Part shown: positions 1 through 64,000 of the stretch, in pieces
How the letters are laid out: each line of letters begins with the position of its first letter
How positions within the stretch are numbered: position 1 is the stretch's first letter
Assembly: GCA_029547205.1 (NCBI GenBank)
Contig: JAKPPT010000072.1
Span: forward strand, 62,001-126,000
Source: Spirochaetota bacterium
GTDB taxonomy: Bacteria > Spirochaetota > Spirochaetia > Treponematales > UBA12059
Direction of reading: 5' to 3'
DNA: 64,000 bases
Program-made: the position numbers and the translations under genes
The notes under the pieces: generated by a model
What the model was told of the DNA's origin: nothing
The model's input: only the letters and a program-made list of their open reading frames with translations
The model's database searches: none

Positions 1-192
1 ACTGGTACAGGTTTTGTGTTTGATAATTTAACTCCGCAGGCAATATTTGACACAACAGGGTGGGCTGTATATACCTATTACAATCGTAAGGATCATTTTA
101 TTGCAATGCAGAAAGCAGCTATGGAACAACGGTTTAGCTGGGATAAATCTGTTAGCGAGTATATGGCATTGTACTCGCTTCTTGTAAAATAG
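1..192 (+). CDS. glgA: Glycogen synthase, C-terminal end (5' truncated by window)
   Basis: The reading frame is open from base 1 and stops with TAG at 190-192, giving the last 63 residues of a protein. It begins TGTGFVFD and continues with a helix leading to RFSWDKSVSEYMALY near the end. The G-T-G-F-x-F segment and the final FSW-K-S--EY-xLY pattern match the C-terminus of bacterial GlgA, the ADP-glucose transferase that elongates alpha-1,4-glucan. The sugar-nucleotide site lies outside the window. The next gene follows 34 bases later on the same strand. The assignment rests on this C-terminal pattern only. Confidence 0.75.
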   Translation, partial: TGTGFVFDNLTPQAIFDTTGWAVYTYYNRKDHFIAMQKAAMEQRFSWDKSVSEYMALYSLLVK

Positions 193-226
193 AACTTTAT
201 GAGCAACAAGATTTTGGGAGGAAAAT

Positions 227-1708
227 ATGAATACTAGTATTGAAAAAAAAGTATATGACTATAAACCCGATGCTGTTCGTTCTACAATAGTGCAAGCATT
301 ACGCAAGAAGCATGGTGAAGCAACTGTTGCAGATGTGATTGCAGCAACAGGACTTCCAAAATATCAGGTAGAAACGGAAATGCCAGCTTTAGTCGATGAA
401 TACAACGGTAGGCTTCGTGTAACTGATTCAGGTGAAATTTTATTTTCTTTTCCTCATGGGTTTACAAGCCGCTATAGAGGATTAGGAGTAACGTTAAAAA
501 AAATATTCTCTGCTGTAAAAAAAGGTGTTAAAGCAATTGCTGTTTTTTTATTTAAAGCATGGATTATGGTAATGCTTGTTGGCTACTTTGTTTTTTTTGT
601 TGCATTAGCATTACTCGCAGTGTTTGCAAGCTTTGCTGGCAGTTCATCTTCACGACGGGATAATCGAAGCAGCAGCTCTGGAGCAGGTGGTTTCCTGGCT
701 GTACGGGTAATTGAACTCATAGTTAGAATTTGGTTTTATAGTGAGCTATTTAAAACACCAGAAGAACGAGCTTCCGATTATTATAGACGACAGGAAGCTA
801 AAAGGAATTCACGGCCACTTCATAAAGCAATTTTTTCTTTTGTGTTTGGTGAACCTGATGTAAACAAAGATCATGATGTTTTACTAAAAAAAATCTTTGT
901 TGCCATGGTAAGGATGAAAAAAGGTATTATTACAATTGAGGATTTTATTGCGCTTACAGGTTTATCGCCAGAATCAGCAGAACAGGCTATATGCCGCTAT
1001 TTATATGAATTTGAAGGAAGTCCCGAAGTTTCAGAAGATGGAACATTATACTATGATTTTTCAAAGCTGCTTGTTCGACTGGATACTGAAAAGTCGATCA
1101 ACACTGTCTCTGCATTTAAGAAGCTGCAACCGTTTTCTGGGAATAATAAAAAAAGTAATACAACATTCGCGGTTATTAATGGCGTAAACTTGATCTTTGG
1201 CAGTTATTTTTTATTTCAAGCTTTACAGTATGATCCTGCAATGATTAAAACCGAATTTTCATATTTCTTTTATTTTACATTTAAATTATTTGCATCTTTT
1301 GGAGTTGAAAATCCACTGGCAGTAATAACATGGGTTCTTGGAGCTGTTCCATTTGTGTTTTCACTATTATTTTGGATTGTTCCTGCTGTGCGATCGTTGT
1401 TACTCAAACATTCCAATGAAGCTATAAAAGTAGAAAATGCAAGACGGTATGTATACACGCAGCTTGCTCATGCTCCGATTGAACTCGATGAATCTATTTT
1501 TAATGATGCTCCTGTGTTTGCTGTACCAGATTCTCAAAACATAAAGAAAGTACTAATGGAAACAGCAGTCTATGAAAAAGCTGATGTTTCTGAAAACGGT
1601 AAATATATACTTACCGATTATGGAAGACGTTATAAAGATATAGAAAGCCTTCGTGCAAAAAAAATAGTTACCGGACCGGGTTCAGTTATTTTTGATTCAG
1701 AATCGTAA
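227..1708 (+). CDS. Membrane protein with repeated winged-helix-like modules (unknown function)
   Basis: A 493-residue protein; its ATG is preceded by GGGAGG. Residues about 15-75 look like a small winged-helix unit (helices, a TGLPKYQVE turn, then a strand pair ending in GEILFSFP). A second copy at about 220-285 has TGLSPESAEQ and GTLYYDF, and a weaker third lies near the C-terminus. Between them are hydrophobic segments at about 103-136, 163-180, 318-338, 350-365 and 371-400, with a Ser/Arg-rich linker near 140-155. No catalytic motif is visible. From memory, the repeat pattern resembles a family of membrane proteins in cyanobacteria and plastids, but I could not test this. The 3' end overlaps the convergent gene by 23 bases. 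Confidence 0.6.
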   Translation: MNTSIEKKVYDYKPDAVRSTIVQALRKKHGEATVADVIAATGLPKYQVETEMPALVDEYNGRLRVTDSGEILFSFPHGFTSRYRGLGVTLKKIFSAVKKGVKAIAVFLFKAWIMVMLVGYFVFFVALALLAVFASFAGSSSSRRDNRSSSSGAGGFLAVRVIELIVRIWFYSELFKTPEERASDYYRRQEAKRNSRPLHKAIFSFVFGEPDVNKDHDVLLKKIFVAMVRMKKGIITIEDFIALTGLSPESAEQAICRYLYEFEGSPEVSEDGTLYYDFSKLLVRLDTEKSINTVSAFKKLQPFSGNNKKSNTTFAVINGVNLIFGSYFLFQALQYDPAMIKTEFSYFFYFTFKLFASFGVENPLAVITWVLGAVPFVFSLLFWIVPAVRSLLLKHSNEAIKVENARRYVYTQLAHAPIELDESIFNDAPVFAVPDSQNIKKVLMETAVYEKADVSENGKYILTDYGRRYKDIESLRAKKIVTGPGSVIFDSES

Positions 1709-2534
1709 GAGCGTTCGCAATAAATTGTTTGAGTTCTCCAATGCTGTATTCCATGGGTATAATACTTGGGGATTCTGGAGCTGGATTAAGGAGTACATTA
1801 CAGGCTAATGCTTGTGTAAATAATTCATGATAATTACTGCATGCTGGATAGATATACGGTCCATCATTAATAAATATTCCTTTACAATAATCGGTAAATT
1901 GTTTCCAGAAATCGGGGTTATAGCCTGATTGAGTAAAGTTAAGAAGACTATAAATACTGCGAGCGCCAGCATAATACTGCAGTGGCGCAATACAAAAAAG
2001 TTCCTGGTGTTCTCTGTAATAATCACGAGCAGTTTCAAACTGTTTTGTATCAGTAAAGAGCAATACAGAAAAGCTCAATGGGTATAAACCTGGTACAGTA
2101 AAAACACCGATACAGTGTGAGGGTAATGGTAAAAAAGGCCTTATTCGAACTGGTTGTATAGCGTTCGAAAAAGAATAGTCAGTTTGCCCGTTGTTCAATG
2201 GCCAGAGTTCTTTAAGTTTACCTGAATAATTAAAGCACGTTTTAAGCACATACATTGCAGCGTTTTCATTGGGCATATATAAATACTGATAATCAGCACC
2301 TAAATACTTTTGTAAAGCCTTTGTAAATCGAGCTTCGTATAAACCGGGATAGGTTGATGCAAGACCCTTCTCAATAGCATTTTTTGCATATAATTTTACT
2401 TTGTTTTCTTTATATGACAGTATACGAATACCATTATCAAGATATAAATCCAGAATTCTCTTACCAGAATTGCAATAGAGACGATTCCCGCGGATTCGAC
2501 GTATTGGTGGTAGCAAAGAATAAACATTATTCAT
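1686..2534 (-). CDS. Degenerate class III aminotransferase-like protein
   Basis: A 282-residue protein that starts 3 bases after the helicase stop, with AAGGA upstream. The N-terminal half follows the opening of class III (glutamate-1-semialdehyde type) PLP aminotransferases: a G-x-x-L-Y--SGKRILDLYLD-G segment, then A-I-E-K-G-L, then an E--FTKAL helix and an NENAAMYVLKT segment where the family has the small-domain-to-PLP-domain transition. The family is usually about 420-450 residues. Here the middle containing the PLP-binding lysine and the D-E--xGxGR region is missing or unrecognisable. It may be a structural remnant with a new role or a decaying enzyme. It is the last gene of the leftward cluster. 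Confidence 0.5.
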   Translation of the reverse strand: MNNVYSLLPPIRRIRGNRLYCNSGKRILDLYLDNGIRILSYKENKVKLYAKNAIEKGLASTYPGLYEARFTKALQKYLGADYQYLYMPNENAAMYVLKTCFNYSGKLKELWPLNNGQTDYSFSNAIQPVRIRPFLPLPSHCIGVFTVPGLYPLSFSVLLFTDTKQFETARDYYREHQELFCIAPLQYYAGARSIYSLLNFTQSGYNPDFWKQFTDYCKGIFINDGPYIYPACSNYHELFTQALACNVLLNPAPESPSIIPMEYSIGELKQFIANALTILNQK

Positions 2535-2537
2535 GGT

Positions 2538-4604
2538 CTAATCCTTAATTTTCATTAGTGAGTTTGTGTATTTGGGAATAAAAGTTTTCTCAAAACCATT
2601 CTCAAACGTAACATAAATGACGGTTTGTGCACCAGTGTTTTCAACTCGTTTTACCCATCCTGTTCCATATTCATCGTGGTAAACTTTTGTGCCTTTTTGC
2701 CATTCTGATTGCTTTTTAAGCTGATTTTTTTCTGCATCGATTGATAGTAATTTTTCAGGGATTTCGCTGAGAAATAGCGAAGGTTGAGTTTCTTGAATGT
2801 ATCCTCGCGAATAAGTATATTTTCGATACGTTAAGAATAATAAATCTTTTGCTCGTGTCAGTGCTACATAAAAAAGTCTTCGTTCTTCTTCAAGTTCATC
2901 ATCAAATTTATCAGTTCGTGGGAAGAGTCCCTGTTCTAATCCGGTTACAAAAACACAGGGGTATTCAAGACCTTTAGTGTTATGAATTGTTATCAGTGTA
3001 ACATAGTCATGTGATGGAGAGTTTTTTTCCTGTTTGTCCAGTACAGAAAATTCCAAAAATTGCTGGAGACCTTCCTGTGTTGCAGGGTAGGTATATGCAC
3101 TGGAAGCAAGTTCTTCAAGGTTTTTCTGTTTTTCATTATCTTCTTGATTGTATAAATCATCAATTCCGGTAATTGTGAATAATTTTTTAAAAAATAATCC
3201 CAAATTTTCTGATTGCTCCAGTAATGACTGTAATTTATTTATAATAGTTATAAATTGTTCAATACCCTGCATTATTTTTTTCGAAGAAAAAACACATTTT
3301 CTACATGCTTCCAATATAGGAATTTTGTGTTCATCACTATATGCAAGGAGCCTGGAAAATGTAACAGCACCAATGCCTCTTGCTGGTTTATTGATTATTC
3401 GTTTACATGCAACAATATCATTAGGATTATATATGCATGCTGCATATGCAAGTGCATCTTTTACTTCTTCCCGCTCAAAAAAGCGTAATGCACCAACTAC
3501 CTTAAAAGGAATATAGTGTTGTGTAAATACCTGTTCAAATACTCGTGATTGCGCATTGGTTCGGTATAAAATAGCAAAATCGGAGTATCGTCTTCCATTT
3601 TGAATTTCTTTATCAATAACTGATGCGCAAAAGTCTGCTTCTTCTGTATCGTTATTTACTACTTTTAAAACAGGTTTAAGACCGCCTTTTCGTACTGCAA
3701 CAAGCTCTTTCCCCATTCGGTTTACATTGTTGCTGACGACTGCATGTGCTGTATCAAGAATGGTCTGGTATGATCGATAATTTGTTACTAGCTTTATTAT
3801 TGTAGTATTCGGAAACGTTTGTGGAAATTCCAAAATATTATTTACTTCAGCGCCACGAAATTTGTATATGCTCTGGTCGTCATCACCAACTACACAGATT
3901 TTCGTTTGAGGTCCAGCAAGTGTTTTAAGTAATTGGAATTGAGCTATATTAGAATCTTGATATTCATCAACTAAAATATATGAAAAACGTTCATGTGTTC
4001 TTTGCTGGATTTCAGGATAGTGTTCGAGCACCTCGATAGGTTTTAGAATAAGATCGCCAAAATCGACATTCCCGGTTTCTGCTAATTTTTGGTTGTATTC
4101 AGCATAGTAGCGTGAAAAATCGGGAAAATATTTTTCAAACCTGGAAATGCCAGGGCTGTCAGGTAGCAACGCATAATCTTTTGCACGAGCAATAAGTCTT
4201 GCAATGTTTTTATGTTGTTGACTGTTCAAAGTAGGAAATAGTGATTCAATGAGATTTTCTGAGTCCTCATCATCATAAATCGAAAATGTGGGCTTTAGTC
4301 CTGCAAACGGTGCATGCTGGCGTAAAAACCAGGCTCCAAATGAGTGAAAGGTTCGTATCTGAACCTGTTCACAGGCTGGCTCTAATGCTATGGCGCGTTC
4401 TTGCATTTCTCGAGCTGCTTTGTTCGTGAAGGTAACAGCAAGAATAGCATAGGGGGAGATATGTTCGTGCGCTATGAGCCATGCAATTTTACATGTGATG
4501 ACGCGCGTTTTGCCAGAACCTGCTCCCGCAAGGATTAAAAGATTACTTGCATTACAGGTAACGGCCTCGCGTTGAGCTGGATTGAGTTCATCCAGTGCAG
4601 TCAT
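2538..4604 (-). CDS. UvrD/PcrA/Rep-family DNA helicase
   Basis: A 688-residue superfamily 1A helicase that unwinds DNA 3'-to-5' using ATP in repair and replication restart. Walker A AGAGSGKT is at residues 26-33. The Walker B/motif II region has DEYQDSN, motif III has GDDDQSIYKFRGA, motif IV has NYRS, motif V has TIHNTKGLE and motif VI has VALTRAKD. The C-terminus has a Tudor-like segment (GTKVYHDEYGTGWVKRVE) as in PcrA/UvrD, which contacts RNA polymerase in other bacteria. The length is near that of PcrA (about 720). The start overlaps the rimO stop by 4 bases (ATGA), so translation is likely coupled. PcrA, UvrD and Rep cannot be told apart by motif reading. Confidence 0.92.
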   Translation of the reverse strand: MTALDELNPAQREAVTCNASNLLILAGAGSGKTRVITCKIAWLIAHEHISPYAILAVTFTNKAAREMQERAIALEPACEQVQIRTFHSFGAWFLRQHAPFAGLKPTFSIYDDEDSENLIESLFPTLNSQQHKNIARLIARAKDYALLPDSPGISRFEKYFPDFSRYYAEYNQKLAETGNVDFGDLILKPIEVLEHYPEIQQRTHERFSYILVDEYQDSNIAQFQLLKTLAGPQTKICVVGDDDQSIYKFRGAEVNNILEFPQTFPNTTIIKLVTNYRSYQTILDTAHAVVSNNVNRMGKELVAVRKGGLKPVLKVVNNDTEEADFCASVIDKEIQNGRRYSDFAILYRTNAQSRVFEQVFTQHYIPFKVVGALRFFEREEVKDALAYAACIYNPNDIVACKRIINKPARGIGAVTFSRLLAYSDEHKIPILEACRKCVFSSKKIMQGIEQFITIINKLQSLLEQSENLGLFFKKLFTITGIDDLYNQEDNEKQKNLEELASSAYTYPATQEGLQQFLEFSVLDKQEKNSPSHDYVTLITIHNTKGLEYPCVFVTGLEQGLFPRTDKFDDELEEERRLFYVALTRAKDLLFLTYRKYTYSRGYIQETQPSLFLSEIPEKLLSIDAEKNQLKKQSEWQKGTKVYHDEYGTGWVKRVENTGAQTVIYVTFENGFEKTFIPKYTNSLMKIKD

Positions 4605-5908
4605 GAAATCACAATTCCTTCAAGATCGATGCCTCGTACTGCAACAATACGTGCTGTAACGACACTACCTGGCTTTGCTGTACATCCTGTCAGAACCACA
4701 GCCCCATCTACTTCGGGTGCTTGCATGAATGCTCTTCCAATACAGAGATCGCTATCGGTAATTGTTTCTTCAATGAGTACTGTCTGTTCTGTGCCAATGT
4801 AGCGGCGAAGCCGCTCTTGGGATATATATTGCTGAATTTCTTCTATTTGCTTTCTTCGCTGCTGTGCTAATCGTTTAGGAACTCGAGGTTTCATACCATA
4901 CGCTTCGGTATTTTCTTCACGGCTGTATTCAAACGCTCCAAGCCAATCAAACTGCGCTTGTTTTTGAAAATTAAGAAGTTCCTGGAAGTCATCTTCGGAT
5001 TCGCCAGGAAATCCAACTAAAAAGGTAGACCGGATAACAGCATGAGGGAGCTGGTTTCTAATGGTTTCCAGCAATGTGAGATACTGTGTGCTGGTACCTT
5101 TTCTGTTCATAGCACGTAAAATCTTCTCTGACGCATGCTGGAATGGAATATCAAAATAAGGGATTATCCGTTTATCCTGTTGCATGCAGGAAAGTATATC
5201 AAGTGGAAAATGATCAGGGTGCATATAGAGCAGTCGTATAACAAAATTGCCTTTAAGTTCTCCAAGTTTCGAAAGGAGTTCATAGAGGCTCGTTCCACTA
5301 TCCTTCCCATACGATCCAACATCCTGCCCAATAAATGTTAATTCATAGGTACCAAGTTCTAAAAGCTTTTTACATTCAGTGATTATATGATCTAAGGGAC
5401 GAGACGATAATTCACCCCGGATTAGTGGAATAGCGCAGTACGAACAATGGTTACTGCATCCTTCGGAAATTTTTACATATGCCTGTCCCTTAAAACCAAA
5501 AAAGTAATCACGATTTTCAGGAAGATAGTGACCTGGACGCGAATATTTGCTGAGCTTTTGTCCCTTGACAGCAGAATCTACAACGCTGAGAACGTCATCG
5601 AGTTTACCATTTCCAGCAAAGCCGTCGAGTTCAGGCATTTCGGTTGCTAGTTCGTTGCAGTACCGTTGAACGAGGCAACCAGCTGCAATTATTTTTTTTT
5701 GAGGATACGTGTTACGATAGTATAACAATGTATCAATAGCTTCGGATTTTGCACTTTCAATAAATCCACAGGTATTTACTATAATAATATCAGCTCGATT
5801 TGGTTCATAAACAACCGAATAGCCACATTTTGAAAGCTTTGTTGCTAGTTCTTCAGAATCTACCTGATTTTTAGCACAGCCAAGGGTATCAATAAATATA
5901 GTAACCAT
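4601..5908 (-). CDS. rimO: Ribosomal protein S12 methylthiotransferase RimO
   Basis: A 435-residue radical SAM methylthiotransferase. The N-terminal UPF0004 domain begins with TLGCAKNQVDSE and has two further cysteines (NTCGF and AAGCLVQRY) that would bind the second 4Fe-4S cluster. The radical SAM cluster motif is EGCSNHCSYCAIP, and a TRAM domain occupies about residues 365-435. The C-A-K-N-x-x-D-S signature and TRAM length favour RimO, which modifies an aspartate of ribosomal protein S12, over MiaB. It lies 6 bases downstream of the RodZ-like gene and overlaps the helicase gene by 4 bases. Confidence 0.93.
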   Translation of the reverse strand: MVTIFIDTLGCAKNQVDSEELATKLSKCGYSVVYEPNRADIIIVNTCGFIESAKSEAIDTLLYYRNTYPQKKIIAAGCLVQRYCNELATEMPELDGFAGNGKLDDVLSVVDSAVKGQKLSKYSRPGHYLPENRDYFFGFKGQAYVKISEGCSNHCSYCAIPLIRGELSSRPLDHIITECKKLLELGTYELTFIGQDVGSYGKDSGTSLYELLSKLGELKGNFVIRLLYMHPDHFPLDILSCMQQDKRIIPYFDIPFQHASEKILRAMNRKGTSTQYLTLLETIRNQLPHAVIRSTFLVGFPGESEDDFQELLNFQKQAQFDWLGAFEYSREENTEAYGMKPRVPKRLAQQRRKQIEEIQQYISQERLRRYIGTEQTVLIEETITDSDLCIGRAFMQAPEVDGAVVLTGCTAKPGSVVTARIVAVRGIDLEGIVIS

Positions 5909-5914
5909 GACAGA

Positions 5915-7036
5915 TTAATCCAGCTGGTAGAGGCCGAGTGTCCATGTTCCATCGTCCGCTTGAGTCCAGCGTAATGCTCGAACAGATACTTCTCCCGGGT
6001 TTCCCAATTCAATATCTGCATTTTGTCCACCAGATGCCATGATACTGATTTTAGGAGAGCCTGCATTGCTGCACCAGATAATCATTGAGTTAGTAGCATT
6101 GATAGTTACAATATCACCTTTTCTAAAGTACTTTTCTTCACGAGTTTTTCGGTCAATTTCATACCTAAACATTGCATAGTTACGAAAGGTAATATTGGCA
6201 GTAAATGGGAATGGGCTTCGTTTGCCGGTAAATACTGCTGTAAGAAAAGCACCGCTTTTTTCGTTAGATTTTGCAGGAACTGATGTAGAAACAGCAACAG
6301 GATTAGCTTCTGGCATTTCAGTTTTTGCTGCACTTGCAAGAGCGAGTGTGTCTGCAGCAGAAAATCTTACTAGTGCACCTACCGATGGTGCATTTTTCTG
6401 AAAATCGCTGATAAAAGCATAGAGCTCTGGTATATTGTCTTTATCTAAATCGATGCTGCCTTCTTCTCCAAGGAGAAAATTACGAGTTCCGGTTGGTGTC
6501 TGAAACAGGACTGTGTCATCAATTTGTTTTAGCACGATTACATATTTTTCATTATTGTATGTAACGGTAATTGAATCGCCAACATAGAGACGTTTTTCTA
6601 ATGTTTTAGTATCTAAAGTATATACTACAGGCGCATGAACTGTTTCCTGTGCTGATGTAGTATTTTTTTTGCTTAAAATTGCAAAGAGTACTATTGCAAT
6701 AAGAGCGATACCGAGGCAGCTGCCAATGATCCAATACAAAAGAGAATTTGTATTTTTACTCGTTTTATCATTGAGTAATTGTTCAACAGGAACATCTTGC
6801 TCTTGAATTCGTAAGCCTCGAAATGTATTTACAATTGATTGCGCATCAAGGCCAAGGTAATCGGCATAATTTTTTAAGAATCCAACAACATAGGTGTCTC
6901 CAGGGAAAATGCCAAAATTTTCTTCTTCAAGAGCTTGTATATAGCGTGGTGAAATATTAGTTTCTGCTGCTACTTGAGAAATTGAATAACCCAGAGTTGT
7001 ACGCGCTTCTTTGAGTTTCTGTCCTATGTTTGTCAT
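5915..7036 (-). CDS. RodZ-like membrane protein with N-terminal helix-turn-helix
   Basis: A 373-residue protein. Residues 1-75 form a Cro/C1-type helix-turn-helix with the RodZ pattern (GQKLKEARTTLGYSISQVA, then ISPRYIQALEEENF, then FLKNYADYLGLD). One transmembrane helix follows at about 99-121, then a long predicted periplasmic part ending in a beta-rich domain at about 265-373. In RodZ the helix-turn-helix binds MreB and the periplasmic end helps localise cell-wall synthesis. The C-terminal domain is longer than in Escherichia coli RodZ. It is followed closely by rimO. The architecture is firm; the cell-shape role is inferred from the family. Confidence 0.8.
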   Translation of the reverse strand: MTNIGQKLKEARTTLGYSISQVAAETNISPRYIQALEEENFGIFPGDTYVVGFLKNYADYLGLDAQSIVNTFRGLRIQEQDVPVEQLLNDKTSKNTNSLLYWIIGSCLGIALIAIVLFAILSKKNTTSAQETVHAPVVYTLDTKTLEKRLYVGDSITVTYNNEKYVIVLKQIDDTVLFQTPTGTRNFLLGEEGSIDLDKDNIPELYAFISDFQKNAPSVGALVRFSAADTLALASAAKTEMPEANPVAVSTSVPAKSNEKSGAFLTAVFTGKRSPFPFTANITFRNYAMFRYEIDRKTREEKYFRKGDIVTINATNSMIIWCSNAGSPKISIMASGGQNADIELGNPGEVSVRALRWTQADDGTWTLGLYQLD

Positions 7037-7120
7037 ATCAATTCCCTTAATTTCTTTTCATTTGTTTGTTATAGTAACTTGTTGATATATTTATGTATCG
7101 GCATAATGCCAAAAATAGCG

Positions 7121-7804
7121 TCAATCATTAGTATTATAAATAAAATTATTAAATACATTTGTTGATGCTGGAATATCGTACATGAAACGCGCACTGGTTA
7201 TACCAGTATTGAGCTTTATCGCTGTGAAATCGTAAATGCATTTATCACCAGTTAAAGTCGTTCCTTCCATCCTTCGAATAAGCTTTGTTTCAGGGTTGAT
7301 AGAGAGTATAATCGTTGTAAATCCTTCAGCAACAGTCTTGCGTTTCAAGAGGAGCTTAACAACTTGTTCTGGCTCTGTATCTGATAGGGGAACAGGGGTA
7401 GGCGATTTTTCAAATGTAATAATGTAATTTCGACCCATCATCCGTAAACCGTCTCCGCTTGCCATTGCAGCACTCTCTGCACCAGTTCCTGATACTTCCT
7501 GGGTAAATACGGCACGGTATTCAGGTACGTATACAATAAGCGTCTGACCATTATAGACAATGACCTGGTTGGCAGGTTGTGTAAAATCTATGCGAACCAT
7601 GCCTGGATTTTTAAAGAGCAATTTACCGGTCATTTTGGTTTTGCTGATTGTAATAGTTACTTGAGCTTCGTAATCTTTTATCTGGCTATACACAGTAGAT
7701 ACTTGCTTAAAATACTGCTCTGCGGTAATGAGATCTTGTGCTGATGCAGCAATGACGAGCACAGCACAAATTATTAAAACGGTAATAAATCTATGATTAT
7801 TCAT
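7121..7804 (-). CDS. LolA-like outer-membrane lipoprotein carrier family protein
   Basis: A 227-residue exported protein. An in-frame ATG lies 15 bases upstream, but GAGGAG sits just before the ATG at 7804, so MNNHRF is taken as the N-terminus. A signal peptide covers about residues 1-22 (hydrophobic core, then AASAQD). The mature part follows the LolA beta-barrel pattern: ITAEQYFKQVSTVYSQIKDY, then KMTGKLLFKNPGMVRIDF and GQTLIVYVPE. LolA proteins carry lipoproteins across the periplasm; spirochaetal members are poorly characterised. It sits between the TPR protein and the RodZ-like gene and has its own promoter at 7829-7857. Confidence 0.75.
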   Translation of the reverse strand: MNNHRFITVLIICAVLVIAASAQDLITAEQYFKQVSTVYSQIKDYEAQVTITISKTKMTGKLLFKNPGMVRIDFTQPANQVIVYNGQTLIVYVPEYRAVFTQEVSGTGAESAAMASGDGLRMMGRNYIITFEKSPTPVPLSDTEPEQVVKLLLKRKTVAEGFTTIILSINPETKLIRRMEGTTLTGDKCIYDFTAIKLNTGITSARFMYDIPASTNVFNNFIYNTND

Positions 7805-7828
7805 ATTGCTCCTCAACATGTATCATGC

Positions 7829-7857
7829 ACTATACACTATAGTAAAAAAAAGTTCAA
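7829..7857 (-). promoter_or_regulatory. Sigma-70-type promoter for the LolA-like gene
   Basis: On the minus strand TTGAAC (7852-7857) and TATAGT (7829-7834) are separated by exactly 17 bases, including a run of eight T. Transcription would begin near 7822, giving a leader of about 18 bases that contains the GAGGAG ribosome binding site. Confidence 0.6.
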
Positions 7858-7876
7858 ATACTTTAGCTTGTATGGT

Positions 7877-10348
7877 TCAAGAATCATAATTCTTAGTATT
7901 TTTCCAGTTGTGGAAGATCCATAGAATTTGTGGATTGTTAATAGAAAGTCGTACGTTGCAGGTTGGGCAGATAAACCTTCCTTCGTCAAGATGGTCTTTT
8001 GCACATTGTACACAGTAGAGGGAATTGCAGGAAGGGCAAATTCCTGCAGGAAGATCGTCGGGAATTTCTCCATGTAGTTTTAAGGGAGCCGTTGATTGAG
8101 GTAATATGCGCGGAATTTTCCAGAGTCTACCGCAGGTTGTACAGGTTAGCATTGTGTGAATTGTGGAATCATAGAGTTCCTCGAGACGGTTTTTGAGCGA
8201 ATGTTCCTGCAACGATTCTAATTTTTCTATGATTTTGTTGAGTTTTTTAAGCTTATTGAGTTTTATATAGTGCTTTCCAAGTCTTTCCAATACAGAAATA
8301 TCATCAGAGAGCTCCTGCGCACGATTCCATGAAAGCTCCGCACGCACATAATCTCCTAATTGATCCCAGATATCACCCATCAGAATGAGCGATTTTATAT
8401 CATTGGGATTGTGTTCAAGAATGACACGCACAATATCCTGAGCATCAGCCCATTGTTCCAGTGCGATGAGACAGGAAGCTTTATTGAATAATATGTCATA
8501 GTATAATTCCTGTGTTTTGGCAGTGTGACTCAGAGCTTGTTCATAATAGGGCAGAGCTTCATTTGGCTGATGGTTAGCTGCATACAGGTTTCCTAGAGCG
8601 TTTACTATTTCTGGGTTATCATCGTGATTTGTCAACGTGTTGATAGCTTTTTCTGTATAACCAAGTTTATTGAGTGCAATAGCCAGATTGATGCGTGGAA
8701 TCGGCTCTTTTCCCAGTAAAGTAACTGCCTTTTCATAGTACTGTACTGCTTCGTTTATGTTTTTTTGAGCTTCTGCTATTTGTCCTGCCAGGTTATAAAT
8801 CCAGCCATATGCATCTGCAAAATGCATTGCATTCTGTAATGCTTCATCAGATGGTTTACCGGTAAGCCATAGAGTTTCGGTATACCTAAAATGATACAGT
8901 GCATTATCTGGTTCTCGTTCAACAGCTTGCTTAAAATACGCTACGGCATTTTCTGGATATTTGAGTTTTGTAATCATTCCTAATAAATATGCAGAACCAG
9001 CATCGAGTTCTTGATATGTTTCTAGTTTTTTTAAGAGTGATTCTGCCAGTTTGAGATTTTGTTCTGCATATGCCATTCGTGCTTCAAGTGCTAAAAGATA
9101 TTTAGGATCAGCGTGGAGAGTCTTTAAGTGCTGAATACAAATTTTTGCATCGTCATAAGCTTCTTGTTTATATAATTCAAGAGCTGCTTTGTTCCACAGG
9201 ATAGCAGCTTTTTCATAGTTCTTAGAATATTCGGCACTTCTCGCGGCATTTTGTGCATAGAGTGGCATTTCTGGATCAAGTAAAAAAGCTTTTTCATACC
9301 ATTCTGCTGCTTGACTAAACTCTCCAAGGTTAAAAAATGCATGTCCCAGAAGATTACAGTGTAATGGATTTGCAAAATCACCTTCAGCAAAAAGCTTTTC
9401 CTTGAGTTCAATGTACTGCCCCTGTATGTATAATAGGTTAAAAATTTCAAGCTTGACTTTATCATAATCTGCATAGGTTTTTGAAATTGACATGAGTTCA
9501 TTCATGGCTTCCTGATAAAGATATTCTCGAATATAGCATTCTGCACGGTTAAATTTATCGGAATCGAGCAGCGTATCATGTTCTTCAATTCTCTTAAGTT
9601 GAATTAAGGCAGGAATCCAAGCCTGAATACTCATAAAAGAATCGACGAGCCGGCGCCTCTGTTCGACATGTTTGTTGGCTAAAAAATTTGTGAATCGGGA
9701 ATATGCTACTTCTACCTCGAGTGGTCGTGATTCTAAAGTCATGTTTGTGAATCGTGCAGTTATGGGTGTTGATGCTCCATAGACTTGCAATGCAACAGCA
9801 ATATTGCCCTCATTTACCGTATCATCCTCTGCTTCGAGAGCAAATTTACCGTTAAGGAAAATAGTGTAATGTGTTCCTCTGGCAATAAGCATAAGATTAA
9901 CCAGGTTGCCTTCCAGCCACGGACATTCGACCCATCCAGTCAATGCTTGTGGCTCACCATTGAGTAAGCAATCCAAACGTACATAACCAGTATCAGAAAT
10001 GCCGACAAACATGAATGTTGCATTGTCACTCATTCTAAACACAATGCCAGCTGTATAGTGCATAGTTTTACTATGGTTAAGTATGTTTGTAGGTAGCACA
10101 ATATCTACATCAAGTACAAAATCAGAGAAAAATTTACCAGGCATTTCCTGCCAGATAAATTTATTGGATTTTTTTGCAGTGAGCTGTATGCCAGAATCTC
10201 GATAATCTATTGAAAAATTGTCAGAATCAGTTTTAGGAAAAACAGCTGTTGCATCATCAAGAGGAATTTCCCAGTATAATTCAGGCTTGAGTGAGTCTGG
10301 AAGTGTTTTTGGCTTTGGTGTAAAAAGTTTTTTAAGGAAATTAAGCAT
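7877..10348 (-). CDS. TPR protein with N-terminal DUF1080/LamG-like domain and C-terminal zinc-ribbon cluster
   Basis: An 823-residue protein without a signal peptide. Residues about 20-220 form a beta-sandwich-like region with NLMLIARGTHYTIFLNGKF and NIAVALQVYG, as in DUF1080/concanavalin-like domains. From about 225 to 730 there are many tetratricopeptide repeats, for example LGEFSQAAEWYEKAFLLDP and INEAVQYYEKAV. The last 90 residues hold four CxxC pairs (CTTC, CPSC, CVQC with a nearby His, CPTC), a likely multi-zinc binding unit. The start is uncertain: a TTG lies at 10384, but ATG 10348 begins the compact sequence MLNFLKKLF and has a -10-like TACTAT six bases upstream. It is probably a scaffold; no enzyme motif is visible. 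Confidence 0.7.
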   Translation of the reverse strand: MLNFLKKLFTPKPKTLPDSLKPELYWEIPLDDATAVFPKTDSDNFSIDYRDSGIQLTAKKSNKFIWQEMPGKFFSDFVLDVDIVLPTNILNHSKTMHYTAGIVFRMSDNATFMFVGISDTGYVRLDCLLNGEPQALTGWVECPWLEGNLVNLMLIARGTHYTIFLNGKFALEAEDDTVNEGNIAVALQVYGASTPITARFTNMTLESRPLEVEVAYSRFTNFLANKHVEQRRRLVDSFMSIQAWIPALIQLKRIEEHDTLLDSDKFNRAECYIREYLYQEAMNELMSISKTYADYDKVKLEIFNLLYIQGQYIELKEKLFAEGDFANPLHCNLLGHAFFNLGEFSQAAEWYEKAFLLDPEMPLYAQNAARSAEYSKNYEKAAILWNKAALELYKQEAYDDAKICIQHLKTLHADPKYLLALEARMAYAEQNLKLAESLLKKLETYQELDAGSAYLLGMITKLKYPENAVAYFKQAVEREPDNALYHFRYTETLWLTGKPSDEALQNAMHFADAYGWIYNLAGQIAEAQKNINEAVQYYEKAVTLLGKEPIPRINLAIALNKLGYTEKAINTLTNHDDNPEIVNALGNLYAANHQPNEALPYYEQALSHTAKTQELYYDILFNKASCLIALEQWADAQDIVRVILEHNPNDIKSLILMGDIWDQLGDYVRAELSWNRAQELSDDISVLERLGKHYIKLNKLKKLNKIIEKLESLQEHSLKNRLEELYDSTIHTMLTCTTCGRLWKIPRILPQSTAPLKLHGEIPDDLPAGICPSCNSLYCVQCAKDHLDEGRFICPTCNVRLSINNPQILWIFHNWKNTKNYDS

Positions 10349-10354
10349 AGACTT

Positions 10355-10384
10355 ATAGTAAACTAGAAAAAGCTCACTATGCAA
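10355..10384 (-). promoter_or_regulatory. Possible leaderless promoter of the TPR/zinc protein
   Basis: The minus strand carries TTGCAT (10379-10384) and TACTAT (10355-10360) with an 18-base spacer, ending six bases before ATG 10348. The boxes match the sigma-70 consensus at 3 and 4 of 6 positions. No Shine-Dalgarno sequence is present between them and the ATG. Confidence 0.35.
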
Positions 10385-10411
10385 GGTGTTGCATTAAAAA
10401 TTAATGATACA

Positions 10412-10440
10412 TTGAAATAGGATACACTTTGTATTATAGT
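10412..10440 (+). promoter_or_regulatory. Sigma-70-type promoter for the FecR lipoprotein
   Basis: TTGAAA (10412-10417) and TATAGT (10435-10440) are separated by 17 bases. The predicted start is near 10447, giving a leader of about 45 bases that includes the strong ribosome binding site GGGGGAG before ATG 10492. Confidence 0.6.
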
Positions 10441-10491
10441 TTAAATCATAATAATATCAGTAGAAAATAGACCTATTAAGGGGGAGATTAT

Positions 10492-12651
10492 ATGGCAAAG
10501 AATCGCTTGACAGGAATTATTTTGTTCATGAGCTTAATAATTACTATTGTGCTTACTGCTTGTTCTCCAAAAACAGCTCAGGAACAAGCGCTTGCTCCTG
10601 TACAGGAACAAGCGGTTCAAGAAGCTCCAGTTGTACTCATGAATGGTACCTGTGTCTATATAGAGGGTTCTGTGACATTACTGAGAGCTGGAAACGAACG
10701 CCCAATGGAACTTGGAGACGAGATTATATCAGGAGATACTATTAAAACTGGAAGCAATGCTATCTGTGAACTGCAATTTGGCAGCACTGCAAAATTGCAG
10801 TTGCAGGCACAGACAGTGCTGGAAGTCACCGATGTACTGCTCTCTGATGTATCACGTCGGGTAGCTGCAAAACTGGAAATAGGTTCAATTCTTAATAAAG
10901 TTCAGAAGTTGTCAGGAACGGATTCTTATACTATTCGTACCGGTAGTACAGTTTGTGGTGTTCGCGGAACAGAATTTGTGGTGAAAGTTGATAGTACATC
11001 TACTACAGTAATTGCTGTCAAAAAAGGGAAGGTTGCAGCACTACCTGCAACAGCAACACTCGATAAAATTATCCAGGAAGCTGCAACTAACGCGGTTGCA
11101 AGCGCAGCTCTTGAAACACTAGTTGCAAATGCACCTGTAATTGTTGAAAACCAGGAGATGACAATAAATAAAGATGTTGTTGCTGCAGCAGAAATTGTGC
11201 ACAAGGAAATGGAAAAAGCTATAGCATCTGTTGCACCAATACCTTTCGAAAAAGAAGAGGAAGCTCCTCTAATTGCTCCGGTAATAACATATGAAGCACC
11301 AGAAATAGTGAATAATGTTCCTGTAAAGCCTTCTGCAAAGTCAAAGCCTGCACTCATGGAAACACCAGAAGTAATAAGTGCAATTCAGCAAGTAGTACAA
11401 TTGGTTCAAACAACAGCTCAAAAGCCGGTTGTAAAACCCAGGCCGGTTTCGAACCAATTCAATGGAGCATTTAAACAGCTCGATTCAATTGAACCACCAC
11501 AGTCAACTACACCATCGGAAGGGGCAAGTTCTCAAAGCAGCAGTGAAGCACAAGTAGTACCAGAACAAACGAAATCAGTTCAAGAGAATAAGCCTGCAGA
11601 AAAACCTGCTACAACAGTAACAAAACCAGCTGAAACACCGGTTCAAACCAAAAAACCAGCGCTTGAATATGTAGCTATACCTGCACTAAAACGTGCTGTG
11701 AGCGGCAATATTGTTAGAAGTCTTGCTGGAAATGCGTTTATTGTTTCTGATAAAAATGGAACAGTTACAGCTTTTTCTGATTCCGGTCAACGGTTGTGGG
11801 TTGTCAATACTGAAAACACAGGAACAGAGCGAACGTATGCGGTACCATTCAAAGATTTTATCAATTATTCAGGTTCTACTGAACTTGTAATCATAGATGC
11901 TAAATCCGGAAAAATTATAAATAGGATAGCACTCGATAGCAATAAGAGTCATCTTTTAGGAAATCGTGTTGTGCCATTTCCCAATGCTGTTGTGTTCCCA
12001 ACCAAAACAGGATTAGATGTACTATCACCAGCTACTGGAGAAATTATAAGCAGTATTGAAATTCCTGGTGGATCAATGATGACACCGGCAAACTATGATG
12101 GTAAAGCAGTTATTGTAAGCCAGAGGGGTATACTCTATATTGTTAATATCGAGAAAGGTTCCATAGAAACAGAAATAAAAACACCTGCAGTTCAACCAAC
12201 TGCACAAGCGCCTAAAATTTTTAAAGCGCTTGCTTGCTTTGCTGACAGAAAGGGTTTACTTGTGCTTGTTGATTTGAATACTGGAACCGTAAAGTGGACA
12301 AAACAGTTAGAAGGAAGCAACGGTATTTTTACCGATCTTGAATTTGCTCAAGAAGGTATTTTTGCTTTTGGTAATGATACATTGTTTGCCTATTCTCTTG
12401 AAGGAACACCGTTGTTTGATCCTATAAAGAATGTTGCAGCTCCTCCTGCGCTCATTCGGGGTAAATTAGTCTATGCAAACAAAGATAACCAAATAGTTTC
12501 GATAGAAGCAAATACAGGAAAATTGCTAACAAAACTAACGATTGATGATGTTGGCTCTTCACGACCTCTATTCTTTAATGGATTTGTCTATATGGGTCTC
12601 AATAATGGTTCTGTAATTAAAATTCCAGCTGAAAAGCTTGGAATTAAATAG
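10492..12651 (+). CDS. Lipoprotein with FecR domain, Pro/Gln-rich linker and PQQ-like beta-propeller
   Basis: A 719-residue envelope lipoprotein. The signal peptide ends in a clear lipobox, LTAC, with Cys24 as the acylated residue. Residues about 50-170 are a FecR domain: a G-S-V-T-L-L strand, ELGDEIISGDTIKTG, then ELQFGSTAKLQLQ, and finally TVCGVRGTEFVV. A linker rich in Pro, Gln, Ser and Thr spans about 240-395. The C-terminal 320 residues repeat a PQQ/WD-like beta-propeller motif (VLSPATGEI, LVDLNTGTVKWTK, SIEANTGKLLTKL). FecR domains in other bacteria act as envelope sensors or polymer-binding modules. No sigma/anti-sigma partner is adjacent. It ends in a strong terminator. Confidence 0.8.
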   Translation: MAKNRLTGIILFMSLIITIVLTACSPKTAQEQALAPVQEQAVQEAPVVLMNGTCVYIEGSVTLLRAGNERPMELGDEIISGDTIKTGSNAICELQFGSTAKLQLQAQTVLEVTDVLLSDVSRRVAAKLEIGSILNKVQKLSGTDSYTIRTGSTVCGVRGTEFVVKVDSTSTTVIAVKKGKVAALPATATLDKIIQEAATNAVASAALETLVANAPVIVENQEMTINKDVVAAAEIVHKEMEKAIASVAPIPFEKEEEAPLIAPVITYEAPEIVNNVPVKPSAKSKPALMETPEVISAIQQVVQLVQTTAQKPVVKPRPVSNQFNGAFKQLDSIEPPQSTTPSEGASSQSSSEAQVVPEQTKSVQENKPAEKPATTVTKPAETPVQTKKPALEYVAIPALKRAVSGNIVRSLAGNAFIVSDKNGTVTAFSDSGQRLWVVNTENTGTERTYAVPFKDFINYSGSTELVIIDAKSGKIINRIALDSNKSHLLGNRVVPFPNAVVFPTKTGLDVLSPATGEIISSIEIPGGSMMTPANYDGKAVIVSQRGILYIVNIEKGSIETEIKTPAVQPTAQAPKIFKALACFADRKGLLVLVDLNTGTVKWTKQLEGSNGIFTDLEFAQEGIFAFGNDTLFAYSLEGTPLFDPIKNVAAPPALIRGKLVYANKDNQIVSIEANTGKLLTKLTIDDVGSSRPLFFNGFVYMGLNNGSVIKIPAEKLGIK

Positions 12652-12667
12652 TTAAGAAATACAAACA

Positions 12668-12705
12668 AAAAAAGGGCTGTCCAAAAATTTTAGGACAGCC
12701 CTTTT
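12668..12705. terminator. Bidirectional intrinsic terminator between the FecR lipoprotein gene and pfp
   Basis: A 14-base perfect inverted repeat (AAAAAGGGCTGTCC with its complement) closes a 10-base loop. Its arms end in A and T runs, so it can act in both directions and would end both convergent transcripts. Confidence 0.88.
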
Positions 12706-12732
12706 TATATTCATGACTGAAAGTTACTGCAA

Positions 12733-14388
12733 TTAAGAGTGCTCAAGCAAGAGAGTTTCTGTTGGTCTGTCTGCAATTTCTGATGGGCCAAAATACTGAA
12801 TTGCTCCAGGGAATCGGTAGCTCGTTGTAACAGCCCATTTATCACGATGAGCAGCAAAAGTCTTAAATGGTTTACTATCAAGGGTAACAAGCGCCTTTTG
12901 AATAACTGGTTTTTCCGTGCCATGACGCTTTTCAATATTCATCATCATGGTAAGCGGAATTCCACCGGCTATCCATTCATGTGCTGGTTTTGTAAGGTTT
13001 CGTACTGAAGATAGATATCCAGTATATCCCTGGGCTGCCAATGCCCATGCGGTCATGCCAAGAGCGTAGCAATAATCAGCATCAAAATTGGATGGAAATG
13101 CACATCGTCCTTCATAACCAAAAAAGTGTGTCTGATAGCTAAAAGAACCAGTATAGCTGCCCTGTGATTTTAATTCAGCAAGTCTTTTTTCTACCATTGC
13201 AACAATGAGTTTTTCAGTTTCAATGCGCGATACCTGAACATTGCCATGCGGATCACGGTCAAGAATAAGCTGTAATTTAATATCATGTGGCAGTGATTGA
13301 TAGAGCAATGAAAGCGTTTTATCGAGTTTGCTGGAAACAAACAATATTTTATCATCTGCAGTTTCGAGTGCATTTAACTCCTGTGCATGATGCGCCAGGA
13401 GATCGTTCAATGCAGCAATGAGTGTTTTAAACTCGGGAATAAACTCAATGAGGCCTTCAGGAATGAGAACAACACCAAAATTTTCCTTTTGTGCTGCACG
13501 GACACAAATTATCGAGCAGATAGTTTCGGTTATTTCTTTAAGAGTCTGCTTTTTTGCTTCAACTTCTTCCGATATAAGCGTGATATTAGGTCTACAAGCA
13601 AGAGCACATTCCAATGCAATATGGCTGGCAGATCTACCCATCAGTTTAATGAAGTGCCAATATTTGCGTGCGCTTGCAGCATCACGTTGTATATTACCAA
13701 TAAGTTCTGCATAGGTTTTTGTGGCTGTATCAAAACCAAAAGAAGTTTCGATATATTCATTTTTTAAGTCGCCATCAATTGTTTTTGGAACTCCAATTAC
13801 CGAGCATGGGATTTTTTCCTTAATAAAATACTCAGCAAGCAGCGCCGCATTGGTGTTAGAGTCATCGCCCCCGATAACGATGAGAGCATCAAGTTTATGT
13901 TTTTTTACTGTTTCACTGGCTTTTGCAAATTGTTCAGGAGTTTCAATTTTTGTTCTACCCGATCCAATAATATCAAAACCTCCAGTATTTCTATACTGGT
14001 CAATAATCGTCTTATCAAGAGTTATGAATGTGTTATCAACAAGCCCTCCTGGTCCACCCTTAAAACCGATAAGTTTTGAAGCAGTATTACCTTTCATGAG
14101 GCCATCAAATAAGCCTGCAATTACATTATGCCCTCCAGGAGCCTGTCCACCAGAAAGAATTACGCCTACCGTTAGCGTACGAGACAGTTTTTCAGATGAA
14201 CCTTTGGTGATGGTAACAATTGGTTTTCCATAGGTGTTTGGAAACAGTGCAGAAAGCTTTTCTTCATCGGCTTTTGCATGAGTTTTTTGACCTTCGGAAA
14301 AACCGATACTTTGAATCGATTCATTTAATATTGCTGGAATTTTAGGTTGATATTGATATCGAATTTTCTGTAGTGGTGAAATATCCAT
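12733..14388 (-). CDS. pfp: Pyrophosphate-dependent phosphofructokinase (long form)
   Basis: A 551-residue glycolytic enzyme that reversibly phosphorylates fructose 6-phosphate with PPi. Visible motifs are GGQAPGG (80-86), GGDDSN (173-178) and PKTIDGD (201-207). The second Asp of GGDD, in place of the Gly found in ATP-dependent enzymes, is the recognised mark of PPi use. The length matches the long PFP clade of spirochaetes and plants. CGGAGG lies just upstream of the ATG, and a TATAGT -10-like box lies at 14417-14422 on the minus strand. With the class II aldolase elsewhere in the window it supports a PPi-linked glycolysis. Confidence 0.93.
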
Positions 14389-14442
14389 ATGTTCCTCCGA
14401 TAAAGTTTCATCATTTACTATACCAAAGAAACATATCCATTG

Positions 14443-15627
14443 CTACAGGTTTGCTCGTATGCTGTCAGGAAGTTCTTCCTGTCGTATCGGTTTGATAATT
14501 CTCACACCGTTTTCAGATGTTTTCAAAATAAGATCCTTTCCGTCCGGGGTTTTAGCATTAAGGACTAAAACAATCGGATAGCGAGGATCACCAGGATTAA
14601 CATCAATAACTTGAGCATATTTCCCATTTGTCAGAATAACAAAAGTACCTACAGGGTAGAGTGATAGTGAAAAAATAAGTGCTTTTATAACTGTATCATC
14701 AAACTGTTTATCCTGGTTTTTTAAAAATTCTACAATACCAACATGTTTTTGTTTGCCTTCCCTGTATGGACGCTTGGATGTCGCTGCATCATACGCGCAT
14801 GCAACAGCAATTATTCTCGAGTAATGTGATATTTTTTCTCCCGATAAATTCCGTGGATAACCAGAGCCATTCATGCGTTCATGATGTTCAAGTGCGACGA
14901 GTGCAACAGCAAGCGGAACTTTTTTATCCTTGAGAATATTAAATCCTAGTATTGGATGAGCAGTAATTGCTTTTCGTTCATTGGTGTTCAATGCACGATC
15001 GGCCATATAAATTTGAGGTGGAATACGGATCATTCCAATTTCATGAAGGCTTGCAGCAATACCTAATTCTAGTAGTTTATGTACTTGAAATTTAAGTTGT
15101 ATACCAATAATGAGTGACAGAATTGTTGTTCGAACTGTATGGTAGACAAGGTAATTTTTAGAATCTGTAATTTCAGAAATAATGCGAAGTAAAGCATATC
15201 GGTTTTCTTGAACAATAGTCATTATTTTTTTTACATTATCAGATAAATCATTATAATTAAGTTCATTTCGTGTGACATATTTTGTAAAGATTTTGTCTAT
15301 ATAATCAATAAATTGAAGGTATGTTTGTTTAAGTCCTTCATAATCCCCTTGTTCGATAGTAATCTTGCTTTCAGATTGTCCAGAATTAACTTCTTCTATT
15401 AATTCTTCTATGGTGCCAGATTTAGACTTGAGTTGATTTGCTGGATCAATCTGTTCGCCAGCTGTTAGTACTGTTCTATAACCCCAGTCAGCTAAATGAT
15501 TGATAAGCGTAGGCGGTACAGAAGTTTCTGGAATGAGCAAAATGTAACCAGGATCAAGAAACACTGGCTCTGAGTAATACATACCTGGTTTGAGCTGATT
15601 AATAGAAATCGTTATAGGTTCTTTCAT
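14443..15627 (-). CDS. DUF3391/HD-GYP domain protein with altered metal-site residues
   Basis: A 394-residue protein. Residues 1-55 are the DUF3391-type leader (INQLKPGMYYSEPV), and about 155-345 form an HD-GYP domain, the family that hydrolyses cyclic di-GMP. GYP is present (HHERMNGSGYP, 248-258) and so is YHTVR (His163). The defining HD pair is H195-E196 (LHEIGM instead of LHDIGK), and the usual AD-x-x-DA segment reads ACAYDA. Activity may therefore be altered or lost, leaving a nucleotide-binding or scaffold role. AAGGTG lies upstream of the ATG. The gene is divergent from 15711. Confidence 0.85.
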   Translation of the reverse strand: MKEPITISINQLKPGMYYSEPVFLDPGYILLIPETSVPPTLINHLADWGYRTVLTAGEQIDPANQLKSKSGTIEELIEEVNSGQSESKITIEQGDYEGLKQTYLQFIDYIDKIFTKYVTRNELNYNDLSDNVKKIMTIVQENRYALLRIISEITDSKNYLVYHTVRTTILSLIIGIQLKFQVHKLLELGIAASLHEIGMIRIPPQIYMADRALNTNERKAITAHPILGFNILKDKKVPLAVALVALEHHERMNGSGYPRNLSGEKISHYSRIIAVACAYDAATSKRPYREGKQKHVGIVEFLKNQDKQFDDTVIKALIFSLSLYPVGTFVILTNGKYAQVIDVNPGDPRYPIVLVLNAKTPDGKDLILKTSENGVRIIKPIRQEELPDSIRANL

Positions 15628-15641
15628 TACATCACCTTACT

Positions 15642-15669
15642 ACAATAAAGTAGACAAATCTTCTGTAAA
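15642..15669 (-). promoter_or_regulatory. Sigma-70-type promoter for the HD-GYP gene
   Basis: On the minus strand TTTACA (15664-15669) and TATTGT (15642-15647) are separated by 16 bases. The predicted transcript starts near 15635, leaving a short leader with AAGGTG before ATG 15627. Confidence 0.45.
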
Positions 15670-15710
15670 AGCATACACTACTATCATATTCTATTATTGG
15701 AGTTTTTTAC

Positions 15711-16535
15711 ATGAAATTTAGAACTATTTTTATAATTTTCAATATTGTTATTCTATTTGCATTCCTGTTTGTTTTTTTTATTCCATTTTTCTTATTTTCA
15801 TTTAATGAATCGGTTAGTTTTTGGGTACAAAACTGGCCATTTGTCATTTTTTTTATAGTAATTTTATTAACATTTAATTTGTATTTTATTAAAAACTGGA
15901 AAATCTATACATATCTTGAACATGAACAGTGGGAACAATTGGCTGAGCTGCTTAAAAAACAAATTTATGAGCAACATAACTTTTCAAAACGAGTCATTAG
16001 ACTATACATCAATTCAGCACTGTTATCAAATAATGTTCAGGCTGTTATCAATCTTGAGGAGTATGTTAAACAGCAAAAACCTACTGTTCTTGAAAAAAAT
16101 CGAATTTATTTTATTGTGACGCGAGTATTAACAAATAATTATAATGCTGCGTCACAATTGCTCGAAGGTGTTACGCATGATACTACTGGTGAATTTAATG
16201 ATTGGCTTGTATTTTATAAAGGGTTTATTCCTATTATGCAAAAAGAATATTCCAAAGCACTTGATCCGCTAAGAAAATTATTAAAAACGAAGGATCCAAT
16301 TATCAAGCTGCTTGCTCTATATCTGCTTAAGAATATTTGTTTGTCTGCACTATCTGATGAAAATGAAAAAGCTACTGTACAGCAGGAAGTATCAGTAATG
16401 ACTGAAATGCTAAAAAAACAGCTTACACCTAAACGCTGGAGCATGGAAACTGAAAGGGCAAAAAACGAAATTCCCGCTGTAATTATTTCAAGTCTAATTG
16501 ATGAAGCAGGAAAGTGGATGTTCCAAACAACTTAG
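15711..16535 (+). CDS. Two-helix membrane protein with a TPR-like C-terminal part
   Basis: A 274-residue protein I do not recognise. Two transmembrane segments lie at about 5-32 and 42-62, followed by a helical region of about 210 residues with degenerate tetratricopeptide-like pairs (KQIYEQHNFSKRVIRLYINS, EYSKALDPLRKLLKTKDP). TTGGAG sits 9 bases before the ATG. The N-terminal helices are very rich in Phe and Ile. It is divergent from the HD-GYP gene and followed by the LysM gene. An inner-membrane scaffold is possible, but nothing shows a specific function. Confidence 0.6.
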   Translation: MKFRTIFIIFNIVILFAFLFVFFIPFFLFSFNESVSFWVQNWPFVIFFIVILLTFNLYFIKNWKIYTYLEHEQWEQLAELLKKQIYEQHNFSKRVIRLYINSALLSNNVQAVINLEEYVKQQKPTVLEKNRIYFIVTRVLTNNYNAASQLLEGVTHDTTGEFNDWLVFYKGFIPIMQKEYSKALDPLRKLLKTKDPIIKLLALYLLKNICLSALSDENEKATVQQEVSVMTEMLKKQLTPKRWSMETERAKNEIPAVIISSLIDEAGKWMFQTT

Positions 16536-16629
16536 AGCCTATATTTATATGTGTGCATAAATGATTAGTTTTCATTGCAGGAGATTTTCCTATTTAACAA
16601 TTTATATTTTTCTCCCGATATTATAAACG

Positions 16630-17454
16630 ATGAAACAGCGTTTTGTACTTTTTTTTACACTTTTACTATTAGTTGCGCTAATTGTGCTTTCAGGACAGGA
16701 ACAGTATACGATTTATATCGTGCAGAAAGGTGATACTCTGTACAGCATTGCAAAGCAATACAATACAACAGTTGAACTATTACTAAAACTAAATAATCTT
16801 TCAGATGCTTCAAAAATTGTCGTAGGTTATAAACTAAAAGTTCCAACAAGTTCAGGAATGACGATTTCCTACACCGTGCAAAAGGGTGATACTCTCTTTA
16901 GTATTGCGAGGTCATTTGCAGTTTCAGTCGATACCTTGCGGACACTGAATAAATTAACAGGTGATACAATAAAAATTGGCCAGGTATTGGTAATACCAGC
17001 TACTGGAGCTCAAGTTTCCAATAAACCGACAAATGCTGCAAACGGTTCAGGACCTATCCCTCATGATGCAGCATCATCAACTGGTACAAAGCCATCAGTT
17101 TCAGTTAAAAAAGACTCAGGATGGCCTTGCGAGGGTCAAATAGCGTATTTGCAGGGTAATTTACAGGGTGTTTTAATTACTGCAGGACCGAGAGTTCAGG
17201 TCAAAACTGTACGGGCAGGGATCGTTGTTTCTCATGGACCATTTCGAGGGTTTGGAACAATGATTTTTGTAAGAGCATCCGATGGCCTTATATATGTGTA
17301 CGGCGGGATTGCCCGTTCACGTGTCAAGGTTGGTGATACTGTAGAATTTGGGGCTGTTTTAGGCGAAACTCCTTCAGATGATGCAAATGATGTTTTCTTT
17401 TTTGTTTTTTCGGGTAACAAAGCACTTGATCCCGCTAAAGTTCCTCGTGGTTGA
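16630..17454 (+). CDS. LysM protein with a catalytically dead LytM/M23-like domain
   Basis: A 274-residue exported protein. A signal peptide covers about 1-22. Two LysM repeats follow (YIVQKGDTLYSIAKQYNTT and YTVQKGDTLFSIARSFAVS), each ending in a K-L-K-V-P- or V-L-V-I-P-type strand, and would bind peptidoglycan. The C-terminal part (about 165-274) has the M23/LytM fold pattern, with VKVGDTVEFGAVLGETPS. The zinc ligands are gone: the usual YAH is YVYGG and the usual HLHFE strand is VFFFVFSG. Such dead LytM proteins (EnvC, NlpD) activate amidases in other bacteria. No Shine-Dalgarno sequence is seen; TATTAT ends 5 bases before the ATG. Confidence 0.82.
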   Translation: MKQRFVLFFTLLLLVALIVLSGQEQYTIYIVQKGDTLYSIAKQYNTTVELLLKLNNLSDASKIVVGYKLKVPTSSGMTISYTVQKGDTLFSIARSFAVSVDTLRTLNKLTGDTIKIGQVLVIPATGAQVSNKPTNAANGSGPIPHDAASSTGTKPSVSVKKDSGWPCEGQIAYLQGNLQGVLITAGPRVQVKTVRAGIVVSHGPFRGFGTMIFVRASDGLIYVYGGIARSRVKVGDTVEFGAVLGETPSDDANDVFFFVFSGNKALDPAKVPRG

Positions 17455-17533
17455 CCTGTAACTGATATTGCTTCAATTTTTAGTTAAATTTTAGCTAAAA
17501 AACAAAAAATGCGTAAAAAAATGTCGAAAAGAT

Positions 17534-17561
17534 TTGACATCTTAAAATAATGCAGTATAGT
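17534..17561 (+). promoter_or_regulatory. Strong sigma-70 promoter for the sigma factor gene
   Basis: A consensus TTGACA (17534-17539) is followed after 16 bases by TATAGT (17556-17561). The start would be near 17568, with a leader of about 30 bases carrying GGGAGG before the ATG. Confidence 0.75.
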
Positions 17562-17598
17562 ATAGAAATGCTATGTAAAATCAATCACGGGAGGTGCT

Positions 17599-18615
17599 AT
17601 GAGTGCTGTTTATAGAAAACATGAAAATATTTTGGAAAACAAACCAACACATAGTGCTCACCGTCATCCAAAAAAAAGTGAAGACGCATGTGCTGATGAT
17701 TTTGATCCGCTTTCAGTATATTTAAAACAGATATCGCAGTATCCTTTGCTTTCATCTCAGGAAGAGATTGAATTAGGGAAACGAATACAAAAAGCAAAAC
17801 ATGCGCTTGCTGCACTCGATACACTTAGAAAAAATGACAATATAAAAGAAGAGGATTATTTACAGCAATATGAGCAATATAAAAATGAATTGTGTGCCTG
17901 TAAAAAACAAATGATAACTTCCAATTTGCGTCTGGTTGTTTCTATTGCTAAAAATTACCAAAACAGAGGTCTTCCGCTGCTTGATATTATCGATGAAGGA
18001 AACATAGGGCTTATTGAAGCAGTAGAGCGTTTCGATTATCAGCGTGGTTGCAGATTCTCAACATACGGAACATGGTGGATTCGCCAGGCAATTATCAAAA
18101 GTCTTGCCGATAAAGGGCGTGTTATCCGAATTCCTGTACACATGCTCAACACGATTAAACACTGCTACTATATGGCAAAGCAGCTAACGCAGGAACTTGG
18201 AAGAGATCCTAATCCAGAGGAGCTTGCAGAGCGTCTCAATATGGATGTATGTAAAGTTCAGAGCATTTTGCAATTATCACAGGAAACAACATCGCTCGAT
18301 ACTATTGTAGATGACGAGAGTGTAACATTCCTTTCTGAGCTAATTAAAGACGAGGTGACAGCCGATCCAGTAGAACAGCTGTTTACTTTAACCCTTCAGG
18401 AAACATTACGTAATGTTATTGATCAGCTCAGCGAGAGAGAAGTTACCATAATAACTTTGCGGTATGGTCTCAATGGAGAAGCTCCACTCACGCTTGAAGA
18501 AACAGGGAAACTGCTAGGTATAACACGTGAACGCGTGCGGCAAATACAAGAAAAGGCTTTGCTCAAGCTTAAAGAGTTAAAGCCACTCTCTGAGTATAAA
18601 CAAAAAGTACACTAA
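17599..18615 (+). CDS. RNA polymerase sigma-70 family factor (RpoD/RpoS-like, group 2)
   Basis: A 338-residue sigma factor. Region 1.2 (DPLSVYLKQISQYPLLSSQEE, 36-56) leads to region 2 (about 108-183), with RLVVSIAKNYQNRGLPLLDII, the GNIGLIEAVERFD core helix and the -10 recognition part FSTYGTWWIRQAI. Region 3 (about 187-260) and region 4 (about 270-330) follow, the latter with LTLEETGKLLGITRERVRQI. It lacks the long acidic 1.1/non-conserved parts of a primary spirochaetal RpoD of about 600 residues, so it is probably an alternative factor of the RpoS/SigB-like group. GGGAGG precedes the ATG. Its position ahead of the rpsF operon does not show its regulon. Confidence 0.9.
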   Translation: MSAVYRKHENILENKPTHSAHRHPKKSEDACADDFDPLSVYLKQISQYPLLSSQEEIELGKRIQKAKHALAALDTLRKNDNIKEEDYLQQYEQYKNELCACKKQMITSNLRLVVSIAKNYQNRGLPLLDIIDEGNIGLIEAVERFDYQRGCRFSTYGTWWIRQAIIKSLADKGRVIRIPVHMLNTIKHCYYMAKQLTQELGRDPNPEELAERLNMDVCKVQSILQLSQETTSLDTIVDDESVTFLSELIKDEVTADPVEQLFTLTLQETLRNVIDQLSEREVTIITLRYGLNGEAPLTLEETGKLLGITRERVRQIQEKALLKLKELKPLSEYKQKVH

Positions 18616-18689
18616 GCGTACCATGTAAATCTACCCAAAAAATAGTTACTGAGCTCATATATTTAGAAAATTGTAAAGTACTACCAGTC

Positions 18690-18718
18690 TTGCATGTTTT
18701 ACAAAATTTTGTTATTGT
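18690..18718 (+). promoter_or_regulatory. Probable promoter of the rpsF-ssb-rpsR-rplI-dnaB operon
   Basis: TTGCAT (18690-18695) and TATTGT (18713-18718) are separated by 17 bases. The start near 18725 would give a leader of about 57 bases that contains the hairpin at 18736-18765. Confidence 0.45.
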
Positions 18719-18735
18719 TTTGCCAGTTTATGCTC

Positions 18736-18765
18736 CTTATCCTCATTGTTAATGAGGATCATAAG
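18736..18765 (+). promoter_or_regulatory. rpsF leader hairpin, candidate S6:S18 autoregulatory site
   Basis: CTTAT-CCTCATT pairs with AATGAGG-ATAAG around a GTT loop, with an unpaired ATC on the 3' side. It is followed directly by CCCG and then the AAGGAGG ribosome binding site of rpsF. In many bacteria the S6:S18 complex represses its own operon by binding a bulged stem with a CCG motif near the rpsF start. Position and bulge fit, but I could not test a match to the published covariance model. Confidence 0.4.
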
Positions 18766-18781
18766 CCCGAAAGGAGGAATC

Positions 18782-19063
18782 ATGAGATCCTACGAATTAA
18801 TGGCAATCTTCCGTACAGAGGAGGATGCGTACCAGAGTGCTCGAGAAGCGCTCAAAACCGAAATTACCAAACATCAGGGAACAGTTTCCAAGGAAGAAGA
18901 GCTTGGTGAACGTCTACTCGCGTATCCAATTAATAAAATTGGGCGCGGAAAATATGTTTTATACAATGTAACATTAAATCCTGATCAGGTTACATTGGTA
19001 AGCCGGAATTTAACACTCAATAAATCAATTCTCAGGCATCTGTTTGTTGTAACAGATAAGTAA
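18782..19063 (+). CDS. rpsF: 30S ribosomal protein S6
   Basis: A 93-residue S6 protein beginning MRSYELMAIF. In-frame codons extend 12 residues upstream, but AAGGAGG 5 bases before 18782 fixes this start. The S6 pattern is clear: Y-E-L-M-x-I-F-R, then LAYPINKIGRGKYVLYN (the usual L-A-Y-P-I-x-K--G-x-Y segment) and a C-terminal RHLFVV strand. S6 binds 16S rRNA with S18, encoded in the same operon. ssb follows after 13 bases. Confidence 0.96.
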   Translation: MRSYELMAIFRTEEDAYQSAREALKTEITKHQGTVSKEEELGERLLAYPINKIGRGKYVLYNVTLNPDQVTLVSRNLTLNKSILRHLFVVTDK

Positions 19064-19076
19064 CCTGGAGGATAGT

Positions 19077-19520
19077 ATGGCGGATTTATGTATTGCTGTC
19101 ATCATTGGCAGGCTTACACGCGATGCAGAATTAAAATATACATCAAATGGCCAGCCCGTCAGCCATTTTACTGTGGCGACATCTTCCCGAAAAAAGAAAG
19201 GTTCTGAATGGGTTGATGAATCAAATTTTTGGGATGTTGATTTATGGGGCAAACAAGCTGAAAATATCAGCCAATACTTGACCAAAGGCAAACTTGTTGC
19301 AGTTGAAGGAGCGATGCGACAGGACCGGTGGGAACAGGACGGCCAGCAACGAATGAAAATTGTAATTTCTGCTAATTCTGTTAATTTTGTTGGTGGAAAC
19401 AATACAAGCCAGGGATCACGACCAGCAGTAGCGCCATCACAAAATACAACGTATCAACAGCCTGTTAGCGATGATATAACACCGCCAGGAGATGATTTTA
19501 CTGATGATATACCATTTTAA
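19077..19520 (+). CDS. ssb: Single-stranded DNA-binding protein
   Basis: A 147-residue SSB. The OB-fold spans about 1-105, with [26 protein letters not shown] and [12 protein letters not shown] Gln/Pro/Ser-rich linker leads to the acidic tail DDFTDDIPF, which ends in the D-D-I-P-F tip used to recruit replication and repair proteins. TGGAGG lies 6 bases before the ATG. It sits between rpsF and rpsR as in many bacteria. Confidence 0.96.
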
Positions 19521-19576
19521 TGTTTGTAATGCTAAACAAACATAGCGGTATGATTTTTTACAAGAAGGAGAAACAA

Positions 19577-19882
19577 ATGTCAGATATTAATGATATAGAA
19601 CTTGAACGCCAGAAAGTGCAGGATGAAACCGACAGAACAGAAGATGATAAAACAGGAAGAGGGCAGCGTAAGCCCTTTTTTAGAAAAAAGGTTTGTCGTT
19701 TTTGTTCACAAAAAGTCGTAATTGATTATAAAGATGCAGATCTCTTAAAGCGGTATATAACCGAACGTGGGAAAATACTTCCCCGTCGAATTACTGGCAC
19801 CTGTGCACGCCATCAGCGGGATCTTGCTATAGCAATTAAGCGTGCTCGTATTCTTGCACTTTTACCATTTGTGCTTAAATAA
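19577..19882 (+). CDS. rpsR: 30S ribosomal protein S18
   Basis: A 101-residue S18. The start at 19577 is chosen for AAGGAG 7 bases upstream; the longer in-frame reading lacks support. The conserved core begins RKKVCRFC and runs through [22 protein letters not shown] to [26 protein letters not shown]. Three cysteines (two in CxxC, one in TGTC) suggest a zinc-binding S18. An acidic N-terminal extension of about 30 residues is longer than in the roughly 75-residue E. coli protein. The DUF2232 gene starts 3 bases after the stop. Confidence 0.96.
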
Positions 19883-19885
19883 ACA

Positions 19886-20965
19886 ATGAACGGGCAAAAG
19901 AAAAAGCAAAACTCTCTCATACTTGTAATGGGAGTGCTATCATCAGTACTGCTTCTCTCTGGATTTGGCTCATTGTTTTTTCTTTTGCCACTAGTATATG
20001 TTGCAATTCGATTTGGAAGAAAAGCGCTCTTTTTAAGTTCACTCATTTCAGTAGTGCTATTTTCTGGCATTACATTCGGAATTGCTGGGTTAACAGAGCT
20101 AGCTACCTATTCTATGATTTTAACAATCGCTCTGTTACTCTGTTTTAATATAATTGCTCAGTCAAAGCCTCGTAACTTTGTTTATCGAATTTTACTTTCT
20201 GCAGTACTGTTAATTCCTGTTGCTCAGATTGTAATACCGGCTATTCTTAACAATGAAACGCTTAAATCGACTATTATTGAACAGCTTAATGCATTACTTG
20301 TTACTAATGAGTTAGAACTGTCAGGTAAAACACTGTACAATGAAGCAATTGCAATATTTGCAAAAGTAAATGGTGCTTCATTAGTTGTTTTTTTATTTCT
20401 TAATGCCTGGCTTGGCGGTGCATGGTTTATTAACCGCAGATATCGAAATTTTATAAATGTAATTGTTGGTGCCAGTGAGGCAATCAAGAGTAATATAAAT
20501 GACATTCCGTCTGAACAAAATGGAAAAGAGTCCGTTAATAAATCAGCAAATGAAGAATTACTACGGCTTGCACAAAAAATTAATGAAGAACAGCAGAACG
20601 GTGCAGACTTAATTTTTCCATATGATCTTAAAACATATTTTGTTCCACAAGTATTGATCTGGCTTTTGCTTGCTGTATGGGCATTTTTGCTCATTTCACT
20701 TAAAGTACAATTTCCTATTTTCATTCTAAATCTTGCATGGAATTGTGCTATTGTTGTTTCATTTAGTTATTTATTCCAGGGTCTTGCTGTTGTGTATACA
20801 AGGCTTAGTCTTTTACCAGCAGCCCCTGCCGCAAGATTAGGCTTTACAATTATACTTATTTTGCTCGTCGTTGGCGGTGCAGTAAGTTTGGTTGTAAGCA
20901 TTCTACTAATCTTGATTGGCACCCTCGAGACCTGGATACGACTACGACCTATCAAAGGAGTGTAA
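19886..20965 (+). CDS. DUF2232 (YybS-like) polytopic membrane protein
   Basis: A 359-residue integral membrane protein with about eight hydrophobic segments: around 12-45, 50-65, 70-90, 97-120, 158-178, 250-270, 272-300 and 312-345. A cytoplasmic loop at about 190-245 is polar and charged. The architecture, a helix with repeated Gly and Leu, and the location between rpsR and rplI match the DUF2232/YybS family, found beside rplI in firmicutes too. Its biochemical role is unknown. It is tightly packed, with 3 bases to rpsR and 2 to rplI. Confidence 0.75.
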   Translation: MNGQKKKQNSLILVMGVLSSVLLLSGFGSLFFLLPLVYVAIRFGRKALFLSSLISVVLFSGITFGIAGLTELATYSMILTIALLLCFNIIAQSKPRNFVYRILLSAVLLIPVAQIVIPAILNNETLKSTIIEQLNALLVTNELELSGKTLYNEAIAIFAKVNGASLVVFLFLNAWLGGAWFINRRYRNFINVIVGASEAIKSNINDIPSEQNGKESVNKSANEELLRLAQKINEEQQNGADLIFPYDLKTYFVPQVLIWLLLAVWAFLLISLKVQFPIFILNLAWNCAIVVSFSYLFQGLAVVYTRLSLLPAAPAARLGFTIILILLVVGGAVSLVVSILLILIGTLETWIRLRPIKGV

Positions 20966-20967
20966 CA

Positions 20968-21513
20968 ATGAAGGTCATACTTAATCAGGATGTCCCTAAC
21001 CTTGGGGAAATTGGCGATGTGAAGGACGTCGCTAACGGCTATGCTCGCAATTATCTGTTACCACGGGGACTCGTAGTACCCTATACACCGGTAACTGTTG
21101 CGATGTTTGAAAAGCGAAAAGCAGAAATTGAAGCGCGTAAAGCTGAAAAGCGCAGACTTTCTGCAGATCTCAAAACGAGGTTGGAAAGTGAAGAACTCGT
21201 GTTCGATGTGGTTGTTGGCACAGGAGGAAAACTCTATGGTGCAATTACCAGTACTTCACTTGCTGAAGAGCTTCATAAAAAAGGTTATGAGATTGAACGC
21301 AAAAAAATTGAGATTCCCGGCAGAATAATTAAAAATGTTGGGACTTACAAAGCCACCATTCATCTCTATGAAGGAGAACAGGCTTTAATTAAATTTACTG
21401 TAAAAGGCCATGAAGAGAAAAAAGAACAGCCGAGTACTCCTGTAAAAGAAAAGCGAAGACGAGAACCTAATAATAAAAAAGATGCTGAAAAAGGTTCAGA
21501 AGAACAAGCTTAA
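20968..21513 (+). CDS. rplI: 50S ribosomal protein L9
   Basis: A 181-residue L9 that begins MKVILNQDVPNLGEIGDV and continues with NGYARNYLLPRGLV, the family signature. The central helix is rich in Lys, Glu and Arg (about 42-75), and the C-terminal rRNA-binding domain lies at about 80-150. A charged tail of about 30 residues (Lys, Glu, Pro, Asn) extends beyond the usual 148-150 residues. GGAG lies just before the ATG. dnaB follows after 16 bases. Confidence 0.96.
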   Translation: MKVILNQDVPNLGEIGDVKDVANGYARNYLLPRGLVVPYTPVTVAMFEKRKAEIEARKAEKRRLSADLKTRLESEELVFDVVVGTGGKLYGAITSTSLAEELHKKGYEIERKKIEIPGRIIKNVGTYKATIHLYEGEQALIKFTVKGHEEKKEQPSTPVKEKRRREPNNKKDAEKGSEEQA

Positions 21514-21529
21514 GCATAACTAACGCGTT

Positions 21530-22873
21530 ATGGTACCCAGGGAAATGCAAGATAAAGTACCTCCTCATGATTTGGAGGCTGAACAAGCAGCCCTGGGTTC
21601 CGTCTTACTTGATCCTGATACTATTTCAGAACTTATTCATATCTTAAAACCTGATGATTTCTATAACAATAATCATAAGACTATATTTACAGCTATGCTG
21701 TCCTTGTATGAAAAAGGACAAAAAATTGATCTCATTACTCTGGTAGATGAATTACGAAGTCTCGATACACTGAATGTAATCGGGGGCCCTGCATATCTTG
21801 CAAAGCTTTCTGAAATTGTTCCATCGAGTGCTAATATTACCAATTATGCTTTAATCGTTCAGGAACATGCAAAAAGACGAGGTGTTATTAAACTTGCTGC
21901 AAAGCTTACACAGCAGGCGCACGATCTCAGTATTGATATCAATCAGCTGATGGATCAAGTCGAAGAAGAAATGTTTGCACTCACCCATAATAGAGAAGAA
22001 CTGGGATACCGATCAATGAATGAAATCGTTCCTCAGGCAATGAATACTATTATGGAAATTGCAAAAGATCCGCATCATTTTGAAGGCATAATGTCAGGGT
22101 TTGAAGATCTTGATAATCTCTTGAATGGTTTTCAAAAATCAAGTTTTGTTGTTGTTGGTGCACGGCCAAATGTTGGTAAAACTGCATTTGGATTGAATAT
22201 TGCTACACATATAGCACTGCGTTCAAAAATTCCAGCAGCCTTTTTTTCTCTAGAAATGCCAGATCTTGAATTGATGTATCGTATATTAGCCAGCGAATCT
22301 AGAATCAGCTCTGAACGATTTAAAAAGGGTATGTATAAGAACAAAGAAGAGATTTTAAAATTGACTGATGTTGCTGGTCGCATTTATGAAGCTCCGCTCC
22401 ATATAATTGATCGACCAGGATTAAAACTGCTCGAATTGCGCTCATTGGCGAGAAGACTTAAAGCGGAAAAGAATATTGGTATCATTTTTATTGATTATCT
22501 TGGTCTATTGGTACATGAAAATAGTTCACTGCAACGGTGGGAACAGTTTTCTGATATTAGTAGATCGCTTAAAGCTCTTGCGCGAGAACTCAATATTCCT
22601 ATAGTTGCTTTAGCACAGCTCAGACGTGAAGCTGAAGGAAAAAATATCCCAATGCTTGCTGATTTGAGAGATTCTGGATCAATTGAACAGGATGCAGATT
22701 TAATCTTATTTTTGCATCGGGAACGAGAAATAGAAAAAGATATCAAAGATCAGAGCGATTTTGTACCAACCGATTTATATATAGCTAAAAATAGAAATGG
22801 CCAAACAGGTAAAATAACACTTATGTTCTTTAAATCAATTACTCGATTTGAAACGCTTGAAAAGTCACAATAG
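21530..22873 (+). CDS. dnaB: Replicative DNA helicase DnaB
   Basis: A 447-residue hexameric helicase. The N-terminal domain carries PPHDLEAEQAALGSVLLDPD. The RecA-like domain has Walker A GARPNVGKTAF, ETGM-like PAAFFSLEMP, Walker B IFIDYLGLL, and the DLRDSGSIEQDADLILFLHR segment with the arginine finger region. The N-terminus is slightly uncertain: the ATG at 21530 and another in frame at 21545 both lack a well-spaced ribosome binding site, and translation may be coupled to rplI. It is the last clear gene of the ribosomal protein operon. Confidence 0.95.
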   Translation: MVPREMQDKVPPHDLEAEQAALGSVLLDPDTISELIHILKPDDFYNNNHKTIFTAMLSLYEKGQKIDLITLVDELRSLDTLNVIGGPAYLAKLSEIVPSSANITNYALIVQEHAKRRGVIKLAAKLTQQAHDLSIDINQLMDQVEEEMFALTHNREELGYRSMNEIVPQAMNTIMEIAKDPHHFEGIMSGFEDLDNLLNGFQKSSFVVVGARPNVGKTAFGLNIATHIALRSKIPAAFFSLEMPDLELMYRILASESRISSERFKKGMYKNKEEILKLTDVAGRIYEAPLHIIDRPGLKLLELRSLARRLKAEKNIGIIFIDYLGLLVHENSSLQRWEQFSDISRSLKALARELNIPIVALAQLRREAEGKNIPMLADLRDSGSIEQDADLILFLHREREIEKDIKDQSDFVPTDLYIAKNRNGQTGKITLMFFKSITRFETLEKSQ

Positions 22874-22925
22874 TAATAGTACACTTACAGTAAGCACTAT
22901 TTATTCATTGCAAAGGACACTAATT

Positions 22926-23222
22926 ATGGACATAGAAAAAGAATATGATCTGTCGCTCTTGCACAATGATACATTAGGATTTGTACTTAAAGAGATGGGA
23001 GAACGCTTGGAACATGCACAGGAAGAGGGATTTTGTTTGTGTCAGGATTGTGTCCTGGATGCTATTGCACTGGCAATGAATATGCTAAAACCATACTATC
23101 ATGCATCATTACTTGGAAATATGTATGCAAACGCAGCATTGGAAAACACGTATGCACGAGAAGTTAAGATAGCGGTACAAGAAGCTCTGCAAAAAGTTAA
23201 AAACAACCCCTCTCATGATTAA
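22926..23222 (+). CDS. ComFB-family protein
   Basis: A 98-residue protein. In-frame sequence extends 26 codons upstream into dnaB, but AAAGGA before ATG 22926 sets the start. The core CLCQDCVLDAIALAMNMLKP followed by YYHASLLG matches ComFB-like proteins (C-x-x-C--D--ALALN-LPPRY--S--G). Some ComFB proteins in cyanobacteria and other bacteria have been reported to bind cyclic dinucleotides, so a signalling role is possible. No other competence gene is nearby. The stop overlaps that of the convergent CpXC gene by 4 bases. Confidence 0.72.
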   Translation: MDIEKEYDLSLLHNDTLGFVLKEMGERLEHAQEEGFCLCQDCVLDAIALAMNMLKPYYHASLLGNMYANAALENTYAREVKIAVQEALQKVKNNPSHD

Positions 23223-23833
23223 TCTTCATCATCGGTATATGCAAGCTTTTTAATAGATCGATAATTTCCACTAAATATTGTTGCAAACGGCTGCTGCTTT
23301 TTTGTGGTAGCGCAATCACGTAATACTTGTTCATAGGTTGTTAGCGGTACAGGGACTTTTGCAGCCTGACCATTCGAAAAACCATATGCATAAAAATTAA
23401 GTGTCCCATTTTCTAACTTTTGGAAATAAATAGTAATTTCAGCTTCCGGGTCTGAATCTTCTGCTTTGCATTGAAGGTAATACTTGATAATTTCTATTGC
23501 ATCTACATCAAGTTTTGCATCGATTACACGTATGCGTTCAAAAAGCTCAGAGAAACCGATAAGTACTTCGCAGCCTTGTGGTACGGATACTTTATTTCTA
23601 TAAAAGCTTAAACGATCTAATTCAGGAATGATAAAGTAATCGATACCCAGTGTAGCAGATTGAATTCGCAGTGTAATTTCAGGTTTAACAAGTGATCCGC
23701 AATGCGGGCATGTAATTGAAAGAAATTTATTTTCTTTCATTTGATCGATGAGTTCAGGATGTTCATCGAGATTGATAACATCATCTATTCCTAAATCAAT
23801 TTCTTTTTCACAGTGACAGATAAATGTACTCAT
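23219..23833 (-). CDS. CpXC-like zinc-binding protein
   Basis: A 204-residue protein with an N-terminal zinc-ribbon-like pair, FICHCEKE near residue 5 and ITCPHCGS near residue 40. This is the arrangement of the CpXC domain, and the region between them has the ID-V-NL-E-P-L--- helix typical of such proteins. The rest (about 60-204) is alpha/beta with no catalytic motif. CpXC proteins have no established function. It lies upstream of nothing obvious on its own strand and is 23 bases downstream of rseP. Confidence 0.55.
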   Translation of the reverse strand: MSTFICHCEKEIDLGIDDVINLDEHPELIDQMKENKFLSITCPHCGSLVKPEITLRIQSATLGIDYFIIPELDRLSFYRNKVSVPQGCEVLIGFSELFERIRVIDAKLDVDAIEIIKYYLQCKAEDSDPEAEITIYFQKLENGTLNFYAYGFSNGQAAKVPVPLTTYEQVLRDCATTKKQQPFATIFSGNYRSIKKLAYTDDED

Positions 23834-23856
23834 ACATGCAGACTCCTTTATTTATA

Positions 23857-25224
23857 TTATTGTTTCAGAAAAAACAAGAAATCACTAAACAACGATAATC
23901 CAAATAGTAATACAAGCATCAGAAGACCAATTTGCTGGTATCGAACTATTGTTTTTAATGATACAGGTTTTCGAGTAAAAATTTCAATGATAAATAGAAC
24001 TATCCACCCGCCGTCTAAAACAGGAATAGGAAGTAGATTCATTACAAAGAGTGCAATAGAAATTAAAGCAAGCAGATTAAGTGCAGATAAAAGTCCATTG
24101 CTAAACCCTTCTACTGCAATACTATCAGCAGTAACTTTCCCAACTGTCCAGGTAATTCTGGCTGGGCCTGCAATTGCGTTAAGGATATTAGTGCCTCTAA
24201 ATAGAGAAATGATTCCTTTATAGGTATCAATAATGGTGCCTATTGCCTGGTTGTAACCTTTTGCAAAAGCTTCAAAAATATTGTTAGCTTTATTAAAGAT
24301 TCTTATAGATTCCCAGTAAATTCCCAATTCTTCAATATTTCCATTAGTATAAAGAGGGATTAAAGTGGTTGTACGTTCTTCGTTATTACGTATGAATTTG
24401 ATAGTACATTTCTGTGGCCTTTTTAAGCTAAGAAAATTATAAAGTTCCTGTGTGTTTTTTATAAATGTATCATCTATTGCTATAATAATATCACCTGGAA
24501 GTAATCCAGCCAATCCTGCAGCGCTGCTCTTTTCTACTCGAGCAATAACCGGATCTACCCAGGGATAAATACCAAGCTGACCAGCTCCTGTTTCTTTATT
24601 AAGAATTGGGGAGGCAATAATTGTCAATTGGTTATCACCACGTTGTACTGTAAAATCAAGTGGTTTATTTGGTGATGAAGCGATCATGGTATATATGTCA
24701 GAAAAAAATTTGGTTTCTTTTTTATTGATTGCTATAATTCTATCACCAGTCTGAAATCCTGCTATTTTTGATGGATAGAGAGGTTCGGAAATGTAATCGT
24801 TTATCAAAATAATTTGGTTAGAAAAACTGTATGTGGTATATCCAAATAGTTCAATACAGAAAAAAATGAGTAATGCAAAAATAACATTAAAAAGGGGGCC
24901 TCCGAGTGAAATGGCAATTTTTTTTAATGGATGAGCTCCTAAAAAATCATCTTTTTCAAAGGATACAGCCTCTTTTTTTTCAAGCACCGCAGTCTTATAC
25001 GAATCTTCACCCTTTAGTTTGCAATATCCGCCAATAGGAAGCATTCCAATTTTATAGGTAATGCCGTTTCTTGCAAAAGAAGCAAGACGAGGTCCCATTC
25101 CAATTGAAAATTCAAGAACCGGTATGCCTGTTAGTCTTGCCATTATAAAATGGCCTAATTCGTGAAAAAAAATTACTATTCCCAGGCCAAGCAGCCCAAA
25201 AACTATAGTCAGTAATACACTCAT
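23857..25224 (-). CDS. rseP: Site-2 membrane metalloprotease RseP
   Basis: A 455-residue inner-membrane zinc protease. The first transmembrane helix holds the catalytic FFHELGHF motif (His21, Glu22, His25). Two PDZ-like domains follow, at about 120-205 and 205-290. The third zinc-site motif is NLLPIPVLDGG near residue 400, and the C-terminus has two more transmembrane helices. RseP cuts anti-sigma factors and remnant signal peptides within the membrane. It is 29 bases downstream of cdsA, the usual spirochaetal neighbourhood, but without dxr in between. Confidence 0.94.
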   Translation of the reverse strand: MSVLLTIVFGLLGLGIVIFFHELGHFIMARLTGIPVLEFSIGMGPRLASFARNGITYKIGMLPIGGYCKLKGEDSYKTAVLEKKEAVSFEKDDFLGAHPLKKIAISLGGPLFNVIFALLIFFCIELFGYTTYSFSNQIILINDYISEPLYPSKIAGFQTGDRIIAINKKETKFFSDIYTMIASSPNKPLDFTVQRGDNQLTIIASPILNKETGAGQLGIYPWVDPVIARVEKSSAAGLAGLLPGDIIIAIDDTFIKNTQELYNFLSLKRPQKCTIKFIRNNEERTTTLIPLYTNGNIEELGIYWESIRIFNKANNIFEAFAKGYNQAIGTIIDTYKGIISLFRGTNILNAIAGPARITWTVGKVTADSIAVEGFSNGLLSALNLLALISIALFVMNLLPIPVLDGGWIVLFIIEIFTRKPVSLKTIVRYQQIGLLMLVLLFGLSLFSDFLFFLKQ

Positions 25225-25253
25225 GTATGAGCTCCTTTATACATGCTAAACCA

Positions 25254-26129
25254 TCAGAGCGATATTTGATACAATAGTAAAAAAAGTGTAAAAGTAGGTA
25301 CAGTTGCAAGGATACTGTCAAAGGAATCTAAAAATCCACCCCGTCCTGGAATGCTCGTTCCAGAGTCTTTGATGTTTGCATTTCGTTTTAAAGCAGATTC
25401 AAAGAGATCTCCAATAACAGCTGAAATTGCACAGAAAAATCCTAAAAGTGCTAATGACCAGAGTGGAAACGAAAATACAGTATGAATCGGAGTGATTGCA
25501 GGGATGATAATAGCTGCAATAATGCTTCCGGCAAGCCCGGCAATAAAACCTTCAAGACTCTTATTTGAAGAAACGACAAATATACCTCGGTGTTTGCCTA
25601 GTGTAATTCCAATAAGCCATGCAAAGCTATCATTTGCAAACACAATTGCTGCAAACCAGAGTATTATAAAGTCTGCTAATTTGTACGTAAGTAGAGCAAT
25701 AAGCATGGCACTGAGTAGTCCAGGATAAATTATAATAAATAAAAAGTATTTAATATTTGATAAAATATAATCAATAGAATCCTTATTTCTGGTAAATACA
25801 ATCATTGATGCAATTGCAAAAAACAGTATCATTGATGCAATGCTACTAATTCCTATAATGAGTAGTCCGGCGTTTTCTGTGCTAAGAAACAAACCGGTTA
25901 AATATGCAGAAAGCGGTGGTATTATACCACAGAGAACACTTAAAATATGATAGAATGGTTTTTTTGGTAACTGTAAAAGAGAACTGAGCTCATAAGCAGA
26001 GCCTCCAGAAAATAGTAAGATTATTGCAGCGAGAGGAGCATACAGGAAATGAGGGAAAAAGAGTGCAGCCGCAATAATGCCTGGGACACCTATGAAAAAT
26101 AACAAAAGCCGTGCAATTAAGTTTTTCAA
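25254..26129 (-). CDS. cdsA: Phosphatidate cytidylyltransferase
   Basis: A 291-residue polytopic membrane enzyme that makes CDP-diacylglycerol from phosphatidate and CTP. About eight transmembrane helices are visible. The C-terminal signature reads SALKRNANIKDSGTSIPGRG followed by GFLDSFDS, matching S-x-x-K-R--IKD-G--PGHGG--DR-D with His to Arg and Arg to Ser changes. FANDSFAWLIG and GKHRG, conserved in the family, are also present. The ATG overlaps the stop of uppS by 4 bases. Confidence 0.93.
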   Translation of the reverse strand: MKNLIARLLLFFIGVPGIIAAALFFPHFLYAPLAAIILLFSGGSAYELSSLLQLPKKPFYHILSVLCGIIPPLSAYLTGLFLSTENAGLLIIGISSIASMILFFAIASMIVFTRNKDSIDYILSNIKYFLFIIIYPGLLSAMLIALLTYKLADFIILWFAAIVFANDSFAWLIGITLGKHRGIFVVSSNKSLEGFIAGLAGSIIAAIIIPAITPIHTVFSFPLWSLALLGFFCAISAVIGDLFESALKRNANIKDSGTSIPGRGGFLDSFDSILATVPTFTLFLLLYQISL

Positions 26130-26815
26130 GAATTTCCTCCAAAACGACGTTCTCGCCTTGAAAAGTCATATATTGCATTGTAATAATCTTCTTTAGAAAA
26201 ATCGGGCCAAAGTTTGTTAGAAAAATATAATTCTGTATATGCAGATTGCCAGAGTAAAAAATTAGACAATCGAAGTTCTCCACCTGTTCTGATAATAAGG
26301 TCTGGATCTGGTAGATCTGGATGATCTAAAGCTGATGCAATAGTTTCTTCGGTGATTTTGCTATTCTGATTAATAAGTTTTTGTACAGCTCGTACAATTT
26401 CATTTCTTCCACCATAGTTAATCGCAAGGTTTACTGTTAGTGCTGTATGGCTTTTAGTAATTTCACTTACTTCATCTAGTGCTTCTTTAACGGCTTGAGG
26501 CAAATTATCTCGTATACCCGAATGAATAACTCGAATCTTATGCTCGTTATAAAAAGGGATTTCATTTCGAAGACTACCTGGAATAAGGTTCATTAAAAAA
26601 CCAACTTCATCTTGAGTTCTTTTCCAGTTTTCAGTACTAAAAGTATAGAGCGATAAAAATTTAATTCCTAAATTGAGGGTGTCCAACACGATTCGCCTGG
26701 CTATTTTAAGTCCCTCTTTATGCCCTTCAGTACGTGGCAAGCCGCGGGCTTTTGCCCATCGGCCATTACCATCCATAATTATTCCAACATGAAGGGGAAC
26801 GTTGCTGATATCCAT
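26126..26815 (-). CDS. uppS: Undecaprenyl diphosphate synthase (isoprenyl transferase)
   Basis: A 229-residue cis-prenyltransferase that makes the C55 lipid carrier for cell-wall synthesis. Visible motifs are HVGIIMDGNGRWAKARGLPR with catalytic Asp15, FLSLYTFSTENWKR, NLAINYGGRNEI, and DLIIRTGGELRLSNFLLWQ followed by YTELYF. The length is typical (about 230-250). It lies 1 base after frr and overlaps cdsA by 4 bases, so the frr-uppS-cdsA-rseP run is very likely one operon. Confidence 0.95.
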   Translation of the reverse strand: MDISNVPLHVGIIMDGNGRWAKARGLPRTEGHKEGLKIARRIVLDTLNLGIKFLSLYTFSTENWKRTQDEVGFLMNLIPGSLRNEIPFYNEHKIRVIHSGIRDNLPQAVKEALDEVSEITKSHTALTVNLAINYGGRNEIVRAVQKLINQNSKITEETIASALDHPDLPDPDLIIRTGGELRLSNFLLWQSAYTELYFSNKLWPDFSKEDYYNAIYDFSRRERRFGGNS

Positions 26816-26816
26816 A

Positions 26817-27368
26817 TTAGACTTCCATTATTTCTTTTTCTTTTTCTTCTAATATTTTATTGATTTGGCTAATATAGTTATCAGTTAATTTTTGAAGTTC
26901 ATCTTCAAGTTTCTTCAATGCGTCTTCAGAAAGACCAGAATCTTTTTTCTTTTTTATTTCTTCAATGCTGTCGCGTCTAATATTGCGTATGCCAACACGG
27001 GATTGTTCTGCGCTTGCTTTTGCATTTTTGACTAATTCTTTACGTCGTTCTTCAGTTAGCGGTGGAACAACAATACGAATTACTTTTCCATCGTTAGAAG
27101 GATTTATACCAAGTTCCGATTTTTGTATAGCCTTTTCAATTTCGGGAAGCAATGCTTTATCCCATGGCTGAATCACAATTGTTCTGCTATCCTGAACCGA
27201 AACAGAAGCAACCTGGTTAAGTGGTGATTTTTGCCCATAGTAATCAACACGAATTTTATCAAGAAGGGCAGGGCTTGCACGACCGGTTCGCAAGCTGGAA
27301 AATTCATCTTTAAGCGCATTGATAGTTTTTTTCATGCGCTCTTCACAATTTTTCTTAATATCTTCCAT
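26817..27368 (-). CDS. frr: Ribosome recycling factor
   Basis: A 183-residue RRF, which splits post-termination ribosomes together with EF-G. The sequence follows the family throughout: LRTGRASPALLDKIRVDYYG, SPLNQVASVSV, then IQPWDKALLPEIEKAIQKSE and PPLTEERRKELVK. The last 60 residues form the long C-terminal helix rich in Glu and Lys. A hairpin terminator or attenuator at 27406-27436 separates it from tsf. Confidence 0.96.
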   Translation of the reverse strand: MEDIKKNCEERMKKTINALKDEFSSLRTGRASPALLDKIRVDYYGQKSPLNQVASVSVQDSRTIVIQPWDKALLPEIEKAIQKSELGINPSNDGKVIRIVVPPLTEERRKELVKNAKASAEQSRVGIRNIRRDSIEEIKKKKDSGLSEDALKKLEDELQKLTDNYISQINKILEEKEKEIMEV

Positions 27369-27405
27369 TTCTTTGTCCTTTCATTTCGATTAAAACAGGA
27401 AAATT

Positions 27406-27436
27406 AAAAGCAGACAGAAGACATCTGTCTGCTTTT
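27406..27436 (-). terminator. Intrinsic terminator or attenuator between tsf and frr
   Basis: A 13-base perfect stem (AAAAGCAGACAGA with its complement) closes a 5-base loop (AGACA). On the minus strand it is followed by TTTTAATTTTCC. It would end or reduce rpsB-tsf transcription before frr. The A-rich 5' arm also gives a T-run on the plus strand, but no plus-strand gene ends here. Confidence 0.75.
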
Positions 27437-27448
27437 TTAATTTACCAG

Positions 27449-28300
27449 TTAGTTCGAAACGCCAACTTTAATATAAACAAAATCGGTTATAGAAACTTCA
27501 CAACTATTCTTTTTCCCGAAATCTGCTAAAACTGCTGATACTTTTTGTTTTTCATCGTAAACATATCCCTGTTCAAGCAGACAAATTTCGGAAAGCAATT
27601 TATTAACCTTGCCTTTTACGATACCTTCGATCACATTAGCAGGCTTGCTTTTCATTTTTTCATCATTTTCTGTTTGTTTATGGAAAATTTCTTCCTGCTC
27701 TTTAACCCAATTTTTATCAGCATGTGCAGGAGAGAGGAAAAGCGGATTAAATGAAGCTACATGAATAGCAAGCTTATGGAGTAAATCAGTAAATTCTGGA
27801 TTTGTTGCAATGCTCGGATTGCTTACTTTTGCTTTCACTACAGTGCCAATAGTACCATTGTGAATATAGGAATTGATATATTCGTCATTGTTTGCAGTGA
27901 CTAATTTAACAGCTTTGAGTGTGATATTTTCTTTAATTACACTGGCAATATCTTTAACCATATTTTCAATATCAGCATTTGGAGCAGACCAATTTTTTTC
28001 AAGGCAGGTCTCTGCAATTTTCTGTCCCTGTTTAATAAAGTCAGCATTACGTGCCACAAAATCGGTTTCGCAATCAATTTCTACAAGAGCAATTTTTTTG
28101 TTGTCTCCAGCAATAAAGATTCTTCCTTCATTAGTTGCTCTTCCTGCACGTTTCTCTACGCCAGCAAGACCCCATTCTTTGAGCAATTTTTCAGCTTTTG
28201 CAAGATCGCCATTTGATTCACCCAGCGCTTTTTTGCAGTCAAGAATGCCTGCACCTGTTTTTTCACGAAGTGTTTTTATGTCATTAACATTGAATTCCAT
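27449..28300 (-). CDS. tsf: Elongation factor Ts
   Basis: A 283-residue nucleotide exchange factor for EF-Tu. The N-terminal domain has the signature TLREKTGAGILDCKKALGES and the following KRAGRATNEGRI. The core contains the TDFVARN motif that contacts EF-Tu. The length is typical. It lies 11 bases downstream of rpsB and is followed by a hairpin that separates it from frr. Confidence 0.96.
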   Translation of the reverse strand: MEFNVNDIKTLREKTGAGILDCKKALGESNGDLAKAEKLLKEWGLAGVEKRAGRATNEGRIFIAGDNKKIALVEIDCETDFVARNADFIKQGQKIAETCLEKNWSAPNADIENMVKDIASVIKENITLKAVKLVTANNDEYINSYIHNGTIGTVVKAKVSNPSIATNPEFTDLLHKLAIHVASFNPLFLSPAHADKNWVKEQEEIFHKQTENDEKMKSKPANVIEGIVKGKVNKLLSEICLLEQGYVYDEKQKVSAVLADFGKKNSCEVSITDFVYIKVGVSN

Positions 28301-28311
28301 AGTTCTATCCT

Positions 28312-29157
28312 TTATTTTGTTTCGTAGAATTTGTCTTCATCAAAATTGTCATCTGCTATTGCAGCTGTGTCTTCCTGTTTGTTCGGTACATAGTTTGCAG
28401 GATCAACTTCAACATCTTCATCTGCAAGAATAGCTCCACCTTCAATAGTTTCATCTTCTGGAAGACTCTCAATAATTTTAAGGCCAGTTTCGCTTTCTGC
28501 TTCAATTACTGCATTGGCAATTATTTGTGTAAAAAGAGAGATGGATCTGATGGCATCATCATTACCAGGAATTGGATAATCAATACCTTCAGGATTGCAA
28601 TTGGTATCGACTACAGCAATAACAGGTATACCGAGCTTTTTTGCTTCTGCAACTGCAATGGCTTCTTTGCGGGTATCAATAACAAATAAAACACCAGGAA
28701 GTTTGGTCATTCCTTTGATGCCTTTAAGATTTTTTTCTAGTTTTTGTTTTTCTTTCAGGAGCTGCGCCTGTTCTTTTTTTGTAAGTGTTGAAAAGTCTTC
28801 TTTTTCAAGCTTTACATAACGATCAATTGATTTACGAACTGTTGCAAAGTTGGTGAGCATACCGCCAAGCCATCTATTGGTGACATAAAACTGTTCACAG
28901 CGTTCTGCTTCTTTCTGAATAGCCTGCTGTGCTTGTTTTTTAGTTCCAACAAACAGCACTGATTTGCCTGAAGCTACAGTTTTTCGAACAACTTCATAGG
29001 CATCTTTAATTGCTTGAATGGTTTTCTGAAGGTCAATAATGTGAATACCATTGCGTTCAGAAAAAATAAATTTTTTCATTCGTGGGTCCCAGCGTTTAAC
29101 CTGGTGACCAAAATGAACACCTGCTTCGAGCAGGCTCTTCATGGTTACTACAGCCAT
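28312..29157 (-). CDS. rpsB: 30S ribosomal protein S2
   Basis: A 281-residue S2. It begins with [20 protein letters not shown], the family signature, and continues with [28 protein letters not shown] and [18 protein letters not shown]. The last 40 residues are strongly acidic, a spirochaete-like extension over the E. coli protein (241). GGGAGG lies just before the ATG, and a structured leader is found upstream at 29204-29243. Confidence 0.96.
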
Positions 29158-29203
29158 GATGTTCCTCCCTTGTCCTTGTTTGGACTTCCTTCGTTATTTC
29201 TCA

Positions 29204-29243
29204 TTGCCAGAGGCAACGGAGTATTGGTGCTTATTGCACCGAT
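29204..29243 (-). promoter_or_regulatory. Structured 5' leader of rpsB (candidate autoregulatory RNA)
   Basis: Two short hairpins lie side by side in the 118-base gap upstream of rpsB. One is TTGCC-AGA-GGCAA (29204-29216). The other is a GGTGC/GCACC stem extended by A-T and G-U pairs (29223-29243). rpsB leaders bind S2 for feedback control in several bacteria. I found no known consensus here, so only the position and pairing support the idea. Confidence 0.3.
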
Positions 29244-29275
29244 AAATTAGCAGTTCCTATGTTTGACTAGGTAAC

Positions 29276-29905
29276 TTACTGTGCAGCATTTCCCCACTGT
29301 TCCATGGATGGATAGCCACTCCGAACAAGAATGCCATAAAAATCACAAATTGGCAAGCCCATGACACAGCTATATGAGCCTTTTATGTGATGGATGAAGC
29401 AACCACCTTTTCCTTGTATTCTGTATGCTGCTGCTACACCTTTCCATTCGTTGGTAGCTAAATATGCATCGATCGTTGCTGGTGACATTTGTGTAAAATA
29501 TACTTCTGTTCTATTTACGGTTGTATGTACTGAGTTTTCAGTAACATTAATAATCGCAATGCCTGTCCATACAAGGTGCATTCTTCCTGAGAGCTGTATG
29601 AGCATTGCTTTAGCTTCGTTGTAGTCTGCAGGTTTCCCAAGAATGATTGGGCTTGTATTGGTCTCTGCTGGAATTTCAACAAGTGTATCTGCTCCTATAA
29701 TCCAGCCACTTTGTATGCCATACTGTTGCGCTGCAAGCTTTGCTTTATGAACAGCCAGGAGTTCAACACGTTTCGATACTGATTCATGATCAAAAATTGA
29801 TTCGTCGGCATCTACAGGACATGTTATAAAATTTAATCCAAGAGTGCGGAGCAATTCTTCGCGACGGGGAGAAGCACTCGCAAGGTACAAATCAAATGTT
29901 TCCAT
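29276..29905 (-). CDS. maf: Maf-like nucleoside triphosphate pyrophosphatase
   Basis: A 209-residue Maf/YhdE protein that hydrolyses non-canonical or canonical NTPs to NMPs. It starts METFDLYLASASPRREELL, containing the SxSPRR motif, and continues with IGADTLVEIP (the catalytic Asp region) and a GKPADYNEAKAMLIQLSG-type helix. A start 10 codons upstream is possible but would overlap the reductase gene. The ATG at 29905 lies 2 bases after the preceding stop, which suggests coupled re-initiation. The residues that distinguish the dTTP and UTP subfamilies were not resolved. Confidence 0.9.
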   Translation of the reverse strand: METFDLYLASASPRREELLRTLGLNFITCPVDADESIFDHESVSKRVELLAVHKAKLAAQQYGIQSGWIIGADTLVEIPAETNTSPIILGKPADYNEAKAMLIQLSGRMHLVWTGIAIINVTENSVHTTVNRTEVYFTQMSPATIDAYLATNEWKGVAAAYRIQGKGGCFIHHIKGSYSCVMGLPICDFYGILVRSGYPSMEQWGNAAQ

Positions 29906-29907
29906 GT

Positions 29908-30897
29908 TTAGCCGAATATTCCTCCAAATTGACATTCTCGTGAAAGCTCATCAAGCTTTTTAATGTCATGTTTATCAAGCGCAAAAAGCATGGCTCTGCA
30001 GTTTTGTTCTGCATGTGAAAGCTTAGTAGCTCCAGGAATTACAAAAACAGTATCTCCATTATAGTGCAAAAGCCAGTTGAGAGCTATTTCACCCGGAGTC
30101 ACAGAGTATGATTGCGCCATTGATTTGAGTGCGGCTATGAGCTTTTCAGTTCGCTTAAGTCCATTTTTTGAAAACATTGGCATGTATTTTCTAAAACCAG
30201 GTCGGTCATGAATAATGCCAGGGTTGTCATGGAATTTACCTGTTAATAATCCCTGTGCTAGTGGTGAATATGCAATAATGCTGATACCCAGCTCCTTAGC
30301 TGCCGCAATGGTTCCATCAAAATCAGGAAAACGTTGTACAAGATTATATCGAACTTGATTAGAAACGAGTGTGAATCCCTCATTCTTTAGAATGGTATGA
30401 GCTTTTCGAAGCTGTGCAGCGCTAAAGTTTGAAACACCGACATTTCTAATATCACCACGGCGCATGAGTTCAGCCATTGCTTTCATCTCTCCCTTGCGGG
30501 TCGAGAATCCCCATGGCATATGAACCTGGTAAAGATCAATTGGCCAGTTTTTTAGTGCCTGTTTGCGAGCATCAATTGTGGTTACGATTGATCGGGATGT
30601 TCGACCAACGGGATACCATTTTGTTGCTATAATGACATCACCAGGTTTTTTATTATTAGCTTCAAGTGCGGTTACAAGAGATGTTTCACTTTTACCCCAG
30701 CCATAAATCTCGGCAGTATCAAACCAGGTTATACCGCCCCTCAGACTTGTTGCAACGATGGCATTGATATCTTCTTGAGGGAGACTTGTCCAGAATTTTC
30801 CTCCAATACCGTTTCCTTGCGAAAACTGCCAGCATCCTAAGCCTATCGGGCTCAGCATTAAGTTGCTGGCTCCAAGTTGACGTAATTGTATGCTCAT
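29908..30897 (-). CDS. Aldo/keto reductase family protein
   Basis: A 329-residue (alpha/beta)8-barrel NADPH-dependent oxidoreductase. The catalytic tetrad is visible: Asp and Tyr in ITWFDTAEIYGWGKSE, Lys in VIIATKWYP, and His in LYQVHMPWG. NADP-binding segments include SNQVRYNL, IAYSPLAQGLLTGKF and the C-terminal IPGATKLSHAEQN. It resembles the voltage-gated-channel beta-subunit-like and YghZ-type reductases. The natural substrate cannot be read from sequence. It starts 2 bases after the radical SAM gene and is followed 2 bases later by maf. Confidence 0.9.
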   Translation of the reverse strand: MSIQLRQLGASNLMLSPIGLGCWQFSQGNGIGGKFWTSLPQEDINAIVATSLRGGITWFDTAEIYGWGKSETSLVTALEANNKKPGDVIIATKWYPVGRTSRSIVTTIDARKQALKNWPIDLYQVHMPWGFSTRKGEMKAMAELMRRGDIRNVGVSNFSAAQLRKAHTILKNEGFTLVSNQVRYNLVQRFPDFDGTIAAAKELGISIIAYSPLAQGLLTGKFHDNPGIIHDRPGFRKYMPMFSKNGLKRTEKLIAALKSMAQSYSVTPGEIALNWLLHYNGDTVFVIPGATKLSHAEQNCRAMLFALDKHDIKKLDELSRECQFGGIFG

Positions 30898-30899
30898 AT

Positions 30900-32090
30900 T
30901 TAATAACCCTTAACTTTCTTGCCAAAAAGCATATTTTGATAACACCGCACACAACCTGGGAAAATGCCTTCTGGTGCATTTTTTAATTCGTTTCGGAACT
31001 TTTGTGCGCGTTCTCCGTTCCATATAGTATAAAAATCGCTCTCCATAATATTACCAATAATATAATCAGGATAGTCAGCACAAAAATGAACATTGCCGTT
31101 ATAATCAAAATTAACCTGGCACCATGGTACTCTGCATTCATGTCTGACAATCTTTTCGAGATCTGCATAGTATTCAGTTGTTTTATCGGGATTGAGAGCA
31201 GGTACGGTAATTATTGGATAACCTGGTTTCAATGCATGAACTTTTTTGAGAATTTCTGAAAATTTGTGTCCGTCAATTCCTTCATTATAGCCTGTATTGA
31301 ATCCTTCAAGACAGCGGATATCGCAATCAAGATGTTCTTTCATGTATGCTCGCTGCTTGGCAATGATCGTATCATTTGTATAGGTACCAAGATTAATAAT
31401 GTGCCATGCAAGATTAAATTCTTTCATCGCAGCGGTCAATTGATCAAGGTACATGTAATTCATGTTAGAAACAGTTGTAACAATTCCCATATAGGGAAGA
31501 TGTGATTTGTATTTCTTTTTCATTTCATTGATAGCTTTAAAACCTGCAATGACCCTGTCATATGAGCCGTCACCGCGGATTTTGTCATTGACATCTCTAA
31601 ATCCATCAAGAGAAACAAACAGTGCATGCCATTTATTCTTTACAATACGCTCAGCGTTTTTTTCCAGGAATGTACCGTTCGTATTAACAGAAAGCATAGA
31701 ACCTTTTTGTGTTATATATTCAGCAAAGTCCATAAAATTAGGATATAAAAACGGTTCGCCTCCCCATATATAATACATTGGGTTATCTTTTTTTAATTCA
31801 TCTACGAGTTTGAAATATCGCTCAATAGGAACAAGCTTTTTTGATTCTTCTGCAGCATACGATCCTTTGAGTACTCCACTAACGCCACGCTGGTTACACA
31901 TGAGACAGCGCAGATTACAGAGCGGGGTTATGCGGAAATACACAAGAGCTAACTCTTTTGTTTTACCTTTATAAAAGTTTCTGTCTATAATATTTGATTT
32001 ATACATTTTACCAAATGAATAAGCAGTATGTAATGCAAAATCAGGGTTATGGAAAAGCATTTTCCAGACAATGGAAAAATTAGTTTTCAT
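30900..32090 (-). CDS. Radical SAM/SPASM-domain protein
   Basis: A 396-residue radical SAM enzyme of unknown substrate. The cluster motif is TPLCNLRCLMCNQRG (CxxxCxxC), followed by the GGEPFLYP segment of the barrel. The C-terminal third has a SPASM/twitch-like cysteine set: CRVPWCQVNFDYNGNVHFC, then PGCVRCYQ. Such domains hold extra 4Fe-4S clusters in enzymes that modify peptides, proteins or sugars. No short precursor-peptide gene was seen in the 186 bases upstream. AAAGGA lies before the ATG. It probably forms an operon with the reductase and maf. Confidence 0.85.
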   Translation of the reverse strand: MKTNFSIVWKMLFHNPDFALHTAYSFGKMYKSNIIDRNFYKGKTKELALVYFRITPLCNLRCLMCNQRGVSGVLKGSYAAEESKKLVPIERYFKLVDELKKDNPMYYIWGGEPFLYPNFMDFAEYITQKGSMLSVNTNGTFLEKNAERIVKNKWHALFVSLDGFRDVNDKIRGDGSYDRVIAGFKAINEMKKKYKSHLPYMGIVTTVSNMNYMYLDQLTAAMKEFNLAWHIINLGTYTNDTIIAKQRAYMKEHLDCDIRCLEGFNTGYNEGIDGHKFSEILKKVHALKPGYPIITVPALNPDKTTEYYADLEKIVRHECRVPWCQVNFDYNGNVHFCADYPDYIIGNIMESDFYTIWNGERAQKFRNELKNAPEGIFPGCVRCYQNMLFGKKVKGY

Positions 32091-32241
32091 AGAAAATTCC
32101 TTTCGGTTTATAATGAGTTCTGAAAACTCCCAGAACAGCTTAAAAAAGCGTTATACATAATAATATGATGAATGATAAATGGTCAACTGTTTCAATTTTT
32201 AACACTATACACAAAATAACTATTTAAGCTAGAAACACCTC

Positions 32242-32271
32242 TTGAATTTTTTTCTTTTTTCATAGTAAAAC
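32242..32271 (+). promoter_or_regulatory. Possible leaderless promoter of purB
   Basis: TTGAAT (32242-32247) and TAAAAC (32266-32271) are separated by 18 bases, and the -10 ends 5 bases before ATG 32277. The boxes match the consensus at 4 and 3 of 6 positions. No Shine-Dalgarno sequence is present. Confidence 0.3.
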
Positions 32272-32276
32272 TATAC

Positions 32277-33707
32277 ATGCAGTCACGTAATATTTTTGAG
32301 AACTTATCCCCCCTCGATCATCGATATTGGCTTTCTAACGAATCGTTATTTACAAAGCTTTCCTATTATCTATCTGAAGATGGAGCTGTGCGCTATTGCG
32401 CACGTGCTGAGCTTGCGCTTATCTGTGCTCACTGTGCTATGCGAGGTATCGACATTGCTCCTTATAAGACACAGCTTGATTCACTTGTAGATGAACTAGA
32501 TGTCGATGCAGTCTATCGTGAAGAAGAAAAAACAAAACATAATATACGAGCACTCGTTAATGTTCTTCAGAAACTCATTCCGGAATCATTAGCTCCTCTT
32601 GTGCATCTTGGTGCTACGAGTGTTGATATTTTAGATACGGCATTTTCCTGTAGAATTCGGGATGCTGTACAAAATGTTGTTCTCCCACTTTTAGCAGAAC
32701 TTGTAGAGAGTATTAGTACCCTTGCACTACGAGAAGCCGACACACCGCAAATAGGTAGAACGCATGGACAGCATGCAGTGCCCATTACCTTTGGTTTTGC
32801 GCTTGCAGAATACGTATCACGGCTTGGGAAAACGCTTGAACGCATTGATATAGCGTCAAAAAATCTTCGCGGTAAACTGGCTGGAGCAACGGGCTCATAT
32901 AATGCTTTATCAATGCTCTATAAAGAACCGGAGCGCATTGAAGCACTCTATCTTGAACAGCTTGGGTTATTGCCAAGTGAACATGCAACACAGCTTGTTG
33001 AGCCGGAGTACCTCTTGCATGTACTACTGGAGATAAATTGCGCTTTTGGTATCATTGCAAATCTTGCAGACGATTTTAGAAACCTTCAGCGCACCGAGAT
33101 TGATGAAATCCGTGAAGGATTTGCAAAGACACAGGTTGGTTCTTCCACTATGCCTCAAAAACGAAATCCCTGGAATTCCGAGCATGTAAAAAGTCTCTGG
33201 AAAACATTTGCTCCTCGCGTTACCACATTTTTTATGGATCAAATTTCAGAACATCAGCGTGACTTAACTAATTCAGCCAGTCAGCGTTTCATTGCTGAGT
33301 ATATTGCTGGTTTCTGTGCAGCATGTAATCGCATGTTGAGTGTCATAAACTCTCTTGCTGTTAATCGGGAAAAGATGTTCGAAAATATTAAGGTTTCGGG
33401 AGGGGCAGTACTGGCAGAACCTTCTTATATTCTTATTGCCGATAGCGGGAACCCTGAAGCTCATGAACTCGTGCGACGCATCACTCTGGAAATGGAAGAA
33501 AGACATTGCTCTTTTGAGGAAGCATTGGAAACTCATCCGGATATTAAAGAAATATTACATAAGCAGCTTGAAAAGCTCGGATATGAACCACGCTCTTTTT
33601 TTGCAAATCCAGCAAACTACAACGGCAGAGCAAGCCAAAAGGCTCAGACAATCGCCCGGAAATACCTGGATATTGCAGAAAAATACAAAAGTAAAGAGGT
33701 GAAATAG
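32277..33707 (+). CDS. purB: Adenylosuccinate lyase
   Basis: A 476-residue lyase that releases fumarate from adenylosuccinate to give AMP (and from SAICAR in the de novo pathway). The fumarase-superfamily signature is VGSSTMPQKRNPWNSEH. Other family segments are LGATSVDILDTA, IGRTHGQHAVPITFG and the QRFIAEYIAGF region. No Shine-Dalgarno sequence precedes the ATG. It is the first gene of the purB-guaB-purA-guaA operon; guaB follows without a gap. Confidence 0.95.
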   Translation: MQSRNIFENLSPLDHRYWLSNESLFTKLSYYLSEDGAVRYCARAELALICAHCAMRGIDIAPYKTQLDSLVDELDVDAVYREEEKTKHNIRALVNVLQKLIPESLAPLVHLGATSVDILDTAFSCRIRDAVQNVVLPLLAELVESISTLALREADTPQIGRTHGQHAVPITFGFALAEYVSRLGKTLERIDIASKNLRGKLAGATGSYNALSMLYKEPERIEALYLEQLGLLPSEHATQLVEPEYLLHVLLEINCAFGIIANLADDFRNLQRTEIDEIREGFAKTQVGSSTMPQKRNPWNSEHVKSLWKTFAPRVTTFFMDQISEHQRDLTNSASQRFIAEYIAGFCAACNRMLSVINSLAVNREKMFENIKVSGGAVLAEPSYILIADSGNPEAHELVRRITLEMEERHCSFEEALETHPDIKEILHKQLEKLGYEPRSFFANPANYNGRASQKAQTIARKYLDIAEKYKSKEVK

Positions 33708-35147
33708 ATGGAAATACAGGAAAGCCTTTCATATGACGATGTGCTGTTGCTGCCGGGTTATTCGGAGGTTTTACCTCGCGAAGTTAGAACTACATCAAGA
33801 CTTACAAGAGCTTTAACACTTAATGTTCCAATTATCAGTGCAGCAATGGATACAGTAACCGAATCGGAAATGGCAATTGCGCTTGCATTGCAGGGAGGTG
33901 CAGGAGTAATTCATCGCAACTTATCGCCTGAGCTTCAGGCTGATGAGGTACTTAAAGTAAAGCGATTTCTTAATTGGATTATTGAAAATCCTGTAACTAT
34001 CGAAGAAGATAGGACACTCCGTGATGTTTGGGCAATTATGGAGCGCAAAAAGGTGAGCGGTTTGCCTGTTATCAATAAAGATGGAGTGCTCGTTGGAATA
34101 ATAACGTCACGAGATTTGCGTTTTAGAAAGGATGAAACAAGCCTCGTGCGAGATGTTATGACTCGTGACCCGGTTATCTGTCATGGCGCACCGAGTGTTG
34201 AGGAAGCTCGAAAACAATTTGATACGCATAAAATCGAAAAGCTTCCCATAGTCGATGCTCATGGCAAACTTCAGGGTATGGTAACAGTTAAAGATATGGA
34301 AAAGCATGAACTGTATCCAAATGCAGCGCTTGATGCAAGCGGTAAACTCTTAGTTGGAGCTGCTGTATCGCCACAGGATTTTGAAATTAGAATTCCACTG
34401 CTGCTTGATGCTCGGTGCGATTTTGTTGCGCTCGATACAGCTCATGGAGATTCCAAAAATGTTATCGACGCTGTAAAAGCTATAAAGAAACGCTATCCAA
34501 TTCAAGTAATTGCAGGCAATGTCGCAACAAAAGAGGGTACACGACGCCTCATTGATGCTGGTGCAGATGCGATAAAAGTTGGAATAGGTCCCGGTTCTAT
34601 TTGTACAACACGCATTGTGGCTGGAATTGGCGTTGCGCAGTTTAGTGCCGTATACGATTGTGCAGAAGAGGCTGATAAGTCGAACATTCCTGTTATTGCT
34701 GATGGTGGTATAAAATATTCGGGGGATATAACAAAGGCAATTGGCGCAGGCGCTAGCACAGTAATGATAGGAAATCTTTTTGCTGGTCTTAAAGAAGCAC
34801 CTGGTAAAGAAATTATTTTTGATGGCCGCATTTACAAAGCATACCGTGGCATGGGTTCTCTTGGAGCGCTCCAGGATGGTGCTGGCGATAGGTATCAGAT
34901 AGGAAAAGATGAAACTCCTGTACCAGAAGGCATTGAAGGAAGGGTTCCCTATAAAGGTGAACTCAAAGACTTTCTCCATCAGCTTATAGCAGGGCTTAAA
35001 AAGGGCATGGGCTATACAGGATGCAAGACAATCGACGAACTCAGACAGTATCGTAGATTTGTTAAAATATCACCAGCTGGTCTCCGGGAAAGCCATGCGC
35101 ATGATATTACAATTACACAGGAAGCTCCTAACTATAGCAAGCAGTAA
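33708..35147 (+). CDS. guaB: Inosine-5'-monophosphate dehydrogenase
   Basis: A 479-residue enzyme that oxidises IMP to XMP, the first committed step to GMP. It begins [18 protein letters not shown], has two CBS domains at about 90-205 ([20 protein letters not shown] and [19 protein letters not shown]), and carries the catalytic loop [13 protein letters not shown] with the active-site Cys. The flap region has [19 protein letters not shown] lies upstream; the ATG follows the purB stop directly. Confidence 0.96.
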
Positions 35148-35161
35148 GAAAGAGGGAAGCA

Positions 35162-36388
35162 ATGAATATTGTGGTGATTGGTGCACAGTGGGGTGATGAG
35201 GGCAAAGGAAAAATTGTTGACTATTTAGCAGGTGATGCCCAAATCATTGTAAGGTTCTCAGGTGGAGCAAATGCTGGCCATACAATAGTGTTAAAAGATG
35301 AACAGTTTGCTCTCCATTTGGTTCCTTCTGGTGTCCTGTATCCAGATAAAATTGTAATTCTCGGAACAGGAATGGTTATAGATCCGGAGGCTTTGCATGC
35401 AGAACTCTCTATGCTGGAAAGCAGGGGAATAAACTGGCAGGGCAGAGTATTTATAAGCGATCGTGCTCATATCGTTTTACCTAAATACCGGCAAATTGAT
35501 AAAGAGATGGAAGAAAAACGCAATAAACCAATTGGCACTACAGGACGCGGTATAGGTATAGCATATGGCTTGAAAGCATTTAGAGATGGTATCCGTCTTG
35601 CCGATGTCTTTGAAGATGAGCGGCTTGTTAACCTGGATGCAGAAGACAGGGCATTCATTGCTCATTGGAAAGATTGGCTCAAGCAGTTCCCGATTAACCT
35701 TGTTGATTATCTTGATAAACATCGTCATGCATATGTGCTGTTTGAAGGCGCTCAAGGTGCATTGCTTGATATTGACACAGGCACCTATCCGTTTGTTTCA
35801 AGCGGTATGTCTTGTGCTGCAGGAGCAGCTGCTCAGGGCGGAATTGGTCCCCGTTCAATCGATAAGGTACTGGGAGTTTTTAAGGCATATACTACACGTG
35901 TTGGAAACGGACCGTTTCCAACGGAGTTTAATCCAGAAAATCAGGGAGCACTCGAAGACTACATACGCAAAACTGGACGTGAATATGGAGTAACTACCGG
36001 TAGACCGCGGCGCTGTGGGTACCTTGACCTTGTTGCTTTGCGCTATGCCTGCCGTGTCAATTCAATTGATACATTAGTGCTCACGCACCTGGATGTGTAT
36101 GATACGCTTCCCTCATTTGAAGCTTGCATTGCTTATAAAATCGATGGAAAATTAATTGAACATTTTCCATCATCAATATACGAGCTTGAACATGCAGAAC
36201 CAGTTTTACGAAAATTTAAAGGATGGGAATGCGAGCTTAAAGGAAGAAGCTCATATGATGAACTTCCAATAGAAGCTAAAGATTATATTTCCTTTATTGA
36301 AGAATATACAGAAACTTCAATTGATATGATTTCAATTGGTTATGAACGAAACGAAACAATAGTAAGGAAAAGCCCTTGGATACGATAG
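35162..36388 (+). CDS. purA: Adenylosuccinate synthetase
   Basis: A 408-residue GTP-dependent enzyme that joins IMP and aspartate. The P-loop-like start reads VVIGAQWGDEGKGKIVDYL, followed by GGANAGHTIVL. Further signatures are GTTGRGIGIAY, EGAQGALLDIDTGTYPFVSS and TGRPRRCGYLDL. It is somewhat shorter than the usual 425-430 residues, mostly in loops and the C-terminus. AGAGGGA lies before the ATG. The last 13 bases overlap the start of guaA. Confidence 0.95.
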   Translation: MNIVVIGAQWGDEGKGKIVDYLAGDAQIIVRFSGGANAGHTIVLKDEQFALHLVPSGVLYPDKIVILGTGMVIDPEALHAELSMLESRGINWQGRVFISDRAHIVLPKYRQIDKEMEEKRNKPIGTTGRGIGIAYGLKAFRDGIRLADVFEDERLVNLDAEDRAFIAHWKDWLKQFPINLVDYLDKHRHAYVLFEGAQGALLDIDTGTYPFVSSGMSCAAGAAAQGGIGPRSIDKVLGVFKAYTTRVGNGPFPTEFNPENQGALEDYIRKTGREYGVTTGRPRRCGYLDLVALRYACRVNSIDTLVLTHLDVYDTLPSFEACIAYKIDGKLIEHFPSSIYELEHAEPVLRKFKGWECELKGRSSYDELPIEAKDYISFIEEYTETSIDMISIGYERNETIVRKSPWIR

Positions 36389-37926
36389 CGATACTCGATT
36401 TTGGCAGCCAGTATACTCAGCTTATTGCACGAAGAATCAGAGAATTACAGGTATATGCAATCATTGTGCCTGGGACCACTCCGTTTTCTCAGTACTATAC
36501 AGCCGAAATAAAAGGTATAATCCTTTCTGGATCACCATACAGTGTCTATGATGAAAGAGCGCCACAGCCAGATTCTGCGTTATTTCAGACACATATTCCA
36601 ATTCTCGGTATTTGCTATGGAGCACAGTTTATTACCCAATTTTATGGTGGTAATGTTCAAAGACTTCCCGACAGGGAATATGGACAACGTCCTGTTAGCA
36701 AATTACAGAGCGATATATTGTTTGATCAAATCCCGGAACATTTTATTTCCTGGATGAGTCATGGCGATTCCATTGAAACAGTGCCACATCAGTTTTCTGT
36801 TCTTGCAAAAACTGATAATGGAATACCAGCGGCTATAAAACATAACGATGCAGCTATGTATGGTGTACAATTTCATCCAGAGGTTACTCATTGTGAATAT
36901 GGCATACAGCTCTTAGATAATTTCATTACAAAAATATGCAGCTGTAAAAAAGAATGGAATATGCATGCGTATATAGAAGAGATAAAAAGAGCAATTGTAA
37001 AAAAAGTAGGAGAGACTCCGCTCGTGCTGTTAATTTCTGGCGGTGTCGATTCAACTGTTGCAGGAGCATTACTATTAAAGCTGTTTCCGGCGGAACAGGT
37101 ACATCTCCTCTATATTGACACTGGACTCATGAGAAATTCTGAAACCGAAGAAGTTATAAAAACATTAAACCTTCTTGGAGCAAAACATATTCATGTCATG
37201 CATGAAGAAGATAATTTTTTAAATGCATTACAAGGAATATCAGATCCAGAAGAAAAACGTAAAATTATTGGAGATAAGTTTGTAACAGTTCAAGAAAAAG
37301 CTGTTGCTGGTATTGGGTTACAAGATTATATCCTTGTGCAGGGGACACTCTATACCGATTTAATTGAATCTGGAAAAGGTGTTGGGACTCATGCTCAAGT
37401 AATTAAAAGTCATCATAATGTTCGTTCACCACTTATTGAAAAAAAACGTAATGAAGGAAAACTAATTGAGCCACTTGACAGGCTCTATAAAGATGAGGTT
37501 CGAGAATTGGGTAGAACGCTCGGTTTACCAGAGTCAATTGTTTCACGGCACCCATTCCCGGGCCCTGGTCTTGCAGTTCGAATATTAGGTGAAGTTACAA
37601 AAGAATCATGTGATTTACTGAGAAAAGTAGATGAACTCTATATCAATTTTTTGCGAGAACATAATCTCTATTCTAAAATCTGGCAGGCTTTTGCTGTATT
37701 GTTACCAATACGGAGTGTCGGCGTAGCTGGTGATGAGCGCAAGTATGGTTATACTGTAGCACTTCGAGCTGTTGAATCACGAGATGGAATGACTGCAGAT
37801 GTTTTTGAATTTGATATAAAACAACTTAAAGCATTATCATCGCTCATTACTAATAAAATTTCTGGTATTGGAAGAGTTGTTTATGATATTTCCAGCAAAC
37901 CGCCAGCAACCATTGAATGGGAATGA
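36376..37926 (+). CDS. guaA: GMP synthase (glutamine-hydrolysing), TTG start
   Basis: A 516-residue enzyme that aminates XMP to GMP. The class I amidotransferase domain begins ILDFGSQYTQLIARRIRE and has the nucleophile motif GICYGAQF and the His-Glu pair in VQFHPEVTH. The PP-loop ATPase has LLISGGVDSTVAG, and the C-terminal dimerisation domain has RHPFPGPGLAVRILGE and KPPATIEWE. The only start that keeps the full N-terminal strand is TTG at 36376, which lies inside purA and has AAGGA 9 bases upstream. This overlap suggests coupled, possibly reduced translation. Confidence 0.95.
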   Translation: MDTIAILDFGSQYTQLIARRIRELQVYAIIVPGTTPFSQYYTAEIKGIILSGSPYSVYDERAPQPDSALFQTHIPILGICYGAQFITQFYGGNVQRLPDREYGQRPVSKLQSDILFDQIPEHFISWMSHGDSIETVPHQFSVLAKTDNGIPAAIKHNDAAMYGVQFHPEVTHCEYGIQLLDNFITKICSCKKEWNMHAYIEEIKRAIVKKVGETPLVLLISGGVDSTVAGALLLKLFPAEQVHLLYIDTGLMRNSETEEVIKTLNLLGAKHIHVMHEEDNFLNALQGISDPEEKRKIIGDKFVTVQEKAVAGIGLQDYILVQGTLYTDLIESGKGVGTHAQVIKSHHNVRSPLIEKKRNEGKLIEPLDRLYKDEVRELGRTLGLPESIVSRHPFPGPGLAVRILGEVTKESCDLLRKVDELYINFLREHNLYSKIWQAFAVLLPIRSVGVAGDERKYGYTVALRAVESRDGMTADVFEFDIKQLKALSSLITNKISGIGRVVYDISSKPPATIEWE

Positions 37927-37930
37927 GCTG

Positions 37931-38959
37931 CTATTCTTCTGGATAGAGAGCAGTTTTTCCATCTGGAGTTTTTAGAAACCAGTTCCCATCACCATTTTGT
38001 GTACAACCTTCGGGTAAATATATTTTACCTAAACCACCTGGAGCATCGACTGCATAACGAGGAAGCTCAATTCCGGAGAGGTTTTTTCGTAATTCGTTAT
38101 ATAGAGATAACCCTTTCGAAAGTGGTGTTCTAAAATGCGAAGTCCCCTGTGTGAGATCCCCTTGAAAGAGATAGTATGGCAATATACCTAGTCTGTAGAG
38201 TTCGGTAAAGAGATTTATCAAAGCAGAAACTGAATCATTTATGGATTTGAGCAGTACTGTTTGACTCACAACATAGAATCCATGCTGTCGAATTGTATCA
38301 AGCGCAGTACGACTCTGCTTATCAAGTTCATCAGCATGATTACAATGTACTACAAACACAAGTGGTCCAAACTCTTTTAGAGTGGCGAGTAAGGAGTCAG
38401 TAATGCGTTCAGGTAGTACAATAGGAATTCGTGTACATATGCGAATAATGCTCTGCTTGCTTGCTGTTCTGATTCCACTGAGAAGCTTATAGAGCCATGT
38501 ATCAGTTCCAAAGAGCGGATCACCGCCTGAAATGAGTATTTCACGAATGGATTTATGGCCCTGTATGTACTCACACAGATTAGCAATTTCGGTATTCGAT
38601 AAAAAACCAGAGACTTGTGTTTGAATAGCGCGTCTATAACAGAAACGACAGTACGCAGCACATTGATCGGTTGCACGAATGAGCACTCGAGAATTATATT
38701 GATGTACAAGCCAGGGCATTTTTCTGAAGGTTTGTTCAGATAGCGGATCCGGGCTTTCATAGGGAAGTATTACTGTTTCTTGGGGAGAAGGAATAAATTG
38801 GCGTATTACTGCATTGTTTTTTTCTGGAAATCGTTCTGCTAAAGAACGGGGTATTCTAAAAGGAAGTCCTTGTCCCTGGGTATCCGGTGAACCTGCATGA
38901 TTATATAGAGAAAATAATTCTTTCTGGCTTATAAAAACATTAGTATCGTTCATATACAT
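37931..38959 (-). CDS. KamA-family radical SAM enzyme (EpmB-like lysine 2,3-aminomutase)
   Basis: A 342-residue member of the lysine 2,3-aminomutase family. The cluster motif is QCAAYCRFCYRR (CxxxCxxC), followed by ILISGGDPL. The C-terminal DAPGGLGKIYLPE segment carries the lysine expected to bind PLP. The length fits EpmB, which makes beta-lysine for elongation factor P, rather than catabolic KamA (about 415). EpmA and efp are not in the window. No Shine-Dalgarno sequence is visible; the promoter at 38966-38993 ends 6 bases before ATG 38959. It converges with guaA. Confidence 0.87.
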   Translation of the reverse strand: MYMNDTNVFISQKELFSLYNHAGSPDTQGQGLPFRIPRSLAERFPEKNNAVIRQFIPSPQETVILPYESPDPLSEQTFRKMPWLVHQYNSRVLIRATDQCAAYCRFCYRRAIQTQVSGFLSNTEIANLCEYIQGHKSIREILISGGDPLFGTDTWLYKLLSGIRTASKQSIIRICTRIPIVLPERITDSLLATLKEFGPLVFVVHCNHADELDKQSRTALDTIRQHGFYVVSQTVLLKSINDSVSALINLFTELYRLGILPYYLFQGDLTQGTSHFRTPLSKGLSLYNELRKNLSGIELPRYAVDAPGGLGKIYLPEGCTQNGDGNWFLKTPDGKTALYPEE

Positions 38960-38965
38960 TTGAAG

Positions 38966-38993
38966 CTTATATCAGGACCATGAAGCCAGTCAA
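38966..38993 (-). promoter_or_regulatory. Predicted leaderless promoter of the kamA/epmB-like gene
   Basis: On the minus strand TTGACT (38988-38993) and TATAAG (38966-38971) are separated by 16 bases. Six bases (CTTCAA) follow before ATG 38959, placing the expected transcription start at the A of the ATG. Both boxes match the sigma-70 consensus at 5 of 6 positions. Confidence 0.6.
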
Positions 38994-40385
38994 TCATTGT
39001 ATTCTTGTGGATTTAATTTGTTTTGATTGAATACTACCTTTTGCTTTATCCAGATAAAAAGAAACTGTTTTTATTTCTTTTTCAATAAGACTTTCAATTC
39101 TACAGATTCGTATTGTTACTCCACCATATGCTATTTGAGTAGCTATAATTTCTGCTGTGTCAGAAATATCAATCATATCAGCGAGTTTTGTAATGATTAA
39201 TAAGTATCGATCAACAATGGCCTGCAATTTTTGAATTTTTTCCATTGTCGCTTTTGTTTGTTCTTGTTTTTTTAAATATTGTAACTCGAGCGAATATTTT
39301 TGAAGATTGCTAGTGGCTAACTTTAGTTTTTGGTCATTAATAAAATTTATTCCAGCGATAATCGAAGTAGGAGTTCCAATTTTATTTCCAAGAAAAGCAC
39401 AGATAATACCTTTCCCGGACCATATTTCTCCTCCAACAATTTTTCCATGGTCACCCATTAAAATTTTATCGAGACAGTATACTTTTGATGCAAGAATAGC
39501 GGATTCAACTTTTAAAGTACCTCTCACAGCAATATTCATATGTTCTATGAATTTAGCAGAGCAGTTTCCTCCAACCTTGCAGTAACTTTCTCCATGCCCA
39601 ATGATTCCTTGGTCACATACTAAATTCCCTGCACATGATACATACTGAGCATCTATGTTTCCTTTGACCACTATTGATTTTCCTGACTGTACGGTAAATC
39701 CTTCACATATATTACCTTCGACAAATACATCACCAGGGAAAATAATATTTCCTGTATGATAGTCAACATCCCCTTTTACAATAAAAACTTCTTCAACATC
39801 AAAACAATTATTCGCAAACGTAATTTTTCCTGTAACAGCTGCTTTGTATTCTTTTCCATCGAGTACAATATTTTTTCCAGATTTATAAATTGGCATTGAT
39901 TGAACAGGGAAAGGTATTTCTTTTCCAGTAATGGTCTTCCCGTTTACTCCTGTGACTTCAGGAATGATACGTGCTAGTACGCTTCCTTTTTCTACAATTG
40001 TGTAGGATTTTTGTTCTTTCCAGTCTATTGAACCTGTGAGCTGGTCTGCATTTCGTTTTGTTGAAAAAAAATCCGAATTTAATTCAATATGTTCTGCAAT
40101 TGCTGGAATTGGTTTTTGTCCTTCAGCAATTATAAGTGTTATAGGTTTATGATTTAAGTTAAATTCCAGAATAGCATTAGAAATGGTGTCATCATGTATC
40201 CCAAAAACTATTCCTGATTTTGTCAGAAAATCAAATATTTCTGCTGGGTCAAGTACAATAGTTTTAATTTTCCCAGGATATAGCTTTAGTTCAGCAGATA
40301 GCTCATCCAGAGCTATGAGTAGTTCTGCTTTCGGTCCTTGAGGATTCTGAGTCAGATAATATAGTATATCGCTCTGCGATTCCAT
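38994..40385 (-). CDS. FapA/DUF342-type protein
   Basis: A 463-residue cytoplasmic protein. The central part (about 165-340) is a repeated right-handed beta-helix typical of DUF342/FapA: IVKGDVDYHTGNIIFPGDVF, EGFTVQSGKSIVVKGNID, YCKVGGNCSAKFIE and the GGEIWSGKGI segment. An N-terminal alpha/beta region precedes it, and the C-terminus is a helical, probably coiled-coil stretch (about 350-450). In other bacteria FapA-type proteins have been linked to flagellar or polar functions, but the biochemical role is unknown. It lies upstream of the kamA-like gene and divergent from argR. Confidence 0.82.
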   Translation of the reverse strand: MESQSDILYYLTQNPQGPKAELLIALDELSAELKLYPGKIKTIVLDPAEIFDFLTKSGIVFGIHDDTISNAILEFNLNHKPITLIIAEGQKPIPAIAEHIELNSDFFSTKRNADQLTGSIDWKEQKSYTIVEKGSVLARIIPEVTGVNGKTITGKEIPFPVQSMPIYKSGKNIVLDGKEYKAAVTGKITFANNCFDVEEVFIVKGDVDYHTGNIIFPGDVFVEGNICEGFTVQSGKSIVVKGNIDAQYVSCAGNLVCDQGIIGHGESYCKVGGNCSAKFIEHMNIAVRGTLKVESAILASKVYCLDKILMGDHGKIVGGEIWSGKGIICAFLGNKIGTPTSIIAGINFINDQKLKLATSNLQKYSLELQYLKKQEQTKATMEKIQKLQAIVDRYLLIITKLADMIDISDTAEIIATQIAYGGVTIRICRIESLIEKEIKTVSFYLDKAKGSIQSKQIKSTRIQ

Positions 40386-40420
40386 TGCCTTAAATACATA
40401 CTGTGTTCTATCTGAAATTA

Positions 40421-40449
40421 TTGCTTAATAATAAAATTTCTGCAATAAT
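40421..40449 (+). promoter_or_regulatory. Predicted leaderless promoter of argR, inside an inverted repeat
   Basis: TTGCTT (40421-40426) and AATAAT (40444-40449) are separated by 17 bases, and six bases remain before ATG 40456. An 8-base inverted repeat, ATTATTGC (40417-40424) and GCAATAAT (40442-40449), covers both promoter boxes. This suits an operator bound by a dimeric or hexameric repressor such as ArgR itself. Confidence 0.45.
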
Positions 40450-40455
40450 ATTGTT

Positions 40456-40941
40456 ATGCGCTTAGCCTATGATGATTATCGGCAGGAACGACTAAAAGTT
40501 ATAACACGAATACTTCGGGAACAAAAAATAGAATCACAAGAAGAGCTCATTAGAATTCTTGAAGACCATGGATATTTTTTGACTCAGGCAACGCTTTCTC
40601 GCGATTTGAAAATATTAAAAGCTAGCAAAGTCAATGCTGGAGACAGTGGTTATTTTTATGCGCTACCTTCAGAAGATGAACTTCAAAGCCGAGAAGAAGT
40701 TTATAAACAGGACTTTTTACGTGGTTATGTTTCAATTGAATGGAATGATTGTATGGTTATTATAAAAACCTATTCAGGACATGCTGCTCCTGTAGCGCTG
40801 GCAATTGATAATATGCGGTTGCCCAGTGTTATTGGTACCATTGCAGGTGAAGACAATAATGTGCTTGTAGCGCTCAAGAAGGGTAGCTCTGGAGAACAGT
40901 TTATCGAAGAGCTCAAAGCATTAATCCCTGAAATAGACTAG
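40456..40941 (+). CDS. argR: Arginine repressor family transcription factor
   Basis: A 161-residue ArgR. The N-terminal winged helix (about 8-75) has QEELIRILEDHGYFLTQATL followed by SRDLKILKASKV, the family recognition helix. The C-terminal oligomerisation and arginine-binding domain (about 90-160) has GHAAPVALAIDNMRLPSVIG followed by TIAGEDNNVLVALK. The arginine-binding Asp pair of the usual GTIAGDDT motif reads Glu-Asp here. No arginine biosynthesis genes are in the window, so its targets lie elsewhere. The ATG has no Shine-Dalgarno sequence. Confidence 0.9.
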   Translation: MRLAYDDYRQERLKVITRILREQKIESQEELIRILEDHGYFLTQATLSRDLKILKASKVNAGDSGYFYALPSEDELQSREEVYKQDFLRGYVSIEWNDCMVIIKTYSGHAAPVALAIDNMRLPSVIGTIAGEDNNVLVALKKGSSGEQFIEELKALIPEID

Positions 40942-41010
40942 ATAGTATTTAAATAGCTTTGGTGCAAATGCTATCTGTGTAAATCGCAAATTCTTAGAAA
41001 TAAGCAAACT

Positions 41011-41032
41011 ACTAACTAACTAACTAACTAAC
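41011..41032. repeat. Tetranucleotide tandem repeat (ACTA)5 downstream of argR
   Basis: Five perfect copies of ACTA plus AC lie in the 168-base gap between argR and the DUF3783 gene. No hairpin or gene accounts for the tract. The rest of this gap shows no feature I can support. Confidence 0.85.
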
Positions 41033-41109
41033 GGTCCTTTCCTCACCATTCTTGATTCTAGATTGTTAGCCGTGAATATCTGACGAGGTTTGGCTCTGCA
41101 GCTCAATAA

Positions 41110-41331
41110 TTATGTGCGGTGTGTTTCTTGCGCCTTCATATACGTATGTTCTTCCAGCACATGCGCAATGAGCTCTTTGACAGGCCATTCCATTACGTTA
41201 TCCACAGTCATGGAACACGCAATTGTTCGTTCAGGATCAATCGATGATCGAATAAAGTTAATGATCGCTTTGATTTCATCCTGTGAAAGTCCATGAAACA
41301 AAATCATTTTCCCATTTGTATCTGTATCCAT
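41110..41331 (-). CDS. Small DUF3783-type protein
   Basis: A 73-residue acidic protein. Its layout ([20 protein letters not shown], then a short strand with ACSMTVDN, then [16 protein letters not shown]) resembles DUF3783: a strand, a D/E-E helix, a T-x-x-N segment, and a W-x-x-x-E-L-x-x-x-x--EE helix. Function is unknown. The start could be ATG 41331 or GTG 41340; GAG lies upstream of both. It is alone on the minus strand, divergent from clpB. Confidence 0.5.
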
Positions 41332-41378
41332 AGCTCTCACTATACTCTAAATTTGCTGGTTTGTGTACTGTATTGTGT

Positions 41379-41407
41379 TTGTCAATTTTTAAAAAAAATA
41401 GTATTTT
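41379..41407 (+). promoter_or_regulatory. Possible promoter of clpB-tatD
   Basis: TTGTCA (41379-41384) and TATTTT (41402-41407) are separated by 17 bases, upstream of the GAGGTG ribosome binding site at 41439-41444. No CIRCE-type inverted repeat was seen, so HrcA control is not suggested here. Confidence 0.4.
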
Positions 41408-41448
41408 TTTTAGTGATTAAAATTTATACAGTAAAAACGAGGTGTAAA

Positions 41449-44028
41449 ATGGATTATGATAAACTAACCGTTAAAGCTCAAGAAGCTATACAAATTGCAA
41501 ATACAACGGCTCAAAAACTCGATCACAGTCAAATAGAGCCCTGTCATCTCTTAAAAGGTTTGCTCGATGTAGATAATTCTGTTGTGCGCGATGTATTTGA
41601 GCTTATTGGGATACCAGTATCTGCACTAGAAGCTGAAAATGAAAAAATTCTCAAAAATAAACCAAAGGTGTATGGCAGCAATGCTCAAGTCTATTTATCA
41701 CCGGGAGCATCAAAAATCCTTGCAAAGGCTGAACACGAGGCACAGACACTTAAAGATGAGTACATAGCTGGTGAGCATATTTTATTAGCTATGCTCACTG
41801 ATGAGGGAGAAACAGGGACCCTGCTAAAGAATTTTGGAGTAACAAAAACAGGGATTCTTGAAGCCTTAAAAAAAATTCGTGGCAATCGCAGCGTTTCAGA
41901 CCAGGAGGCAGAAGAAAAATATCGTGTACTAGAAAAATACTGCAAGGATTTAACAGCACTTGCTCGCCAGGATAAGCTTGATCCAGTAATTGGACGAGAT
42001 GAGGAAATACGCCGTGTTATGCAGGTGCTTCAGAGAAAAACAAAAAATAATCCAGTCTTAATTGGTGAACCAGGTGTAGGTAAAACCGCCATTGTAGAAG
42101 GTCTTGCTCGACGGATTGTTGCTCGCGATGTACCCGATAGCCTGAAAGATAAAAAGCTTTTAGCGTTGGATTTAGGATCCCTTGTTGCAGGAGCTAAATT
42201 TAGAGGTGAGTTTGAAGAACGGCTAAAGGCAGTAATCGAAGAGATACAAAAATCAAATGGGAAAATTATTCTATTTATTGATGAACTTCATACACTCGTA
42301 GGAGCAGGTGCCGCAGAAGGTGCAATGGATGCTTCAAATCTTCTTAAACCGGCACTAGCACGCGGTGAGCTCAGAGCTATTGGTGCAACGACACTCGATG
42401 AATATCGCAAACATATTGAAAAAGATGCAGCGCTTGAACGTCGATTCCAGCCGGTATATTGCAATGAACCCTCAGTAGCGGATACCATTGCAATTCTTCG
42501 AGGTCTTAAGGAACGGTATGAAGTGCACCATGGGGTACGCATAAAAGATGAAGCATTAGTTGCAGCAGCAACACTTTCAGATAGGTATATTACAAGCAGA
42601 TTTTTACCTGATAAAGCAATCGATCTTGTTGATGAGGCAGCAAGCCGAATCAAAATGGAAATTGAGAGTCAGCCAACCGAGCTCGATCAAATTGAACGTA
42701 AAATAATTCAACTTACTATCGAGAAACAAGCGCTCGATAAAGAACACGATGATGCCAGCAAAGAACGAAAGGCCAAAGTTGAGCATGAGCTAAAGCTACT
42801 TTCAGAACAACGTGATCACCTAAAAGCGCAGTGGCAAAAGGAAAAAGAACAAATAATAGCGATTCGTAAGCTCAATGAAGAAATTGAGAATTTAAAATTA
42901 GAAGAACAGCGATATGAACGTGAAGGAAACTTCAATAAAGCAGCGGAAATAAAATATGGAACCTTGCTGGAAGCTCAAAAAAAATTAGAAACAGCAATTG
43001 CTTCAGTACAAAAAGCGGAAAATCGTGTGCTTCGCGAAGAAGTATCTGAAGAAGATATAGCAAGAATTGTTTCAAGCTGGACCGGTATTCCTGTTTCTAA
43101 AATGATGGAAAGTGAAATTCAAAAGTATTTACAGCTTGAATCGATACTTGCAAAACGAGTAGTAGGGCAAAAAGAAGCAATTACTGCAGTAGCTAATGCA
43201 ATTAGAAGAAATCGTACAGGGCTCAATGATCCACGGCGTCCTCTCGGAAGTTTCTTATTTATAGGACCGACAGGTGTTGGCAAAACTGAACTAGCTAAAA
43301 CGCTTGCAGAATTTCTTTTTGATGATGAAAAAGCGCTCACGCGCATCGATATGAGCGAATATATGGAAAAATTTTCTGTAAGTCGCCTGATTGGTGCACC
43401 TCCAGGTTATGTAGGGTATGATGAAGGAGGACAGCTCACAGAGGCAGTACGCCGTCGACCGTACAGTGTGGTTCTGTTTGATGAAGTAGAAAAAGCTCAT
43501 CCTGAAGTGTTCAATGTGCTTTTACAGGTACTTGATGATGGACGGTTAACTGATAGTCAAGGTAGGGTAGTTGATTTTAGAAATACTATTATCATTATGA
43601 CCAGTAACCTTGGTTCAGAGATTATTCTCGAAGAGACAGACAGTACTGTTATTCGAGAAAAAATACACCGATTGCTCAGAGCATCGTTTAAACCCGAATT
43701 TTTAAACCGGATTGATGAAACAGTAATATTTGAGCGCTTAAAGAAAGACCATATTTTCGCGATAATCGATATTCAGTTAGGATATCTCATCGAGCGTTTA
43801 CAAGAGCGAAACATTTCTTTGACAATTACTGAAAAAGCAAAATCGTATCTTGCTGATCAAGGGTTTGATGAGCAGTTTGGAGCTCGTCCATTAAAACGAG
43901 CTATACAAAACCTCATTCAAAATCCATTAGCACGCCTGCTGCTTGCTGGCGAAGTGAAAGACGGACAAAAGCTAGTAATTGATTGCAAGGATAATACAAT
44001 AACGTTTATGGTAAAACGTAATGAATAA
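41449..44028 (+). CDS. clpB: ATP-dependent disaggregase ClpB
   Basis: An 859-residue Hsp100 chaperone. The start at 41449 is set by GAGGTG 5 bases upstream; the open frame extends 52 codons further but encodes an unlikely hydrophobic stretch. Domains are the N-domain (1-145), AAA-1 with Walker [14 protein letters not shown], the M-domain coiled coil (about 400-525) and AAA-2 with [13 protein letters not shown]. Sensor and arginine-finger segments ([35 protein letters not shown]) are intact. The stop overlaps tatD by 8 bases. Confidence 0.97.
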
Positions 44029-44794
44029 TGTTTATACCGATACCCATGCGCATCTCACCTACAGTGAAGATGCGCAGTTACTCTCACGCTTACATGCGCT
44101 CTATGCTGATTCTTCTGCAGTAATTATTGATCCTGGAGTAGATTTTGATGATTTTGATGAACGCTATGAGCGCTTAGGCTCATACCCGTGGGTAAGATTT
44201 GCTGCTGGTATCTGGCCAGATGAGTTTCCATTGCATAATCAGAATGAGGTGATTAATTCATTAGAAGCTACACTCAAGCATCCTGCATGCAAACTTGTGG
44301 GCGAGTGTGGGCTTGATTATTACTGGATGAAAGCAGAACCTCAAGTGCAACAAAAGCTTTTTATCGCTCAGCTGGATTTAGCTTGTTTCTACCAAAAACC
44401 AATCATTGTTCATTCACGAGATGCCTGGCAGGATACAATGAACTGTCTCAAACCGTTTATAGGTAAAATACCAATTATTTTCCATTGTTTTAGCTATGGA
44501 CGCGATGAACTTAAAAAGTTAATACATAATGGTATTTATGTATCCTTTTCAGGAAATATTACATATAAACGAATGAAACAGGTTTTAGAGGAAATACCAC
44601 ATATACCAGAGGATCTACTGTTATTAGAAACTGATACACCCTACCAGAACCCTGAACCAAATCGTGGTAAACCTTCAACCCCTTTTGATATTGTTCGCAC
44701 GTATGAAGCTGTGAGCAGTATTACGCAAAAACCACATGCATTTTGGCAGGATCGTGTAACAAAAACGCTTAAAGCAATACTACATGAGGTTTAA
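44021..44794 (+). CDS. TatD-family metal-dependent hydrolase
   Basis: A 257-residue amidohydrolase-fold protein. Metal-binding motifs are YTDTHAHL near the start, [27 protein letters not shown], and LLLETDTPY near residue 205. TatD proteins are 3'-exonucleases or DNases involved in repair, and related YcfH/YabD proteins may have other substrates. The ATG lies within the end of clpB (8-base overlap), so the two are co-transcribed. The terminator at 44802-44834 follows. Confidence 0.87.
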
Positions 44795-44801
44795 TAGGTA
44801 A

Positions 44802-44834
44802 TAAAAAAGGCTGCTCTGTCAAACAGAACAGCCT
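44802..44834 (-). terminator. Intrinsic terminator for the flaA pair
   Basis: A 12-base stem (AGGCTGTTCTGT with ACAGAGCAGCCT on the minus strand, one G-U pair) closes a 3-base loop and is followed by TTTTTT. On the plus strand the same hairpin has one C-A mismatch and no T-run, so it works best on the minus strand. Confidence 0.8.
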
Positions 44835-44862
44835 GATAGCATCAATTTACAAATATTACCGA

Positions 44863-45609
44863 TTACCAGCCGTCAGCCATATCATCTTCGTCACGATAAT
44901 CTTCAGCGAAAAGGTCTGTTACAGCACGGAGATCATCGAGATACATGTAGTATGTGCCGTAAGATTCCATAAGATCGCATTCTATTTTGAACCCGATAAT
45001 CTTAATGCCCATGTAATTATTATAGTGGAAATTTCGCTGGATTATACCAGAAGTTCCATCGGGATTCTGTGGGGGTACTGCAACCTGCATCTTTTTCCAA
45101 CCCTGGAAATTGAGTTTACCGAGTGTCAGCTCGAACCTATTGTTAAAGAAGTCTTGTATTATAACTTTTAAGGTGTGGTTATAATTACGTCCTGCAACCC
45201 ATACACTGATAATTTTAGTTATACCTTCTATTGGAATTGGTTTTTGAGCAAGTATATAAATTTCATTGAAGCCGCGGCGATAAAAATCGACACGCATACC
45301 GTATACAAATCTGTCTGCTATTTTAGGATCAATTCCAGTATAGCGTTCCTCTGCCTTTGGTTCATTTTCTTTACCCTTTGGACCGCCTTCAAATAAGCGC
45401 CCATACGCAATACCTTCATCTGGAGAAATATACACGCTCCAGAATCCAGCATTTTCAAATTTATCAAGTGATACAACTTGTAATTTTTGTTGAGCAGTGT
45501 CAACACCAACTGCATTAGGATCGGGGTTTCCAACGGTTTCCTGTACAAAAAGCAAAACAGGAACAAGGAAAACCACTGCTAAAAGCGCAATATATCGAAT
45601 CTTTTTCAT
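44863..45609 (-). CDS. Flagellar filament outer layer (sheath) protein, FlaA family (downstream copy)
   Basis: A 248-residue exported protein. A signal peptide covers about 1-22. The mature part has the FlaA pattern: a beta-sandwich with ITKIISVWVAGRNYNHTLKV, LTLGKLNFQGWKKMQVAVPP, and a C-terminal YYMYLDDLRAVTDLF. FlaA proteins coat the periplasmic flagellar core in spirochaetes. This copy diverges from its neighbour and, with fba nearby, matches the treponemal flaA-2/flaA-3 locus. The tail is unusually acidic (EDYRDEDDMADGW). It lies 12 bases after the upstream flaA gene. Confidence 0.88.
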   Translation of the reverse strand: MKKIRYIALLAVVFLVPVLLFVQETVGNPDPNAVGVDTAQQKLQVVSLDKFENAGFWSVYISPDEGIAYGRLFEGGPKGKENEPKAEERYTGIDPKIADRFVYGMRVDFYRRGFNEIYILAQKPIPIEGITKIISVWVAGRNYNHTLKVIIQDFFNNRFELTLGKLNFQGWKKMQVAVPPQNPDGTSGIIQRNFHYNNYMGIKIIGFKIECDLMESYGTYYMYLDDLRAVTDLFAEDYRDEDDMADGW

Positions 45610-45621
45610 AGCTGCTCCTTA

Positions 45622-46410
45622 TTATTTACCATCAGTCTGAGAACCCCATGTTTCTTTCATGAAATTGGGGTCAGCAAGTGCATCACCATCAAAGAGAGTT
45701 TCAAACGTGTCGGTTAACACTTTGAGCTGGTCAAAATAGAAATAAATAGCTTTTTCGTAGTTTGGAGCATCTGCACTCGTGGGTATAGCAGCAACTTCTG
45801 TTGGCCGAGCCCAAATGCGTAATTTAACTAATCGGAGTCCTTCTCGTTTTGGTAAGTACGACTTGCCTTGAGGGATACTTGAAGGAATGTTGATTCGGAA
45901 GTTCTTCCACCCAACATGCGTGAGATCTCCCATTGGCAGCGTATGTACTACACCTTTATAATCACGAAGGTACGCTTCAATGTAATAATTAAGGTTACCT
46001 GACCATATCCAGATATCAATCATCTTGACTCTACCTGGAAGATCAAGTTCTTTTGGTTCATATGTTACGTTATCTCCGCTACCTTTTTTTACACCTGGGA
46101 TTAAATCTACCCAATTGTATTCTTTACGGTCAAAAAGCATGGCAACACCAAGCGCTTTGAGATCCTTGTTGGAAGGATTTGAGCCAAAAACTGCAATGGG
46201 CCACGTTTTAACATACTGAACAATGGGGAAACCTTTTGTAGCAAACTTACTGCCAATGGCAAACCAGGGTTCAGCTTCAGGATCATCAAAAGTCTGAATG
46301 ACTCTCGATTCCAAATTGACCGTGTTTTCATCAGCAATGAGTAGCGGTGAGACTACCAGTGCGATAAATAGCAAGGACAGGCAAAATGCCTTTATAACAT
46401 GCTGTTTCAT
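45622..46410 (-). CDS. Flagellar filament outer layer (sheath) protein, FlaA family (upstream copy)
   Basis: A 262-residue exported protein. The frame is open 27 codons upstream, but AAGGAG 8 bases before ATG 46410 sets the start. A signal peptide covers about 1-25. The mature N-terminus has ESRVIQTFDDPEAEPWFAIG, the FlaA hallmark, then VKMIDIWIWSGNLNYYIEAY, LTHVGWKNFRINIP and IYFYFDQLKVLTDTFE. It is the first gene of the pair, driven by the consensus promoter at 46463-46491, as expected for an abundant structural protein. Confidence 0.9.
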   Translation of the reverse strand: MKQHVIKAFCLSLLFIALVVSPLLIADENTVNLESRVIQTFDDPEAEPWFAIGSKFATKGFPIVQYVKTWPIAVFGSNPSNKDLKALGVAMLFDRKEYNWVDLIPGVKKGSGDNVTYEPKELDLPGRVKMIDIWIWSGNLNYYIEAYLRDYKGVVHTLPMGDLTHVGWKNFRINIPSSIPQGKSYLPKREGLRLVKLRIWARPTEVAAIPTSADAPNYEKAIYFYFDQLKVLTDTFETLFDGDALADPNFMKETWGSQTDGK

Positions 46411-46462
46411 GCGGATTACTCCTTCATGGTCTAGATTATGGACCTGTCTTCTTTTACTTTCA

Positions 46463-46491
46463 ATTATATTTTCACAAACCATATTTGTCAA
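46463..46491 (-). promoter_or_regulatory. Perfect-consensus sigma-70 promoter of the flaA pair
   Basis: On the minus strand TTGACA (46486-46491) and TATAAT (46463-46468) are separated by exactly 17 bases. The start near 46456 gives a leader of about 46 bases with the AAGGAG site. No sigma-28 motif is seen, so flaA transcription appears to use the housekeeping factor. Confidence 0.88.
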
Positions 46492-46499
46492 ACCTTTTC

Positions 46500-46515
46500 A
46501 TGCAAATTTTTGCAT
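46500..46515. promoter_or_regulatory. Palindrome upstream of the flaA promoter (proximal)
   Basis: ATGCAAA-TT-TTTGCAT is a perfect 16-base palindrome 9 bases upstream of the -35 box. It has the size of an operator half-site pair. No regulator is known for it. Confidence 0.4.
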
Positions 46516-46528
46516 AGAAAACAATAAA

Positions 46529-46545
46529 ATTGGTCTATGACCAAT
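46529..46545. promoter_or_regulatory. Palindrome upstream of the flaA promoter (distal)
   Basis: ATTGGTC-TAT-GACCAAT is a perfect 7-base inverted repeat. It lies 14 bases beyond the proximal palindrome and about 38 bases from the -35 box, where an activator or repressor could bind. Confidence 0.4.
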
Positions 46546-46611
46546 CAAAAAACACTACATTATATTATAATATCGGTAAATATAGAAAATTTCCCGGTAA
46601 GATAATTTTAA

Positions 46612-47445
46612 TTATTTACCAATTTTCCATACTCCTTCTATGTGAATCCATCTATCAATTGTTTTTGAAAATTTAACCGTTCCCAGGGTTTTAGCTAAAT
46701 CCCAATACATATAGGTGAATCGAGTATTCAGTTTATTGTTAGTTTGTGGTGGTTCACCCTGAATAATGGCTAATAGTTCTGGTTTCGAAACCAGGGCATC
46801 AGCAAGTGATACGAGGCGTGAATCACCTACGCAGATAACTGCATATACAATATTTTTTTGCTTCAATTGTTCGAGCGTATTTCCAATTGCAGTATCTTCC
46901 GCACTATAGAACTCAATTGTTATCGTGCTGGAAGATACCATAGAAAGTTTGTCCAGCATTTCTGCTTTCAATGTATCAATACTGGCAAGGTCAGTTATAA
47001 CGGCAAGTATACCAGGTTCAAGTGTGTTATATGATTGTTTATAAAAGTATAAAACTGCTTGTTGGATAGCTTGTTTGCTGTCAAAAATAATTGAATACCC
47101 TTTTTGTGAAAAGCTCTGTACTGGAGTTGCAGCATCAGCAATTATGATAGGAATTATTCCAGGATACGTTTTCAAAAGCGATGGTAATTCTCCAGTAAAT
47201 AAGGGACTAAAAAAAGCAAATATAGGTTTTGTTTTTTCAAGATTTCTATAAAAATCCAATGATGTATTAACATTGCTCAAAGTAATAGTGGAAGAAAAAT
47301 GTTTCTTTAGAGCCTGTGTACCAGAAGGGAGTAGGGTGGCAAAGTTTTCATCTAAAAATGCAGCTGATCGCGGAAGAGCACATGCAGTGCATATGAGAGA
47401 AACAAATATCAGTTTGCAGATTGCTTTTTTCACTAGCGCAATCAT
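46612..47445 (-). CDS. Putative lipoprotein with a periplasmic-binding-protein-like fold
   Basis: A 277-residue exported protein I do not recognise. A hydrophobic signal ends in SLICTAC, a relaxed spirochaete-type lipobox. The mature part alternates strands and helices as in type I periplasmic-binding proteins (IFAFFSPLFTGELPSLLK, IIPIIIADAATPVQ, LAVITDLASIDTLKAEML, VYAVICVGDSRL). The start is uncertain: TTG 47460, ATG 47445 and GTG 47433 are all in frame. ATG is chosen because a promoter-like pair ends 5 bases upstream. It is divergent from fba. Confidence 0.6.
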   Translation of the reverse strand: MIALVKKAICKLIFVSLICTACALPRSAAFLDENFATLLPSGTQALKKHFSSTITLSNVNTSLDFYRNLEKTKPIFAFFSPLFTGELPSLLKTYPGIIPIIIADAATPVQSFSQKGYSIIFDSKQAIQQAVLYFYKQSYNTLEPGILAVITDLASIDTLKAEMLDKLSMVSSSTITIEFYSAEDTAIGNTLEQLKQKNIVYAVICVGDSRLVSLADALVSKPELLAIIQGEPPQTNNKLNTRFTYMYWDLAKTLGTVKFSKTIDRWIHIEGVWKIGK

Positions 47446-47450
47446 ACTCA

Positions 47451-47479
47451 ATGATAACAATGCTATGCAAGGGGCTCAA
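47451..47479 (-). promoter_or_regulatory. Possible leaderless promoter of the putative lipoprotein
   Basis: On the minus strand TTGAGC (47474-47479) and TATCAT (47451-47456) are separated by 17 bases, and 5 bases remain before ATG 47445. The boxes match the consensus at 4 and 5 of 6 positions. No Shine-Dalgarno sequence is present. Confidence 0.4.
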
Positions 47480-47558
47480 ACTATTTTGATTACACATTTA
47501 TTGAAAAAAATTATGTTTTCGGGTACCTTGTAAGTATATTTATTGAGCAGGAGGAATT

Positions 47559-48557
47559 ATGACAAGTTATAAGGAATTAGGACTTGTAAATACTGTTGAT
47601 CTCTTTAAGAAAGCTGTAAAAGGTGGTTATGCAATACCAGCATACAATTTTAATAATCTCGAACAGCTTCAAGCAATTATTCAGGCCTGTGTTGAAACGA
47701 GGAGTCCGGTAATTCTGCAGGTTTCTTCTGGTGCACGGAAGTACGCAAATGCTAATCTTTTGCGCAATATGGCACGAGGTGCAGTTGAATATGCAAAAGA
47801 GCTTGGTTATGCCATTCCCATTGTATTGCACCTTGATCACGGTGATTCATATGAACTTTGTGTTGATTGTATTGAGAATGGTTTTTCCAGTGTAATGATT
47901 GATGGATCGCATCTTCCATACGATGAAAATGTAGCTCTCACAAAAAAAGTATGTGATTATGCACATTCTCGCCCTGATTATGTCTCAGTAGAAGGGGAAC
48001 TTGGTGTACTTGCAGGTGTGGAAGATGATGTATCAAGTGAACACTCGCACTACACACGACCTGAAGAGGTTGAAGATTTTGTTAAAAAGACAGGTGTGGA
48101 TTCGCTAGCAATTTCAATAGGAACAAGTCATGGAAGAACTAAGTTTAAGCCAGAACAATGCACTCGTGATGCAAATGGAATACTCATTCCGCCTCCGCTC
48201 CGTTTTGATATTCTAGAAGAGATCGAGAAACGCATTCCTGGTTTCCCCATCGTGTTACATGGTTCTTCGAGTGTGCCACATGAGTATGTTGCTCTTATTG
48301 AACAGTACGGTGGAAAGCTTAAAGATTCTGTTGGTATTCCAGAAGATCAGCTCAGACGAGCTGCAAAAAGCGCAGTGTGCAAAATCAATATTGACTCAGA
48401 TGGTCGTTTAGCCATGACCGCTATGATTCGTAAGGTTTTAGCAGAGCATCCTGAAGAATTTGATCCGAGAAAAATTCTTGGTCCGGCACGTGATGAACTT
48501 AAAAAACTTTATATGCATAAAAACAAAGAAGTTTTAGGTTCAGCTGGCCAGGCATAA
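47559..48557 (+). CDS. fba: Class II fructose-bisphosphate aldolase
   Basis: A 332-residue zinc-dependent aldolase that splits fructose 1,6-bisphosphate. Metal and substrate motifs are PIVLHLDHGDSYELC (zinc His and catalytic Asp), VEGELGVLAGVED, AISIGTSHGRTKF and FPIVLHGSSSVP. INIDSDGRLAMT closes the barrel. The strong site AGGAGGAATT precedes the ATG. Its position beside the flaA pair is conserved in treponemes. A bidirectional terminator follows. Confidence 0.95.
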   Translation: MTSYKELGLVNTVDLFKKAVKGGYAIPAYNFNNLEQLQAIIQACVETRSPVILQVSSGARKYANANLLRNMARGAVEYAKELGYAIPIVLHLDHGDSYELCVDCIENGFSSVMIDGSHLPYDENVALTKKVCDYAHSRPDYVSVEGELGVLAGVEDDVSSEHSHYTRPEEVEDFVKKTGVDSLAISIGTSHGRTKFKPEQCTRDANGILIPPPLRFDILEEIEKRIPGFPIVLHGSSSVPHEYVALIEQYGGKLKDSVGIPEDQLRRAAKSAVCKINIDSDGRLAMTAMIRKVLAEHPEEFDPRKILGPARDELKKLYMHKNKEVLGSAGQA

Positions 48558-48578
48558 CCCTTGCTGTAATACATAAAA

Positions 48579-48605
48579 AAAAGAGATACATACCGTATCT
48601 CTTTT
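48579..48605. terminator. Bidirectional intrinsic terminator between fba and rnhA
   Basis: An 11-base perfect stem (AAAAGAGATAC with its complement) closes a 5-base loop. A-runs and T-runs on both sides let it end transcription from fba and from the rightmost gene of the leftward TRAP/rnhA cluster. Confidence 0.82.
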
Positions 48606-48611
48606 GTTGTA

Positions 48612-49070
48612 TTATAAATCTTGTTCTAACAATTTCTTAATTGCAGTTCGCGCAAGCTCATCACAACGTTCGTTTTCTTCATGTCCTGCATGCCCTCGTA
48701 TCCAATTAAACTCCGGTTGTAGGGTAATCGTTAATGTGTCCAGTTGTTCCCATAGCTCTTTATTTTTAACAGGTTCTTTTTGGGAATTTTTCCAGCCTTT
48801 CTTTTTCCAGTCATGAATCCATTTAGTTATACCGTAAAATACATATTGTGAATCGGTAAAGATTCTAATATGAAAGTTTTTCCCATGTGTCTGCATAATG
48901 TATTCAAGTCCACGGATAACTGACAGCAGTTCCATGCGGTTATTAGTAGTTGAAGGCTCTGCGCCTGAAGCTTCAAAGTATAGAGAATCGTTTTTTACAA
49001 TGAATCCCCAGCCGCCAGGTCCCGGATTCCCTGAGCAAGCCCCATCCGCAAAGAGATATACTATGGGCAT
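48612..49070 (-). CDS. rnhA: Ribonuclease HI
   Basis: A 152-residue RNase HI, which cuts RNA in RNA-DNA hybrids. The acidic active site is visible: Asp in YLFADGACSGNPGPGGWG, Glu in NNRMELLSVI, Asp in RIFTDSQYVFYGI, and Asp in ENERCDELA. WIRGHAGHEENE carries the conserved His loop. The length is typical (about 155). It begins 1 base after the TRAP permease stop and is the last gene of that operon. Confidence 0.95.
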   Translation of the reverse strand: MPIVYLFADGACSGNPGPGGWGFIVKNDSLYFEASGAEPSTTNNRMELLSVIRGLEYIMQTHGKNFHIRIFTDSQYVFYGITKWIHDWKKKGWKNSQKEPVKNKELWEQLDTLTITLQPEFNWIRGHAGHEENERCDELARTAIKKLLEQDL

Positions 49071-49071
49071 A

Positions 49072-50985
49072 CTATCTCACAAAAACTAGGGACAGTGCAG
49101 GGATCCAGGTAACTAAAACAAGTACAACGAGCTGCAAAAGAAAGAAAGGAACTACTGATTTGTATATTGTTAGTACTGGTTTATTAAATGCATAGCTGGC
49201 TAAAAAAAGATTCATACCAATAGGCGGAGTTAAAAACCCGATTGTAAGATTTGTTATAAAAATGGCAGCCAGATGAACGGGATGAATGCCAAAATAGTTG
49301 CCTAATGGAATAATAAGCGGAACAATTACCAGTGTGGCTGAGAAAATATCCATTAAACAACCTGTGATGAGCAGTAAAATATTGAGTAGCAGTAAAAAAA
49401 GCACTTTCGAATGCACTATATTTTGTGTCCAGGTAACAAAATATTCTGCTAGACCAAAATCAATTAAGTAGTTAGATAGAGCTCGAGCCATTGCAATAAT
49501 AATTAAAGTACCGCCAGCAATTGATACTGCATCTGATACAGTACTTACCATAAATTTAAAATCATCTCCAATCGCATTTGATATTTGCTCTTGTTTTTTA
49601 TCTTTATATGTAAAAAGACCTTCTACTATTAAAAGGTATAATATCAGCAGCGATGCAGTTTCTGTAAGGCTTGCCAGACCTGTAAACGTAAATAGTACTA
49701 TAATGAGCGGTATGAGTAATTCGGGCAATGTATTGAGCAGTGCTGAACCAGCTTCTTTAATATTAAATTGATGTCGTGGTGCTTTATTTTTAATACTTAT
49801 CCATACTGCTGATCCGCCCATAGCAAGTGAAAAAATAATTCCGGGGACAATAGTTCCTAAAAATATGTTTGTAACGGTGAACGATTCACTGCCAACAAAA
49901 TCAGGATTGTTCTGATAGATAAATGTTCCAGCAATAAAATACACAATAACTGCAATGCTCGGAGGAAATAATAATCCAATGGATGAAGAAGCAGTAAGCA
50001 AGCCATGAACTGTTTTTTCTTGATATGCTCCTGTGTCTAATAGTATACCTGCCAGTAAACTGCCCATAGCAAGGATGGTTACGCCATTGGCGCCAGTAAA
50101 TGTTGTAAAAAAGACACACACTAGAACAGCAGCAAAGGCTTCGCCTCCAGGAAACCAGCCAAAAGCTTCTCGAAATAATTTAACAAGACGTTTGGTTGCA
50201 CCAGATTTACTTAAAATAAAGCCTGCAACAGTAAAAAGCGGTATTGCGGGCAGTGAACTATCACGTAATAGGTTATATCCTGTATAGGTTATAAATGTAG
50301 GAGTCTGGCCTCCTCCAACATACAATACAAGCGCAATCCCAGCAATGGTCATAAAAAGTGGTAGACCTAAGAGCGCCATGCCGATTAATCCTAAGATTAA
50401 AAATATTCTTAAAAAATCCATAGCCGCATGTACAAAGTTAGCAGCTTTCATGAGTACTGGAATATCACTATTAAATCGAAAAATTGCTAATTCATTGAAT
50501 GCTGGCAATGATAAAAATAGTCCAATAATTAGTCCGGCAAGTAATGGAATGATATTTTCTTTTTTAACCTCTGCCGTAATAATGCCTAGATAGCCAAGTA
50601 TCATGGGAAGTGCAAAAACTTGTATTGGAATTCCATATATTGGTTCAAATGGCTGAAGTGTTAGTATAATGGTATTACACGATGCAGAAAACAGTGTTAG
50701 TGCTATCGCTACTGTTATTGTTGTTATAATTTTTGATAAAACTGTAACCTTATCCTGATTTCCAAAATTAGTCAGTGTTAAATGTTTTTTTTGATAGCTT
50801 GATTTTGCAGCTGAAAAAAACGTTAAAGCAATCATGCTTTGCTCAATGATACGAATTGAAGAAGGTATGCCGGTTGTTTGAAAGATTCGGCTTACAATAA
50901 ATTCTATCGAAGCTACGAAAACAATAACAAAAACCGAGAAAAACGATGCAATATCAAAAATCTTAAGAAGCCAGGAACGTTTCAT
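49072..50985 (-). CDS. TRAP transporter fused small and large permease (DctQM)
   Basis: A 637-residue membrane protein. Residues about 1-165 form a DctQ-like four-helix part with RIIEQSMIALTFFSAAKSSY. About 195-637 form the DctM-like large subunit with many transmembrane helices and family segments such as GANGVTILAMGSLLAGILL, GLLTASSSIGLLFPPSIAVI and the C-terminal TNLTIGFLTPPIGMNLF. It imports a solute using the ion gradient with a periplasmic binding protein. It is preceded by the P component and followed by rnhA. Confidence 0.9.
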   Translation of the reverse strand: MKRSWLLKIFDIASFFSVFVIVFVASIEFIVSRIFQTTGIPSSIRIIEQSMIALTFFSAAKSSYQKKHLTLTNFGNQDKVTVLSKIITTITVAIALTLFSASCNTIILTLQPFEPIYGIPIQVFALPMILGYLGIITAEVKKENIIPLLAGLIIGLFLSLPAFNELAIFRFNSDIPVLMKAANFVHAAMDFLRIFLILGLIGMALLGLPLFMTIAGIALVLYVGGGQTPTFITYTGYNLLRDSSLPAIPLFTVAGFILSKSGATKRLVKLFREAFGWFPGGEAFAAVLVCVFFTTFTGANGVTILAMGSLLAGILLDTGAYQEKTVHGLLTASSSIGLLFPPSIAVIVYFIAGTFIYQNNPDFVGSESFTVTNIFLGTIVPGIIFSLAMGGSAVWISIKNKAPRHQFNIKEAGSALLNTLPELLIPLIIVLFTFTGLASLTETASLLILYLLIVEGLFTYKDKKQEQISNAIGDDFKFMVSTVSDAVSIAGGTLIIIAMARALSNYLIDFGLAEYFVTWTQNIVHSKVLFLLLLNILLLITGCLMDIFSATLVIVPLIIPLGNYFGIHPVHLAAIFITNLTIGFLTPPIGMNLFLASYAFNKPVLTIYKSVVPFFLLQLVVLVLVTWIPALSLVFVR

Positions 50986-50997
50986 GAAGTGCTCCAG

Positions 50998-51990
50998 TTA
51001 TTTATTTTTAACAGCATTAATTAAAACACTTACGGTTGATGGTGTGAACATTTCATTTAATAGTTTTTGCGCTTGAACACCTGTAAACAATTCATTCCAG
51101 GCTTCAAGCTGAGCACCTGTGAGTGCAGGAATTTGAAGACCATTTGCACTCATCATGGATATTGCTTCTTGCTCTTTTTGTAATGAGAGTGCCGTAATTT
51201 CTTGAGCAACTTTTTCTGTAACTTCAATAATAGCCTGGTGAAGTTCTGCAGGTATTTTATCCCAGGCTCGTTTTGTAAGAACTATGCCTCCAAAAAATGG
51301 AGCTACCGTAAATGATGACATATATCCAACATTAGATTTTAGCTGATTCCAGAAAGTTGCGACTAATAGGGGGCTCGAATACGCAACATCGAGAGCTTTT
51401 GATGAAAACTGTGATACAAAGCTTGTTGAATCAGATTTTACCGTTTTAGCACCTAAGAGCTGTATCTGTCGAATTAATGCTTCCTGATTCTTATTAACAC
51501 CAATTCTGATGCCAGTAAAATCGGAAGGTTCTTTTATGGGTTTTATTGAGAAAAATCGAATCCAGCCTCCCTGGCTTAATGTTATAATTTTATATTTGTC
51601 ATTAAGCTTATTCTGAAAGATAGGAAGCAACGCTTTTGCAGCTTGATTAAACTCATTAGTTGTTTTAATGATTCCAGGCATAGAGAGTAAAAGCATGTCT
51701 TTATCGAGAAGAAACAATCCACTCGTTTCTAAAAGTGCTCCATCAATGCCGAAGGTAAGCTGCTGAACGATTGCTTCCTGGTTTGCGCTAGCTAGGCTCC
51801 GTGAAAACACGACTTTAATTTTTCCATTTGAAACCCGGGACCATTCACTTGCAAGCTTTTTCATACCAATATCCCAGGGGCTATTCGGTGGTACTGAAGC
51901 AGCAAGCTGAAGTGTTATTTCCTGTGCCCATAATCCTATAGTGCATGCCAAAAATATTATTATTAACATTCGGTGGTTGGTTTGTTTCAT
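50998..51990 (-). CDS. TRAP transporter substrate-binding protein (DctP/TatP type)
   Basis: A 330-residue exported binding protein. The signal peptide covers about 1-22 (ending in LWAQ-E). DctP-family segments are LAASVPPNSPWDIGMKKLA, a GKIKVVFSRSLASANQEA strand-helix, FTGIRIGVNKNQEALIRQIQ and VAPFFGGIVLTKRAWDKIP. The usual conserved arginine that binds a carboxylate lies in the segment FTGIRIG. With TatT it resembles T. pallidum Tp0957 with Tp0956. The ligand is unknown. Confidence 0.88.
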   Translation of the reverse strand: MKQTNHRMLIIIFLACTIGLWAQEITLQLAASVPPNSPWDIGMKKLASEWSRVSNGKIKVVFSRSLASANQEAIVQQLTFGIDGALLETSGLFLLDKDMLLLSMPGIIKTTNEFNQAAKALLPIFQNKLNDKYKIITLSQGGWIRFFSIKPIKEPSDFTGIRIGVNKNQEALIRQIQLLGAKTVKSDSTSFVSQFSSKALDVAYSSPLLVATFWNQLKSNVGYMSSFTVAPFFGGIVLTKRAWDKIPAELHQAIIEVTEKVAQEITALSLQKEQEAISMMSANGLQIPALTGAQLEAWNELFTGVQAQKLLNEMFTPSTVSVLINAVKNK

Positions 51991-52005
51991 GATAAACTCC
52001 CTCGT

Positions 52006-52896
52006 TTAATCGGTAAAATATAAATAAATATCTGCTTGAATTGCAGCAGCTTTTTGCATAGCCAGCATATTCATGAGATTTTGCTTTTTCTGTGCGATAT
52101 CAATAGCATGTGTAATATTTTTGAGGAATAAATCCTTATCATTGAGGGGTAATGCAAACAGCAATGCATAATCAACATACAATCCTGCATTGGTTTCACT
52201 ATAATACATACGAGCTTTTTCAAAATAGTCTAAGGCTTTATTTTTATCGCCACCTAATGTTTCTGGCATTCCTGCATAGACTGAGTAGGCAAGTGTAAGA
52301 ATGCGTCCGTTTTCGCCATACGGGTCGAGTTGAAGCGCTCGATCTAATAAAAGAAGAGCTGCAGGAATGAGATTGGCGGTTTCAAAATCAAGTGGATTTC
52401 CGCTAAAGACTGCAAAAATGGACGCAACTGCAGTATACAAAAGCGTTGTATCTTTTTTTGTGAACATTGACACAAGTTTTTGAGTGCTTTTATCATTGAG
52501 AGCAGTGATATTGATTTGAGAAGAAAAAAGTTTTGGGCTTTTTTTGGTAATAAATGGGAGCATTATATTTTTTGCTTTTATAGCGTATGTGTTTGCGCGG
52601 CTACTTATTTTTGAACTTTCAAGCGGATCGGTATTTTGAAGGAGAAACGCTTTAGTTCCAAGAATCATATTGCTGTATAAAAGATATAAGCTTGCAAGTG
52701 TTTTAGCATTGGTTTCGTTAGAAGGATTATCTCTATAAAGAATTTCAACAGTTTTAATAAAAGCTGGTAGCGATTCTTCGACCAGAAGCGGATCAGTTTC
52801 ATCAAGGATTGAGGAAGTTGCAAGATCGCCTATTCGAAATACCACACATGATGAAAAGAGCAATACAATCAAAAAAGAGCAAAGTATCTGTTTCAT
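52006..52896 (-). CDS. TRAP-associated TPR lipoprotein (TatT type)
   Basis: A 296-residue lipoprotein. The frame extends 41 codons upstream, but ATG 52896 gives a good signal with lipobox LLFSSC. The mature part is all-helical with TPR-like repeats, including FIKTVEILYRDNPSNETNAKTLASLYLLYSNM (shown in two parts: the TPR begins near residue 55) and NKALDYFEKARMYY. In T. pallidum the TatT protein binds the TRAP P component and has a hydrophobic pore. It is the first gene of tatT-tatP-dctQM-rnhA. No Shine-Dalgarno sequence is present. Confidence 0.85.
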   Translation of the reverse strand: MKQILCSFLIVLLFSSCVVFRIGDLATSSILDETDPLLVEESLPAFIKTVEILYRDNPSNETNAKTLASLYLLYSNMILGTKAFLLQNTDPLESSKISSRANTYAIKAKNIMLPFITKKSPKLFSSQINITALNDKSTQKLVSMFTKKDTTLLYTAVASIFAVFSGNPLDFETANLIPAALLLLDRALQLDPYGENGRILTLAYSVYAGMPETLGGDKNKALDYFEKARMYYSETNAGLYVDYALLFALPLNDKDLFLKNITHAIDIAQKKQNLMNMLAMQKAAAIQADIYLYFTD

Positions 52897-52902
52897 AGTT
52901 AC

Positions 52903-52931
52903 ATTATTGTTTTTGAAGCATATTTTGTCAA
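52903..52931 (-). promoter_or_regulatory. Predicted leaderless promoter of the tatT operon
   Basis: On the minus strand the consensus TTGACA (52926-52931) and AATAAT (52903-52908, 5 of 6 matches) are separated by 17 bases. Six bases follow before ATG 52896, so transcription should start at the start codon. Confidence 0.65.
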
Positions 52932-52997
52932 TGTAAGTATGATTATTTATTTTGCTAAACGATTGTCTAAAACAAATAATAAGAGTAACATGGCAGC

Positions 52998-54752
52998 ATG
53001 TGGAAAGAATTACGAACACTCAAGCCATTACTTGCAAAACATTGGTGGCGTTATACCTTAGGTTTACTGTTTCTTATTACGATTGACTATGCACAAACCG
53101 AAATACCACAATTTATAAAGAGAATTGTTGATACTATACTTGCCAGCGGTGATGAAACACTATTGCAGAGCTATCTAATTTTTATGCTTCTCACAGCAGC
53201 AGGTATTGCCATTGGAAGATTCATGTGGCGTTTTTTTATTCATGGTGCATCGAGAAGAATAGAGCGTGACTTGCGAGCTCGTCTCTTTGAGCATTATATG
53301 GTTTTACCAATGAAAGCATTTCAAGATAATCCAACTGGCGAGCTCATGGCCAGAGCCACAAATGATATGCAGGCAATTCGTATGCTTACGGGAATGGCAA
53401 TTGTTGCATTTATCGATGGGTTTTTTATGTCAACCATAGTGTTAGTGCGCATGTTTACTGAAAATCCATCGGTTGCTTTGCGTGTCATACTTCCTCTGCC
53501 AATAGTAACGTTTATCATTATTTTTTTTGGTAGCAGAATTGGTAAACGATTTAAAAAAATACAGGAAATTTATGGCAGAATGAGTACACTCGTACAGGAG
53601 GTGTTACAGGGTATACGAGTAGTTAAAGCGTTTGTAAAAGAAGATTTTTTCAAAAATCGATTTGAGAAAGAAAATGATGCCTATCGTACAGCAAATATGT
53701 CGCTCGTGCTTTTATTTGGTTTCTTTTTCCCACTCATTAATTTTATAGCTGGTATCACCATGCTCATTTTGTTTATTGCTGGAGGAAATGCAATACTTGA
53801 AAACTCTATGAGTGCTGGTACCTTAACAGCTATGATAGCATATCTCGAAATGCTGTTGTGGCCAATGATTGGGGCTGGTTTTACGGTGAATACAATCCAG
53901 CGTGGTCTTGCCAGTCTAAAGCGTATTAATGAAATTCTCCAAATACCTCAAGAAGAAAAAACAAGGAATGGTGCAGGTGCAGTAACAATTCCGCAACGAG
54001 GAAATTTTGTTTTTAATAATCTTTCATTTACCTACCCAGGAGCTAATAAACCTGCACTTGATTCTGTCACGTTTACAATTTCATGTGGAACAACATTTGG
54101 TATATTAGGTCGTATTGGAAGCGGGAAATCTACATTACTCAAACTGATGACACGAATTTTAGAACCCGAACAAAATCAAATTTTATATGGTAATGTCGAT
54201 ATTACTACTATTGATATTGATCAATTACGAAAATTATTTGGATATGTTCCGCAGGAAAGCTTCTTGTTTTCAGATTCTATAAAAAATAATATTTTATTTG
54301 CTAATCCAGATCTTTCTGATGATGAGTTGCAAAATATAATTCAAATTGCAGGGCTTGAACCAGATTTAGCGCTTTTTCCACAGGGTATTGATACCATAGT
54401 GGGTGAAAAAGGTTTAACTTTATCTGGAGGACAAAAACAACGTGTTTCAATTGCGCGTGCTCTTGCGGTAAATCCTGAAATTCTTGTTTTTGATGATGCA
54501 CTTTCGGCAGTTGATACCGAAACAGAAGAAAAGATACTTAAAGCATTGTGCATGCTCCGAAAAGGGAAAACAAACATACTTGTATCGAATCGTGTATCAA
54601 CACTACAAATTGCTGATTGTATTGGTGTATTTAGCAACGGCGAATTAATACAGCTTGGAACGCCTGAAGAACTTCTTAATCAAGAAGGATTTTTTGCAGA
54701 AATCGCACACATGCAGAGTTTGTCTAAAGAGAAGGATAGTTACTATGAGTGA
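52998..54752 (+). CDS. Heterodimeric ABC exporter subunit with degenerate ATP site (BmrC-like)
   Basis: A 584-residue half-transporter with six transmembrane helices (about 20-300) and a C-terminal ATPase. Walker A is GRIGSGKST (371-379) and the signature is LSGGQ (475-479). Two catalytic positions are changed: Asp500 replaces the Walker B glutamate (ILVFDD) and Asn531 replaces the H-loop histidine (LVSNRVST). This is the degenerate-site pattern of heterodimeric exporters such as BmrC/BmrD and TM287/288. The partner starts inside its last 8 bases. Substrate is unknown; drugs or lipids are family possibilities. It is divergent from tatT. Confidence 0.92.
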   Translation: MWKELRTLKPLLAKHWWRYTLGLLFLITIDYAQTEIPQFIKRIVDTILASGDETLLQSYLIFMLLTAAGIAIGRFMWRFFIHGASRRIERDLRARLFEHYMVLPMKAFQDNPTGELMARATNDMQAIRMLTGMAIVAFIDGFFMSTIVLVRMFTENPSVALRVILPLPIVTFIIIFFGSRIGKRFKKIQEIYGRMSTLVQEVLQGIRVVKAFVKEDFFKNRFEKENDAYRTANMSLVLLFGFFFPLINFIAGITMLILFIAGGNAILENSMSAGTLTAMIAYLEMLLWPMIGAGFTVNTIQRGLASLKRINEILQIPQEEKTRNGAGAVTIPQRGNFVFNNLSFTYPGANKPALDSVTFTISCGTTFGILGRIGSGKSTLLKLMTRILEPEQNQILYGNVDITTIDIDQLRKLFGYVPQESFLFSDSIKNNILFANPDLSDDELQNIIQIAGLEPDLALFPQGIDTIVGEKGLTLSGGQKQRVSIARALAVNPEILVFDDALSAVDTETEEKILKALCMLRKGKTNILVSNRVSTLQIADCIGVFSNGELIQLGTPEELLNQEGFFAEIAHMQSLSKEKDSYYE

Positions 54753-56835
54753 TTTTTTTGATTCGGATGAGATTGTAAAAAACTATGATAGTGCTATAAT
54801 TAAACGTATTTTTTCATATACAAAAAATCATAAAGTACTACTATTACTCATAGTTATTTGTTTGTTAATTTCAACTATAGCTGAGTTAGCAATGCCAATT
54901 ATTTCTCAAAAAATTATAGATGATGTTCTTATTGTTTCGTATGTTTCAGTTGGCAATAATTCAATGTTGGTTAAAGAAATATCAGATGAATTTCCTAAAA
55001 TTAAATTATTGAGTATCCATGACACCTATTTCATCAGAAAAAAAGATTTTATGTTATTTAGTAATGCATTGCAGAAAAAAATTGAAAGCGAAGTAACAGT
55101 ATTTAAAGGAGAATACTATATTGCATCAGTAAATCAAGATTCTTTAAAAATAGTTAAAAACTATAACGCAGAATTGATACTGGACAGTAATTTATTAGCT
55201 ATACAATTAGACAAACTCAAAACATTTTCTAAAAGTGACTTAAAAATAATACGCAGCAATGATTATAAAAAGCTAAATTTGTATGGGGTTTTGTTTTTTA
55301 TTGCTGTTTGTGCTGCATTGTTTGGAACATTTTTTCAGACATGGTCTACTAGTCTTACAGGCCAGTATGTTATGAAGTCAATTCGTATGCAGTTGTTTGA
55401 TAAAACAATTCATCAGAGCCTTAATTTCTTAACTCGTCAGCCTGTTGGTAGATTGGTAACGCGTTTGACAAGTGATGTTGAAACAATAAATGAATTTTTT
55501 ACCGACGTCGTTGTTGCATTCATAAAAGATTTATCAGTAATGATAGGTGTTATCAATGTTTTAATAAATATGTCTTTAAGACTTGGTTTAGTTGCTATTT
55601 TATCGATACCACCAGTGCTCATTATTACCAGTATTGCTAGAAAAAAAGCACGTGATGCTTTTAGAAAACAGCGCAAAATACTTTCTAAATTAAATGCCTA
55701 TATTGCAGAACATATTTCTGGTATTTCAATAGTAAAAATATTTTCACGACAGAATCATGTTGTAAAAATATTTAAAGAAATCAATCATGATTTAATGAAA
55801 GCAAATCTTGGTGAAATGTATGTCATGGCTACTTTTAGACCTGTTATCGAATTTTTTTCAACGACTTCAATTGCAGTAATTCTCTGGTATGGTTCTGGTC
55901 TTTACAAAAGTGGTTTTGTAAGCCTGGGTACCTTAGTAGCATTCGTAAATCTTGTGAGAATGTTTTATTCTCCATTACAGGACATTTCGGAAAAGTTTAC
56001 TATTCTACAAAGTGCAATGGCTGGTGGTGAAAGAGTATTTAAATTGCTCGATGTACAAGAAAACATACCAGATACTGGTAATAAGACATTGCAGAACGTT
56101 CAAGGAAAAATTGAGTTTAAGAATGTCTGGTTTTCCTATAAAGAAAATGAATGGGTTTTAAAAGATATTTCATTTTCTGTGCAGCCAGGACATGCAGTTG
56201 CTATTGTCGGATATACGGGAGCAGGAAAGACAACTATAACTTCGCTTTTGCCTCGATTCTGGGATATACAGAAAGGTGAAATTTTACTTGACGATATACC
56301 GATTAGAGAATTTTCATTGAAAGCATTACGGAGCTATATCAGACCCGTTATGCAAGATGTTTTTCTCTTTTCTGGTACAATAGCTGAGAATATTGATTTA
56401 GGACTTGGATTAAGCCGTGAGAAAATTGTTGAAGCTGCAACTATTGTTCATGCAGATGAGTTTATTCAAAAATTACCACAAAAGTATGACACAGTATTGG
56501 GCGAAGGCGCTTCTAACTTATCAGCAGGTCAGCGTCAGCTCCTGTCATTTGCCCGAGTAGTTGCCCACAATCCCGAAATAATTATTCTTGATGAAGCAAC
56601 AAGCTCAATAGATTCTGAAACAGAACATCTCGTTCAACTTGGACTGGAAGCACTAATGGAAAATCGAACGACGATCTTAATTGCTCATAGACTTTCTACT
56701 ATTCAGCATGCTGATGTTATTCTGGTACTATCGGAAGGCAGGCTAATTGAAAAAGGCACACATAATGACTTGATACAGCTCAAGGGTGTTTATTATAATT
56801 TGTATAAATTACAGTTTCAAAATCAAGGAATATAA
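54745..56835 (+). CDS. Heterodimeric ABC exporter subunit with canonical ATP residues (BmrD-like)
   Basis: A 696-residue half-transporter. The frame extends 30 codons upstream, but ATG 54745 has AAGGA upstream and an 8-base overlap with its partner. Between the first and second transmembrane helices there is a soluble insert at about 65-175, as in BmrD. The ATPase has Walker A GYTGAGKTT (489-497), Walker B IIILDE with Glu617 and the H-loop His648. Its signature is LSAGQ (592-596), a change from LSGGQ, and that signature would face the degenerate site of the partner. Confidence 0.92.
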   Translation: MSDFFDSDEIVKNYDSAIIKRIFSYTKNHKVLLLLIVICLLISTIAELAMPIISQKIIDDVLIVSYVSVGNNSMLVKEISDEFPKIKLLSIHDTYFIRKKDFMLFSNALQKKIESEVTVFKGEYYIASVNQDSLKIVKNYNAELILDSNLLAIQLDKLKTFSKSDLKIIRSNDYKKLNLYGVLFFIAVCAALFGTFFQTWSTSLTGQYVMKSIRMQLFDKTIHQSLNFLTRQPVGRLVTRLTSDVETINEFFTDVVVAFIKDLSVMIGVINVLINMSLRLGLVAILSIPPVLIITSIARKKARDAFRKQRKILSKLNAYIAEHISGISIVKIFSRQNHVVKIFKEINHDLMKANLGEMYVMATFRPVIEFFSTTSIAVILWYGSGLYKSGFVSLGTLVAFVNLVRMFYSPLQDISEKFTILQSAMAGGERVFKLLDVQENIPDTGNKTLQNVQGKIEFKNVWFSYKENEWVLKDISFSVQPGHAVAIVGYTGAGKTTITSLLPRFWDIQKGEILLDDIPIREFSLKALRSYIRPVMQDVFLFSGTIAENIDLGLGLSREKIVEAATIVHADEFIQKLPQKYDTVLGEGASNLSAGQRQLLSFARVVAHNPEIIILDEATSSIDSETEHLVQLGLEALMENRTTILIAHRLSTIQHADVILVLSEGRLIEKGTHNDLIQLKGVYYNLYKLQFQNQGI

Positions 56836-56837
56836 AT

Positions 56838-58208
56838 ATGAATCACCAAACACAGGTACTATCAATTACTGCCCTGCTCGATACGAGCGAACAGATCTTA
56901 TTGAACGAAATAGTAGAGCAATTCCCTGATATTATACTACACTATGTTGATAATACGTTTTGTAATAATATTAACCAGTCTACTCAAATTTCACAGCTTT
57001 TTATTATCGATATTGAGCAATGTGCTGACAGACTTTATACTATTATCACAGGAATAAAAACAAATTTTCCAAGCAGCGATATTGTACTTATTCATACAAC
57101 GGACGACATAACCCTCGATATTGAACTGATGAAGTTAGGTATTCTTGACGCAATTAAAAAGCCTATTGAAAAAAACAAAATGGCATCATTACTTAATAAT
57201 ATACGAAAAAAAGTAGTGATGAGTGCAGAAAATCTTGAACTCATTCAAGTGTTGTATAATTACAATGCTCAGACTATTATTTCACATAGTCCGGAAATGG
57301 AAAAAGTGCTCTCAATGGCTTCACGAGCTGCACAGAGCAATTCAACAGTACTAATCACAGGAGAAAGTGGAACAGGAAAAGAGCTCATTGCACGTGCAAT
57401 CCATTTGGCTGGTAATCGAAAGCATGAACCCTTTATTGCAGTAAATATTGCAGCATTACCAGAAAACCTCATAGAAAGTGAGCTTTTCGGTCACATAAAG
57501 GGTGCATTTACCGGAGCACTTGCTGATAGAAATGGAAGATTTGCACAGGCAGCAGGTGGAACGCTTTTTATCGATGAAATTGGAGAAATTCCACCAGGGA
57601 TTCAGGTAAAATTATTACGTGTACTGCAGTTTGGTGTATATGAGCGAGTTGGCGAAGCAACACCTCGTGAGGCAAATGTTCGAATCATTGCTGCGACCAA
57701 CCGAAATCTTGAACAGGAAGTAAAATCAGGCAATTTCCGTGCCGATCTTTTTTATAGAATCAATGTTGTGCCCATCGAAATACCTCCGCTCAGAGAACAC
57801 AAATCGGATATACCATATTTAGTGGAATATTTTCTTAAAAAGTATGCCCGAAAAAATAATAAAGAAATAGACGGAATTACAATAGAAGCAATGTCAAGAA
57901 TTATGCGATATCCATTTCCTGGTAACATTCGTGAATTGGAAAATATCATTGAACGTGGGGTTGTTCTATGCCGGAGCAAATATTTAACTGAACACGATAT
58001 TCTCTTACCATTTCAATCGCAAAATGAAAAACCAATTCAACATTTAGGCTCCTATGAAGATATTATGCATAGTTTTGAAAAAGATTTTTTAATGCAGGTG
58101 TTGGAACGTAATAATTTTAATAAGAGTGCTGCAGCACGAGAGCTTGGTATTAATGAGAGAAGACTTCGCTATCGTATTCAAATACTTGGTATCGAAAAAG
58201 AAGCTTAG
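56838..58208 (+). CDS. Sigma-54-dependent activator with pseudo-receiver domain
   Basis: A 456-residue bacterial enhancer-binding protein. The central AAA+ domain has Walker A GESGTGKE (175-182), the sigma-54 contact GAFTGA (222-227) and Walker B TLFIDEIGE (242-250). A Fis-type helix-turn-helix closes the protein (FNKSAAARELGINERRLRYR). Residues 1-125 look like a receiver domain with Asp58 and Lys108-Pro109, but the acidic pair at the end of strand 1 is missing, so phosphorylation is doubtful. AAGGA lies upstream and the gene starts 2 bases after the ABC pair, so it is co-transcribed. It overlaps the convergent gene by 4 bases. Confidence 0.92.
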   Translation: MNHQTQVLSITALLDTSEQILLNEIVEQFPDIILHYVDNTFCNNINQSTQISQLFIIDIEQCADRLYTIITGIKTNFPSSDIVLIHTTDDITLDIELMKLGILDAIKKPIEKNKMASLLNNIRKKVVMSAENLELIQVLYNYNAQTIISHSPEMEKVLSMASRAAQSNSTVLITGESGTGKELIARAIHLAGNRKHEPFIAVNIAALPENLIESELFGHIKGAFTGALADRNGRFAQAAGGTLFIDEIGEIPPGIQVKLLRVLQFGVYERVGEATPREANVRIIAATNRNLEQEVKSGNFRADLFYRINVVPIEIPPLREHKSDIPYLVEYFLKKYARKNNKEIDGITIEAMSRIMRYPFPGNIRELENIIERGVVLCRSKYLTEHDILLPFQSQNEKPIQHLGSYEDIMHSFEKDFLMQVLERNNFNKSAAARELGINERRLRYRIQILGIEKEA

Positions 58209-58762
58209 AATTGATTCAAAAAATCATCAAGTAGCATTTTTTCATACGATTCAAGCTGCTGCCCCTGCAATAGTAATTGATTATATACAGCAAGATCGAT
58301 GTATTTTACCGCTAATGGGCGCTCAATAGATACACGTGTACTTTCATCCTGCCAGATTATCTCAGATGGAGAAAAGCTTGTAAATTTTCCATGTTTATTT
58401 TGAAAATTAGTAAAAATTGTATAGTGATCAATCATTTTTTCATTCATTATAAATATCATAATAAAAAGCTTTCCTTCATAAAATTGAAAAAATGCTCGTT
58501 TTATATATGATAATCCGGTAACTTCAATCAATGTTTCATTAGGACGAGGAAGCAGGCTAACATCTGCTTCACCTCGATACCAGAATAATCCATTGCCTTT
58601 TAACAAATTTTGTACTTCTTCCATGCTCATTCCAAGAGTAATACCAGAAAACTCACGGGGGACAGCCTTTTTATCCGTTTCGTTTGTGTTGGTACCTTTG
58701 TCTTGTGCTATAATACAAAAAGTAAATAATGCGAGTATTATAGAAAGTGCGGTGCGTTTCAT
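58205..58762 (-). CDS. Exported protein of unknown function in the K+ channel operon
   Basis: A 185-residue protein with a signal peptide (about 1-20, ending IIAQDK). The mature part begins with a motif also seen in many bacterial periplasmic proteins, EFSGITLGMSMEEVQNLLKG, resembling the G-x-x-x-G-M-s-x--V---lG pattern, followed by strands (FFQFYEGKLFIMIFIMNE). I do not recognise the family further. It lies 7 bases after the cNMP-binding gene and is probably the last gene of that operon. Confidence 0.6.
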   Translation of the reverse strand: MKRTALSIILALFTFCIIAQDKGTNTNETDKKAVPREFSGITLGMSMEEVQNLLKGNGLFWYRGEADVSLLPRPNETLIEVTGLSYIKRAFFQFYEGKLFIMIFIMNEKMIDHYTIFTNFQNKHGKFTSFSPSEIIWQDESTRVSIERPLAVKYIDLAVYNQLLLQGQQLESYEKMLLDDFLNQF

Positions 58763-58769
58763 ATACTAT

Positions 58770-59294
58770 TTATCGGTTTAATGCCAGTGAAAGTGCAGTA
58801 GAAAGCTTTAAAACATCTTCATTGCTTTTTCTGAGCCTGCTGCTCAATATTGATGCAATTCGTTCAAGTATAATAATACCTGTTTCAGGTTTTTCTCTGC
58901 AGAATTTTTTGAACTCATCGCGATGAATCTCAAATAATTGACATTGTGTTATTGCTGTAACACTGGCGCTACGAGGCTCTGTTTGAAACAGTGACATTTC
59001 TCCAAAAACCCAGGCTACAGAAGCTTTAAGTCTATTCATTGATTTTTCAACTTGACCAAAATCTTTTGATGATAGCTTTAGTGTAAGGTTTTTGCTGACT
59101 TCTACTTCTCCGTCAATAAAAATAAACATTGAATCGGCTTTTTCACCTTCCTGCATAATGATATCACCATTGTTAAAAATAACAAACTTGCCATGTGAAG
59201 CTAATAATGCAAGATCTGCATCGGAAATACCCTCAAGAATCACTGCTCGTTTTAAATCAGATGCCTGTAAATGCGTAATTCGTTTTTGTTTCAT
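58770..59294 (-). CDS. Cyclic-nucleotide-binding domain protein
   Basis: A 174-residue single-domain cNMP-binding protein without DNA-binding or enzyme domains. The phosphate-binding cassette is intact: FGEMSL (97-102) and R108-S109-A110, so it should bind cAMP or cGMP. Earlier family strands (FNNGDIIMQEGEKADSMFIF, then IDGEVEV) are also present. An insert of about 20 residues precedes the cassette. The start overlaps the stop of the K+ channel gene by 4 bases (ATGA), which strongly suggests that the two proteins act together. Confidence 0.88.
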   Translation of the reverse strand: MKQKRITHLQASDLKRAVILEGISDADLALLASHGKFVIFNNGDIIMQEGEKADSMFIFIDGEVEVSKNLTLKLSSKDFGQVEKSMNRLKASVAWVFGEMSLFQTEPRSASVTAITQCQLFEIHRDEFKKFCREKPETGIIILERIASILSSRLRKSNEDVLKLSTALSLALNR

Positions 59295-60493
59295 GCATTG
59301 CCTCCTATAATAAAGGCAGCATCATTTTGAGTTATAATGTATGAGGGGTCTGGTGCAAGTTTAATTTTGGTTTGTGTAGTTTCATCATCAACAGAAATAT
59401 TTGCTTCTTCAAATTTTCTTTTGATAAATCTATCGATTGCACTTGAATCATCAGATAACAAATCATCAAGAGTTACAGATTTTTCTTGTGAAAGAATGCC
59501 GACAAGTACCGCTTTTTTATTTGCTAAAAACCATTGAACTGCTTCTTGAAATGTCTTACCAATCAATTCAATAGGAAATGAAGTTTTATGTAGAGCCTGT
59601 GCAGATTTATAATCGAGCATGGCAGTTACAGCTTCTGAAACACCGGAATTACATCCGCTTGCAGTGATAAGAAATGATATAAATTCATCTTGCAGAATGA
59701 TATCATCGATATGTGTTCGTAAGAGGTGTGACCTGCTTTCTGGTTTTACAATACATGCAGTGATATGAATGTCGGGTGTAAGCGATCGGATTGTCAAACA
59801 TGCTAGAATAGTCTTTTCATCAGCATTGGAAAAACCAGTTTCTCTATTATAATCTGGAATGATGATACATGACCGCGCTGTTTTAATTGATGCCATATTT
59901 AAGAGTTTATCCTGTGTAAAATCACCCTTTACAAATTTCAATACAGCACCGGGAACCGATGCTTGCAATGATTCAAAATCGTTACTATCCATGGAATTAA
60001 CTAAAATAATTGTGGGCTTTTCCAGAGCATGAGTAAGCCCTTCAATGACTGACAGAATATTTTTATTGTAACCACATACAACAATATGGTCTTTAGCTTT
60101 TATCATTTGCAACCCTTTCCCTTCTCGTATTCTTCGTTCAACAAATATGGATGCTATGGTACCTGAAATCAGTGTTGTAAGAGCGATGCCTGACAGCATA
60201 AGCAACATTGCAAAAATTCGTCCTGCTACACTTTGAGGAAATTTATCACCGTAACCCACTGTCGTGATAGTTACGAGTGACCACCATAAACCGTCAAAAA
60301 AATTGGTATACATTGAATTGTTATTAATTGCTTCGATACTGCTTACAATAAAACCAATAGAAGTGACTACAAGTATAAAAACTAAAAAAATTCTTATGAG
60401 CGTACTGTGAAAAATAGAATAGAGAAGATGATGCAGTTTCGAAAAAATTGTTTTTTTTTGCTTGTAACTTTGCTGATTTTGTTTATGTTTCAT
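59291..60493 (-). CDS. Two-helix K+ channel with RCK (TrkA-N/TrkA-C) domain
   Basis: A 400-residue MthK-like channel. Transmembrane helices lie at about 32-52 and 92-116 around the pore, with selectivity filter TVGYGD (78-83, in TITTVGYGDKFP). The cytoplasmic RCK domain starts HIVVCGYNKNILSVIEGL, with the GYNKN loop in place of the Rossmann GxGxxG, as in MthK. The C-terminal part (about 300-400) resembles TrkA-C. The start is uncertain: TTG 60550 or ATG 60493; ATG is chosen and has TACTAT 6 bases upstream. It overlaps the cNMP-binding gene by 4 bases. Confidence 0.9.
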   Translation of the reverse strand: MKHKQNQQSYKQKKTIFSKLHHLLYSIFHSTLIRIFLVFILVVTSIGFIVSSIEAINNNSMYTNFFDGLWWSLVTITTVGYGDKFPQSVAGRIFAMLLMLSGIALTTLISGTIASIFVERRIREGKGLQMIKAKDHIVVCGYNKNILSVIEGLTHALEKPTIILVNSMDSNDFESLQASVPGAVLKFVKGDFTQDKLLNMASIKTARSCIIIPDYNRETGFSNADEKTILACLTIRSLTPDIHITACIVKPESRSHLLRTHIDDIILQDEFISFLITASGCNSGVSEAVTAMLDYKSAQALHKTSFPIELIGKTFQEAVQWFLANKKAVLVGILSQEKSVTLDDLLSDDSSAIDRFIKRKFEEANISVDDETTQTKIKLAPDPSYIITQNDAAFIIGGNA

Positions 60494-60583
60494 ACTGTCA
60501 TAGTATCGGCTAACTTTGTTTTTTAATTGATAACCATGTACCTGATACAACTATGCTTGCCGCACGTGTATTTCTATTCCATA

Positions 60584-60611
60584 TTGCAATCACCATACAA
60601 GTGAGCATACT
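60584..60611 (+). promoter_or_regulatory. Possible leaderless promoter of the RluA-type gene
   Basis: TTGCAA (60584-60589) and CATACT (60606-60611) are separated by 16 bases, and 8 bases remain before ATG 60620. Each box matches the consensus at 4 of 6 positions. A TATAGT lies at 60611-60616 but is too close to the ATG. Confidence 0.25.
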
Positions 60612-60619
60612 ATAGTGCT

Positions 60620-61402
60620 ATGCATGAGTATAGAGCAGTACCAGACTATCCATTTATTCTCGCATCACATAGCGATTGGATAGTTGTGTACAAACCGAGA
60701 GGTATGCATAGTTCTGCCCATGGCAGTGAAAATCATAATATTCTCATTACGTGGGCAGTATCAAAAATACCTGAACTTAAAGCAGTAAAAGGATACTGGG
60801 AACATGACTTTGGCTTACTGCATCGGCTTGATAAGGAAACCGCAGGCTTATTACTTATAGCAAGAACACAGGCATTTTTTGATTTTCATGCCCAACAGAA
60901 AACCGCTTCATTAACTAAATTGTATACATTAGTTGCTGTACCGCAACCCTATGGCTTACCAGGTTCATTCCCCAGATTATATGCTCCGCCTGGTTTAGAC
61001 TCAGAATGGCTAGAAGCTTTGCATGGAAACAACAATGAGCGTATTTGTTCTTTGTTGCAGGATTCTATTACCTCTTATTTTAGAGCCTATGGACCAGAAC
61101 GTAAGGCTGTTGCCTGCTGTGCTCCTGAATATCGTTCTCAACATAAACAAAAATGGACTCATGAGCTTTATGCAACACATATTGTTTCCGCTCTGCATGA
61201 TAATGGCCATATAGTCCTCAATGTACGTCTCGATCGCGGTTTTCGGCATCAAATCAGGGCTCACTGTGCATGGGTAGGCCTTCCGCTCATCGGTGATAAA
61301 CTCTATAACCCGAGAGTATGGGCTTCTGATGAACTTTCACTGGTTGCGTACGGTTTAGAATTTATTGATTTAGAAGGGAAGATGCATACGATTGTACTCT
61401 AG
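60620..61402 (+). CDS. RluA-family pseudouridine synthase
   Basis: A 260-residue enzyme that isomerises uridine in rRNA or tRNA. The catalytic motif LLHRLDKETAGLLLIA has Asp71 as nucleophile, with IVVYKPRGMHSS before it and FRHQIRAHCAWVGLPLIGDKLY near the C-terminus. It lacks an S4 domain, so it resembles single-domain RluA/TruC-type enzymes. A stretch at about 105-180 is longer than usual. No Shine-Dalgarno sequence is seen. It is divergent from the channel operon and converges with thiN. Confidence 0.88.
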   Translation: MHEYRAVPDYPFILASHSDWIVVYKPRGMHSSAHGSENHNILITWAVSKIPELKAVKGYWEHDFGLLHRLDKETAGLLLIARTQAFFDFHAQQKTASLTKLYTLVAVPQPYGLPGSFPRLYAPPGLDSEWLEALHGNNNERICSLLQDSITSYFRAYGPERKAVACCAPEYRSQHKQKWTHELYATHIVSALHDNGHIVLNVRLDRGFRHQIRAHCAWVGLPLIGDKLYNPRVWASDELSLVAYGLEFIDLEGKMHTIVL

Positions 61403-61431
61403 CGCTATCTGAATGTTATAGGTATGTGCGC

Positions 61432-62073
61432 TTAGGTTTTGTATTCCAGTAAAACAGCTTCGATTGGCAAAACTACAATCACAGGGGTTTGATTAGTTGT
61501 TATACTGACTGTATCATCAAGAGCATAATTTGAGATTCCAAAATATCCAGGAGCAAATTGAATATCGTTAAGAGGCCACTTGAGTCCCGTACTCTGCATG
61601 TTCGAAGCACCTCGAGGGTCAGGAAAAACCGATACAAGTGAATGACAGGGAACCTTGCATATTACTGAATGTTTAACTAAAACAATTCTCTCTTTATCAG
61701 TAATCCACTGAAAAGGTGTATTGCTTGTTCTGTAAAAGAGGTACAGGAGTGCAAAAATGTGATCAATGCGGCCGCCGCCACCGCCAATAATGGTTATTTG
61801 ATTGTAGCCTCGCTCATATAGTATATTGATTCCAAGCTCAGTATCAGTGTAATCTTTATCGCGAGGAAAGCGGAGTACTTCCTTCGATGAACTGAGCCTA
61901 TCAGCGTGTACAACGGAATCCATATCCCCCACTACAAGGTCAGGAACAAGATTCCACGCTAAACAGGTATCAAAACCAGAATCTGCAGCACAGATATATG
62001 AAGAATCAATATCGTTTTTAATTGATTCAAATGATGGAGCGGTTCCGCCAATGACTAAAACTGCATTATTCAT
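61432..62073 (-). CDS. thiN: Thiamine pyrophosphokinase
   Basis: A 213-residue enzyme that pyrophosphorylates thiamine to TPP using ATP. The N-terminal domain has ICAADSGFDTCLAWNLVPDL followed by VVGDMDSV, and then FPRDKDYTDTELGINILYERG and IIGGGGGRIDH. These are the family's Asp-rich and Gly-rich substrate sites. ATG 62073 is chosen over ATG 62082 and GTG 62100 because the N-terminal strand NAVLVIGG then starts normally. TTGTAA-17-TAGCAT ends 7 bases before it. The start is uncertain. Confidence 0.88.
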   Translation of the reverse strand: MNNAVLVIGGTAPSFESIKNDIDSSYICAADSGFDTCLAWNLVPDLVVGDMDSVVHADRLSSSKEVLRFPRDKDYTDTELGINILYERGYNQITIIGGGGGRIDHIFALLYLFYRTSNTPFQWITDKERIVLVKHSVICKVPCHSLVSVFPDPRGASNMQSTGLKWPLNDIQFAPGYFGISNYALDDTVSITTNQTPVIVVLPIEAVLLEYKT

Positions 62074-62124
62074 AATCCGCATGCTACCAGAGCATAACAC
62101 TTCTTACAAGCAGGTACGGTAACT

Positions 62125-63471
62125 ATGAAAATAAGAATTCCTGATGATGTAAAAGCAATTGCTAAAATCTTTAAGGTTCATGGTTTTCAATGCTATGCAG
62201 TTGGCGGAGCGGTTCGTGATAGTCTACTCAATAAGCAGCCTGTGGATTGGGATCTGGCTACCGATGCTTTACCCGAAAATGTTATTGCGATGTTTAAGGC
62301 AGTTATTCCTACAGGAATACAGCATGGAACAGTAACAATTCGCTGGAAAGGCAAATCCTTTGAGACTACTACGTTTCGCATTGAAAGTGATTATTCGGAT
62401 TCCCGGCATCCTGACACTGTTTCTTATACCGATTCATTGCAATTGGATCTTGCCCGGCGCGATTTTACCATCAATAGTCTTGCAGCAGATCCATTCAATG
62501 GCACTGTGATTGATTATTTTAATGGTATAGAAGATTTACGTTCACGAATTGTGAGAGCGGTTGGCACACCGCTTGAGCGATTTAATGAAGATGTATTGCG
62601 TACTTTGCGCGCTATACGGTTTGCTGGTGTTTTACAGTTTACGATTGAACCAGAAACATTTCATGCAATTTCATTGGCTTTAGAAAAATTTCCCCTTGTT
62701 TCTGCAGAACGAGTTCGTGATGAATTTTCAAAACTGCTATTGGCACCAAGACCTTCCTATCCATTACAGTTACTCGATGAATCAGGACTTTTAGAGCATA
62801 TACTACCAGAACTCAAAGCATGTAAATCGGTTGCCCAGGGCAATATGCATCGATTTGATGTATTTAATCATTTACTAGCTTCGTGTGATGCCAGCCCATC
62901 TGATCTTGTTACGAGGCTTTCGGCACTGCTCCATGATATAGCAAAACCGCTCTGTAGGAATAATAACGAGCAAACATTAACATTTTATGGCCACGATATA
63001 GAATCAGCTCATATGACAAAACAAATCCTTACCAGGCTTAAATACCCTAATGCTGTTATTGAAACAGTGTGTGCTTTGATTGCTAACCATATGATTGCAT
63101 ATGATGACAGTTGGACCGATGGCGCAGTACGAAGATTTATTCGAAGAGTAGGTACGGAAAATCTTGATAGGTTTTTTTCTTTAAAAATTGCTGATGCTTC
63201 AGGAATGACAGGTTTGCCACCTGATTTTAGAACAGTGCAAGCTCTATACGAACGCGTTCAAGCAATTATTCAAAATCAGCATGCATTATCCTTAAAAGAT
63301 TTATCGATAAATGGTAATGATTTACAAAAAATCGGTTACCAAAAAGGACCAATACTTGGCAAGGTGTTACAGGAACTTTTAGAAACAGTACTTGATGATC
63401 CTTCGCTCAACACAAAGGATAGACTGCTCTATATTGCAGAACGGCTTAAGAATAAGTATTTGCAGCCATAA
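62125..63471 (+). CDS. cca: CCA tRNA nucleotidyltransferase / poly(A) polymerase family
   Basis: A 448-residue class II nucleotidyltransferase. The head has YAVGGAVRDSLL, the catalytic pair in PVDWDLATDALP, and LARRDFTINSLAADP with the RRDF nucleotide contact. The neck follows with EDVLRTLRAIRFAGVLQF. An HD domain (LLHDIAKPLC near residue 275) follows, as in the bacterial CCA-adding enzymes with phosphohydrolase activity. It is divergent from thiN, with a weak AGGT before the ATG. Whether it adds CCA or only A or CC cannot be decided here. Confidence 0.9.
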   Translation: MKIRIPDDVKAIAKIFKVHGFQCYAVGGAVRDSLLNKQPVDWDLATDALPENVIAMFKAVIPTGIQHGTVTIRWKGKSFETTTFRIESDYSDSRHPDTVSYTDSLQLDLARRDFTINSLAADPFNGTVIDYFNGIEDLRSRIVRAVGTPLERFNEDVLRTLRAIRFAGVLQFTIEPETFHAISLALEKFPLVSAERVRDEFSKLLLAPRPSYPLQLLDESGLLEHILPELKACKSVAQGNMHRFDVFNHLLASCDASPSDLVTRLSALLHDIAKPLCRNNNEQTLTFYGHDIESAHMTKQILTRLKYPNAVIETVCALIANHMIAYDDSWTDGAVRRFIRRVGTENLDRFFSLKIADASGMTGLPPDFRTVQALYERVQAIIQNQHALSLKDLSINGNDLQKIGYQKGPILGKVLQELLETVLDDPSLNTKDRLLYIAERLKNKYLQP

Positions 63472-63525
63472 TCACATATTACAGCATGAAACTGATATTT
63501 GAGAAAATAACTGGATAGTACAACA

Positions 63526-64000
63526 TTACTGCAACGGTGCAAAATATCCAGTTTCTTCCTTGCCCGATTTATTTCTGAGGTACACCTCTATACCAATGGG
63601 AAGATAATTCTGCCCAAATAGTGGATCTGCGGTCGAGGTAAACGAAAGCCGGTAAAGACCAGACTTTTGCTGCAGTAATTGGTTTACAAGTGGTGCTAAT
63701 CCAAGAGGTGAGTCAGCATCAATTATAGTTCCCTGAGTGTTGGTACACAGATATGTCAACATTTGATCAGATGCCAATTTTGAAAATGTTATAGCATACA
63801 GTGATGTACGATTATTTGAAAGCAAAAGTAAAAGTTCTCGTACTCCACTTTCTTGAAAAGATTGTTCACGTATTGAACCTGATGTAATAAAAATTATTGA
63901 GCGATGTTTTGAATTTTTAACAAGATCATTAACAGCTAATTTTAAGGCTGTATCAAACCGCCAATTATTGTCTTGCGGCATTGAAAGAATCGATCGTATT
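63526..64000 (-). CDS. vWA-like protein, C-terminal part (5' end beyond window)
   Basis: The frame stays open from the stop at 63526 to the right edge of the window, so the start lies outside. The visible part, about 157 residues, has the C-terminal half of a von Willebrand A-like fold: a helix with DTALKLAVNDLVKN, the strand SIIFITSGSIREQS, a helix, TSLYAITFSKLA and a following GTIIDADS segment. The end is a beta-rich segment (GLYRLSFTSTADP). The MIDAS motif would lie upstream and cannot be checked. It converges with cca. Confidence 0.6.
   Translation of the reverse strand, partial: IRSILSMPQDNNWRFDTALKLAVNDLVKNSKHRSIIFITSGSIREQSFQESGVRELLLLLSNNRTSLYAITFSKLASDQMLTYLCTNTQGTIIDADSPLGLAPLVNQLLQQKSGLYRLSFTSTADPLFGQNYLPIGIEVYLRNKSGKEETGYFAPLQ

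Follow-up and report, generated by a model that had tools for sequence, protein, structure and literature searches.

Positions 1686–2534 of the window (the whole 64,000-nucleotide stretch of Spirochaetota DNA analysed here) encode, on the minus strand, a half-size protein of 282 residues that is very probably a non-catalytic miniature of the aminotransferase fold. Confidence and doubt are evenly balanced for the fuller reading that we prefer, in which this decommissioned miniature aminotransferase would serve a motility-linked process as a non-catalytic scaffold, acting together with small membrane proteins. The features of the window that bear on the gene are as follows.

1686–2534, minus strand: predicted half-size, Lys-less, GSAM-like pseudoenzyme of class III aminotransferase fold, 282 aa (ORF, family profile and fold models)
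2238–2504, minus strand: residues 11–99, comprising the N-terminal part of the small domain and the first elements of the large domain, aligned with GSAM (L178) 37–125 and including R13, R15 and Y20 (hhalign E 1.2e-11)
1989–2228, minus strand: residues 103–182, shrunken large domain with unrecognisable PLP lysine motif (48-relative alignment; low pLDDT at 138–152)
1689–1988, minus strand: residues 183–282, C-terminal small-domain segment with the family motifs GPYL and PSIVP (C-terminal hhalign, window residues 232–276)
2542–2546, minus strand: AAGGA, ribosome-binding-like, 7 nt 5′ of the ATG of the half-size gene (sequence reading)
2538–4604, minus strand: UvrD/PcrA helicase gene, directly upstream with a 3 nt gap (PF00580 E 1.1e-82, PF13361 E 5.4e-68)
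4601–5908, minus strand: rimO-like radical SAM gene (profile match; TIGR01125 is over its cut-off at the same place in genome G000)
5915–7036, minus strand: RodZ-like gene with HTH_25 at its N-terminus (NF041534 below its cut-off)

The gene and its neighbourhood

The open reading frame runs from an ATG at 2534 to a stop at 1686, with 282 codons and zero internal stops, and the plus-strand reading of the same interval has 17 stops. This bears out the uninterrupted 282-residue frame claimed in an earlier note on this DNA, which gave no strand. The gene is the last of a minus-strand run in the order rodZ-like, rimO, uvrD, half-size gene. The same note had placed it in an operon with DNA repair and ribosome modification genes; the UvrD/PcrA and RimO-like neighbours are as it described, and the operon itself is suggested by strand and spacing, from which we infer that the four genes may form a single transcript. 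The window's own genome has a single copy of the half-size gene. In another genome, G002, there is a second, apparently broken copy (C35:464–1094, with a TAG within one piece) besides the copy on C45.

Sequence homology to GSAM

Taken alone, the window protein matches the glutamate-1-semialdehyde aminotransferase (GSAM) model TIGR00713 (hemL) over residues 11–81 at E 0.045 and 12.4 bits, against a curated cut-off of 527.3 bits that places it outside hemL, and it matches the PDB GSAM 2epj at E 0.25. Neither Pfam nor PHROGs gives a match up to E 1. The best hit of a single-sequence phmmer search of the PDB was an unrelated ligase (E 0.076), too weak to settle homology, and scans of viral contigs and a first scan of genome contigs returned zero relatives. 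As single-sequence searches were too weak, family profiles were used instead. A 36-member family profile has 28 PDB matches with E no higher than 0.01, and 27 of these are of aminotransferase type (the other is an aminopeptidase, E 0.006); the first five matches are all GSAMs, with a best E of 7.8e-11. Searched individually, 20 of the 36 members match hemL (best E 5.1e-9) and nine match PF00202 at E up to 0.01 (best 1.5e-6). The N-terminal likeness to GSAM that had been noticed from the sequence is thus weak for the single protein and clear for the family.

Profile alignment by hhalign, against a GSAM alignment built in this analysis, extends this to both ends of the protein. Uncut, it pairs window residues 11–99 with residues 37–125 of GSAM L178 (97.4%, E 1.2e-11) and covers the N-terminal block only. 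With the C-terminal parts alone, four cuttings all pair window residues 232–276 with the GSAM C-terminus (E 1.7e-6 to 2.1e-5, probability 77–90%), and the middle of the half-size protein has no sequence-level alignment to GSAM. The idea that the protein is an N-terminal half does not survive these matches, since the C-terminal end also corresponds to the GSAM end, which argues for an internal deletion rather than a missing second half. Together the sequence matches indicate homology to the class III aminotransferase fold beyond chance.

Predicted fold

An AlphaFold2 model of the window protein, built with 66 Treponema-type relatives, has a pLDDT of 76.9 and a pTM of 0.72 and is weakest at residues 138–152. 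The top Foldseek match of this model is a class III aminotransferase (E 5.7e-7), and re-examination of the Foldseek matches by VIA-align gives Z 16.5 for 4zm4 and Z 15.9 for GSAM 2e7u (rmsd 3.5, 257 of 282 residues aligned over 28–424). The model of a relative from Treponema socranskii is predicted with a pLDDT of 92.0 and a pTM of 0.86; its best VIA-align match is GSAM 2e7u (Z 18.7, rmsd 3.2, 256 of 265 residues over 21–424), with the remaining class III aminotransferases within about 1 to 2 Z units of it, and Foldseek ranks an ornithine aminotransferase first for it (E 4.2e-9).

Both models have a fold-type I, class III aminotransferase fold, so that structure prediction, which had been proposed as a check, recovers the fold instead of refuting the likeness. 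In the models the whole chain appears as a co-linear miniature of a class III aminotransferase, shortened by about 148 residues across the aligned region. The description of a half-size aminotransferase-like protein therefore stands as regards the class III fold and needs amending as regards its extent: what is predicted is the whole fold in miniature, with both small-domain parts and a shrunken large domain.

Missing catalytic lysine

Conservation was read from an alignment of 48 relatives, which excludes the window's own locus (L001) and two loci cut by contig ends (L016 and L017). R13, R15, Y20 and P260 are each present in 48 of 48 and G225 in 47. The best lysine column is K51, at 37 of 48, and it is located in the N-terminal block. 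The PLP lysine motif of GSAM, GKIIGGG, is absent from the half-size family both in this alignment and on direct reading, and the spacing between the counterparts of residues 102 and 189 ranges from 55 to 108 residues (median 77). With the motif gone and no lysine column above that of K51, the PLP lysine region is as unrecognisable in the family as it had seemed in the single sequence. Judged from the missing residue, a Schiff base between PLP and lysine would be impossible in the half-size protein.

The protein is thus similar to GSAM/HemL in its ~90 N-terminal residues, its C-terminal end and its predicted fold, but it is much shorter, and NSGTEA and AGTLSGNP are unrecognisable along with the lysine motif. 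Its likeness to PF00202 is carried by the nine matching family members, whereas the window protein has no such match and the catalytic centre is absent. Other fold-type I proteins without the lysine, such as the dead subunit of serine palmitoyltransferase, are partnered by an active enzyme and have a large domain of almost full length. That subunit and the half-size protein have in common a PLP fold without the lysine, but the half-size protein is miniaturised and is present where no class III enzyme was found (see below).

Longer Lys-less relatives

In other classes of the phylum the family profile finds Lys-less proteins of 388–398 residues (L211–L216 and L221), as well as a near-full-length relative cut by a contig end (L209) and a protein of 359 residues (L094). 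The position of the PLP Lys is occupied by N, S or T in all nine near-full-length relatives of other classes, and the DE of FDEV is retained in eight of the nine. In locus L211 the near-full-length Lys-less GSAM-like gene lies at 1282–2454 on the minus strand. In six genomes (G140, G111, G159, G147, G098 and G132) the gene after the near-full-length Lys-less one encodes the same small membrane protein that accompanies the half-size gene. The profile also recovers proteins of 257–312 residues in the other classes (L203–L208, L210 and L095) and matches ordinary GSAMs (L217, L218, L219, L220 and L222).

In a tree of the N-terminal parts, the bootstrap of which is unsettled, the 21 half-size rows form one clade (96/96), and the split between the Lys-less side and the GSAMs is weak (88/73); L094 and three of the six short proteins group with the GSAMs. 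Because of this weak split and these placements, a single loss of the lysine is no more than a possibility.

Distribution and selection

We sampled 96 genomes of the order, including the window's own, and 296 of the phylum, of which 118 belong to the class, which we take to be Spirochaetia. In the order sample a search with the single sequence finds matches in 80 genomes and the 36-member profile in 87; six of the 87 (G044, G055, G058, G076, G085 and G093) have full-length-enzyme matches only, which leaves the half-size gene in 81 of 96. Across the phylum 192 of the 296 genomes match the profile, and outside the class many of these matches are ordinary enzymes. Of the 118 class genomes, 108 have a match with an E of at most 5.9e-15, and all ten misses are in family f13, which presumably resembles Sphaerochaeta. 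The 108 include genomes of 0.9–1.9 Mb from family f7, which we take to be Borrelia-like, and the gene is kept in reduced genomes of 0.9–1.1 Mb (G301, G326 and G032, the last of 1,139,633 bases).

The frame is present in all 50 loci of the order (L001–L050), which were chosen as matches. A later scan of genome contigs gave 167 relatives, 80 of which, titled Treponema, Spirochaetaceae or Spirochaetales, were kept. Selection was assessed on 79 coding sequences (77 of the 80 kept loci, L131, L140 and L147 being left out, and two from f7), all of them free of internal stops. Omega is 0.05–0.29 in 40 of 45 similar pairs, the other five having saturated dS; these values are rough, as pairs have members in common and dS is often high, and they apply to the relatives only, the window copy being without a close relative. 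The comparison of dN/dS among relatives, also proposed as a check, thus points to purifying selection, with neutral evolution not seen in the 40 scorable pairs, and for the family we can agree with the earlier note that the gene is maintained and not decaying.

Small membrane proteins

The commonest companion of the half-size gene encodes a membrane protein of ~100 residues with three hydrophobic segments by eye. Searches with 15 members gave single-member matches only and no convincing family. Matches to it occur in 78 genomes, and 75 are left at E below 1e-6 after three weak ones are dropped. In 59 of the 75 (52 in the class and seven in other classes) its gene lies directly downstream of the half-size gene on the same strand, at a match-to-match distance of -7 to 227 nt; it is elsewhere in eight genomes, including G153 at 1.4 kb, and a further eight are without usable coordinates. 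It is also present in 66 of the 80 loci kept from the contig scan. In the window's own genome the membrane partner is a weak match 10 kb off (E 1.5e-8), and it was not detected in the f7 genomes, which carry the half-size gene and FliG. On this arrangement we think it somewhat probable that the half-size protein and the ~100-residue membrane protein form a functional pair.

Two other membrane proteins are found nearby. One, of ~80 residues with a GIADIKD motif, is encoded downstream of the half-size gene in ten loci, mostly after the first membrane protein (L033, 3573–3827, plus strand; L085, 1841–2083, minus strand; and L022, L080, L081, L083, L084, L086, L087 and L088). The other, a different protein of ~136 residues, is close by in many Treponema loci (L037, L038, L043, L045 and L096 among others); it has 77 matches, in which overlapping loci are counted repeatedly.

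Co-loss with FliG

FliG_C (PF01706) was used as the marker of flagella in the 178 class genomes that make up the union of the order and phylum draws. Of the 29 FliG-less genomes 21 lack the half-size gene, as against four of the 149 FliG-bearing ones (Fisher p 4e-17, without kinship correction, the FliG-less genomes forming two clades, 17 genomes in part of f4 and 12 in f13). Its loss is thus enriched where flagella have been lost. The four FliG-bearing genomes that miss it are incomplete drafts (G003, 72% complete; G022, 64%; G055, 90%; G058, 91%). G047 and G095 have weak FliG matches and were scored as FliG-less, although one of the two passes the cut-off (80 of 96 are over it); moving G047 to the FliG-bearing group gives 21 of 28 against four of 150. 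Eight of the 29 FliG-less genomes (G047, G049, G073, G082, G088, G091, G288 and G342) retain the half-size gene, so it is not strictly flagellar and does not occur only with flagella. The ~100-residue membrane protein is in none of the 29, and in FliG-bearing genomes it is in 60 of 79 from the order draw and 59 of 106 from the class part of the phylum draw. Outside the class, G140 (a draft that is 88% complete) has a near-full-length relative and the membrane protein, and no FliG match.

General gene loss does not account for the pattern, because among the 29 FliG-less genomes 27 have a match to rimO, used as a control, that passes its cut-off, and the remaining two, G038 and G047, have fragments that score below it. 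This control is imperfect, as rimO is over the cut-off in ten of 13 FliG-bearing genomes, with G032 and G213 below it and no match in G301. Cell-wall loss was considered as a cause and rejected for f4, since all 17 FliG-less genomes of that family keep PF00905 transpeptidase matches (that of G091 being a fragment). In f13 five of the 12 genomes have such matches, and the other seven are without PF00905 transpeptidases as well. A motility-linked process for the half-size protein is therefore a tentative reading, held at a little below even confidence, of a correlation that spans two clades and has eight exceptions.

Alternative interpretations

A different role for the same fold would be that of a ligand-binding or metabolite sensor, in which the remaining small-domain cleft binds an amino acid or a tRNA-linked metabolite and motility plays no part. 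The strict conservation of R13, R15 and Y20 is in keeping with this, as are the translation-related neighbours of some lineages: in L076 (f7) the half-size gene is flanked by gatB and by rplM-rpsI, in both L043 and L045 it comes after gatB, and L031 (2231–5751, in a 1.14 Mb genome) reads half-size gene, membrane protein, tsaD, alr. However, it is mainly the large domain that forms the active-site cleft of class III aminotransferases, and the half-size protein has lost much of that domain; nor does a sensor predict co-loss with FliG. We regard this role as unlikely.

Somewhat less likely again is a regulatory or structural partner of the UvrD/PcrA helicase in DNA repair. Counting the window's own locus, 34 of 50 loci of the order have uvrD immediately upstream of the half-size gene, as do 13 of 20 further loci, but in the loci read from f7 and from f3, which is presumably Treponemataceae-type, uvrD is not adjacent, and gatB (L043, L045 and L076) or other genes are found instead; moreover, the FliG-less genomes largely keep the rimO of the same run while most of them lose the half-size gene. 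The uvrD/rimO context says little on function because it is one among several contexts; in L095, for example, a relative is placed between flhB and murG. Candidate fusions with UvrD (ORFs of 384–922 aa) were rejected as long open frames that overlap a separate uvrD frame.

It is very improbable that the protein pairs, as a catalytically dead subunit, with a full-length class III aminotransferase in a heterodimer. The fold is the same and two full-length class III aminotransferases are encoded elsewhere in the window's own genome, but four genomes with the half-size gene (G024, G027, G032 and G166) have zero matches in a hemL search, which finds the other class III enzyme of the window genome (C130:344898) at E 5.7e-46. 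The protein is therefore not an inactive partner in a class III heterodimer in those four genomes, and this reading was dropped. Least probable of all is a decaying remnant or annotation artefact, which would suit the long branch of the window copy (2.09) and its S40, where 46 of 48 relatives have G, but which is refuted for the family by purifying selection and by retention of the gene across the order and in the reduced genomes; the window copy itself still has R13, R15, Y20 and P260.

Proposed role of the half-size protein

For the reading that we prefer, of a non-catalytic scaffold working with small membrane proteins, the following steps can be suggested. From an ancestor of the GSAM kind, the PLP lysine and the greater part of the large domain would have disappeared, whereas both small-domain parts and the overall fold were retained, as sequence and models show; the longer Lys-less relatives point to the lysine having been lost first. 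The resulting protein would most likely be a scaffold or adaptor. Since its gene stands directly before that of the membrane protein in most genomes with both, we infer that it may bind the membrane protein at the cytoplasmic membrane face, and the co-loss with FliG is consistent with the two supporting a flagellated lifestyle.

A larger picture is possible, although we are distinctly more doubtful of it. The phylum may keep the steps from enzyme to scaffold, as Lys-less near-full-length proteins, then proteins of about 300 residues and then of about 265, and the flagellated members of the class may have a membrane-associated module, made up of the pseudoenzyme and one or two small membrane proteins, that is needed for life with periplasmic flagella or a helical cell body.

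With the preferred reading, a fold, an origin and a partner open to testing would be assigned to a gene that is kept in reduced spirochaete genomes and whose own sequence here is without a Pfam match. As a pseudoenzyme it would be unusual in having shed about a third of its ancestral length, with longer Lys-less relatives surviving in sister classes. If the link to motility is true, an unrecognised component would be added to a long-studied system.

In the partial texts covered by a literature search we met nothing on the half-size gene, and no claim is made that it is absent from print. In these texts BB0340, which may or may not be the gene between gatB and rplM, is described as a sulfoxide or methionine disulfide reductase; Tp0679, which is named TmpB, is probably another gene than the half-size gene.

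We also note a convergent gene at 227–1708 on the plus strand of the window, which overlaps the 3′ end of the half-size gene by 23 nt and encodes a protein of 493 residues. A Pfam search with this protein gave nothing over cut-off; its homologs share loci with the half-size gene in six instances (L004, L011, L012, L023, L041 and L048).
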